From Candidatus Goldiibacteriota bacterium (GTDB lineage Bacteria > Oederibacteriota > PGYV01), in assembly GCA_016937715.1 (NCBI GenBank), contig JAFGWA010000085.1, forward strand, positions 1 to 40,007: a stretch of 40,007 nt of DNA, in the 5' to 3' direction. The position numbers were made by a program, and so were the translations under genes. Under the pieces are notes generated by a model. The model had not been told where the DNA came from, ran no database searches, and saw only the letters and a list, made by a program, of their open reading frames with translations. How positions within the stretch are numbered: position 1 is the stretch's first letter; every line of letters begins with the position of its first letter. Of this stretch, positions 1 through 40,007 are shown piece by piece.

Positions 1-85
1 AACCGGGGATTCTTGGCAGGCTGTACTTTGAAAACCGGACATTTCTATTTTGCAGAAAATAGGACATTTCTATTTTGCGTTGACA
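1..85. mobile_element. Probable terminal fragment of an insertion sequence
   Basis: The window opens with two exact copies of a 17-bp motif (GGACATTTCTATTTTGC at 37-53 and 62-78), 25 bp apart, followed by GTTGACA. Read on the minus strand the element would begin TGTCAACGC and carry the repeats just inside its end. Closely spaced internal repeats behind a TG...CA terminus fit IS ends of the IS21 type and related integrase-encoding elements. No transposase is in the window, so the family is inference. The first 36 bases would be more of the same element. Confidence 0.5.
37..78. repeat. Two direct copies of a 17-bp motif
   Basis: GGACATTTCTATTTTGC occurs at 37-53 and again at 62-78, identical in both copies, with a spacer of eight bases. 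The copies are probably transposase-binding repeats at an IS end, but only the repetition itself is seen directly. Confidence 0.8.
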
Positions 86-108
86 AACCAAAACTTTCGC
101 CTTTTATT
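80..108 (+). promoter_or_regulatory. Candidate outward promoter at the IS border
   Basis: A perfect TTGACA (80-85) lies at the inner border of the repeat element. A weak -10-like TTTATT (103-108) follows at 17 bp, and TATTAA (105-110) is an alternative at 19 bp. It would transcribe the gene starting at 168 and possibly the LPS genes behind it. The -10 is poor, so this is tentative. Confidence 0.3.
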
Positions 109-167
109 AACCCCCTAAAAGTGTTAAAATATTCAATGTTTTAATCAAAAAATCGGAGGATATTATA

Positions 168-893
168 ATGACAGAAGGCGAAATATTAAATACCCTGATA
201 GACCTGCAGATGGCTGATAATGCCATTCTGGCAGTGGAAAAAGAGATAAGGCATATAGACGCCGAAATTGAAGCCAAGAAGCAAAGGATAGAAGAACATA
301 AAGCTGTATACAATGAAAAAAAAGCCCGCCTTGATGACTGCAAAAAGAAGAAAGCCGTGTTTGACCTTGATATTAAAACAATAGAGGCGGATATTAAGAA
401 AAAAGAAGGCCAGGGGGAGTCCATAAAAACCAATGCTTCTTTTAAAGCGCTTCAGGATGAAATAGCAAGGGGCAGGGATGAAATTAGAAAGATAGAAGAC
501 AGAATACTTGGAATTGACGAGGAAGAAGAAGAGGTAAAGGTATGGTTAAAAGAACAGGAAGCTTTGTTTAAAAAAGAGGAAGAAATAATAAACGCGGAGA
601 TAAAAGTAATACAGGCGGAAAAAGAGGCAAAAGAAGCGGGAATAGCGGGGCTTGCTGCCGCGCGTCAGGAAAAAGCCGCGTCTGTGGATAAAACATGGCT
701 TGAAAAGTATGAAAAGATAAGAAAAGCAAAAGGCGGAGTTGCGGTAGCGTCGGTAACAAGGGACGCGCGCGGCGACGGAAGCTGTGACGGATGCAGGATG
801 GCAATACGCGCCAATATGGTAAGCAAGCTTAAAAAGAAAGCTGCTATAGAGTATTGCAGTAACTGCGCCAGGATACTGTACGTTCCGGAATAA
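168..893 (+). CDS. Coiled-coil protein with C-terminal C4 zinc ribbon (CT398/DUF164-like)
   Basis: The protein has 241 residues. Residues about 10-170 are almost entirely charged heptad-like sequence rich in Glu, Lys and Ala, predicting a long antiparallel coiled coil. The C-terminal 40 residues carry a C4 zinc ribbon: Cys206-x2-Cys209 and Cys230-x2-Cys233. This two-part architecture is that of the CT398/DUF164 family (zf-RING_7), whose members are linked by some work to secretion or nucleic-acid binding, though the role is not settled. A strong Shine-Dalgarno (GGAGG) lies about 8 bases before the ATG. kdsD follows after 33 bases, so it may be co-transcribed with the LPS genes. It is the first gene after the presumed IS end. 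Family assignment is firm, function unknown. Confidence 0.85.
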   Translation: MTEGEILNTLIDLQMADNAILAVEKEIRHIDAEIEAKKQRIEEHKAVYNEKKARLDDCKKKKAVFDLDIKTIEADIKKKEGQGESIKTNASFKALQDEIARGRDEIRKIEDRILGIDEEEEEVKVWLKEQEALFKKEEEIINAEIKVIQAEKEAKEAGIAGLAAARQEKAASVDKTWLEKYEKIRKAKGGVAVASVTRDARGDGSCDGCRMAIRANMVSKLKKKAAIEYCSNCARILYVPE

Positions 894-926
894 TTAAAAA
901 TTATAACGACAAGGCGGGAAATTCCC

Positions 927-1889
927 ATGAATATAATTAAAGAAGCGAACAAAGTGCTGGCAATGGAAGCCAAAGAGATACTGTCGGCCAAGAAAAGGCT
1001 TGGAAAAGATTTCATAAAAGCGGTTGAAGTATTAAGCGCGTGTAAAGGCAAGGTGGTGGTATCCGGAATAGGAAAGTCCGGCCTTGTGGGGCAGAAAATA
1101 TCCGCGACAATGGCCTCTATGGGCACGCCCGCTGTTTTTCTTCATCCGGTGGAAGCCGCGCACGGGGATATGGGTATTTTTATGAAAGGCGATGTTGTCA
1201 TAATGCTGTCGCAGAGCGGCGAAACAGAAGAGGTAATAAACATTCTTCCCGCTTTAGGCAGGCTTAATATTCCAATAATTGCGATTACCGGCAAGAAGAA
1301 TTCTTCGCTTGCAAAATCAGCCGTATGCGTGCTTAGTTCCTTTGTTGAAGAAGAAGCATGCCCGCTTAACCTTGCGCCCACCTGTTCCACTACGGTGCAG
1401 CTTGCCCTTGGCGACGCGCTTGCGGTAGTGCTGTTAAATATGAAGAATTTTAAAAAAGAAGATTTTGCCATGCTTCATCCGGGCGGCTCGCTTGGAAAAA
1501 AACTTGTGCTTAAGGTAAAAGATATAATGCATTTCGGGGAAAGTATCCCGGCAATTGATGAAAAAGCCTTATTAAAAGACGGGCTGCTTGTAATGACAGC
1601 GGGAAGGTTTGGCTGTGTGGCTGTTACCGGCGTAAAAGGAAAACTTGCCGGCATATTTACAGACGGCGATTTAAGGCGCCTTCTGGAAAAACAGGCCAAC
1701 CCGTTTATGATGAAAATGTCTGAAGTTATGGTTAGAAACCCAAAAATTATATCCGAAGAAGACCTTGTAATGAAAGCCCTTGCGGTGATGGAAGAAAAAT
1801 CAATTACAGTCCTGCTTGCGGTGTCAAAGGACGGTAAACCGGCCGGTATTATTCACCTTCATGACATATTAAAGTCAGGGGTTGTTTAA
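927..1889 (+). CDS. kdsD: Arabinose-5-phosphate isomerase
   Basis: This enzyme converts ribulose 5-phosphate to arabinose 5-phosphate, the first committed step towards Kdo, the inner-core sugar of LPS. The 320 residues match the usual family length. The N-terminal SIS domain (about 35-180) shows the sugar-phosphate loop SGIGKSGLVGQK, the segment HPVEAAHGDMG and the second phosphate motif SQSGETEE. Two CBS domains follow (about 200-255 and 265-320). The arrangement is canonical for KdsD/GutQ. kdsC begins directly after the stop codon, so the two enzymes are almost certainly made from one transcript. The Shine-Dalgarno is modest. Confidence 0.96.
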   Translation: MNIIKEANKVLAMEAKEILSAKKRLGKDFIKAVEVLSACKGKVVVSGIGKSGLVGQKISATMASMGTPAVFLHPVEAAHGDMGIFMKGDVVIMLSQSGETEEVINILPALGRLNIPIIAITGKKNSSLAKSAVCVLSSFVEEEACPLNLAPTCSTTVQLALGDALAVVLLNMKNFKKEDFAMLHPGGSLGKKLVLKVKDIMHFGESIPAIDEKALLKDGLLVMTAGRFGCVAVTGVKGKLAGIFTDGDLRRLLEKQANPFMMKMSEVMVRNPKIISEEDLVMKALAVMEEKSITVLLAVSKDGKPAGIIHLHDILKSGVV

Positions 1890-2438
1890 GTGGCATCTGT
1901 AAATAAAAAACTGTCAAACATAAAGCTTGTCTGCCTTGATGTGGACGGCGTGCTGACAAACGGCGGTATAATAATCGGGAGTGATGGAACAGAATTTAAG
2001 CAGTATAACGTAAAGGACGGCACGGGGATTTCACTTGGCCGCCACGCGGGGCTGCAGTTTGCCATAATCAGCGGCAGGCATTCAGAGGCCATAGAAATAA
2101 GGGCGAAAGAATTAAAAATACAGCATGTATATCAGGGAGCGCTGAACAAGCTTGCCCCGTATCAGGATATTATGAAAAGACTTAAACTGGACGATGCGCA
2201 AGTGTGTTTCATCGGCGATGAAATAATTGATATACCTGTAATGCGCCGCTGCGGCTTTGCCGCGGCGCCCGCGGATTCGGCGGACGAGGCAAAAAAAGAA
2301 GCGGATTATGTCTGCAAAAAAAACGGCGGGCGCGGCTGCGTAAGGGAAGTAATTGATATGGTTCTTAAAGCGCGCGGCCTTTGGGACGCGGCGGTAAAAG
2401 GGTATCTTAACGATGAAGATGAAGCTAAAGGCATTTAG
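1890..2438 (+). CDS. kdsC: 3-deoxy-D-manno-octulosonate 8-phosphate phosphatase
   Basis: This HAD-superfamily phosphatase removes the phosphate from Kdo-8-P to give Kdo. HAD motif I is DVDGVLT with Asp17 and Asp19 as nucleophile and acid/base. Motif II is the Ser in IISGRHSE, and the distal acidic motif reads GDEIIDIPVM (the first pair is Asp-Glu where many KdsC have Asp-Asp). The length of 182 residues is typical of the tetrameric KdsC group without a cap domain. The start is GTG, placed immediately after the kdsD stop with no gap, so translation is probably coupled. The C-terminal tail overlaps the next gene by 26 bases. Kdo-8-P synthase (kdsA) is not in the window. Confidence 0.95.
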   Translation: MASVNKKLSNIKLVCLDVDGVLTNGGIIIGSDGTEFKQYNVKDGTGISLGRHAGLQFAIISGRHSEAIEIRAKELKIQHVYQGALNKLAPYQDIMKRLKLDDAQVCFIGDEIIDIPVMRRCGFAAAPADSADEAKKEADYVCKKNGGRGCVREVIDMVLKARGLWDAAVKGYLNDEDEAKGI

Positions 2439-3330
2439 AAATTTTCTGCTTTATCTTTTTATACAGACCGCAAGGTTTGTTGTGTTTTTTATCCCCTGGA
2501 GGATTGGCACTAAAGCCTGCGAGTATTTTGCGTTTTTTGTTTTTTTATTTCTTGTTAAAGACAGGCGCACGCTTAAACGCAACCTTGATATAGTCTATGG
2601 GGACAGGATGCCGCAGAAAGAAAAGAGAGCGCTGGAAAACCGAAACATCCGTAATTACGGAAGGGGCTTTTTTGAGTTTTTAAAGTTTACCGTGTGGCCC
2701 GCGTATAAAATAAAAGATATGGTAAAAGAGACGCACGGGCTGGAATATTTTAACGAAGCCAAAGATACAAAAAAAGGCGTAATTGTTGTGACGCTTCACC
2801 TGTCCAATTGGGAATTGCTGGCGCATTTTGCCGCTTTAAACGGCAACATAGCGGGGGCCGCGGCAAAGCGGATGTTTGACCCCCTGATTGAATCTGCCGT
2901 GAATTCGGCAAGGACAAAAACAGGGGTAAAGATATTTTTAAAAGATGACGACATACGCTCCATGATAAAATATTTAAGGCAGGGAATGATATTCGGGATA
3001 CTGTCAGACCAGGATACAAGCGTAGAAAGCGTATATGTCCCGTTTTTGGGTGTAATGGCAAAGACTCCGGCAGGGCCCGCGGTGCTTGCTAAAAAGCTTG
3101 GGCTGAAACTGATGACGGTTTGTATCTTCAGAAGGCGCGATAATTACTATGGAATACAGATTAATAAGCCGATAGAAACTGAAGGTAAAACAACAGAGCA
3201 GCTGGCTGAAGAATATAACAGGGAACTTTCGGAATTTATTTTTAAGTACCCGGAACAGTGGGTCTGGGTGCACAGAAGATTCAGAATGACCGCGGAAAAA
3301 TCCATGGAAGAAAAAGGTATAAAACTATGA
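2413..3330 (+). CDS. LpxL/HtrB-family lipid A acyltransferase
   Basis: This 305-residue protein belongs to the lysophospholipid/lipid A acyltransferase family that adds secondary acyl chains to Kdo-lipid A at the inner membrane. It has an N-terminal membrane segment (about residues 8-40) and the catalytic HX4E motif at His129-Glu134 (HLSNWE). Downstream segments such as GILSDQD and VPFLG, and a C-terminal WVHRRF box, are typical of the family. The start overlaps kdsC by 26 bases, and a second in-frame ATG six bases on is equally possible. The stop overlaps the lptC start as ATGA. Which position is acylated (LpxL, LpxM or LpxP type) cannot be told from sequence, so no symbol is given. Its insertion between kdsC and lptC places lipid A maturation inside the export operon. 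Confidence 0.9.
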   Translation: MKMKLKAFRNFLLYLFIQTARFVVFFIPWRIGTKACEYFAFFVFLFLVKDRRTLKRNLDIVYGDRMPQKEKRALENRNIRNYGRGFFEFLKFTVWPAYKIKDMVKETHGLEYFNEAKDTKKGVIVVTLHLSNWELLAHFAALNGNIAGAAAKRMFDPLIESAVNSARTKTGVKIFLKDDDIRSMIKYLRQGMIFGILSDQDTSVESVYVPFLGVMAKTPAGPAVLAKKLGLKLMTVCIFRRRDNYYGIQINKPIETEGKTTEQLAEEYNRELSEFIFKYPEQWVWVHRRFRMTAEKSMEEKGIKL

Positions 3331-3875
3331 AAAAGATAACGGCGGCGCTGGCGCTGGCTTTGATGCTGGTTTTGTTACCGGGCTGCGGAAGGGAAAAAAA
3401 GATAAAACCCAATCTGCCCCTGGGCGACAAAGCCGATTCTGTTCCGAATTTTGTAATGGAAAATTTCACGTTAAAGTCGGCAAGCAAGGGAGAAGTGAAA
3501 TGGGAAGTAAACGCGAAAGGCGCGCAGATATTTGAACTTAAAAAGAAAGCTTACGCGCAGGGTTTTGTGATGAATTATCTGGATGAAGCAAACAGTAAAA
3601 CGGTATTATACGGCGACCGCGCCATTATTAACACGGATACCAATTTTATGGAAATAACAGGAAATGTTAAAGCCGTATCCGGAGACGGAGCTGTTATTGA
3701 AACGCAGAAATTATTCTGGGATGACAGCCTTAAAAAAATGTATACGGAAGAAGCCGTTAAGGTTACAAGGGACGGCACGGTCTTAAGGGGAATAGGGCTT
3801 GAAAGCGACGCGGGTTTTAAGAATCTGGAGATAAAGAAACAGGTCAGGTTAAAAGCAGTGGATGTGGGAGAGTAA
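3327..3875 (+). CDS. lptC: LptC-like LPS export protein, predicted lipoprotein
   Basis: LptC is the bitopic inner-membrane partner of LptB2FG that passes LPS from the ABC transporter to LptA. The 182-residue product has a beta-rich LptC fold (repeated segments such as YGDRAIINTDTNFMEITGNV). Instead of a plain membrane anchor it has a signal peptide ending in a lipobox (LLPGC, Cys about residue 20), so it is probably lipid-anchored. The ATG at 3327 is chosen because it gives this signal peptide and overlaps the upstream stop as ATGA. An in-frame start further upstream would add 23 charged residues before the signal. lptA follows with a TAATG overlap. Confidence 0.88.
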   Translation: MKKITAALALALMLVLLPGCGREKKIKPNLPLGDKADSVPNFVMENFTLKSASKGEVKWEVNAKGAQIFELKKKAYAQGFVMNYLDEANSKTVLYGDRAIINTDTNFMEITGNVKAVSGDGAVIETQKLFWDDSLKKMYTEEAVKVTRDGTVLRGIGLESDAGFKNLEIKKQVRLKAVDVGE

Positions 3876-4747
3876 TGAAAAAGGCCGCGGCAATAATTAT
3901 TCTTTTTATTTTTGCGGGATGTTTTAAGATAGACGACGCGAAATATGAAAATGAATATTTTAAAAATGTATCGGAAAGAATACAGGAAGCAAAAAAGACA
4001 GGGGAAGATGCAGGCCCGGTAATGGCCGCGTCACCGGTGCCGGAAAAAACTCCTTCTGCGCTTTTTGTGAAAGCGGCTGCGCCGGCTAAAGTTCAGCCGG
4101 CAAAGGCGGCGGTACCGGCGGTAAAGAAGAAACCGCGCGTTAAAGAACTTAACATAAGCGCGGACAATATGAAGTTTTCCATGGAAGATAAAATGGCTGT
4201 TTTTACGGGCGATGTAATAATAAACGCGGCTGGCGCTCGGGTTTTTGCGGACAGGCTAAAAAGCAGGGATTACAAAAAAAGCGCGGAAGCTGACGGAAAC
4301 GTGAAGGTTTTTTACAAGGAATACGGCCTTAACCTGACGTCAAAAAGGCTTTTTTATACCGACGGTTTAAATATTATAACGGTTGCCGACAAAGTCAAAG
4401 CCGTAAAAAACACGGCAGACGGAAATACCATCACTATTTATTGTGATGAAGCGGATTTTAATACGGTGATAAATGAGATAAAAGCGAAAAAAGTCAGTAA
4501 CCGCGTAAGGATGGAATTTCGGGATATTGTGGCTTTTGCGGATTCTGTGGTATACAATGACGACAAAAAAGAACTTGAACTTAAGGGAAAGCCGATTTTT
4601 AAAAGGAAAAAAAGCCTGTTTTTTTCTGACAGGGCGGTAATAGACACGGATACAAAAAAGATAAAGCTTCAGGATAATATCTGGTCTAAGATATATTATT
4701 CTGACGCGGAAAAAGCCCGCAGGGAGGTACAAAGTGAAACACCTTAA
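3875..4747 (+). CDS. lptA: LptA/OstA-domain protein, predicted lipoprotein
   Basis: This is an OstA/LptA-type protein that would form the periplasmic LPS bridge. Of its 290 residues, roughly 85-255 hold the beta-jellyroll OstA repeats (for example [20 protein letters not shown] and a later [17 protein letters not shown]). The N-terminus is a lipoprotein signal (FIFAGC, Cys about residue 16), followed by an Ala/Pro/Lys-rich linker of about 50 residues. Classical LptA is a soluble protein of about 185 residues, so both the anchor and the linker are unusual. The start overlaps the lptC stop by one base. The 3' end overlaps lptB by 14 bases. The position between lptC and lptB supports the name. 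Confidence 0.85.
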
Positions 4748-5471
4748 AACAGAACACCTTGTAAAAACATACAATAAAAAACGCGTGGTAAGCGATGTAT
4801 GCGTTGACGTAAAGCAGGGCGAAATAGTGGGGCTTTTAGGGCCTAACGGCGCCGGCAAAACCACAACTTTTTATATGGTTTTAGGTGTAATTCAGCCGGA
4901 TGCCGGAGGGATTTTTCTGGATGACAAAGACGGCGGCAGAATGAATTTAACCGGAATGCCCATGTACAAAAGGGCGTTAAACGGCATAAGCTATCTTTCT
5001 CAGGAACCGTCTATTTTCAGGCGGCTTACAGTGGAAGAAAATATAATGTCCGTGCTTGAATTCATGGATATTTCCAAAGCGGATAAAAAGCACAGACTGG
5101 AACAGCTGCTTGAAGAATTTAAGATTTCACACCTTGCAAAGCAGAAGGCATACACGTTGTCCGGCGGGGAAAGAAGAAGGACGGAAATAGCCAGGTCGCT
5201 TGTCCTTGCGCCAAGTTTTATTCTTCTGGATGAACCGTTTGTGGGAATTGACCCCATAGCCGTATTTGATATTCAGAATATAATAAGGGAATTGAAAAAG
5301 AAAAATATTGGTATTTTAATTACCGATCACAATGTAAGGGAGACGCTGTCAATTACCGACAGGGCGTACATACTTTATGAAGGTAAAATACTGCTTCATG
5401 GGCCGGCGGCCCAGCTTGCACACGACAAAAAAGCCCGTGAGATTTATCTGGGTGAAAAGTTCACGCTATGA
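4734..5471 (+). CDS. lptB: LPS export ABC transporter ATPase
   Basis: LptB is the cytoplasmic ATPase that drives extraction of LPS from the inner membrane with LptF/LptG. The 245-residue protein has Walker [10 protein letters not shown] (Lys42), a Q-loop region ([10 protein letters not shown]), the signature [15 protein letters not shown], Walker [14 protein letters not shown] and the switch His in ITDHNVRE. The LSGGERRR and FVGIDP variants are characteristic of LptB. It starts with GTG preceded by GGAGGT and overlaps lptA by 14 bases. In Proteobacteria rpoN usually follows lptB; here a SpoIID protein does. lptF and lptG are not in the window. Confidence 0.97.
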
Positions 5472-7492
5472 TAAGTGTTTTATTATCGCTGCTTATTTTA
5501 TTATCCGCGTGCGTAAATTTAAACGCGGATAGCATGACGGATTTTTATTACGGGTCAAATCCGGAAAAGACAGCGGCGTATTACGTAATAAAATCGGCTG
5601 AGAACCCGTCTAACAGGTCAAATTATTATTCGCTTGCGTCTGTATATAAAGAATACGGCGAGAATCAGAAGGCGGTTGAAGCATATCTTGAAATTCTTAA
5701 ATTAAATCCGGGTGAAGTCCGCGCGCACTTTGAACTTGCCAAAATGTATTACTTTATGGGCGACGCCGCAAAAGGCGAAGAAATGGTTAATGTCCTGGAA
5801 CAAAAGCAGATGGCCAATTGGGAAGTGTTTTACTGGCACGGCTGCATGCTTTTAGAAACCGGAAGATACGAAGAGGCAAAAGCAAGGTTTCTGCAGGCGA
5901 TAGAGTCAAATAAATACAGGAATATCACCTATGTCAAAATGGCTGAAACCTGCGAGAAAACGGGTGAAATTGACAAGGCGCTGGAGTATTACAAAGAAGC
6001 CATAAATAAAGATAAAATATATACAGAACTTAACCGGCGAATAGCGGTGCTGCATGAAAAAAAGGAAGAATTTATAAGCGCTTATAAATACTGGAACAAG
6101 GTTATTGATGTGGATACAAAAGATAAGGAAGCCCGGGAAAAAGCGCAGCAGTACGCGCAGCTGGTGCCTTCCATAAAACATATGATTGATGCTGATAAAC
6201 AGAAAAAAAAGACGGGGCGGGACTCATATAACCCTCCGGAAAAGCGGGGGATTAAAGGTTCTGAAAGTTTTAAACAGGTGCGGGTGGGTATAATTAACGG
6301 GGCCGAAACTGTGAGTTTTAAACACGGTTCTGATTTTATAATAACGGGGGATGACAAAGAAGAACTTTTCAGGGGAAGCAGGCTTATTGAATACGAGTTA
6401 TCCGTTGAGAAAAAAGGCATATTCATATCTGATTCGGACGGAAATTCAAGAACATTTATAGGCAAGCACGCCGATATAAACGCGAACAGCGTGAATGCCA
6501 CCGCGTCTTTTTATAATATCGCTTACGGGCAGGGATTCTATTGGGCGGAAAAATCCGATACCACTTACAGGGGCGGCTTTGGGCTGGTGCTAAGGTCTGA
6601 TAAAATTAATGTAATAAATAATATAAATATGGAAGAGTATCTGTACGGCGTGATAGCGGCGGAAATACCTTCAGACTGGCCGGAAGAAGCGCTTAAAGCG
6701 CAGGCGGTATCCGCCAGAACGTATACTTTAAAACATTTAAACAGCCATAAAAAAGACGGTTATGATGTGTGCGCCACCCAGCATTGCGCGGTTTATAAAG
6801 GCGTTAACGGTGAAAGAGAAAGGACTATTGCCGCCGTTGATGCGACGCGCGGCGAGGCGCTGTACGACCCTGATGATAAACTGATAAGCACTTTTTTTTC
6901 AAACTGCTGCGGCGGGCACACCGAAGATGTCTATGAAGTGTGGGGGTATAAAGTGTCAAAAAGTTTAAAAGGCGTTTATGACGGGGATTTTAACTGGAAA
7001 TGGAAATTTCCGCTTTCTCCTTTTGACCTTGAAGAATATGTAAGAAGCATGCCTGATGTTTACTGTAAGGCTGAAGGCGCGAATGAAACAAGTTTCAGAT
7101 GGATAAGGTACTTAAACGCGGAAGATTTTCAGCGATACGTTGCCAAAAGAAAAGACATAGGCAGGATAAAAAAAGTGGAGCCGTTAAAAAGGGCGCGCGG
7201 CGGCGCGTTGACCCGCCTTAGAATTACCGGGGATAAAGGCAGTATGGAAGTGAAGTTTGACCCAATACGCACCGTTATGGGCAAAATAAGGTCAAATGTG
7301 ATAAAATGGGAATATGCGCTGGATGAAGAAGGCTATATAAGGTATATATATATTTACGGCGCGGGCTGGGGCCATTCGGTCGGGATGTGCCAGCGCGGTT
7401 TAAGAGGCATGTCATTGAAAGGCAAAAAGTATAAGGAAATTTTAAGGCATTATTACAGGGGTTCGGTAATTAAAAAACTGTATGGAGAGTAA
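5468..7492 (+). CDS. TPR-SpoIID lipoprotein (putative peptidoglycan lytic transglycosylase)
   Basis: This 674-residue protein starts with a lipoprotein signal (LLSAC). TPR-like repeats follow (about residues 45-230), then a SpoIID/LytB domain (about 265-670). The SpoIID core shows the expected catalytic acid in [20 protein letters not shown] (Glu399), a Cys435-x3-His439-Cys440 cluster like the zinc site reported in clostridial Spo[11 protein letters not shown], and the C-terminal [12 protein letters not shown] box. SpoIID enzymes cleave glycan strands that have lost stem peptides. Outside spore formers such proteins are linked to cell-wall remodelling. It overlaps lptB as ATGA, so it is in the LPS export operon. 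The TPRs may recruit other envelope proteins; this is inference. Confidence 0.9.
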
Positions 7493-7493
7493 C

Positions 7494-8447
7494 ATGTACC
7501 CTATAAAAGTTAAGCCGATTTATAAGGATATGATTTGGGGCGGGAAAACACTTAAGGATTTTATGAAGGCGCCTGACGCAAGGATAGGCGAAGCCTGGTT
7601 TTTTGCTTCAACCGATGATGTGTCATCCGTTATAACCAACGGAAAATATAAAGGCGAAAAACTGACTGACACCGTAAAAGAACACGGCAAAGAACTGCTT
7701 GGGCCGGCGATAAATAAAAAATACGGCGGCAGGTTTCCTCTTTTATTTAAATTTATAGATACCGCCCACAAACTTTCGGTGCAGATACATCCTGATGATA
7801 ATATGGCGCGCAAAAAAGGCCTTAGCTGCGGTAAGACAGAGATGTGGCTAATAATAGGGGGGCGTAAGGGCGGGGTTATTCAACTGGGATTTAAAAAGAA
7901 TTACTCAAAAGAAAAAATAAAAAACGCGGCTTTAAACGGCGATATTCCGGAGATGCTGCGTGAATACACCGTAAAACCCGGAGATTGTTTTTTAATACCG
8001 GCAGGCACTGTGCACGCAATAGGCGCGGGGCTGTTAATTTTTGAAGTGCAGCAGAACTCTGATATAACATACAGGCTTTTTGACTGGGGCAGGCTGGAAA
8101 AAGGAAAGCCAAGGCAGCTTAATATTGAAGAGGCGCTGATGTCATTTAAATACGGCCTTGAAAAAGCGTTAAAAGGCAGTAAATTTAAGGCGCGCGGCGG
8201 AATGTACGTAAGAAAACTTCTTGGATGCTGTTATTTTCAGTCTTCAGAAGTGAAAACTTCGGCGAAATTGTCATACATGGAAAAAGGCGGAAAGCCGGTT
8301 GTGGCTGCCGTGATAGAAGGGGAAATGCGCGTTGAAGGCGGTTATGTTTTTAAAAGGGGGGAAGTTGTTTTTCTGCCGTATTCTTACCGTAATTATATTA
8401 TTAAATTCAGCAAAGGGGCGCGGATAATATTTACGGAGGTGAAATAA
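7494..8447 (+). CDS. manA: Class I mannose-6-phosphate isomerase
   Basis: This zinc-dependent isomerase interconverts fructose 6-phosphate and mannose 6-phosphate and feeds GDP-mannose and surface polysaccharide synthesis. The 317-residue length is that of the short Bacillus-type ManA. Zinc ligands are visible in VQIHPDD (Gln, His), KTEMW (Glu) and IPAGTVHAIG (His). The ATG at 7494 is preferred because GGAGAG lies just before it. An in-frame ATG at 7482, inside the previous gene, would add four residues. The gene directly follows the SpoIID gene and its stop overlaps the clpB start by one base. Its presence in an LPS run suggests a role in surface sugar supply. Confidence 0.94.
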   Translation: MYPIKVKPIYKDMIWGGKTLKDFMKAPDARIGEAWFFASTDDVSSVITNGKYKGEKLTDTVKEHGKELLGPAINKKYGGRFPLLFKFIDTAHKLSVQIHPDDNMARKKGLSCGKTEMWLIIGGRKGGVIQLGFKKNYSKEKIKNAALNGDIPEMLREYTVKPGDCFLIPAGTVHAIGAGLLIFEVQQNSDITYRLFDWGRLEKGKPRQLNIEEALMSFKYGLEKALKGSKFKARGGMYVRKLLGCCYFQSSEVKTSAKLSYMEKGGKPVVAAVIEGEMRVEGGYVFKRGEVVFLPYSYRNYIIKFSKGARIIFTEVK

Positions 8448-11029
8448 TGATTGATTTTGAAAAACTTACTGTAAAAGCGCAGGAAGCTTTAAGGCAGGCG
8501 CATTCAATTGCGTCAGAGTACGCCAACCAGCAGCTTATGCCGGAACATATTCTTAAAGCCATGCTTTCGGATGAAAGCGGCGCGGCATCACAGGTACTTA
8601 AAAAAACCGGTGCGGATTTCAACAAAGTACTTGCCGGTGTTGAAACGGCCATAAATAAACTTCCAAAAGTCAGCGGTATCTCGGAAGTTTATATGTCAAA
8701 AGAAACCGGCGCAATGGCGTCATCAGCCGTAAAAAAAGCAGCGGAATTCAAGGATGAATATGTCAATACGGAACATTTTCTTCTTGCAATGGCGGACGAT
8801 AAAAAGTCGGCGGCAGGAAATGTGCTTGTAAATAACGGGGCGGCTTATGATGTGCTGCTAAAAGCCATGCGTGATGTGCGCGGCGGGCAAAGAGTGACAG
8901 ACCGGAATCCCGAAGATAAATACAGGGCATTATCCAAATATGGCACAGACCTTGTGGCAGCTGCTGCCGCCGGAAAGATTGACCCGGTTATTGGCAGGGA
9001 CGCGGAAATAAGAAGGGTTATGCAGGTGCTGTCAAGGCGCACGAAAAATAATCCGGTGCTTATAGGCGAAGCGGGAGTCGGCAAGACCGCGGTTGCCGAA
9101 GGCGTGGCGGTGCGCGTAATGAAAGGCGACTGTCCTGATAATTTAAAAGACAAGCGCGTTATAGCGCTTGATATAAGCGCAATGGTGGCAGGCGCGAAGT
9201 TCAGGGGCGAATTTGAAGAACGGTTAAAAGCCGTGTTAAAAGAGATTAAGGATGCGGGCGGAAATATTATACTTTTTATAGATGAAATTCACACGCTGGT
9301 AGGCGCGGGAAAAACCGAAGGCGCGATGGATGCCGCCAACATATTAAAACCTTCATTATCACGCGGGGAATTAAGGGCGATTGGGGCAACCACGCTTGAC
9401 GAATACCGCAAGTATATAGAAAAAGACCCCGCGCTGGAGCGCAGGTTTCAGCCTGTAATGGTAAACGAACCATCGGTGGATGATACCATTTCTATTTTAA
9501 GGGGCTTAAAAGAAAAATATGAAGTGCATCACGGCGTAAGGATAAAGGACGCGGCTGTTGTTGCCGCGGCAAACCTTTCAAACAGGTATATTCAGGGAAG
9601 GTTTCTTCCGGATAAGGCCATAGATTTAATGGATGAAGCCGCGTCAAAAATAAAAATGGAAATTGACAGCATGCCGGCGGAAATGGATTCTATAGAACGC
9701 AGGTTAAGGCGGCTTGAAATTGAAAAAGAAGCGGTAAAAAAAGAATCAGGAGAAAAGGAAACAGCCGCAAAACTGAAAGAACTTACGGCTGATATAGAAG
9801 ATTTGAAGGAGAAAAAGAACGCTTTTGGCGCGCGGTGGGGCAGGGAAAAAGAAGTGATAGAGAAAATGCGCGCCGCGAAGAAAAATATAGAAATAAAAAA
9901 ACAGGAAGAGGAAAAGTTTGAACGCGAAGGAAACCTTGAAGCAGTGGCCAGGATAAGGTACGGTGAACTTGCGCAGCTGGATAAAGAAATAAAAGGCCTT
10001 GAAAATGAACTTGCAAAGTTAACCAAAGAAGGAACCCTGTTAAAGGAAGAAGTTGATGAAGAAGATGTGGCGGCAGTGGTTTCGCAGTGGACAGGAATCT
10101 CGGTATCTAAAATGCTTGAAGGCGAAGCCGGTAAGCTAATGAAGATGGAAGATAATATAAAACAGAGCCTTGTAGGGCAGGACGGCGCCGTGGAAGCCGT
10201 GGCTAATGCCATAAGGCGCGCGCGCGCGGGAATATCCGAAGAGGCGCGCCCTATGGGAACTTTTTTATTTCTTGGGCCAACCGGGGTGGGCAAGACAGAG
10301 CTTGCGCGCTCGCTGTCGCGCTTTCTGTTTGACGATGAAAAAGCGATGATAAGAATAGATATGTCAGAGTACATGGAGAAACACGAAGTGTCGCGCCTTA
10401 TAGGCGCCCCGCCCGGGTATGTGGGATATGAAGAAGGCGGGCAGCTTACAGAAGCGGTAAGAAGAAAACCTTATTCGGTCATACTTTTTGATGAAGTGGA
10501 AAAAGCCCATTCGGACGTATTTGATATTCTGCTGCAGGTGCTGGATGACGGAAGGTTAACTGACGGGCAGGGAAGGGTGGTGGATTTTAAAAATTCGGTT
10601 ATAATCATGACTTCCAATATAGGCAGCGAAAAAATATCATCATCCGGCGATAATGACAGTATTAAAAAAGAGGTGCTTGAAGAAGTCAGGCGCCGGTTTA
10701 AGCCTGAATTTATAAACAGGCTTGACGAAATAATTGTGTTTAACAGGTTATCAAAAGAAAACATTTATGGAATAGTGAGGATACAGGCAGATGAACTTAA
10801 GAAGAGGCTGAAAGATAAAGGAATAATGCTTGAAATTGATGAAAATGCGGTTAAACTGATAGCGGATGAAGGTTTTGACGAAGTTTACGGAGCAAGGCCG
10901 TTAAAGCGTATTATCAGGTCAAGGATAGAAAACGAACTGGCAAAACTGATAATTTCGGGAAGCCTTACAGAAGGAAAAACGATAGTTGTGGAAGTAAAAG
11001 ACGGTTTTTTAGTTTCAAAGATTAAATAG
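8447..11029 (+). CDS. clpB: ATP-dependent disaggregase ClpB
   Basis: ClpB is a cytoplasmic hexameric AAA+ chaperone that works with DnaK to pull apart protein aggregates. The 860 residues match the family. It has an N-terminal Clp repeat domain (about 1-145), AAA1 with Walker A GEAGVGKT (Lys213) and [10 protein letters not shown], the long middle coiled coil (about 400-530) that separates ClpB from ClpA/ClpC, and AAA2 with [10 protein letters not shown] (Lys616) and LFDEVEKAH. The C-terminal small domain contains YGARPLKR. It starts in a TAATG overlap with manA. Heat-shock genes usually have their own promoter, but none could be placed because the start lies inside manA. Confidence 0.97.
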
Positions 11030-11031
11030 GA

Positions 11032-11048
11032 CGCCGAAAGGCGGAGGT
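11032..11048 (+). promoter_or_regulatory. Small GNRA-type hairpin abutting the Shine-Dalgarno of the M16 gene
   Basis: CGCC-GAAA-GGCG (11032-11043) is a perfect 4-bp stem with a GAAA tetraloop, between clpB and the next start. Its 3' arm shares a base with the GGAGGT ribosome binding site. It may mark an mRNA processing point or tune translation. It is short, so chance cannot be excluded. Confidence 0.3.
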
Positions 11049-11054
11049 ATAAAA

Positions 11055-13712
11055 ATGAACAGGGCGATTAAAACAGCATCCATAGCGGTGTTATCGATAC
11101 TTATGATGAGAGGGGTAATAATGGCAAACGCGGATATCACAAAAAAAGTGCTTCAGAACGGGGTAACGATAATTATAAAAGAAAATCACGCGGCGCCGGT
11201 GGCGGCGTGTAATTTCTGGGTGAAAACGGGTTCTGCCTATGAAAGCGATTCGGAAAAAGGCATGACTCATTTTATAGAACACCTTCTTTTTAAAGGCACT
11301 GAAAAAAGAGGGTTGGGGCAGATAGATAAGGAAATAACCGAACTTGGCGGATACAATAATGCTTTTACCACGTATGATGCCACAAATTACGTTATTGTGC
11401 TTCCGGCAGAGCATGTGGAAAAAGCTATTGAAATAGAGTACGACGCGCTGACCGCTTCTGTTTTCGCGGAAGAAGAGATTAATAAGGAAAGGGAAGTGGT
11501 AATTACGGAGCTTAACAGGGGGCTTGATAATCCCCATGTTTTTACGTGGCAGAAACTTATGTACAATTCATTTGAAAAATACTACCGGGACCCTGTCATA
11601 GGATATGAAGACAGGCTGAAAAATTTTAACAGGGAAAAGGTGGTGGATTTTTATTCAAAGCATTATGTGCCTGAAAATATAATTGTCGTAATAGCAGGCG
11701 ATGTGGATGCGGCAAAAACAATGATATACGCGGAAAATCTTTTTGGGGCTATTAAGCCGCGGGGTTCGGCAGGCGATAACCCGGTTGAAGAGATTAAAGA
11801 CAAAGAAGGTTTTACCTATAATACTTTTTCGGGGCAGATTGAAAGCAGGTATCTGGCTGTCTCTTTCAGGATACCGGATGCGGTTTCTTCGGATATGCCG
11901 GCTATAGAGGTGCTGGCGCGAGTGCTTGCCGGTTCCGAAAGCACGGTGTTATACAGGACGCTTAAAGAGGAAAAACAGCTTGTGGATGAAATAGACGTGG
12001 ATATTTTCGCGGGGAAGTCCGGCGGAATAATAGCGTTTTTCGCGACGGTAAGGGAAGGGAAATACGCTGAGACTTTAAAGGAACTGTTTACCCTTATTGA
12101 AAAGGCCAAATCTGAAGCCGTAAAGCCCGAAGTGCTTGCAAGGGTGAAAGCGGACATGATGAGGGAAGAATCCAAAGAAAATATGAAAGTGGAAAATATG
12201 GCTGTTAACCTTGGATATTATCAGATGCTTGGCAGCCACGAGATGTATTACAAATATTATGACGGGCTGCAGAGGGTTATAGAAAGCGATATTCCGAATA
12301 TGGCGCGCCGGTATCTGAATCTTAATAATGCCAATTTAGTTCTTTATTATCCGGCAAAAGCGGAAAATGAATTAAAAGGAATGCTTGATGCTGAAGGGAT
12401 AAGGGGTTTTGTAACTGTAACTCCGGAAGTAAAAGCCGAAGCAGCCGGCGAATTAAAGTCAGAAAAACTTAAGAACGGCATTCTGTTTATTCATAAGAAG
12501 CTGTCCAACACCGGCATTGTCTCGGCCAAGTTTATGTTTACGGGAGGGCAGCCGTATGAAAGCGCGCAGGAAGGGTATTACAGGGGTATTACGAACCTGA
12601 TGATGGAAACCATGATGAAAGGCACCAAAACAAGAAATGCCGCGGCCATAGCGGAAGAAATTGACAGGTTGGGAGCGGTTATGGTCAAGGATATTTCAAG
12701 GGACAGTTTTGGATGGGGCCTTGAATCGTTAAACACAAATTTTGAAGGGCTTATGTCGCTTTTTGCGGATATCGTATTTAATCCGGTATTTTCGCTTTCG
12801 GAAATAAAGAAGGAAAAAGCGGATATTTTAAATATGATAAAGCGGAGAAAAGATAACCCTGCAGGTTACGCGATGAAGATTTTTAATGAAACGCTTTATG
12901 AATGGCATCCTTACGGATACCCTGTAGCAGGCGAGACAGAAACCGTGAACCGTATAAGTTCGTCGCTTATTAAAGAGTGGCATAAAAACAGGCTTATGCC
13001 CAATACCCTTGTGGTGTCTGTGGTGGGAAATATAGAGTACGATGACGCGAAAAATATGGTTCAGAAACATTTTGGCGCCTGGAAAAAAGGCAGGCAGCCA
13101 AACGCGAAGATACCGGTAAAAATCACAGAGCAGAAAAAAGAGAAACGCGAGACTTTTGAAAAAAACCAGACACATATGGTCCTTGGTTTTTTAGGGCCCA
13201 AAACAGGCTCCGATGATTATTACCCGTTTCGGGTGCTGGATTCAGTTTTAAGCGGGGGTATGAACAGCAGGTTATTTTCGGAAGTAAGGGATAAAAGAAA
13301 CCTGTGTTATACAATATATTCCATGTTTGACCGTACGGTGGAGCGCGGCGCGTTTAAGATATATACCGCCACATCGCCGGAAAACGAGCAGGCTGCTTAC
13401 GACGCCATTCTTGAAATATTAAATGATATTAAAAATAACGGTATTACTGACGGGGAATTAAAAACCGCCAAGGCATATATAAGCGGCATGTATAAGATTG
13501 GCATGCAGGACTATATGGGCAGGGCGGATTCTTACGCGGCTTATGAAATACTTGGGCTGGGCTATGAAAATGTGGATGTGTTTCCTGACAGAATTAACGC
13601 GGTCACAAAAGAAGAAGTAAACAGCGTGATACAAAAATATTTTAAATTGGACGGGATGACAAAAGCTGTTGTAGGGGCGGCTGTAAAGAAAAAACAGGAG
13701 GCAGGAAAGTGA
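11055..13712 (+). CDS. Secreted M16-family zinc metallopeptidase, two-half fusion
   Basis: The 885-residue protein contains two M16 units in tandem. The first is catalytic: inverted zinc motif His72-Phe-Ile-Glu75-His76 with a third ligand at about Glu152 (VVITELNRG), followed by an M16C domain. The second unit (about 475-880) has lost the zinc motif (LMMETMMKGT where an HxxEH would be). It keeps the substrate-clamping region around SGGMNSRLFSEVRDKRNLCYTIYS. Active-plus-inactive halves in one chain are the normal pattern for long M16 peptidases. A signal-like N-terminus (about residues 1-26) suggests export. Substrates are unknown; relatives degrade small peptides. A strong GGAGGT precedes the ATG. 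The stop overlaps the next start as GTGA. Confidence 0.92.
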   Translation: MNRAIKTASIAVLSILMMRGVIMANADITKKVLQNGVTIIIKENHAAPVAACNFWVKTGSAYESDSEKGMTHFIEHLLFKGTEKRGLGQIDKEITELGGYNNAFTTYDATNYVIVLPAEHVEKAIEIEYDALTASVFAEEEINKEREVVITELNRGLDNPHVFTWQKLMYNSFEKYYRDPVIGYEDRLKNFNREKVVDFYSKHYVPENIIVVIAGDVDAAKTMIYAENLFGAIKPRGSAGDNPVEEIKDKEGFTYNTFSGQIESRYLAVSFRIPDAVSSDMPAIEVLARVLAGSESTVLYRTLKEEKQLVDEIDVDIFAGKSGGIIAFFATVREGKYAETLKELFTLIEKAKSEAVKPEVLARVKADMMREESKENMKVENMAVNLGYYQMLGSHEMYYKYYDGLQRVIESDIPNMARRYLNLNNANLVLYYPAKAENELKGMLDAEGIRGFVTVTPEVKAEAAGELKSEKLKNGILFIHKKLSNTGIVSAKFMFTGGQPYESAQEGYYRGITNLMMETMMKGTKTRNAAAIAEEIDRLGAVMVKDISRDSFGWGLESLNTNFEGLMSLFADIVFNPVFSLSEIKKEKADILNMIKRRKDNPAGYAMKIFNETLYEWHPYGYPVAGETETVNRISSSLIKEWHKNRLMPNTLVVSVVGNIEYDDAKNMVQKHFGAWKKGRQPNAKIPVKITEQKKEKRETFEKNQTHMVLGFLGPKTGSDDYYPFRVLDSVLSGGMNSRLFSEVRDKRNLCYTIYSMFDRTVERGAFKIYTATSPENEQAAYDAILEILNDIKNNGITDGELKTAKAYISGMYKIGMQDYMGRADSYAAYEILGLGYENVDVFPDRINAVTKEEVNSVIQKYFKLDGMTKAVVGAAVKKKQEAGK

Positions 13713-14122
13713 TACGGATAAAACCGCTTAATGCATCAAATTTCTCGAAATACGGAAAGATTATCTGCCAGGAAAAAGAAAATGAGATATTTCAGGTGGT
13801 GTTGTCAGAACCCGCGCAGACAGGGTGGAGGATAGGTTACCTTGTAATGGGGCCGGGCAGGACAGACAGCCTTGAAGCGCACCCGGAATCATATGAAACT
13901 TTTGAACCGGTTTCAGGAACGGCAATAATGCTGGTTGCCGAAGAAAAGACGCCGGATAAGATAGAGGCGTTTCTGCTGGATAAACCGATATGTATTAATA
14001 AAAAAATATGGCACGGGGTCAGTGTGCTGTCTGAAAAATGCGAGATTAAAATAATGGAAAATTTTGAAGTGGAATCCATATTTCATAAACTTGAAAAGAA
14101 CCTTGAAGCGGGTTTTGTATAA
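13709..14122 (+). CDS. Ureidoglycolate lyase (AllA)-like cupin protein
   Basis: This 137-residue small cupin resembles the AllA/ureidoglycolate hydrolase family. It shows HPESYETFEPVSGTAIMLVA, close to the HP..QxFIPMxG...VVVA block, a following AFLLDKPICINKKIWHG, like the family's NYHRNVWHHP, and an N-terminal LNASNFSKYGKII like the typical AllA opening. No purine-catabolism gene is nearby, so ureidoglycolate cleavage is doubtful. Many distant members have unknown substrates. GTG start overlapping the M16 gene stop by four bases (GTGA), so the two are translationally coupled. About 83 bases separate it from the PAP2 gene. Confidence 0.65.
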   Translation: MIRIKPLNASNFSKYGKIICQEKENEIFQVVLSEPAQTGWRIGYLVMGPGRTDSLEAHPESYETFEPVSGTAIMLVAEEKTPDKIEAFLLDKPICINKKIWHGVSVLSEKCEIKIMENFEVESIFHKLEKNLEAGFV

Positions 14123-14179
14123 AATAAAATTCGGGTTATAAAGTTTAAAGCGGAATTAACTTTTCTGTTTTTTAACTTG

Positions 14180-14208
14180 TTGCCTGTACACCGGGGTGGT
14201 GGCAATTG
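14180..14208 (+). promoter_or_regulatory. Possible ribosome-binding-site hairpin at the PAP2 gene start
   Basis: TTGCC (14180-14184) can pair with GGCAA (14201-14205), and ACC (14190-14192) with GGT (14198-14200). The fold leaves a 5-base bulge and a 5-base loop, and it buries the GGTGG Shine-Dalgarno. The TTG start codon lies inside the perfect palindrome GGCAATTGCC (14201-14210). The start may therefore be poorly accessible. This was folded by eye only. Confidence 0.3.
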
Positions 14209-15639
14209 CCGGAAAATAAAATCAGAAGAAATATTCTTATGTTATTATCGCTGCTTGCCGTTACGGTGCCTTTTTGGGTGTCTGATATTGATTTGCGGGT
14301 GCAGTCGTTTCTGTATGATTCATCCGCGGGTACATGGAAATTCGGCGATAATTTTTTTGTTTTATTGCTTTATAGATACGGCACTTTAATTCCCCTTGCG
14401 CTTGGCGTAATAGCGGCCGGTGCTGTTGCTGCTTCGTTTTTTTCGGAACAATTCAGAAAAAACAGAAAACCCGCGCTTTTGTTTCTGTTTGTTTTTCTTG
14501 TGGGGCCGGGGCTTATTGTTAACGTTATTCTGAAAGGGTATATGGGCAATCCCAGGCCGCGTGAGGTTGTTGAATTTGGCGGTAAGTGGCAGTATTCAAA
14601 ACCGCTTATGCCCGGAACTCCCGGAAAAGGGCATTCTTTTCCGTGCGGACACGCCTCTGCGGGATTTATGGCCGCGGTTATGTACTTTTATCTGAGGCAC
14701 AGAAATAAAAGCGCGGCTAATACAATGCTTGTCACCGGCACGGCTTACGGAGCGCTTATGGGTTTTGGCAGAATGGCACAGGGGGCGCACTTTTTATCTG
14801 ATGTAATCTGGGCGGGCGGAATTGTATTTTTAACGGCTTCGCTTGCGGATGACTTTCTTATAAAAACAGGAGATTTTGACTACAACCGTAAAAGAAGCGG
14901 AACCTTAAAACCGGTTGGTATAGCCGCGGCGGTTCTGGCAGCCGCTCTGGCAGGTTCGGCTTTTCTTTTTTCCACTCCTTTTTACAGGGAAAAAACATTC
15001 GATTCGGCGGTAGCGCCGGATAATACGGTAAATATATACACGCAGCAAAGTTCCGTACACATACTTGCCGGCGAAAAAAGGGCTTTTGTAAAATCGGCTT
15101 CAAACGGCTTTGGGCTAAAAGGCAATGATATTATTGATGATTATGACTATAAAGAAAAAGAAGGCAAAGGAATAATTAATTACAGGGCGGCTAAAAAAGG
15201 GCTGTTTACAGAGCTTGTTGCGGATACGGAAGTATCGCTTCCGGATTCGGCATACGTATTAAAAGTGGAGACCTTAAAAGGCGACATTAATTTTAACGCG
15301 AAAGGCAGATATTCCGGACTTATTCTTTATTCCGCCAAAGGTGATGTTAATTTTACGGCTGAACCCGGCGCGGTTTTTGATTCTGTGTTTTTAAAAGCCG
15401 CAGACGGGGATATAAAATTCAGAATTAAGCAGGGAGCTGTTTTCAATCCTGATTCCATGTTGGTAATAAACGCCGCGAAGGGTAAAGTGATAATGTCAAA
15501 CACCGGGGGTTATTATGAAGGCATGTTTAAAGGGATTGATAAAAAGAACGGTTCTCTGGAGATGGAGCATTACGGCAAAGACGGCGCAAAAGCGTTTATA
15601 AACGCGGGTAAAAGAATCTATTATGACGGTGAAAAATGA
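14206..15639 (+). CDS. PAP2-family membrane phosphatase fused to a beta-rich exported domain
   Basis: The N-terminal 230 residues form a multi-span PAP2 phosphatase. The three-part active site is complete: KX6RP at Lys110-Arg117-Pro118, PCGH at 146-149 (PSGH in most relatives), and Arg189-x5-His195-x3-Asp199. Members dephosphorylate lipid A, undecaprenyl diphosphate or phosphatidyl phosphates at the outer face of the inner membrane. A last membrane segment (about 236-258) leads to a C-terminal domain of about 210 residues with repeating short strands (for example LKVETLKGDINFNAKG and SAKGDVNFTAEPG), like the DUF4097/adhesin-type beta-helix. That fusion is not part of the standard family. The TTG start is chosen for its GGTGG; an ATG at 14239 is the alternative. 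The stop overlaps the RuBisCO-like gene as ATGA. Confidence 0.87.
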   Translation: MPENKIRRNILMLLSLLAVTVPFWVSDIDLRVQSFLYDSSAGTWKFGDNFFVLLLYRYGTLIPLALGVIAAGAVAASFFSEQFRKNRKPALLFLFVFLVGPGLIVNVILKGYMGNPRPREVVEFGGKWQYSKPLMPGTPGKGHSFPCGHASAGFMAAVMYFYLRHRNKSAANTMLVTGTAYGALMGFGRMAQGAHFLSDVIWAGGIVFLTASLADDFLIKTGDFDYNRKRSGTLKPVGIAAAVLAAALAGSAFLFSTPFYREKTFDSAVAPDNTVNIYTQQSSVHILAGEKRAFVKSASNGFGLKGNDIIDDYDYKEKEGKGIINYRAAKKGLFTELVADTEVSLPDSAYVLKVETLKGDINFNAKGRYSGLILYSAKGDVNFTAEPGAVFDSVFLKAADGDIKFRIKQGAVFNPDSMLVINAAKGKVIMSNTGGYYEGMFKGIDKKNGSLEMEHYGKDGAKAFINAGKRIYYDGEK

Positions 15640-16859
15640 GCCGCATACTTGCGAAATATTACATTGAAACTCCTGATGACGCGGAAAAAACAGCATCGTT
15701 AATGGCAAAAATGCAGTCCACGGGCACGTGGAAAGATTTAGAAGGGGAAGCGGCGCTGGCGGCCAGGTTTGGGGCAAAGGTGGAAAGTATTAATATCACC
15801 GGAAACAAGGACGTTTATTCGCTGCCGACAAGATATCCTGACGGCAGGAAAGTCACATCAGCGGAAGCGGTAATTTCTTATCCGTGGGAGAACTTTGGGC
15901 CAAAAATTTCCATGCTGCTGACCACAGTGGCGGGCGAGATATTTGACATGTATGAACTGACAGCCGTAAAACTTATAGATATTGAAATGCCGGACAATTT
16001 TGTAAAATTATTTCCGGGGCCGCGGTTTGGAATAGAAGGCTCGCGTAAAATATCCGGTGCTTTTGGCAGGCCTCTGTTTGGGGCAATCACAAAACCATGC
16101 GTGGGGCTTACTCCAAAGCAGCAGGCAGAACTGGCGTATCAGGCGGCAAGCGCCGGCGCGGATTTCATAAAGGATGATGAACTGCTGGCTGACGCCCCGT
16201 ATAACAGGATTACGGACAGGGCTAAAGCAGTGGGGCAGGCAATGAAGAAATCTTTTGATAAAACCGGCAGGCGTACAATGTACGCGGTTAACATAACCGA
16301 TGACCCTGATAATACAATGAAGTTTCATGATATAGTCAAAAAAAGCGGCGCAGGGGCGTTAATGTTTAATTCATTTACAGGCGGGCTTAATAATCTATGC
16401 GTTCTTGCAAGAAAGACAAAATTGCCCATACACCTGCACAGGGATTTTGCCGCGGCGTCAATGCGCGGTTCTTATATAGGAATCTCGCCGGTTGTTTATG
16501 TGAAGCTTGCCAGAATGTGCGGCGCAGACCAGATACAGTGCGGCGGCCTTGGCGGATATTTATATGAAAGCGACGATGAAATGCTGCAGTCTATGCGTGC
16601 GTGTACCGCGCCCATGGCAGGGTTAAAACCGGCGCTCCCGGTATCATCCGGCGGTATGTGGGCGGGCAAACTGGCGGATAATATAAAAAAAATAGGTAAT
16701 AACGATTTTATGTTTTTGTGCGGCGGCGGCGTATTTGGACACCCGGACGGCGGTTACGCGGGAATGCGCTCGCTTTTTGAAGCGTGGGATGAATATAACG
16801 GCATGCCGGAAGGTAATCATCTGAAAGCGGCAAGGGCGGCGTTTGAACGGGTAAAATAA
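15636..16859 (+). CDS. RuBisCO-like protein (type IV)
   Basis: This 407-residue protein has the full RuBisCO large-subunit fold. Kept positions (spinach numbering in brackets): Thr31 (65), Trp32 (66), Lys153 (175), the metal-site trio Lys179 (201), Asp181 (203), Glu182 (204), His268-Arg269 (294-295), Ser338-Gly339-Gly340 (379-381), Gly363-Gly364 (403-404). Lost positions: Met26 for Glu60, Glu101 for Asn123, Cys155 for Lys177, Gln301 for His327, and no lysine in loop 6 (334). It therefore cannot fix CO2 but should still bind Mg and enolise or decarboxylate a phosphorylated sugar-like substrate. The subgroup (MtnW, IV-Photo, EnvOnly, OiaX-like) cannot be assigned by eye. It overlaps the PAP2 gene by four bases, with no methionine-salvage or sugar genes nearby. 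Confidence 0.93.
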   Translation: MSRILAKYYIETPDDAEKTASLMAKMQSTGTWKDLEGEAALAARFGAKVESINITGNKDVYSLPTRYPDGRKVTSAEAVISYPWENFGPKISMLLTTVAGEIFDMYELTAVKLIDIEMPDNFVKLFPGPRFGIEGSRKISGAFGRPLFGAITKPCVGLTPKQQAELAYQAASAGADFIKDDELLADAPYNRITDRAKAVGQAMKKSFDKTGRRTMYAVNITDDPDNTMKFHDIVKKSGAGALMFNSFTGGLNNLCVLARKTKLPIHLHRDFAAASMRGSYIGISPVVYVKLARMCGADQIQCGGLGGYLYESDDEMLQSMRACTAPMAGLKPALPVSSGGMWAGKLADNIKKIGNNDFMFLCGGGVFGHPDGGYAGMRSLFEAWDEYNGMPEGNHLKAARAAFERVK

Positions 16860-16889
16860 ATATTGCCTATTAATTTATATGTTGTTATT

Positions 16890-17810
16890 ATGAAAAAAAT
16901 ATCCGGGAGGCGGCGGTTTGTGCGAAAGTTATCAGCGGTATTGTTTTTTTGTCTGTTTTTTGTTGTACTGACGGCAGTAAACTACGCGGAAGATTCAGTT
17001 AAGATGAATGACGGGAAGAAGTATAAAGGCGTAATTCTGGATTATGAAAAAGGGATGTTTGTTATTAAAATTAACGGTAAGAAATATAATTTAAAAGAAA
17101 ACAGCATATCGGGCATTTACTGGAATTCAAGTGATGCTGAATTAAGCAGTGCTTTACAAGGCGAAAAATTTAAGGGCCCGGTGAACAGGCTGGGCTTTAT
17201 TAAGCTGACTGTGATGCCTTTTTCTGAAACAGTATCCGTTCTGAATGAAGAGTTTAAAAACACTTATAAGGGAAATATGAACTTGTTCGGTATTGATATT
17301 GGTTTTGTAAATACAAAATTTCATACAGATGGTTCTGTTTCTTTAATGACCACTTCTTCATCCGGGATTCTTGAGTATGGAGAGCCCGGTTCTGCGCTTT
17401 CGGGCGTTACTAACATAACCACGACCAAACATATGATGATTCTGAATGCCAGAGTAAAGATAATCTTATCTGAGAGTTTCCCGCTTGTTCCTTATTGCCT
17501 GGTAGGGTTTGGAGGAGCGCTGATAAACGATAAACTTGACAGTTATCCATCTTCTTCGTACACGCCTATGTGGTGGGAACCCGAAGTGGAAAAGTCTGCT
17601 GTTGATAAAACCTATATTGGTTTTACAGGCAGAATTTATGCGGGAGCGTATTACAACATAACAGATTTTTTAGGTGTTGATATTTCAGGAGGTTATTTTG
17701 CAATGACACCTGTTGAATATAGCGACCCAGGTAAAAGCTTGGAAGATTTTTCCGCATATGTTCTAAATAATGGGATTTCTTTTAAAGGCGGTGTAAGATG
17801 GATTTTTTAA
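16890..17810 (+). CDS. Predicted outer-membrane beta-barrel protein with N-terminal SH3-like segment
   Basis: I do not recognise this 306-residue protein. A basic N-terminus and hydrophobic stretch (about residues 10-34, ending NYAED) form a signal peptide. Residues about 35-80 look like a small SH3/Sm-like beta unit (VKMNDGKKYKGVILDYEKG). The remainder alternates polar and aromatic residues as in an eight- to ten-stranded barrel and ends in Trp-Ile-Phe, as outer-membrane proteins often do for BAM recognition. The ATG at 16890 is chosen because it starts the signal peptide. An upstream TTG would add nine residues, and no clear Shine-Dalgarno supports either. It heads a tight run of four envelope genes. 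The local sequence is more AT-rich than the LPS genes. Confidence 0.7.
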   Translation: MKKISGRRRFVRKLSAVLFFCLFFVVLTAVNYAEDSVKMNDGKKYKGVILDYEKGMFVIKINGKKYNLKENSISGIYWNSSDAELSSALQGEKFKGPVNRLGFIKLTVMPFSETVSVLNEEFKNTYKGNMNLFGIDIGFVNTKFHTDGSVSLMTTSSSGILEYGEPGSALSGVTNITTTKHMMILNARVKIILSESFPLVPYCLVGFGGALINDKLDSYPSSSYTPMWWEPEVEKSAVDKTYIGFTGRIYAGAYYNITDFLGVDISGGYFAMTPVEYSDPGKSLEDFSAYVLNNGISFKGGVRWIF

Positions 17811-17839
17811 AAAATAACTTTTTTATAATTATAAAAGAT

Positions 17840-18499
17840 ATGAAAAAAAATACTCGACTTACTCTCTTGCTCTTGTTAACGTTAATGTTTTTATCATCCT
17901 GCGGATTAAACAATGTTAAAAAGACAATTTACAGCGCGGCGGAATTACCGGCTGATAAGGTGCTTGTTGTAGGCAGGGTGCTGTTTGATCCGCCGATGAC
18001 AGAGGAATCGCAGTCACTTGAAGGGCAGGAACTTTACAGATATCTTATGATGTTCATCTGTAACGAGAAATTATCGCCTCTTAAAGAAGAGAATGAATTG
18101 TTCAGCCGTTTGGCAAAAAGATACAGGATAGAATCATACCTTGATGATACATTCTATGCGGTAAGTGAAACCGAACCGTTCTACATTGAAGCCGGCGTTA
18201 TGTATAAGAATATATATACGTCTTCCTGTGGATACAAATGCACGCAGATTAACTATGAATATCTGTCATTCCCGGCCAGTTTTCATGTTAATATCAAACC
18301 CGGAGACCGTGCCGTATACATTGGAACCGTAATATACCAAAGGGATAATTTCTATAATGTAAAAAAGATTATTATAAGGGATGATTATGATAAAGAAATG
18401 CCGAAATTCAGAAGGTATTTTGGAAATATGAAACTGAGAAAAGAGCTTATAAGAGAGCCTGCGGAAGACGCTATACTTAAAATAGGAGCCCCTTACTGA
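17840..18499 (+). CDS. Predicted lipoprotein of unknown function (first of a related pair)
   Basis: This 219-residue protein has a typical lipoprotein signal (poly-Leu core, FLSSC lipobox at about residue 20). The mature part is beta-rich: KVLVVGRVLF, then a long middle, then VNIKPGDRAVYIGTVIYQR and DDYDKEM. Two Cys (SSCGYKC) may form a disulfide. The last part resembles the lipoprotein encoded at 19830, suggesting duplication. The ATG at 17840 is used because it gives a clean signal peptide; an in-frame ATG further up lies inside the previous gene. A TATAAT at 17824-17829 lies only about 10 bases before the ATG. The stop shares one base with the protease gene start. Function unknown; a surface or periplasmic partner of the protease is inference. 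Confidence 0.65.
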   Translation: MKKNTRLTLLLLLTLMFLSSCGLNNVKKTIYSAAELPADKVLVVGRVLFDPPMTEESQSLEGQELYRYLMMFICNEKLSPLKEENELFSRLAKRYRIESYLDDTFYAVSETEPFYIEAGVMYKNIYTSSCGYKCTQINYEYLSFPASFHVNIKPGDRAVYIGTVIYQRDNFYNVKKIIIRDDYDKEMPKFRRYFGNMKLRKELIREPAEDAILKIGAPY

Positions 18500-19833
18500 T
18501 GATTAAAAAAATCTGTATTTTGTTTCTGGTTCTGGCATTGCCGGTAATATGTTTTGGTTCAATAAAACAGCAGATATTGTTGGGGCAGGCAAGCGTGGTT
18601 ACGGTTATTAATTATGATAAAAACGGAAGGGAAGCCGCGAAAGGCACCGGTTTTTATATAAACGGCAAAGCGCATATTGTAACAAATCTTCATGTTGTTA
18701 AAGACGCGGAATCCGTGGGTATTAAGACCAAAGACGGCAAGACTTTCAAACTGTCTAAAGTGGTTAATTCAGATGAAGATTATGATTTATTTATTTTTAC
18801 TGTTGCCGGTATAAATTCAACCGGAAAATATCTTTCCCTGCAGCCGGCTAAGCATGATGTAGGCGATTCGGTAATGGTTATAGGTAATCCGATGGGGCTG
18901 GAACAGACGGTGTCTACAGGGATAATATCCGGCATAAGGGAAGATGATAAAGAGTATAAAGAGGATTTTGTATATCAGATTACCGCTCCTATTTCCCCCG
19001 GTTCTTCCGGAAGCCCGGTTATGAATGAAAAAGGCGGTGTTATCGGCGTGGCAACAATGCAGTATAAAAAAGGGCAGAATCTGAATTTTGTGATGCCTTC
19101 GGATAAGCTTATGCCGATGATAAAGAAGAACGCGGGAATGGATTTTAAAGCATGGAAAGAAAAGGGATATTGTTTTGAACCTGTGACATACAGGGCGGCT
19201 ATAAATTTTGCATACAGGCTGATAGATAAAGATGAATATCAAAATGCCCTGAAAAAAGCACTTTCGTTAATTAAAAAATATCCAAAGAAAAGCGAAGCTT
19301 ACAGGCTTGCCGCAAACGCGCTTTATGAGCTTGAAAAAGAGACAGATGCCGAAAAATACATGAAGGCCGCGGTAAAACTTAACCCCAAAAAAGAATATAT
19401 GCATAACGCGCTTGGCGTTCTGTACAAAAAAATGGAGTATTATGACCTTGCGGCAAAAGAGTTTTATGAGGAAATAAAAGTGGCTCCGCAGAATGATGCC
19501 GCCTATTATAATCTTGCTTCCGTATATCTTATAAATAATATGCAGGAAGACGCGCTGAAGATACTGGATAAAGGGATTAAAATAGCTAAAAATCCATCGG
19601 ATCTTTACCTGAAAAACGCTTCAATTTTATCAGACGGCGGGAACAGGGATTTGGCTATTGAAAAAATAAAAAAAGCTGTTGAATTTGACCCTTACAACGC
19701 GGACGCTCAGTATATTCTTGGCGTTTTAGCCCTTGAAAACGGAGATAAAGCGGGAGCTTATGAAATAAAGCGCATTCTGGAAGAAATGGAATCGCCGCTT
19801 GCAAAAAAACTTGGAGAAAAAATAAACCAATGA
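18499..19833 (+). CDS. Exported trypsin-like serine protease with C-terminal TPR repeats
   Basis: The 444-residue protein has a signal peptide (about 1-20) and an S1C/HtrA-like protease domain (about 25-215). The catalytic triad is visible: His65 (TNLHVV), Asp96 (DYDLFIF) and Ser170 (PGSSGSPV). No PDZ domain follows, unlike DegP or DegS. Instead about five TPR units occupy residues 235-440. The protease is therefore probably regulated or targeted by protein binding to the TPRs rather than by peptide-sensing PDZ domains. It overlaps the lipoprotein gene before it by one base and the lipoprotein gene after it by four (ATGA). It acts in the periplasm or at the outer membrane by inference. Confidence 0.88.
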   Translation: MIKKICILFLVLALPVICFGSIKQQILLGQASVVTVINYDKNGREAAKGTGFYINGKAHIVTNLHVVKDAESVGIKTKDGKTFKLSKVVNSDEDYDLFIFTVAGINSTGKYLSLQPAKHDVGDSVMVIGNPMGLEQTVSTGIISGIREDDKEYKEDFVYQITAPISPGSSGSPVMNEKGGVIGVATMQYKKGQNLNFVMPSDKLMPMIKKNAGMDFKAWKEKGYCFEPVTYRAAINFAYRLIDKDEYQNALKKALSLIKKYPKKSEAYRLAANALYELEKETDAEKYMKAAVKLNPKKEYMHNALGVLYKKMEYYDLAAKEFYEEIKVAPQNDAAYYNLASVYLINNMQEDALKILDKGIKIAKNPSDLYLKNASILSDGGNRDLAIEKIKKAVEFDPYNADAQYILGVLALENGDKAGAYEIKRILEEMESPLAKKLGEKINQ

Positions 19834-20381
19834 AAAAAAACATATTAATCATTTCAGGCGTTTTTATGCTTTTTGTATTCTGCAGCTGTGCTACAGCCCC
19901 AAAGGTGAAAGAGAGAACTGATCCTGAAACCGCTTTTGTTTATGGCAGCCTGGATCTTAGCGGCCTTTATACCAGGCTTATGTGGGTGACGGTGGAGCAG
20001 TACGAACCGCCTACGGAGAAGCCTTATATTAAGACATTTACCAAAGAAAAGGTTTTTTATATTCAGAATCTGAAAAAAGGCAGTTATTCTATAAGCAAAG
20101 TAGGGGACACAGAAAGCGATGTGCATAATATAGCCAGCGATTTTGGTTCTTTTGAAGTTGTTAAACCCAAATTGCTGTATTTTGGTTCGTATAAGATTAT
20201 ACGTTACACAAGCGGCAGAAAAGAGGTGGTGAATGATTATTCCACCACTGAAGCTGACGTGATAAAGGATATTCTTGCAAATACGGATAAGGGCACTTAT
20301 TGGTATGGGGAACTTATTAAGAGGCTTGAAAAATTGAAAGATATAGAGAGCAGAAAAGCGAAGATACCAAGGGTTGAATAA
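19830..20381 (+). CDS. Predicted lipoprotein of unknown function (second of a related pair)
   Basis: This 183-residue protein has a signal peptide with a lipobox (Cys in FCSCA, about residue 20). It has a beta-sandwich-like body: AFVYGSLDLSG, KVFYIQNLKKGSYSISKVG and FEVVKPKLLYFGSYKIIRY. The KP...Y.G strand pair followed by a VNDYS/DDYD-like turn resembles the C-terminal part of the lipoprotein at 17840. DUF2846-type lipoproteins have a similar layout. A basic helix ends the protein. It overlaps the protease gene as ATGA, so it is coupled to it. Function unknown. Confidence 0.65.
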   Translation: MKKNILIISGVFMLFVFCSCATAPKVKERTDPETAFVYGSLDLSGLYTRLMWVTVEQYEPPTEKPYIKTFTKEKVFYIQNLKKGSYSISKVGDTESDVHNIASDFGSFEVVKPKLLYFGSYKIIRYTSGRKEVVNDYSTTEADVIKDILANTDKGTYWYGELIKRLEKLKDIESRKAKIPRVE

Positions 20382-20442
20382 GCGGCCGGCGCACTTTTAG
20401 ACGCGGTGATGTGTCATGAATATTGCTAAATGGAGGAAATGA

Positions 20443-20889
20443 ATGTACTGCAGGCATTGCGGGAAACAGGTGGAAGAGGATTCAAAGTTCTGCAGATTAT
20501 GCGGGGGTTCGCTTGCCGCGTTACCGGAAGCGGTTAAACCGGAACGGAATATTACTGCGAGAAAACAGGATGATGAAAACCCTATAGGAGAAGAGCCGTT
20601 TATTGAAATAACTCCGGAAGAATACAGGCATATAACATTATCGCCCGAGGCGCGTAAAAGGGAAGAAAAATTAAAGCGCGAAAGGGAAGAAAAAGACAAA
20701 CTTAACAGGATGCTGCGTTCCGCTGTTATAAGGGAGCTTCTTAAAGAAGGACCGGGGGATAAATGGGAAAAAACGGAAAAAAAACAAAAGGTAAAAAAGC
20801 AGGACTCCGCTCCTGTTGACCCAAGGATAAATGTCTATAAACAGGCCATGGACCTTAAAAAGGACGGGCCGAAAAAACCTAAATATTAA
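20443..20889 (+). CDS. Small zinc-ribbon protein with charged tail
   Basis: The 148-residue protein starts with a classic double-CxxC zinc ribbon: MYCRHCGK then FCRLCGG. After that comes a low-complexity, highly charged region (Glu/Lys-rich helix about 70-100, basic Lys-rich stretch about 105-148). No signal peptide, so cytoplasmic. Such proteins often form adaptor or nucleic-acid-binding parts, but no function can be named. A good GGAGG precedes the ATG at 20443. An overlapping ATG four bases earlier is in another frame. Confidence 0.7.
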   Translation: MYCRHCGKQVEEDSKFCRLCGGSLAALPEAVKPERNITARKQDDENPIGEEPFIEITPEEYRHITLSPEARKREEKLKREREEKDKLNRMLRSAVIRELLKEGPGDKWEKTEKKQKVKKQDSAPVDPRINVYKQAMDLKKDGPKKPKY

Positions 20890-20904
20890 CTTCCGGAGGG
20901 AATA

Positions 20905-21885
20905 ATGCCGTCAATTTTAAATAAATCCCTGATTAATATGTTTATCTTATTGTTTTCTGTTTTAATCCTTGTTTCCTGCGCGGGTGTTGCGCCTGTCGCG
21001 GAGCCGTTAAAACCGATTCATCAGAGGCTTTATTCCTATGACGCTGATGTAAAACTTATGGCTGAAAAGCAGTTTGAAACTTTAAGCTCCGATGAAAAAA
21101 AAGAAGTGCTTTTAATGACTGCCGCGCAGCTTGAAAAAGAAGGTGATGCTGATACCCAGATGCGGATTATCAAGTCGCTTGCGGATAACGGGGCAGGTTC
21201 TTATGTGATACCATCGCTTATAAAAGCGCTTGCGGTAAATACAAAACTGACAATTACAGCCACGATAAATGACTTTATAAATAACGCGCAGCCGGCAGAA
21301 GAAGAGATGGCGGAAAAAATAGCATCATATCTTAATGAAGGTTCGTCAAAAGCCAGGCAGGCGGCTTATCTGGCGCTTGGTAAAATGTCTATAAAGGCAA
21401 AAAAAGCGGTACCGCAGATAATTGACGCGATGCATAAGTTTGGGGCTGACGCGGCTGAATACGCAAGCGGTTTTGAAGCGCTTGCCAAGATTGACCCGGA
21501 AATAGCGGTTGCGTCAGCGATTAAAGATCTTGAAAATGCGGCTGTGGATATACGCAAGAATTCGCTGGAAAAGCTTATAGAGATTCAGGCTTATATGAAC
21601 AACAAATTACCCGCAATTAAAGAAGTGGCGACCGCGCTTTTAAGGATACTTTACAGTGATGACAGCGGGCTGAAGAAACTGGTGGAAGAAAACATAAATA
21701 CCGAAGACGCCGCCGCTATTAAGGCGGAAATGGATAAGTACATGAAGACGGGCGCCAGAATAATGGGCGCGATAAGCAGGACTCTTGGCGTGAGTATGGA
21801 TGATATATTCAAAGCGCAGGACGAACGCCTTGACGGTAAATTAAAGAAGTTTTATGAAGAGATTGGGAAAGAATACAAGGAGTAA
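20905..21885 (+). CDS. HEAT-repeat lipoprotein
   Basis: This 326-residue protein has an N-terminal hydrophobic segment and lipobox (LVSCAG, Cys about residue 26). Helical repeats follow: pairs of helices of about 35-40 residues with patterns such as SKARQAAYLALGKMSIKAKKAVPQII and AAEYASGFEALAKIDPEIAVASAI, typical of HEAT/armadillo scaffolds. A more acidic tail ends it. GGAGGG precedes the ATG. The gene follows the zinc-ribbon gene by 15 bases. It would act as a scaffold on the periplasmic side of a membrane; partners unknown. Confidence 0.72.
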   Translation: MPSILNKSLINMFILLFSVLILVSCAGVAPVAEPLKPIHQRLYSYDADVKLMAEKQFETLSSDEKKEVLLMTAAQLEKEGDADTQMRIIKSLADNGAGSYVIPSLIKALAVNTKLTITATINDFINNAQPAEEEMAEKIASYLNEGSSKARQAAYLALGKMSIKAKKAVPQIIDAMHKFGADAAEYASGFEALAKIDPEIAVASAIKDLENAAVDIRKNSLEKLIEIQAYMNNKLPAIKEVATALLRILYSDDSGLKKLVEENINTEDAAAIKAEMDKYMKTGARIMGAISRTLGVSMDDIFKAQDERLDGKLKKFYEEIGKEYKE

Positions 21886-21887
21886 TT

Positions 21888-22346
21888 ATGCAGGAGGATA
21901 ATATGAACGCGCAGGAACTTAAGGAAACAACGGCTGTATGCGGAATAGACTGTTTTAATTGCGAGTTTTTTCATACGAATATACATGAATTTTTCCGGAC
22001 AATGCCGGAAGACAGAAAAGCGTCGTTTGCGGCGCGCGGCGCCGATGCCGATAAGTTAAGCTGTAAGGGCTGCAGAAAAGACGGATGCAAAATGTTAATG
22101 GGCAGTTGTGCGACTTTAAAATGCGCGAAAGAAAAGGGCGTTGATTTTTGCTATGAATGCGCGGAGTTTCCCTGTGTAAAGCTTCAGCCGCTTGCTGAAG
22201 GCGCTGAAAAATTTCCGCATAATCTGAAAGTGTATAACCTTATAATGATAAAGAACAGGGGAATAGAGGCGTGGGCAGCGGAAGTAAAAAAAATCAGAAA
22301 TAAATATTTTACGGGAAAATTTAAGATAGGCGCGGGTCCGCAGTAA
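21888..22346 (+). CDS. Cysteine-rich DUF3795 protein
   Basis: The product has 152 residues (or 147 from a second start). It matches the DUF3795 family: CGIDCFNC near the N-terminus, CKGCRKDGC, SC, KC, CYEC and FPC, eleven cysteines in all, which suggests metal or Fe-S binding. Two ATGs are equally well supported: 21888 behind AAGGAG (21877-21882) and 21903 behind AGGAGG (21892-21897), each with five bases of spacing. The conserved part begins after both. No signal peptide. Biochemical function of the family is not established. It follows the HEAT gene by two bases. Confidence 0.8.
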   Translation: MQEDNMNAQELKETTAVCGIDCFNCEFFHTNIHEFFRTMPEDRKASFAARGADADKLSCKGCRKDGCKMLMGSCATLKCAKEKGVDFCYECAEFPCVKLQPLAEGAEKFPHNLKVYNLIMIKNRGIEAWAAEVKKIRNKYFTGKFKIGAGPQ

Positions 22347-22372
22347 AAAACCTATAAAAACGGGGTAATTAA

Positions 22373-23305
22373 GTGAAAAAAGTATTTATGTTAATGTTGA
22401 TTGTTATGCATGCGGTTGGTTCATTGTATGCTGCTGGCGCTCCTTTTGAAGAAATAACCAAAGCAAAGGCGTTCATACAACAAAAAGAGTACAGGGCGGC
22501 GGAAACAATGTTAGCGGCAATGTGGGCGGAATTTCCAAATGACCCGCAGCTGCCATTGCTTCTGGGGCAGGTAAGCGAAAAAAGGGGGCTTCTGGACGCT
22601 GCAGAGGACTATTATCTGCAGTCTATAAATATGGATGTCAATTCTTTTGACGCGCATTACGGGCTTGGCGTGGTATTGTTTAAAGCCGGGGAAAAGCAGA
22701 TGGCGGCAAAGGAATTTGAAAGCGCGGTCCTTATAAATCCGGAAAGTTACGACGCCTATATTAAACTTAATCATGTATACTCCGCCCTTAAAGACAGGGA
22801 AAGGGCGCAATACTACCTTGAGAAAGCAAAGGAAATTAATCCTGCTTATGAAAAAAACTTAAAATTAAGCGCTGTCCTTATGTGGGCGACGACAATATTG
22901 CTTTACGGCTTTTTCTTACTGCGAAAAAACTATATTGTGGCGGCGGTATTTGCCCTTGTGACATCAATTATATTTCTGATTACCGGCCGCCATACAAATT
23001 CTGTTATTTATCTGGGAATGGCTTTTGTTTCAGGATTCTTTATTTATAAGGAACAGCTGGGAATTAAGAGTGAATATGAAAAACGAAAGCAGTCCGGGCA
23101 GATAATACAAAAAGACCTTGATGAGGCTGTTAAAAAGGCGTACTTAATATTGGGGCTTAAACAGGGCGCCACGAAGCACGAGATTAAAAGCGCCTACAGA
23201 AAACTTGCAAAAAAGCACCACCCTGATTCTGCGGGCCCCAAGAAAAATGATGAGATGATAAAAGCGGTTAATGCCGCGTATTCGCTTTTAATAAAAAGGC
23301 CTTAA
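22373..23305 (+). CDS. TPR protein with transmembrane segments and C-terminal DnaJ domain
   Basis: This 310-residue protein has a signal-type N-terminus (about 1-20). Four or so TPR units follow (about 28-160), then three hydrophobic segments (about 164-182, 187-204, 210-225) and a J domain (about 255-308) with the His283-Pro284-Asp285 motif needed to stimulate DnaK ATPase. If the N-terminus is exported, three membrane passes put the TPRs in the periplasm and the J domain in the cytoplasm, where DnaK is. That would make a transmembrane co-chaperone. The start is GTG. No clear promoter seen. The arrangement is unlike DnaJ, CbpA or DjlA, which have the J domain elsewhere and no TPRs. Confidence 0.85.
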   Translation: MKKVFMLMLIVMHAVGSLYAAGAPFEEITKAKAFIQQKEYRAAETMLAAMWAEFPNDPQLPLLLGQVSEKRGLLDAAEDYYLQSINMDVNSFDAHYGLGVVLFKAGEKQMAAKEFESAVLINPESYDAYIKLNHVYSALKDRERAQYYLEKAKEINPAYEKNLKLSAVLMWATTILLYGFFLLRKNYIVAAVFALVTSIIFLITGRHTNSVIYLGMAFVSGFFIYKEQLGIKSEYEKRKQSGQIIQKDLDEAVKKAYLILGLKQGATKHEIKSAYRKLAKKHHPDSAGPKKNDEMIKAVNAAYSLLIKRP

Positions 23306-23309
23306 TAAA

Positions 23310-23338
23310 TTGATAATAAAGTATTTGGCTGATATAAT
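23310..23338 (+). promoter_or_regulatory. Strong sigma-70 type promoter
   Basis: TTGATA (23310-23315) and TATAAT (23333-23338) are separated by exactly 17 bases, with a TG one base upstream of the -10 (extended -10). It lies directly before the lipoprotein gene at 23373, with a start site expected near 23345. It separates the lipoprotein/MORN genes from the TPR-DnaJ gene as a new transcription unit. Confidence 0.7.
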
Positions 23339-23372
23339 AAGTAAAATCAGTTAATTTTAACCGGAGGATTAG

Positions 23373-23885
23373 ATGAAAAAAGTACTGGTATTGGTGATTG
23401 CGTCATTTTTTCTTACATCCTGTGCTTCAATGTACATAAAACCGCAGATACAGCCCACGCTGTTTGAACAGCAGATTCCCGGCGGTTCGGATTATATTTT
23501 TAAAGCCGCGCTTAAAATAATGCCCATGCTTGGTTATAATATTCAGGGGTCTGATGCCGCAGCCGGGACTATTACCACCGCTCCTGTGAAGATGTCCATT
23601 AATCCGGAACAGTGCGACTGCGGATCCGCGTTTGGAGTTCCTTTAATAAAAAGTAAAGGGGTTAAAGCGGATGTTTCCTTTATACTCGCGGTTTCAAATA
23701 ATAAACTGGCTTTAAAAGCGGATGTGGTACCGGAATTAAGCGATGTTATGTCAACGTTATCCGCCGCCGGAATAACTTTCATGTGCGTCTCCAAGGGAGG
23801 CCTTGAAAAAACGCTGGCCAATCAGTTTGTTGAAAAAACCAAGACCAAAGCTTTGCAGCTGCTTTTTGATAATATTAAGTTTTGA
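23373..23885 (+). CDS. Predicted lipoprotein of unknown function
   Basis: This 170-residue protein has a clear lipoprotein signal (FLTSCAS, Cys about residue 17). The mature part has an alpha/beta pattern, with a helix then GYNIQGSDAAAGTITTAPV. This resembles the helix-grip repeats of BamC-like envelope lipoproteins, though the likeness is structural guesswork. A Cys-Asp-Cys is at about residue 77-79. GGAGG precedes the ATG. Driven by the promoter at 23310-23338 and followed after 25 bases by the MORN lipoprotein. Confidence 0.68.
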   Translation: MKKVLVLVIASFFLTSCASMYIKPQIQPTLFEQQIPGGSDYIFKAALKIMPMLGYNIQGSDAAAGTITTAPVKMSINPEQCDCGSAFGVPLIKSKGVKADVSFILAVSNNKLALKADVVPELSDVMSTLSAAGITFMCVSKGGLEKTLANQFVEKTKTKALQLLFDNIKF

Positions 23886-23910
23886 ATAAAACGTTTTATC
23901 GGGGGAAAAT

Positions 23911-24591
23911 ATGAAAAAAACTTTTGTTGTGTTGATTGCCGCTTTATTACTGGCTTCCTGTACGTCCATTACCCTTAAGACAGAAATAGGCAGGGAAATT
24001 TTCTATGAGAATGGCAAAGTCATTGCCACTTATTCTTACGGTGAAAATGGTGAAGTTTTAAAGGATGGAATATTAATAGAAGGCCTTGTTACGGAGTATT
24101 TTGAAGGTAATAAACCCAAGGCAAGGCACATTTACAGAAAAGGCATAAAAAACGGCGAGTCTCAGGAATATTTTGAAAACGGAGGGATTAAAGCGGTCCT
24201 GTTTTATAATGACGGAATACTTTCGGGGCCGGCAAAGTATTATTTTGAAACCGGAGAAGTAAAAGAAGAAGGCGCTTATGTTAAAGGCAAAAGAGACGGT
24301 GAGTGGAAAAATTATTATTTAAGCGGGCTGGTTGAAAAAAAGACCACATACAGGCTGGGCGAAAAAGAAGGGTTCTGGTCGTGTACTTATGAAAGCGGGG
24401 AAGTAAAAGAGGAAGGTATTTTTCTAAAAGATAAAGCTGAAGGCAGCTGGAAATGCCTGTATAAGACGGGAGAAATAAAGGAGAAAGGATCATATAAAAA
24501 CGGCCTTAAGGAAGGGCTTTGGGAAGAATATGATAAAGACGGAAAAGTGACGGCAAAGAAAATATACAGGCGCGGCGTACAGGTGAAATAG
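23911..24591 (+). CDS. MORN-repeat lipoprotein
   Basis: This 226-residue protein has a lipoprotein signal (LLASCTS, Cys about residue 17). About seven variant MORN (MORN_2/YwqK-like) repeats of roughly 23 residues follow. The recurring pattern is G-x-Y-x-x-G-x-x-x-G-x-W-x-x-Y with a GE(V/I)KEEG segment, for example GSYKNGLKEGLWEEYDKDG. MORN_2 proteins form elongated beta sheets that bind other proteins or membranes. Some databases label such proteins as antitoxins, but there is no toxin gene adjacent. GGGGG precedes the ATG. Probably on the same transcript as the lipoprotein upstream. Confidence 0.85.
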   Translation: MKKTFVVLIAALLLASCTSITLKTEIGREIFYENGKVIATYSYGENGEVLKDGILIEGLVTEYFEGNKPKARHIYRKGIKNGESQEYFENGGIKAVLFYNDGILSGPAKYYFETGEVKEEGAYVKGKRDGEWKNYYLSGLVEKKTTYRLGEKEGFWSCTYESGEVKEEGIFLKDKAEGSWKCLYKTGEIKEKGSYKNGLKEGLWEEYDKDGKVTAKKIYRRGVQVK

Positions 24592-24599
24592 AAATATGC

Positions 24600-24628
24600 T
24601 TGTGTAAATAATTTATGCCTGTTAAAAT
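24600..24628 (+). promoter_or_regulatory. Candidate promoter giving a leaderless transcript
   Basis: TTGTGT (24600-24605) and TAAAAT (24623-24628) are 17 bases apart, with TG one base before the -10. The ATG of the next gene is at 24635, where transcription would begin, and there is no Shine-Dalgarno. The -35 is weak. Confidence 0.4.
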
Positions 24629-24634
24629 CTAAAT

Positions 24635-25855
24635 ATGAAAAAATTAACTTTAACTTTAATTATTATTACAATATTATCCTGTGTTTCATACGCGGGAAGC
24701 GTGCCTTTTAATTATGCTTATCTTCTGGCTGATAATGTCCACCGGCCGATATTTTTGTCATTTGCGTCCGCGGATGAATTAATTGAAAAGAATAATCTTC
24801 TGTTTCTTGCTGATTTTACCGCCTTTAAAGGTAATGAAATCAGCGCTTATGATAATTATATCGGCCCTACTTCCGCTTTTATCTTCTGGGAGCCTTTAAA
24901 AAACAGGGAATATAAAGGAGGCATTTTCTTTTCCCCTGTATATTTAAGGGCGGATGCCGGGAAACCCGGTTATATTACTGAAAGCAGGCAGTATCTTATC
25001 GGCGTAAGAGCCGGCAATCAGGTATTCAGGGGAGCGCTTGGATGGATACTTGATGAAAATTCGGATGATGCCGGGTTTGTTCACGCTAATTTTTATGGGT
25101 TTGACCTTATGGCATCGGTAAATTTTTCCGGCAATCTGACAGATCTAAATTTTATAAAACTGTTTGAAACCGGGCGCGCCGGAAGAATAGGCCCTGTAAT
25201 TTCATATTACGGATTTTATGACACGTTGAAAGCGGGTGTGATATGGGACAGGATTATGCCGGCTGATTTTATTGAACTGTCAGCGGAAGGAATGGCTGAT
25301 GTATACAACAGGGGGCTTGGCGCGGGAATGTCGTATATTAGTGCTGCGGCATTATTTAAGTTTGAAAATGACCTGGCTTTGAAAATAGCAGGTTCGTATT
25401 CTGAAGAGTATTTTTATGAAGGATTGTGGGGAGGGCAGGTACAAATAGCCGTTTTTAATAATTTTTTTATTGCTGCATCGTATAATTATAATGACAGTAT
25501 TGTCATGAATCCGCTGAGAAATCAGCTGTTTTTATCTGTGCGGGTTTCCGCTTCTATAGCATATGAAAAACAGGGGACTGCCGTATCTCCGGCAGAAAGC
25601 GTGATAAAAGATAATTTATCGGATAAAACAATAGGGGTTGAAAGTTTCATATTTGACCAGAATTTAAAAACAAAAGACGCAATGCGAAGCCATTTAAAGA
25701 ATGGTTTTGTTTCCACAGCATCAGTCATAACCGCAGCTGCAGCAGGCGGGCTTGTTTTAATATTAGGAACACCGCAGGACGCGTCATACGCCGCCGTAGG
25801 CGGAGCACTGCTTGGGTATTGGCTTTCGCCGTCGTTGTTTGAAATAGTATATTAA
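24635..25855 (+). CDS. Predicted outer-membrane protein with C-terminal glycine-rich hydrophobic segment
   Basis: I do not recognise this 406-residue protein. Signal peptide of about 20 residues ends SYA-G; a lipobox-like LSC inside it is less convincing. Residues about 25-310 alternate polar and aromatic residues in strand-length blocks (FYGFDLMASVNFSG, IAASYNYNDS, LFLSVRVSASIAYE), as in an outer-membrane barrel. After a polar stretch, the last 50 residues contain a glycine-zipper-like hydrophobic pair (AAAAGGLVLILG, AAVGGALLGYW). No Shine-Dalgarno is visible. The end is Val-Tyr, an aromatic C-terminus. It may work with the lipoproteins upstream; inference only. Confidence 0.65.
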   Translation: MKKLTLTLIIITILSCVSYAGSVPFNYAYLLADNVHRPIFLSFASADELIEKNNLLFLADFTAFKGNEISAYDNYIGPTSAFIFWEPLKNREYKGGIFFSPVYLRADAGKPGYITESRQYLIGVRAGNQVFRGALGWILDENSDDAGFVHANFYGFDLMASVNFSGNLTDLNFIKLFETGRAGRIGPVISYYGFYDTLKAGVIWDRIMPADFIELSAEGMADVYNRGLGAGMSYISAAALFKFENDLALKIAGSYSEEYFYEGLWGGQVQIAVFNNFFIAASYNYNDSIVMNPLRNQLFLSVRVSASIAYEKQGTAVSPAESVIKDNLSDKTIGVESFIFDQNLKTKDAMRSHLKNGFVSTASVITAAAAGGLVLILGTPQDASYAAVGGALLGYWLSPSLFEIVY

Positions 25856-25932
25856 AAGACTATCCCATAAACTTTTAACCCATATCCAATAAATAAAAAC
25901 GTTTCGTATTGTTTTTTGTTTGTTTTAATGTT

Positions 25933-25968
25933 TGGTAGCCGCATCCTTTTAGGGCGCGCGTCTTTGAT
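25933..25968. other. Decayed dyad in the intergenic region
   Basis: GGTAGCCGCATCC, then TTTTAGGG and GCGCGCGTCTTTGA look like a damaged inverted repeat with a TTTA centre, related in style to the intact palindrome 60 bases downstream. The 256-base region 25856-26111 contains no gene. Only the local similarity is visible, so this is tentative. Confidence 0.25.
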
Positions 25969-26016
25969 TATTTTTAACGGATAAATTTGATTATATATGC
26001 AATGAAAACCAACTAC

Positions 26017-26035
26017 CGCGGGCTAAAGACCCGCG
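26017..26035. repeat. Palindromic element (CGCGGG / CCCGCG stem)
   Basis: CGCGGG (26017-26022) and CCCGCG (26030-26035) pair perfectly around the loop CTAAAGA. CTACC occurs on both sides of the core (26013-26017 and 26037-26041). No T-run follows, so it is not a standard terminator. It sits between two genes that converge (plus-strand 24635 gene and minus-strand 26112 gene) and could end transcription from either side or be a dispersed repeat. Confidence 0.6.
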
Positions 26036-26050
26036 TCTACCAGGTCTAAA

Positions 26051-26106
26051 CCGACCCTCCGACCTTCCGTCCCTCCAAGCGTCCAAGCCTCTAAGCATCC
26101 AAGCGT
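26051..26106. repeat. Tandem array of degenerate 8-bp units
   Basis: Seven consecutive octamers keep the same phase: CCGACCCT, CCGACCTT, CCGTCCCT, CCAAGCGT, CCAAGCCT, CTAAGCAT, CCAAGCGT. Nearly all begin CC and end in T. The array ends five bases from the stop codon of the minus-strand gene. It is strongly pyrimidine-biased on this strand. It does not encode a plausible protein. Role unknown. Confidence 0.7.
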
Positions 26107-26111
26107 CTATC

Positions 26112-26477
26112 TTATCTCCTGTTCCTATGTATATTCTTATCCCTTTTTTTCTCGCGTTCTTTCATTTCTGATACTTTATCCATGCAGTCCTGGCACAGGG
26201 TGCCTTTTTTCAGTTCCTTGCCGCACAACCGGCATTTTAACTGCTCGGGCGGGTCTGTCATACGCAGGCTTCCGGATTTGACAAAGCGAAGTATCTGCAT
26301 AGGGTCAACGCCTGTCCTGTTGGACACTTCCATGACATTGGCAAGAGGGAAGCTTCTAAGGTAATCAGTAACTGTTTTCAAGTCTTTGGCTTCCAGCACC
26401 ATACAATCCGGGCATATATAAGTAATCTTTTCCGGGCTGAAAACCTTACCGCATCTTGAACAGTTAACTATCGCCAT
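26112..26477 (-). CDS. YvyF-like zinc-ribbon protein
   Basis: This 121-residue protein is the only minus-strand gene. It has an N-terminal ribbon (CSRCGK...CPDC), a middle helical segment with a helix-turn-helix-like ANVMEVSNRTGVDPMQILRFVKSG, and a C-terminal ribbon (CRLCGKELKKGTLCQDC) before a very basic tail. This is the layout of YvyF, a protein of Bacillus flagellar (flgM) operons. No flagellar gene is in the window. AGGAG lies five bases before the start (26483-26487 on the plus strand). Function is uncertain; a transcription-related role is suggested by the middle segment. Confidence 0.75.
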   Translation of the reverse strand: MAIVNCSRCGKVFSPEKITYICPDCMVLEAKDLKTVTDYLRSFPLANVMEVSNRTGVDPMQILRFVKSGSLRMTDPPEQLKCRLCGKELKKGTLCQDCMDKVSEMKEREKKRDKNIHRNRR

Positions 26478-26503
26478 TATCGCTCCTGTTATTTTATGCT
26501 TTG

Positions 26504-26532
26504 ATTATATAACATTTTTAACCGGCATCCAA
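26504..26532 (-). promoter_or_regulatory. Candidate promoter for the YvyF-like gene
   Basis: On the minus strand a perfect TATAAT (plus positions 26504-26509) is preceded at 17 bases by TTGGAT (26527-26532). The gene start is 26 bases beyond the -10. The -35 matches only at TTG. It lies just beside the divergent tmk promoter. Confidence 0.45.
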
Positions 26533-26549
26533 ACCAATTATTTCACGGG

Positions 26550-26578
26550 TTTAAAATATTCTGCAACCGTGATATACT
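26550..26578 (+). promoter_or_regulatory. Promoter of the tmk-holB-ricT operon
   Basis: TTTAAA (26550-26555) and TATACT (26573-26578) with a 17-base spacer, and TG one base before the -10 (extended -10). The start site would be near 26585, giving a short leader to the Shine-Dalgarno at 26611. Confidence 0.55.
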
Positions 26579-26620
26579 CTTAAATAATAAAATATGAAAC
26601 AACAGGAAACAGGAGAGTTT

Positions 26621-27244
26621 ATGAAAGGGAAGCTTATTGTTTTTGAAGGGCCGGAAGGGTGCGGTAAGTCAACCCAGGCAGAGATGGTTTTTGATTATTT
26701 ACAGAATAATGATGTCAAAGCCGTGCTTTTAAGGGAGCCGGGCGGAAACGCAATATCGGAAAAAATACGCTCCATAATTCTTGACCCTGCCCATAAGGCA
26801 ATGACCAAAAAGACGGAACTTTTGCTGTACATAGCCAGCAGGGCGCAGATAATAGAAGAAAAATTAAAACCGCTTTTAGACGGCGGCACTACCGTAATAC
26901 TTGACCGTTTCAGCCTGTCCACGCTTGTTTATCAGGGTTACGCGCGCGGGCTGGATAAAAAACAGATAAAGATGCTGAACGGTTATGTGGCCAAAGGCGT
27001 AAAGGTTTTTATGACTGTGGTTTTTGATGTGTCGGCGTCAGAAGCGAAAAAAAGAATGAGTAAAAGGGAAAAACACGACAGGTTAGACGCTGAAGCTGCG
27101 GCTTTTCATAAGAAAGTAAGGGCCGGTTATCTGGCAGAAGCCGCCAAAAATAAGTCTATTTACCTTATAAAGACGGACGGTAAATCAAAAGAAGAAATTT
27201 TTGATGAAACTATAAAACTGCTCTGCAAAAAGAGGGCATATTAA
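26621..27244 (+). CDS. tmk: Thymidylate kinase
   Basis: Tmk phosphorylates dTMP to dTDP for DNA synthesis. The 207-residue protein has the P-loop GPEGCGKST (Lys16), the Arg/Glu motif LREPGG, the DR(F/Y) segment LDRFSLSTLVYQGYARGLD and a lid-like RMSKREKHDRLD. The ATG at 26621 is preferred: AGGAG lies five bases before it and the conserved P-loop starts at the usual distance. An ATG at 26594 would add nine residues. It overlaps the holB start by one base. Its own promoter is at 26550-26578. Confidence 0.95.
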   Translation: MKGKLIVFEGPEGCGKSTQAEMVFDYLQNNDVKAVLLREPGGNAISEKIRSIILDPAHKAMTKKTELLLYIASRAQIIEEKLKPLLDGGTTVILDRFSLSTLVYQGYARGLDKKQIKMLNGYVAKGVKVFMTVVFDVSASEAKKRMSKREKHDRLDAEAAAFHKKVRAGYLAEAAKNKSIYLIKTDGKSKEEIFDETIKLLCKKRAY

Positions 27245-28311
27245 TGGCCATTAAAGATATCGCCGGCAATGGACTTGCCAAGACGTCACTGCTTTCTTAT
27301 GTGAAATCCCCCAAAACAGGCACTTCATATATTTTTGCGGGCGAGGAAAATACCGGAAAAAAATATTCCGCGATACAGTTTGCAAAGGCATTAAACTGCG
27401 AAAATCCCATGCCGGATTCCGACTGCTGTGACGCGTGCTCCAGCTGCAAACTGTTAGACAGGGTCTTTTCGGCGCTTGATGAGGACGGCATGCAGTTAAA
27501 CCCGCATCCGGATGTGCTGTATATAAATACCGAAAAAGCCAATATTGTAATTGACATGGTACTGGACAAGCTTCAGGAAATAAACGCTTACAGGGCTATA
27601 AAACTTAAAAAGAAAATTGTTATCATGAATGACGCGGAAAAGATGAATAACGTGGCTTCCAATGCCATCTTGAAGGAACTGGAAGAACCCAATGAAAACG
27701 CGGTAATAATCCTTATTGTGAATAACCAGGAAAAACTGCTTCCCACCATAATTTCCAGGTGCCACAGGGTGGAAATTAAACGGGCGCCTGTTCAGGAAAT
27801 AAGGGCTAAACTGAAAGTAGTTAAACCTGAACTTACCGGGGAAAAACTTGAAGAAGCGGTGCTTTTCTGCGAAGGCAAAATAGGGGATGCTTTTGATTAC
27901 GAGGGAATAAAAGAAAAGGTGGCTGCTGCCGCGGGTATTGCAAAGGTGATTTCGGGGAAAACAGACAATATAGAAGGGATATTTCTAAAGGTGCAGGAGC
28001 TTGAAACCGCTAAAAAAGCCAAAAAAGAGGATAAAGACGGCAACACAAGGGTTTTTTTCCTTGATATTTTGAAGATATTATCATATATTTATAAGGATTT
28101 AATGCTGGCAAAGGCCGGCGTAAAGGATGTATTAAAACAGAAGTATTCCATTAATTCTTCGGAAATCCGTGAATTAAGCGAAAAAAAGCTTGTTAATATA
28201 ATAGGGCTTATAGAGTCGGCACAGCGTGACCTGATGGCAAACGCCAACACGGGTCTTTTATTTTCAGGGCTGTTTTTCGGCATTCGAAAGGAAGGTTTAC
28301 GAAATGATTGA
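27244..28311 (+). CDS. holB: DNA polymerase III delta' subunit
   Basis: Delta' is part of the clamp loader in the replisome. The 355-residue protein has a degenerate P-loop (GEENTGKKYS, Lys39; a second lysine stands where Ser/Thr would be), as expected for a subunit that does not hydrolyse ATP. It has a zinc module of Cys residues (CENPMPDSDCCDACSSC), a MNNVASNAILKELEEP segment matching the family's ...AANALLKTLEEP, and SRCHRVEIK, the conserved SRC arginine finger region. The start overlaps tmk as TAATG; the stop overlaps ricT by eight bases. The tmk-holB-ricT order is as in Bacillus, without yaaQ and yaaR. Confidence 0.92.
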   Translation: MAIKDIAGNGLAKTSLLSYVKSPKTGTSYIFAGEENTGKKYSAIQFAKALNCENPMPDSDCCDACSSCKLLDRVFSALDEDGMQLNPHPDVLYINTEKANIVIDMVLDKLQEINAYRAIKLKKKIVIMNDAEKMNNVASNAILKELEEPNENAVIILIVNNQEKLLPTIISRCHRVEIKRAPVQEIRAKLKVVKPELTGEKLEEAVLFCEGKIGDAFDYEGIKEKVAAAAGIAKVISGKTDNIEGIFLKVQELETAKKAKKEDKDGNTRVFFLDILKILSYIYKDLMLAKAGVKDVLKQKYSINSSEIRELSEKKLVNIIGLIESAQRDLMANANTGLLFSGLFFGIRKEGLRND

Positions 28312-29029
28312 AATTGTAGGGATAAAGTTTAAGGATGACGAAAAGATATATTATTATAATCCAAGCAAACTTCACCTTGAAAAAGGCGAAAAGTGCCTGG
28401 TGGAAACCATAGACGGCGAACGGGAAGCGGAAGTGTCGCTTGCTAATTTCTATATAGAGCCGGATAAACTTTACGCGCCTGTCAGAAGGGTTGTTAAATA
28501 TCTGACAGACAAGCAGGAAATATTCGAGCAGAAGAAAGCCAGAATGGAAGAGAAAGCAAAAGAGTTCTGCGCAAAGAGGATTGAAGGAAGAAAGCTTCCG
28601 ATGAAACTTACGGAAGTTAATTATACCGATGACCTTAAAAAAGTTGTGTTCTTTTTTGTAGCGGAAAACAGGGTGGATTTCAGGGAACTTTTAAAGGACC
28701 TTGTTAAGACACTGCGCGTAAAAATTGAACTAAGGCAGATAAGCCGCAGGGAATACGCCAAGAAGATAGGCGGCGTTGGCATCTGTGGAAGGGTGTGCTG
28801 CTGCAAACAGTACCTTAAATCGTTTTCTCCCATAACAATTAAAATGGCTAAAGTTCAGGGGCTGCCGCTTAATCCAACCAAAATATCCGGCGTGTGCGGC
28901 AGGCTTTTATGCTGCCTGGCATATGAAAAATACGATTCGCCGGTAAGGCCTGTTGTCCAATACTATGATGCCGGCGTTGACACAAAAGAGATAAAAAAAC
29001 TTGATGACGCTGAAGCTGACGTAAGCTAA
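28304..29029 (+). CDS. ricT: PSP1-domain protein, RicT/YaaT-like
   Basis: This 241-residue PSP1 family protein has the signature CGRVCCCKQYLKSF and CGRLLCCLAYE near the C-terminus (about residues 160-205). In Bacillus subtilis RicT (YaaT) forms a complex with RicA and RicF, binds Fe-S clusters and helps RNase Y mature mRNA. RicA and RicF genes are not visible here. No sporulation role is implied. It overlaps holB by eight bases and is followed by a candidate terminator, so it probably ends the tmk operon. The symbol is by family and synteny only. Confidence 0.87.
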   Translation: MIEIVGIKFKDDEKIYYYNPSKLHLEKGEKCLVETIDGEREAEVSLANFYIEPDKLYAPVRRVVKYLTDKQEIFEQKKARMEEKAKEFCAKRIEGRKLPMKLTEVNYTDDLKKVVFFFVAENRVDFRELLKDLVKTLRVKIELRQISRREYAKKIGGVGICGRVCCCKQYLKSFSPITIKMAKVQGLPLNPTKISGVCGRLLCCLAYEKYDSPVRPVVQYYDAGVDTKEIKKLDDAEADVS

Positions 29030-29057
29030 AACGCTTATGATGAACACCCTTAAATAA

Positions 29058-29085
29058 ACGCCGTAAAACGGGGCGGTATTTTTTT
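29058..29085 (+). terminator. Candidate Rho-independent terminator after ricT
   Basis: ACGCC (29058-29062) can pair with GGCGGT (29072-29077) with one bulged G, and a run of seven T follows (29079-29085). The hairpin is not perfect but the position, between ricT and metG, is suitable. It would close the tmk-holB-ricT transcript. Confidence 0.5.
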
Positions 29086-29124
29086 ATTTGCGGGGCGGAA
29101 GTTCACGATAAAAACGGAGGATAA

Positions 29125-30702
29125 ATGAAAAAGTTTTATATTACAACTGCCATAGATTATGCCAATTCCAAACCTCACGCCGGGCACGCTTATGAAAAAG
29201 TGGTGACGGATATTATGGCGCGTTATAAAAGGCTGCGCGGATATGACGTGGCTTTCTGCACCGGCACCGATGAACACAGCTTAAATGTGCAGGCAAAAGC
29301 AAAGGAATTAAACAAGGATCCAAAAGAGTATTGTGATGAAATGGTTGTGGCTTATAAGGAACTCTGCGCGCTGTATAACATTTCAATTACCGATTTTATT
29401 CAGACCACAGAAGAACGCCATCACAAGTCTGTTGCCGAACTGTTTAAGCGCATTTATGACGCGGGTGATATTTACAAGGGCAAATATGAAGGGTGGTACT
29501 GCAAATCGTGCGAAGCTTTTTACAATAAGACTGACCTTACGGAAGACAACTGCTGCCCCACGCATAAAGTTAAGGCCGACCTTATAACGGAAGAAAATTA
29601 CTTTATTAAAATAACAAAATATACGGACAGGCTTTTAAAACATATAGAAGACAATCCGGGTTTTATTGAGCCTGCCACAAGAAAAAACGAAATTCTGGCA
29701 ATGTTAAAATCGGGATTCAGGGATATAAGCGTATCCAGGCCGGGTATTAACTGGGGCATTCCGCTTCCGGTAGACCCGTCACAGACTGTATATGTCTGGT
29801 TTGACGCGCTGATAAATTACATAACATCCGCGGGTTTTGCCACTGATGACGCAAAATTTAAGAAGTACTGGCCTGCAGATGTTCATATAATAGGCAAGGA
29901 TATTACCAAGTTCCATTGTATAATTTGGCCTATAATGCTTATGTCCGCGGGGCTGGAACTGCCGGCAAAAGTTTTTGGACATGGCTTTCTTTTAAACAAA
30001 GGCGAAAAAATGAGCAAGTCGCGCGGTAATGTGGTTGACCCTGTAGAAATGGCGCAAAAGTACGGCGCGGAAGCCATAAGATATTATTTTGCCGCCGATG
30101 TGGTTAACGGCGAAGACGGCGATTTTAATGAAGACGCGATAAAGTTAAGTTTTAACACAAATCTTGCCAATGACCTTGGCAATTTAATTAACCGGTCGCT
30201 TAATATGGTGGAAAAATACAGCGAAGGGCTATCCGGTATATATGACGAAAGTGCCGCTGATGATAATATGAAACTGGTTGCATCCGAAGAAAAAGCGCTG
30301 TGGAAAAAATATGAAAGCTACATGGAAAAAATGAATTTTTCAGATGCTATAAAATCTGTTTGGAAAATAATTGGTATGTCCAACAAACTTATAGATCAGT
30401 CGGCGCCGTGGAACCTGTTTAAAAACGGGCAGAAAAAAGAGCTTGAAAATGTCCTTCATCTGCTGCTGGAAGCCATAAGGCTTACGTCGCTGGCAATTGC
30501 GCCTGTAATGCCGGCAACCGCGGAAAAAATATGGGTCAAGCTTGGAGTGACATACGACATGAAATCCCTTGACCTGGAAAAAGAGATGCAGTTTGGGCTT
30601 TTAAAAGAGGGGACAAAAGTGGCAAAAGGCGACCCGCTGTTCCCGCGTATTCAGAGCGAAGAAGAAAAGGAGAAAAATCTAAAGTCAAAGGCCAAGGGTT
30701 AA
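29125..30702 (+). CDS. metG: Methionyl-tRNA synthetase
   Basis: This class I synthetase charges tRNA-Met. It has 525 residues, with the HIGH-type motif PHAGHAY (residues 17-23) and KMSKS at 295-299. A zinc-knuckle-like segment in the connective domain reads CKSCEAFY...CCPTH. The C-terminal EMAP/tRNA-binding domain found in many MetG is missing, and the chain ends in a charged tail. This is the short form. CGGAGG precedes the ATG. tatD follows after 33 bases, the same order as metS-yabD in Bacillus. Confidence 0.96.
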   Translation: MKKFYITTAIDYANSKPHAGHAYEKVVTDIMARYKRLRGYDVAFCTGTDEHSLNVQAKAKELNKDPKEYCDEMVVAYKELCALYNISITDFIQTTEERHHKSVAELFKRIYDAGDIYKGKYEGWYCKSCEAFYNKTDLTEDNCCPTHKVKADLITEENYFIKITKYTDRLLKHIEDNPGFIEPATRKNEILAMLKSGFRDISVSRPGINWGIPLPVDPSQTVYVWFDALINYITSAGFATDDAKFKKYWPADVHIIGKDITKFHCIIWPIMLMSAGLELPAKVFGHGFLLNKGEKMSKSRGNVVDPVEMAQKYGAEAIRYYFAADVVNGEDGDFNEDAIKLSFNTNLANDLGNLINRSLNMVEKYSEGLSGIYDESAADDNMKLVASEEKALWKKYESYMEKMNFSDAIKSVWKIIGMSNKLIDQSAPWNLFKNGQKKELENVLHLLLEAIRLTSLAIAPVMPATAEKIWVKLGVTYDMKSLDLEKEMQFGLLKEGTKVAKGDPLFPRIQSEEEKEKNLKSKAKG

Positions 30703-30735
30703 ACCTTACAGCCAAAACTTATGATTTAATTTTAA

Positions 30736-31491
30736 ATGATTGATACCCATATTCATATATGCGATGAAAAGTATGATACAGACCGCAAAGAAATGCTTCA
30801 AAGGGCAAGGCAGGCGGGTGTAAATAAATTTTTAAATATCGGCGCCGAAATTGAAGAAACAAGAAAAGTTGCGGTTTTTAAAGAAGAAGGGGTTTGGGCT
30901 GCCATAGGGCTTCACCCGCACTACGTGGATGTTTTAAATGAAGAAATAATAAATGAATTAAAAGGTTATCTGGCCGCAAATGACAGAATAGCGGCAGTAG
31001 GCGAAATAGGCCTTGATTATTACAAAAGTACGGTGGACAGGGCGGTTCAAAAAGCGGGATTTGAAAAACTTATTTTGCTTGCGCGGGAATTTGAAAAGCC
31101 GGTAATTATTCACAGCAGAGACGCGCATAGTGAAGTTATTGAAATTCTTGCGGCCAACAGGGTAAAGAGAGCGGGAATTATACACTGTTTCTCGGCTGAT
31201 TATGAAGCAGCAAAGAAATTTATGGATTTAGGTTATGTTTTCGGGATAGGCGGGGTAATCACATTCCCCAATTCTTCGGTTTTAAGGGATGCGGTAAAAC
31301 AGATTCCCATTGAAAGTATAGTGCTTGAAACAGACGCGCCGTGGCTTGCTCCTCAGAAATTCCGTGGGCAGAGGAACGAAGCTTCATACATCCCGGTTAT
31401 TGCGGAAAAGCTTGCGGAAATTAAAGGTATGGATGTTAAGGAAGTTATAAGGATAACCACGGCAACCGCATGCAGGGTGCTTGGTATTTAA
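30736..31491 (+). CDS. tatD: TatD-family metal-dependent deoxyribonuclease
   Basis: The 251 residues form a TIM-barrel hydrolase of the TatD/YabD/YcfH group. Metal ligands are visible: His5-x-His7 in DTHIHICDE, Glu in VGEIGLDYY, His in VIIHSRDA, His in IIHCFSADYE and Asp in LETDAPWLAP. Members act as 3' exonucleases on DNA and RNA. The spacing to trpD is only 12 bases, so it may be co-transcribed with the trp genes. No Shine-Dalgarno is obvious before its ATG. Confidence 0.93.
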   Translation: MIDTHIHICDEKYDTDRKEMLQRARQAGVNKFLNIGAEIEETRKVAVFKEEGVWAAIGLHPHYVDVLNEEIINELKGYLAANDRIAAVGEIGLDYYKSTVDRAVQKAGFEKLILLAREFEKPVIIHSRDAHSEVIEILAANRVKRAGIIHCFSADYEAAKKFMDLGYVFGIGGVITFPNSSVLRDAVKQIPIESIVLETDAPWLAPQKFRGQRNEASYIPVIAEKLAEIKGMDVKEVIRITTATACRVLGI

Positions 31492-31503
31492 AAAGGAGAA
31501 ATT

Positions 31504-32517
31504 ATGTTAAAGCCATATATTAAGAAAGCTGCGGACCGTGAAAATCTTACGCCGCAGGAGATGAAAGAAGCTATGGAAATAATGATGACAGGAAAGTCAA
31601 GCGAAGTGCAGATAGCCGCGTTTTTAACCGCGTTAAAGATGAAAGGCGAAACCGTGGAAGAAATTTCAGCCGCGGCAATGGTAATGAGGTCAAAGGCCCA
31701 TAATATTAAAATTGATAAGGAAATAATACTTGATACGTGCGGCACCGGCGGCGATTATGCGGAGACTTTTAACATATCTACGGCTGTATCTGTTGTGGCT
31801 GCCGCCTGCGGCGTAACCGTAGCCAAGCATGGAAACAGGGCTTTAACCAGCAAAAGCGGCAGCGCCGATGTTTTAAAAGCGCTTGGCGTTAATGTGGACG
31901 CAAGCCATGAAAATATAAAAAACAGTATTGAAAATATTGGTATCGGCTTTCTGTTTGCGCCGGGATGCCATATGGCTATGAAATACGCGGCGCCGGTAAG
32001 GCGCGAAATAGGCATAAGAAACATATTTAATGTTTTGGGCCCAATTATTAATCCGGCGCGCAATACGCACCACCTTATGGGGGTTTACGCGGGGTCGCTT
32101 ACTGAAAAGATAGCGGCAGTTTTAAAAAATATGGGCAACGTGCATTCTCTTGTAATATGCGGCGACGGCAACGTTGATGAAGCCATATTATGGGGTAATA
32201 CTTCAGTGGCTGAATTAAAAGACGGCAGGATAACCACTTATTCCATAAACGCGGAAGAGTTCGGGATTGAACCGTGCACACAGCAGGAAGTCAGGGGCAA
32301 TTCCCCGGAAGAGAACGCGGTAATTATGTCAGAGGTTTTTGCGGGCAAAAGAAAAGACGCTTATTACCGTATAATAGTGTATAATAGCGCAATAGCCCTG
32401 TACACGGCTGATGCGGCGCAAACCATAAAAGACGGTGTAATAATGGCAAAAGAAGCCATAGATTCCGGCCGTGCCGCGGATAAGTTAAAACAGCTTGTAG
32501 AGTACAGCAATAAATAA
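31504..32517 (+). CDS. trpD: Anthranilate phosphoribosyltransferase
   Basis: TrpD joins anthranilate to PRPP, the second step of tryptophan synthesis. The 337 residues match the stand-alone TrpD. The PRPP loop CGTGGD lies at residues 79-84 in DTCGTGGDYAETFNIST. Also present are KHGNRALTSKSGSADVL and GDGNVDEAI. There is no fused glutaminase (TrpG) domain. AAGGAG precedes the ATG. The genes for anthranilate synthase (trpE, trpG) are not in the window, so they are elsewhere in the genome or missing. Confidence 0.97.
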   Translation: MLKPYIKKAADRENLTPQEMKEAMEIMMTGKSSEVQIAAFLTALKMKGETVEEISAAAMVMRSKAHNIKIDKEIILDTCGTGGDYAETFNISTAVSVVAAACGVTVAKHGNRALTSKSGSADVLKALGVNVDASHENIKNSIENIGIGFLFAPGCHMAMKYAAPVRREIGIRNIFNVLGPIINPARNTHHLMGVYAGSLTEKIAAVLKNMGNVHSLVICGDGNVDEAILWGNTSVAELKDGRITTYSINAEEFGIEPCTQQEVRGNSPEENAVIMSEVFAGKRKDAYYRIIVYNSAIALYTADAAQTIKDGVIMAKEAIDSGRAADKLKQLVEYSNK

Positions 32518-32537
32518 GAAAAAATAAGAGGTGGATA

Positions 32538-33341
32538 ATGGCGGGGAACATACTTAGCAAGATAGTAAAACATAAGAAACAGGAAGTGGCTGCGGCAAAG
32601 AAAAAGACGCCAATGAGCGCGCTTCTTGCCGAAATAATGAAACTGCCGGCTAACCGTAATTTCAGGGATGTATTTGAGAATAATGATTTTACTATTGTGG
32701 GCGAGATTAAGAAAAAGTCGCCTTCAAAAGGCGTTATAAAAGGCAGTGTTAATATAAAAAATATTGTCCAGATATATGAAAAATCGGGTATAAAAGCCCT
32801 GTCTATAGTGACGGATAAAAAGTTTTTTGACGGCAGCCTTGAATATATAAAAGAAGCAAAAAAACACTGTTCTATGCCTGTTTTAAGGAAAGATTTTGTC
32901 ATAGATGAATATCAGATATACGAAACGCGCGCGGCAAGGGCGGATGCTATTCTGCTTATAGCTGCCATACTTGAAAAAAGGGAGCTTGCTTCTTTTATCA
33001 GAAAAGCCAGGTTTCTGAACGTTACGCCTGTTGTTGAATGTATTTCAAAAGAGGAAATAAAGAAAGCGGCCGCGGCAGGGGCGGAAATTATAGGTATTAA
33101 TACAAGGGATTTAAAAACATTTAAGATTAACCTTGCAAGAATAAAAACGCTTGTGAAATACGTACCCAAGGATAAATTTGTTATGTGCGAAAGCGGAATA
33201 AACACCCCTGAAGATGTGGACGAAATAATGGTGGACGCAAAAATAAAAGGTGTCCTTATAGGCACTATGTTTATGAAAGCTAAGGGCGAAAAACAGATAA
33301 AAGACCTGGCCGGGCAGATCCTTAATAAGTACGGAAATTAG
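32538..33341 (+). CDS. trpC: Indole-3-glycerol phosphate synthase
   Basis: TrpC closes the indole ring from CdRP. The 267-residue TIM barrel has the typical EIKKKSPSKG phosphate/catalytic lysine segment, VLRKDFVIDEYQIYE, ITLLI-type strands (ADAILLIAAIL), GINTRDLKTF and a C-terminal CESGINTPEDVD. Not fused to trpF. A GAGGTGG sequence gives the Shine-Dalgarno. It lies 20 bases after trpD. Confidence 0.96.
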   Translation: MAGNILSKIVKHKKQEVAAAKKKTPMSALLAEIMKLPANRNFRDVFENNDFTIVGEIKKKSPSKGVIKGSVNIKNIVQIYEKSGIKALSIVTDKKFFDGSLEYIKEAKKHCSMPVLRKDFVIDEYQIYETRAARADAILLIAAILEKRELASFIRKARFLNVTPVVECISKEEIKKAAAAGAEIIGINTRDLKTFKINLARIKTLVKYVPKDKFVMCESGINTPEDVDEIMVDAKIKGVLIGTMFMKAKGEKQIKDLAGQILNKYGN

Positions 33342-33397
33342 CGGCAGGCAATGCAGACAGGGCTTAAACATCTGCGGTAAATATATCCGGGGGCAAC

Positions 33398-34021
33398 ATG
33401 AGGCCGAAAGTTAAAATATGCGGTATTACAAACCTTAAAGATGCTATTCTTGCCGAATCGCTTGGCGCGGATATTATCGGTTTTATTTTTGCCGAAAGCC
33501 CAAGAAAAGTAAGCGAAAAGCAGGCCCTTGAAATTATTAAGAAACTTAAACCATTCACCTTTAAAGCCGGGGTTTTCGTGGAACCTGACGGCGCTAAAAT
33601 TAACAGAACTGTCTCTTTGCTGGGGCTTGATATAGCCCAGGTACACGGCGAAGTAAGCCTGTCATGTCTGAAAAAAATAAAAAACGCTAAAATATTAAAG
33701 GTTATAAAAGCCAAAGACGAAGCTTACACCGCGTCTCAGGTAAAAAAATATATTAATCACGTTGATTGTTTTCTTTTTGATACGTATGATCCGGCGCTTC
33801 ACGGCGGAACGGGAAAGCGGTTTGACTGGACAATGCTGAAAAAAATAAGCGCGCCTTTTTTTATAGCGGGCGGTATAAAGCCGGAAACAGCAGGAACAAT
33901 AGCCGGGATAATAAAACCATACGGACTTGACGTATCGTCGGGCGTGGAAAAAACAAAAGGCAGAAAAGACCCGTCAAAGTTAAAACTGTTTTTTAATAAT
34001 GTCAATAAAGCCCGATGGTGA
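33398..34021 (+). CDS. trpF: Phosphoribosylanthranilate isomerase
   Basis: TrpF converts PRA to CdRP. The 207-residue barrel shows VKICGITN at the N-terminus (catalytic Cys), GFIFAESPR, the AQVHGEVS strand, LFDTYDP (catalytic Asp region), GGTGKRFDW and DVSSGVE, all family features. The 56 bases before it contain a weak GCAGA...TCTGC dyad and GGGGG as Shine-Dalgarno. It is separate from trpC, and in order trpC-trpF-trpB-trpA. Confidence 0.95.
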   Translation: MRPKVKICGITNLKDAILAESLGADIIGFIFAESPRKVSEKQALEIIKKLKPFTFKAGVFVEPDGAKINRTVSLLGLDIAQVHGEVSLSCLKKIKNAKILKVIKAKDEAYTASQVKKYINHVDCFLFDTYDPALHGGTGKRFDWTMLKKISAPFFIAGGIKPETAGTIAGIIKPYGLDVSSGVEKTKGRKDPSKLKLFFNNVNKARW

Positions 34022-34077
34022 AAGCCATTCCTGTGTTTATCCTATAACCTGAAAAAATAAAATTAATGGAGCATAAG

Positions 34078-35259
34078 ATGCGTATACCCGATAACAAAGG
34101 TTTTTTTGGAGATTTTGGCGGCAAGTTCGCGCCTGAAACATTAAGGGCGCTTTTGGATGACCTTGAAAGAAATTATGAGAAAGCAAAGAAAGACCCGTCG
34201 TTTAAACGTGAATTTGATTACTATTTAAAGTTTTATGTGGGCAGGCCTTCGCCTTTATATTTTGCGGGGAAACTTTCCAAACGTTTTGGCGCGAAAATAT
34301 ATCTGAAACGTGAAGATTTAAATCATACCGGCGCGCACAAGATTAACAACACAATAGGGCAGATACTGCTTGCAAAACGCATGGGTAAAAAGAGGATAAT
34401 AGCGGAAACCGGCGCGGGCCAGCACGGTGTGGCTACAGCCACGGTGGCCGCGCTTTTTAACTGCGAATGTGATGTTTACATGGGCGAAGAGGATATTAAA
34501 AGGCAGTCGTTAAATGTTTTCAGGATGGAACTGCTTGGCGCGCGCGTAATTCCCGTTACTTCCGGCAGCAAAACTTTAAAAGACGCGCTTAACGAAGCCA
34601 CCCGCGACTGGTTGAAGAACGTGGATAATACGTTTTATATAATAGGAACTGTTTCAGGTTTTCATCCGTATCCCATGATGGTAAGGGATTTTCAGTCTGT
34701 TATTGGAAAGGAAGCACGCAAGCAGATACTTGAAGCTGAAGGCAGGCTTCCGGATTATCTGGTGGCGTGCGTGGGCGGCGGTTCAAACGCCATGGGGCTT
34801 TTTTATCCTTTTATTAATGATAAAAATGTAAAACTTATAGGAGTGGAAGCCGGAGGCCTTGGGCTTAAAACCGGAAAACACGCCGCAAGTATTGTGAATA
34901 ATGAAGTGGGTATATTGCATGGCGCCAAGACATATGTGCTTCAGACGGAACACGGGCAGATAACAGAGACTCATTCAGTGTCCGCGGGACTGGATTATCC
35001 GGGCGTGGGGCCGGAACTAAGCTACCTTTCAAAGACAAAACGCGCAAGGTTTGACGCGATAACAGATAAAGAAGCGCTTGAAGGGTTTAAGATGATGTGC
35101 CGTGAAGAGGGAATAATTCCGGCGCTTGAATCTTCGCACGCCTGCGCCTATCTTGAAAAGATGAAGCTTAAGAAAAAAGATATTGTTATTGTAAATGTTT
35201 CAGGCAGGGGCGACAAAGACATTAACACAGTCTATTCCCTTATAAAAGGGGGTAAATAA
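34078..35259 (+). CDS. trpB: Tryptophan synthase beta chain
   Basis: TrpB condenses indole with serine in a PLP-dependent reaction. The 393 residues are those of the classic TrpB1 type. The PLP lysine is Lys88 in HTGAHKINN, the phosphate loop is GGGSNAMG, and [13 protein letters not shown] is present. The ATG at 34078 is used because GGAG lies six bases before it and Lys88 then falls at the usual position; an ATG at 34066 would add four residues. trpA follows with one base between. Confidence 0.97.
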
Positions 35260-35260
35260 T

Positions 35261-36037
35261 ATGAACAGGATGGAGATGTTAAAGTCTAAAGGCAAAAAAA
35301 TTGTTATTTATTTAATGGCGGGTGATCCGGGAATAAAAGAAACTGAAGATTTAATAATAACCCTGGCACGAAGCGGAGTTTCACTTGTGGAACTTGGCAT
35401 ACCTTTTTCTGACCCTATTGCGGACGGGATTGTTATTCAAAAAGCGGGCGAAAGGGCTTTAAATCGGGGCGTTACCGTAAAAGACTGCCTGGACATTGTT
35501 AAAAGGGTAAGGGAAAAAGGGATAGAAATACCCATAGCGGCAATGACATATTATAACCTTATATATCACTTTGGGCCGGAAAAATTTGTAGACAGCGCGT
35601 TAAAAGCGGGATTAGACGGGGCAATTATCCCGGATTTACCTTTTGACGAGGAGCCAAAGTTCTATTCTTACGCTAAAAAGCGCGGTTTTAACCTTGTTTA
35701 CCTGGCGGCACCGTCAAATACAAGAGAGCGTGCCAAAAAAATTGTGGAAAAAAGCAGCGGTTTTGTGTATTATATCCTTCAGAAAGGCGTAACCGGCAGC
35801 ACAAAAAGCAGTATTGTCGGGTTTGAACTGCTTAAGTATTTGAAAAAACTTTCAAAATTACCGGTTTTTGCGGGTTTTGGTATTTCGGAACCATCGCAGG
35901 CTAAAGAAATCCTTAAAACGGCAGACGGAGTAATAATTGGAAGCGCTTTTGTTTCGCTTTGTGAAAAATACGGCAGAAATAAGAGTATACTGTTGAAAAA
36001 AGCAGAGATGTTTGTGAAAAAATTCCTAAATGTTTGA
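35261..36037 (+). CDS. trpA: Tryptophan synthase alpha chain
   Basis: TrpA cleaves indole-3-glycerol phosphate to indole, which is channelled to TrpB. The 258-residue barrel keeps both catalytic acids, Glu44 and Asp55, in VELGIPFSDPIADG. Also present are YYNLIYHFG, GAIIPDLPFDE, GVTGSTKSS-type phosphate loop residues and AGFGISEPSQ. GGGGGT is the Shine-Dalgarno, and the start is one base after the trpB stop. It closes the trpDCFBA set. Confidence 0.97.
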   Translation: MNRMEMLKSKGKKIVIYLMAGDPGIKETEDLIITLARSGVSLVELGIPFSDPIADGIVIQKAGERALNRGVTVKDCLDIVKRVREKGIEIPIAAMTYYNLIYHFGPEKFVDSALKAGLDGAIIPDLPFDEEPKFYSYAKKRGFNLVYLAAPSNTRERAKKIVEKSSGFVYYILQKGVTGSTKSSIVGFELLKYLKKLSKLPVFAGFGISEPSQAKEILKTADGVIIGSAFVSLCEKYGRNKSILLKKAEMFVKKFLNV

Positions 36038-36069
36038 TTTCTTAGTTTGATAAAAAATTGAGGAAACGG

Positions 36070-37776
36070 ATGCCGAATAAAAGAAAGAAAACAAACAAGT
36101 ATGAGAGTGTAAAGTTAAAAAAGCCGGCTGTCAATGCATCCAAGGGTGTATCTGAAGTCGACAGGCTGCGCGCGGAAATTACTGTCCTGCAGAAACAGGT
36201 TAATATCCTGCAGGCAATATCCGAAATAACAGCCAAGGACTTTAAACTTAGCGAGATTTTGGACAGATTTTTGACAACTGTTATGGATGCCACCTCAAGC
36301 GAAGCCGGGTCCATACTGCTTGTGGAAAAACATACAAACGCGCTGTATTTTGCCTCTGCCAAAGGCGGCAAAGCATCCCAGATAAAAAAGTTTAAGCTTG
36401 CCATAGGCGAAGGCGTCGCCGGCTGGGTGGCGCAGACAGGCAAACCTATAATTACGCCTGACGCGGCATCAGATAAACGGCACTCCGGCCGTTTTGATAA
36501 AAATTTAAAATATAAAACCCGCAATATTATGTGCGCGCCGCTTAAATTTGATCACGATATTCTTGGCGTTATAGAGATGCTGAATAAGAAAAAAGGGCAG
36601 GCGTTTGACAACAGGGACCTTGAAACACTTCTTATTTTTACGCCGTATATTTCCGCTATTGTAAAAAACGCGGGATTGCTGACCGATAACAAGGAAAAAA
36701 TTGAACGGCTTGAACACCTTATGGGTATAACCGAATACGTGAATTCAACGCTTGAACTGGATATTCTGCTTGATAAAATGCTTGCCGCTTCCACCCATAT
36801 GCTTGAAGCGGAAGCGGGTTCAATTCTTCTGCTTGAAAAGGATGAACTGGTTTTTGCGTCAGCGACAGGGGCACAGAAAGATACGATTAAAAATATAAGG
36901 GTTCCTATAGGCGAAGGAATTGCGGGATGGGTGGCAAGGGAAGACCGGTCTGTTCTGGTGGCAGACGCGCAGAATGACCCCAGATTTTTCAAAAAAGCGG
37001 ATGAAAAAACATCATTTAAGACGCGGTCTATCATTGCCGTGCCTCTTAAGACAAAACAGAAACTTGTGGGCGTAATGGAAGTAATGAATAAAAAGGGCGG
37101 GGATTTTTTCAACGAAGACGATAAAAACCTGCTTGAAGCGCTTGCCAATCAGGCAGCCGTAGCTATTGAAAACGCAAAACTTTATACGGAAACGCAGAAT
37201 ATGTTTATGAACACCGTCAAATGCCTTGCGGAAACTATTGATAAGAAAGATAACTATACAAGGCATCATTCCGACGGCGTCACCACATACAGCATGGAAA
37301 TAGGAAAAGCACTTGGTATTCCGGATGTGGAATTAAAAGAGTTAAAAATTGCAGCTTTGTTTCACGATATAGGAAAAATCGGCGTTAATGAAAGTATATT
37401 AAGAAAACCATCAAAACTTACAGAACAGGAATTTCTTGAAATAAAAAAACATCCGGATGAAGGCGCGAATATACTTGAACCCATACCGCAGCTGAAGGAC
37501 ATTCTGCCTGTAATCAGGCATCATCATGAAAGGTTTGACGGCAATGGATATCCGGCGGGCCTTGTGGGTGAAGATATACCCATGCATTCAAGGATAATAA
37601 GTATTGCCGATACGCTTGATGCGATGCTGACGGACAGGCCTTACAGAAAAGGGCTTCCGCTTGAAACCTGTGTTCAGGAAATACAGCACTGTTCCGGAAC
37701 TCAGTTTGATCCGGAGATTGTGCCTGTGGCGATAAAAGCGATTAAAAAATATTTTTCAAAAAAAGTTAAAAAGTAA
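36070..37776 (+). CDS. GAF-GAF-HD-GYP cyclic-di-GMP phosphodiesterase
   Basis: The 568-residue cytoplasmic protein has a short coiled-coil lead, two GAF domains (about 45-195 and 215-370; both show a SEAGSILL/AEAGSILL strand and a GEG(V/I)AGWVA motif), and an HD-GYP domain (about 375-565). Catalytic residues are intact: His432-Asp433 in HDIGKIG and HHERFDGNGYP at about 485-495. HD-GYP enzymes hydrolyse c-di-GMP to GMP, and GAF domains sense small ligands. The ATG at 36070 has GAGGA five bases before it; an upstream TTG would add four residues. It interrupts the trpA-accD junction. Confidence 0.94.
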   Translation: MPNKRKKTNKYESVKLKKPAVNASKGVSEVDRLRAEITVLQKQVNILQAISEITAKDFKLSEILDRFLTTVMDATSSEAGSILLVEKHTNALYFASAKGGKASQIKKFKLAIGEGVAGWVAQTGKPIITPDAASDKRHSGRFDKNLKYKTRNIMCAPLKFDHDILGVIEMLNKKKGQAFDNRDLETLLIFTPYISAIVKNAGLLTDNKEKIERLEHLMGITEYVNSTLELDILLDKMLAASTHMLEAEAGSILLLEKDELVFASATGAQKDTIKNIRVPIGEGIAGWVAREDRSVLVADAQNDPRFFKKADEKTSFKTRSIIAVPLKTKQKLVGVMEVMNKKGGDFFNEDDKNLLEALANQAAVAIENAKLYTETQNMFMNTVKCLAETIDKKDNYTRHHSDGVTTYSMEIGKALGIPDVELKELKIAALFHDIGKIGVNESILRKPSKLTEQEFLEIKKHPDEGANILEPIPQLKDILPVIRHHHERFDGNGYPAGLVGEDIPMHSRIISIADTLDAMLTDRPYRKGLPLETCVQEIQHCSGTQFDPEIVPVAIKAIKKYFSKKVKK

Positions 37777-37790
37777 AAGGAGAATTTAAA

Positions 37791-38666
37791 ATGGCAGCAT
37801 GGTTTCACAGGCCTAAATACACAATTATAAGGAACGTGGAGAAAAAAGAGACAAAGATACCGGAAGGCATGTGGGTAAAGTGCGACCGCTGTGATTCCAT
37901 AGTGCTGAAAAAAGAACTTTCGGACAACTTAAGCGTATGCCCCAAGTGCGGCCAGCACAAAAGGGTAACGGCTAAAGAACGCGTGGAAATGCTTATAGAC
38001 AGCGGCACCTTTAAATTATTGTTTGAAGACGTTCAGACTGTGGATTATCTTTCGTTCCCGCAGTATAAGGATAAACTTGAAAAGGCAAAGAAGGCAACCG
38101 GGCTTACTGATTCGGTAATAACCGGAACCGGAAAAATGAATGACATGAACGTTGCGCTGGGAGTCACGGATTTTTCTTTTATGGGCGGTTCATTGGGTTC
38201 GGTAATGGGTGAAAGGCTTACTTCTTTATGCGAGACCGCGGTGGAAAAAAAGCTGCCCGTAATTATAGTGTCGGCATCAGGCGGCGGGGCAAGGATGCAG
38301 GAAGGTATTATATCGCTTATGCAGATGGCAAAGATTTCGGCGGCACTGTCAAGGGTATCAGACGCAGGGCTTCCTTTTATATCGGTAATGACAGACCCTA
38401 CAGGCGGCGGAGTAACCGCGTCTTTTGCAATGCTTGGGGATTTAAATATAGCGGAACCCGAAGCGCTTATTATGTTTGCCGGGCCCAGGGTAATAGAGCA
38501 GACTATAAGACAGAAACTGCCGGAAGGTTTCCAGCGTTCTGAATTCCTTCTGGAACACGGCATGATAGACATAATTACAGAGAGAAAAGACATGAAAAAT
38601 ACAATTCATCTGGCTCTTTCAAAATTTATGGACGCCAAAAGGTATAAAGGCAAAAAGGTTTCTTAA
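37791..38666 (+). CDS. accD: Acetyl-CoA carboxylase carboxyltransferase subunit beta
   Basis: AccD with AccA transfers carboxyl from biotin to acetyl-CoA, the first step of fatty acid synthesis. The 291-residue chain has the N-terminal zinc ribbon (Cys31-x2-Cys34 and Cys50-x2-Cys53) and the crotonase-like domain with SASGGGARMQEG (oxyanion loop) and MTDPTGGGVTASFA. AAGGAG precedes the ATG. accA is not in the window. folC starts 15 bases after the stop, the usual partner order. Confidence 0.97.
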   Translation: MAAWFHRPKYTIIRNVEKKETKIPEGMWVKCDRCDSIVLKKELSDNLSVCPKCGQHKRVTAKERVEMLIDSGTFKLLFEDVQTVDYLSFPQYKDKLEKAKKATGLTDSVITGTGKMNDMNVALGVTDFSFMGGSLGSVMGERLTSLCETAVEKKLPVIIVSASGGGARMQEGIISLMQMAKISAALSRVSDAGLPFISVMTDPTGGGVTASFAMLGDLNIAEPEALIMFAGPRVIEQTIRQKLPEGFQRSEFLLEHGMIDIITERKDMKNTIHLALSKFMDAKRYKGKKVS

Positions 38667-38681
38667 AAACCTTATTATAAA

Positions 38682-39938
38682 ATGACGGATATTGACGGCT
38701 ATATTTCATCGCTTAATGAATTCAAATTTGATTATTCGCTTGGCAGAATAAAGGCTATTCTGTCATCACTGGATAACCCGCAGGACGCTTTTGGGGTAAT
38801 TCACATAGCCGGCAGCAACGGCAAGGGGTCAACCGCCGCGTTTATAGAAGCGATATTCAGGGCTTCTGAATTCAAAACAGGATTATACACGTCGCCTCAT
38901 ATCAATAATTTCAGGGAAAGGATTGCCGTAAACGGCAAAACTGCTCCGGAAAATGTGCTGCTAAAAAATGTAAATCTGCTGAAAAAAACCGTTAAGAAAA
39001 ATTCCACGTATCTTACTTACTTTGAATTTATGACCGTGCTGGCATTTCTTGTATTCAGGGAGTGCGGGGTGGAACTTGCTGTAATTGAAGCGGGGTTAGG
39101 CGGAAGATATGACGCGACAAACGTCAATTATGCCGCAAAACTGCTCTCTGTAATAACATCTGTATCGCTTGAACACACGCAGCTTCTTGGAAATACAAAG
39201 ATTAAAATCCTTAAAGAAAAAGAAGCGATTGTGAAAGGTGCCGGGCTGTTTAACCTTAAAGGTAATAACTTAAGAAAGCATGTAAAGAAACGTTTTGGGG
39301 AAATGGCTTTTTTTCCGGAGGATTATTTTAAAGTTGAAAATACAAAACATAATAATTCCGGTTTAACGGCCGCGCTGCGGGACGTTAAAAATAAACACTC
39401 GCTTAAACTTAAACTTTCAATGCATGAAGATGTTATGGCGCAAAACGCGGCTATTGCTCTTGCCGCGGCAGATATAATTAAAAGCATGGATGTAAATATT
39501 GATATGAAGAAGGCGGTAAAAGCGCTTGAAAGGGTAAAGGTATCGGGCAGGCTGCAGAAGATATCAAAAGATACTTTTGTAAGCGTGGCGCATAATCCGG
39601 AAGCGGCTGATTCCGTGTTTGGCGCGCTTGCAAAAATGAGCGCCGGCAAAGTAACTTATATATTCTCCGCGTTAAAAGATAAAGACATAAAGTCTATTTT
39701 GCGGAGTATTAAAAAGTATAGAGATGTTCAGCTTGTCATAACCTCAATTGACAACGAAAGGGCGGAAAGTCCTGCCGTAATAAAAAAACTTGCGGATAAA
39801 GCCGGATTTAAATCATACCTTGAACCGGACAATAAAAAAGCCCTTGCCCTTGCGCGTAAGATAAAAGGCAGGGGAGTGATTGTAATAGGCGGGTCGTTTT
39901 ACCTGGCCGGGAAATTCTTGATAAAAATTGTAAGATGA
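38682..39938 (+). CDS. folC: Folylpolyglutamate synthase / dihydrofolate synthase
   Basis: FolC adds glutamate to dihydropteroate and folates. The 418 residues match the Mur-ligase-like family: P-loop GSNGKGST (Lys48) in HIAGSNGKGST, the TSPHINNFRERI segment, EAGLGGRYDATNV and a SLEHTQLLGNT strand with the metal-site His. A C-terminal Rossmann-like domain includes VAHNPEAADS. It ends 69 bases before the window edge. No Shine-Dalgarno is visible ahead of the ATG. Confidence 0.95.
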   Translation: MTDIDGYISSLNEFKFDYSLGRIKAILSSLDNPQDAFGVIHIAGSNGKGSTAAFIEAIFRASEFKTGLYTSPHINNFRERIAVNGKTAPENVLLKNVNLLKKTVKKNSTYLTYFEFMTVLAFLVFRECGVELAVIEAGLGGRYDATNVNYAAKLLSVITSVSLEHTQLLGNTKIKILKEKEAIVKGAGLFNLKGNNLRKHVKKRFGEMAFFPEDYFKVENTKHNNSGLTAALRDVKNKHSLKLKLSMHEDVMAQNAAIALAAADIIKSMDVNIDMKKAVKALERVKVSGRLQKISKDTFVSVAHNPEAADSVFGALAKMSAGKVTYIFSALKDKDIKSILRSIKKYRDVQLVITSIDNERAESPAVIKKLADKAGFKSYLEPDNKKALALARKIKGRGVIVIGGSFYLAGKFLIKIVR

Positions 39939-40007
39939 AGTGCAACATTTGAAGTAACAAAAAGTCCCACTGCTCACTTGTGTTATTATGTTGTTTGTGA
40001 GAACGAC

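Follow-up and report, generated by a model that had tools for sequence, protein, structure and literature searches.

A predicted non-carboxylating RuBisCO-like protein with an altered active site in a form IV subclade of the Goldbacteria

INTRODUCTION

A gene in the 40,007-nucleotide stretch of DNA analysed here (the window; contig JAFGWA010000085.1 of a Candidatus Goldiibacteriota bacterium) encodes a RuBisCO-like protein (RLP), P0001, and raises the question of which reaction may be catalysed by a protein that keeps the metal and phosphate sites of RubisCO and has replaced several of its other key residues. An earlier note, made from the letters of this DNA, had suggested that the protein may act on a new substrate. 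Published form IV subgroups include IV-AMC, IV-GOS and IV-Aful (PMC10173188), and the same source describes a D-hamamelose RLP oxygenase, which oxygenates 3-keto-D-ribitol-1,5-bisphosphate. The features of the locus are given in Table 1.

Table 1. Genes of the RLP locus and aligned active-site elements of P0001 (positions in the window)
Feature	Position	Strand	Remarks
ManA-like mannose-6-phosphate isomerase	7482..8447	+	Member of the order-wide block
Ureidoglycolate-lyase-like small protein (PF04115)	13709..14122	+	Pfam, block comparison
PAP2/LpxF-like membrane phosphatase, with C-terminal domain	14206..15639	+	Overlaps RLP start by 4 bp (ATGA)
RuBisCO-like protein P0001	15636..16859	+	407 aa; represents the Goldbacteria clade in the window
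Met26 (RubisCO Glu60)	15711..15713	+	Met or Ile in clade members
Glu101 (RubisCO Asn123)	15936..15938	+	Clade-invariant; aligns with Lys98 of G. kaustophilus MtnW
Lys153-Pro154-Cys155	16092..16100	+	Invariant; RubisCO Lys175 kept, Lys177 replaced by Cys
KDDE metal/carbamate motif, Lys179-Glu182	16170..16181	+	Alignment
His268-Arg269 (RubisCO His294-Arg295, kept)	16437..16442	+	Alignment
Loop 6, Gln301-Cys302-Gly-Gly...Tyr308 (RubisCO His327-Ser328...Lys334)	16536..16559	+	Alignment
Phosphate loop Ser338-Gly339-Gly340	16647..16655	+	Alignment
Phosphate loop Gly364-Gly365	16725..16730	+	Alignment
Gene without Pfam match	20905..21885	+	Follows the RLP in most relatives; directly after PAP2 where the RLP is lost

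RESULTS

Fold and active-site residues of P0001

Both large-subunit domains were found in P0001 by Pfam (RuBisCO_large, 2.7e-57; RuBisCO_large_N, 8.9e-10), and an AlphaFold2 model made with 18 sequences (mean pLDDT 91.7) had RubisCOs and RLPs as its top, full-length matches in the PDB. These results, together with the replacement of RubisCO residues K177, K334, E60, N123 and H327, assign the protein to form IV. In an alignment of P0001 with the form I enzyme of C. necator pHG1 and 47 other RubisCO and RLP sequences (spinach numbering), E60 is replaced by M26, N123 by E101, K177 by C155, H327 by Q301 and K334 by Y308, and further changes are found at H298 (A272), S328 (C302) and T330 (G304). 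The metal-site residues K201, D203 and E204 are kept (K179, D181 and E182), as are T65 (T31), W66 (W32), K175 (K153), H294 (H268) and R295 (R269) and, at the phosphate site, S379/G380/G381 (S338/G339/G340) and G403/G404 (G364/G365). The residue calls of the earlier note (the first four of these replacements and the absence of the loop-6 Lys) were all correct, and its statement that the metal site and phosphate loops are kept was confirmed.

The RLPs of this type from 11 genomes of the order share 49–92% identity with P0001, and residues E101, K153, C155, K179, D181, E182, H268, R269, Q301 and C302 are invariant in all 11; between three congeneric copies, dN/dS was 0.08–0.09 (about 0.09). Because of this invariance and the low dN/dS, the substitutions are neither chance nor decay, and the gene is under purifying selection. 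A subclade of three genomes (G004, G009 and G011) has more changes at E60, T65, W66, K334 and G403, including T65I, W66L/Q and G403S.

Distribution in the order and beyond

The window-type RLP is present in 11 of the 14 genomes of the order; in G005 an RLP fragment lies at a contig end, and in G007 and G013 the gene is missing. Different RLP types occur in a number of the phylum's other families. When 84,980 species genomes were scanned with short peptide patterns, a method that can miss distant relatives, eight loci of at least 50% identity were returned, followed by a drop to 39% or less, and most of the eight correspond to order genomes already in the comparison. So far, the subclade has been seen almost exclusively in uncultured bacteria of the Goldbacteria/FCPU426 order. 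Two database entries, titled Spirochaetia bacterium (L034) and Candidatus Methylomirabilis sp. (L040), have an RLP positioned as in G012 and G009, and their titles are probably wrong. Another RLP type, from other families of the phylum (L015–L024, e.g. L015, L022 and L024), has Cys at K177 and a P-S...GK loop 6; in the tree it branches close to MtnW without falling within that group.

Phylogenetic placement

In a maximum-likelihood tree of 56 rows and 407 columns, the 11 order sequences form a single clade (100/100) that lies outside forms I–III (100/98), MtnW, DeepYkr and the OiaX/NonPhoto/acid-sugar set (100/100). A form I, II or III RubisCO is rejected: P0001 reaches 228 of the 497 bits required for rubisco_III, its catalytic set is incomplete, and forms I–III are a separate clade. 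Grouping with DeepYkr RLPs (5-methylthioribulose-1-phosphate 1,3-isomerase; R. palustris RLP1, 3qfw), which belong to the same superfamily, is firmly rejected (p-AU 2.6e-38), the metal motif being KDDE in P0001 and KDDH in DeepYkr. MtnW (IV-YkrW; 2,3-diketo-5-methylthiopentyl-1-phosphate enolase) has the same fold and metal site, and in both proteins N123 has given way to a charged residue (Glu101 in P0001, Lys98 in the MtnW of G. kaustophilus); however, P0001 has His-Arg where MtnW has His-Pro, and loop 6 reads Q-C-G-G against L-F-P-S. The view of the earlier note that the residue pattern does not match MtnW holds by score (174 bits where 513.6 are required, and 205 where 409 are) as well as by the position of MtnW elsewhere in the tree.

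The nearest named subgroup in the tree is IV-Photo, and P0001 might be a divergent Photo RLP sharing the Photo role. The IV-Photo RLP of C. tepidum has been linked to stress response and sulfur oxidation. The activity of IV-Photo itself is not established (PMC5893883). The Photo structures 1tel/1ykw (C. tepidum) and 2qyg (R. palustris RLP2) are the best sequence and Foldseek matches of P0001 (35–37% identity), the KDDE motif and the Glu at N123 are common to both, and the goldbacterial clade, Photo and the RLP of genome G058 are united at 98/91. However, the three Photo sequences used group with one another at 100/100 in this tree and again form a 100% clade in a quick tree, and P0001 lies outside the Photo clade in both. 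Photo has lost T65, R295 (R295F), S379 (S379G), G381 (G381S) and G403 (G403R), all of which P0001 keeps, whereas E60 is kept in Photo and lost in P0001, and C177, Q327, C328 and Y334 of P0001 stand against N, I/V, M and R in Photo. The branch that unites the three lineages has a support of 68 in the quick tree, which was made without the long rows, and the branching order within Photo, G058 and the goldbacterial clade has a support of 53/19 in the 56-row tree, an arrangement of the goldbacterial clade with Photo but without G058 giving an AU p of 0.46. On this evidence we consider a shared Photo role rather unlikely. YjbQ (PF01894), which is encoded next to the Photo RLP of Thiodictyon, was uninformative, as it occurs in 13 of the 14 order genomes regardless of the RLP.

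The best NCBIfam model for P0001 is that of the 3-oxo-isoapionate-4-phosphate decarboxylase OiaX (NF042437). P0001 might thus alternatively be a sugar-acid phosphate decarboxylase like OiaX, or might act in the breakdown of four-carbon acid sugars. Gln at H327 is common to OiaX and P0001; like P0001, most proteins of the OiaX/NonPhoto/acid-sugar set retain His294-Arg295, and the metal site is retained in all of them; and 3nwr of this set matches the P0001 model with a VIA-align Z of 50.2, tied with Photo at 49. The OiaX score of 307.5 bits nevertheless falls below the cut-off of 700, OiaX lies in a separate 100/100 clade, a union of P0001 with OiaX/NonPhoto is rejected by a narrow margin (p-AU 0.041), and these proteins keep the loop-6 Lys334 that P0001 is missing. 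Several NonPhoto/acid-sugar RLPs adjoin acid-sugar kinases or sugar transporters, whereas none of the 14 order genomes has a member of the four-carbon acid sugar kinase family PF07005, which is found next to related RLPs of other organisms. OiaX identity is thus rejected, and the wider decarboxylase reading appears very improbable.

The RLP of G058, the only genome of its phylum among those compared, has 49% identity to P0001, and S337 and N349 are common to it and the goldbacterial clade. It retains nearly the full RubisCO active-site set, E60, N123, H327 and K334 included, the exception being Asn at K177, whereas P0001 has lost all five RubisCO residues. Because G058 retains them, E60, N123, H327 and K334 would have been lost in the goldbacterial clade. 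At the G058 locus (L083:8966–10276) folK lies upstream of the RLP and a gene for fructose-6-phosphate aldolase two genes downstream.

The earlier note had proposed a phylogeny with all type IV subgroups; of those in the tree (MtnW, DeepYkr, OiaX/NonPhoto/acid-sugar and Photo), none includes P0001. Judged from its sequence, P0001 is a full-length, predicted non-carboxylating RLP in its own form IV subclade, set apart from the subgroups compared, and on the sequences and literature compared, the goldbacterial branch apparently has neither a name nor a known reaction.

Gene neighbourhood

Across the order the RLP gene belongs to a block of lptC/A, lptB, spoIID, manA, (clpB), an M16 peptidase gene and the genes for the PF04115 protein, PAP2 and the RLP, with one further gene. 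The earlier note had argued for a new substrate from the coupling of the RLP to a lipid-type phosphatase and not to sulfur or sugar genes. The absence of sugar genes is not quite right, as the block includes manA and lpt genes. The 4-bp overlap with the phosphatase gene is real; PAP2 adjoins the RLP in all 11 order loci that have one, the two genes overlap in nine of these, and the overlap is old. However, G007 (98% complete, on a 226-kb contig) and G013, both of one genus, have lost just the RLP, which leaves PAP2 directly ahead of the block's next gene. Since the flanking genes persist when the RLP is lost, the context names no substrate: the PAP2 phosphatase is a neighbour that does not need the RLP, and neither it nor the PF04115 protein can be taken as evidence for the RLP's function. 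Riboswitches or other RNAs at gathering score were absent from the window and three related loci. In the PAP2/LpxF-like protein, the C-terminal stretch of more than 200 residues beyond the phosphatase domain gives no Pfam match at E 0.001.

The order-wide comparison also bears on a possible role of P0001 in pentose or sugar-phosphate metabolism of a lineage without transaldolase. Of the 14 order genomes, 11 lack transaldolase (PF00923); those that have it are the RLP-less G007 and G013 and also G010, which has the RLP. Each order genome has at least one of the two, if G005 is counted by its RLP fragment, and manA lies in the same block as the RLP. Yet the pattern reflects a single loss of the RLP in one genus, which carries no statistical weight, and in G058, the nearest outside relative, an RLP and the aldolase mentioned above are found together. 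We know of no reaction by which an RLP would replace transaldolase in this way, and we regard such a role as quite improbable.

A second RLP and sulfur salvage

The same genome encodes a second RLP of the DeepYkr type, closest to 3qfw (G000:C116, L002:1144–2262; also L084:9253–10371), to which type P0001 has 33–41% identity across the catalytic part. At each of the nine order loci inspected this gene lies downstream of a split transketolase, with an SMR transporter gene between the two in the present genus, and the pair occurs in nearly every member of the order, including one that has lost the window-type RLP. A relative on a rhizobial plasmid (L175) lies in a cluster of mtnK, mtnA, split transketolase and RLP, and elsewhere in the goldbacterial genome MtnA (438 bits, cut-off 279) adjoins a purine nucleoside phosphorylase. 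The sulfur-salvage role is probably filled by the DeepYkr-type RLP with the split transketolase, MtnA and the nucleoside phosphorylase, and the transketolase–RLP trio suggests that a transketolase/DXS-like enzyme serves in a variant of the salvage route. On a Vibrio nigripulchritudo plasmid (L070:3004–7623) a distant RLP is flanked by a split transketolase on one side and an FGGY kinase on the other, which gives a further transketolase–RLP pairing.

Beside the second RLP, P0001 could itself act in methionine or 5'-deoxynucleoside salvage, with MTRu-1P or DK-MTP-1P as the substrate of an isomerase or enolase reaction. The presence of MtnA and the nucleoside phosphorylase is consistent with this, as is the weak in vitro MTRu-1P isomerase activity of the R. 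palustris Photo RLP (PMC5893883). The missed MtnW cut-offs, the rejected union with DeepYkr, the near-universal second RLP with its transketolase and the mtnK-mtnA neighbours of its rhizobial relative all argue against it, and we find it improbable. Because the second RLP, MtnA and the nucleoside phosphorylase are in the genome, a sulfur-salvage role for P0001 is unlikely. The earlier note had also considered the case of a methionine salvage pathway lacking only MtnW; this does not apply to a genome with these components and the split transketolase.

DISCUSSION

The reading of P0001 that we favour, and to which we give an even chance, is that it may be a proton-transfer enzyme that uses Mg2+ and a Lys carbamate to act on a phosphorylated ketose, E101 being the candidate base. 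As predicted from the alignment, K179 would be carbamylated and hold Mg2+, a phosphorylated ketose (or dicarbonyl) would be bound across the metal, and a proton would be moved via an enediolate, as by an enolase, isomerase or epimerase, CO2 being neither fixed nor released. The likeliest new acid/base would be E101, helped by K153, C155 or H268. The retention of the metal triad and phosphate residues points to a metal-bound phosphorylated substrate, and the loss of K334, E60, N123 and K177 argues against CO2 chemistry; proton transfer on a phosphorylated ketose is favoured because of these kept and lost residues and because E101 occupies the position of Lys98, which we take to be the catalytic base of G. 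kaustophilus MtnW. Work by Imker and colleagues in 2007 is said to have given Lys98 this role. Against one fixed phosphorylated substrate stands the partly changed phosphate site of G004, G009 and G011. The substrate would probably be a sugar phosphate that belongs to neither the methionine-salvage nor the apionate route.

That P0001 may act on a new substrate, as the earlier note had put forward, is a fair possibility because the protein is not MtnW, lies outside the subgroups compared and has an active-site set of its own, although the phosphatase argument for it fails. It is tempting to go further and to speculate that the clade catalyses a reaction new for RLPs, on a central or envelope sugar phosphate, with Glu101 as base and possibly with Cys155 or Cys302, and that it has taken over a step in a transaldolase-less lineage; this we hold to be possible but doubtful.

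RLPs illustrate the adaptation of a single metal–enediolate site to carboxylation, isomerisation, enolisation and decarboxylation; for the majority of subgroups no reaction is known. In the goldbacterial clade five key RubisCO residues have been replaced while the metal and phosphate sites are kept under strong selection. The goldbacterial RLP and that of G058 are a good pair for tracing the conversion of a carboxylase site, and the clean natural loss of the RLP in one genus provides a genomic handle on its role.
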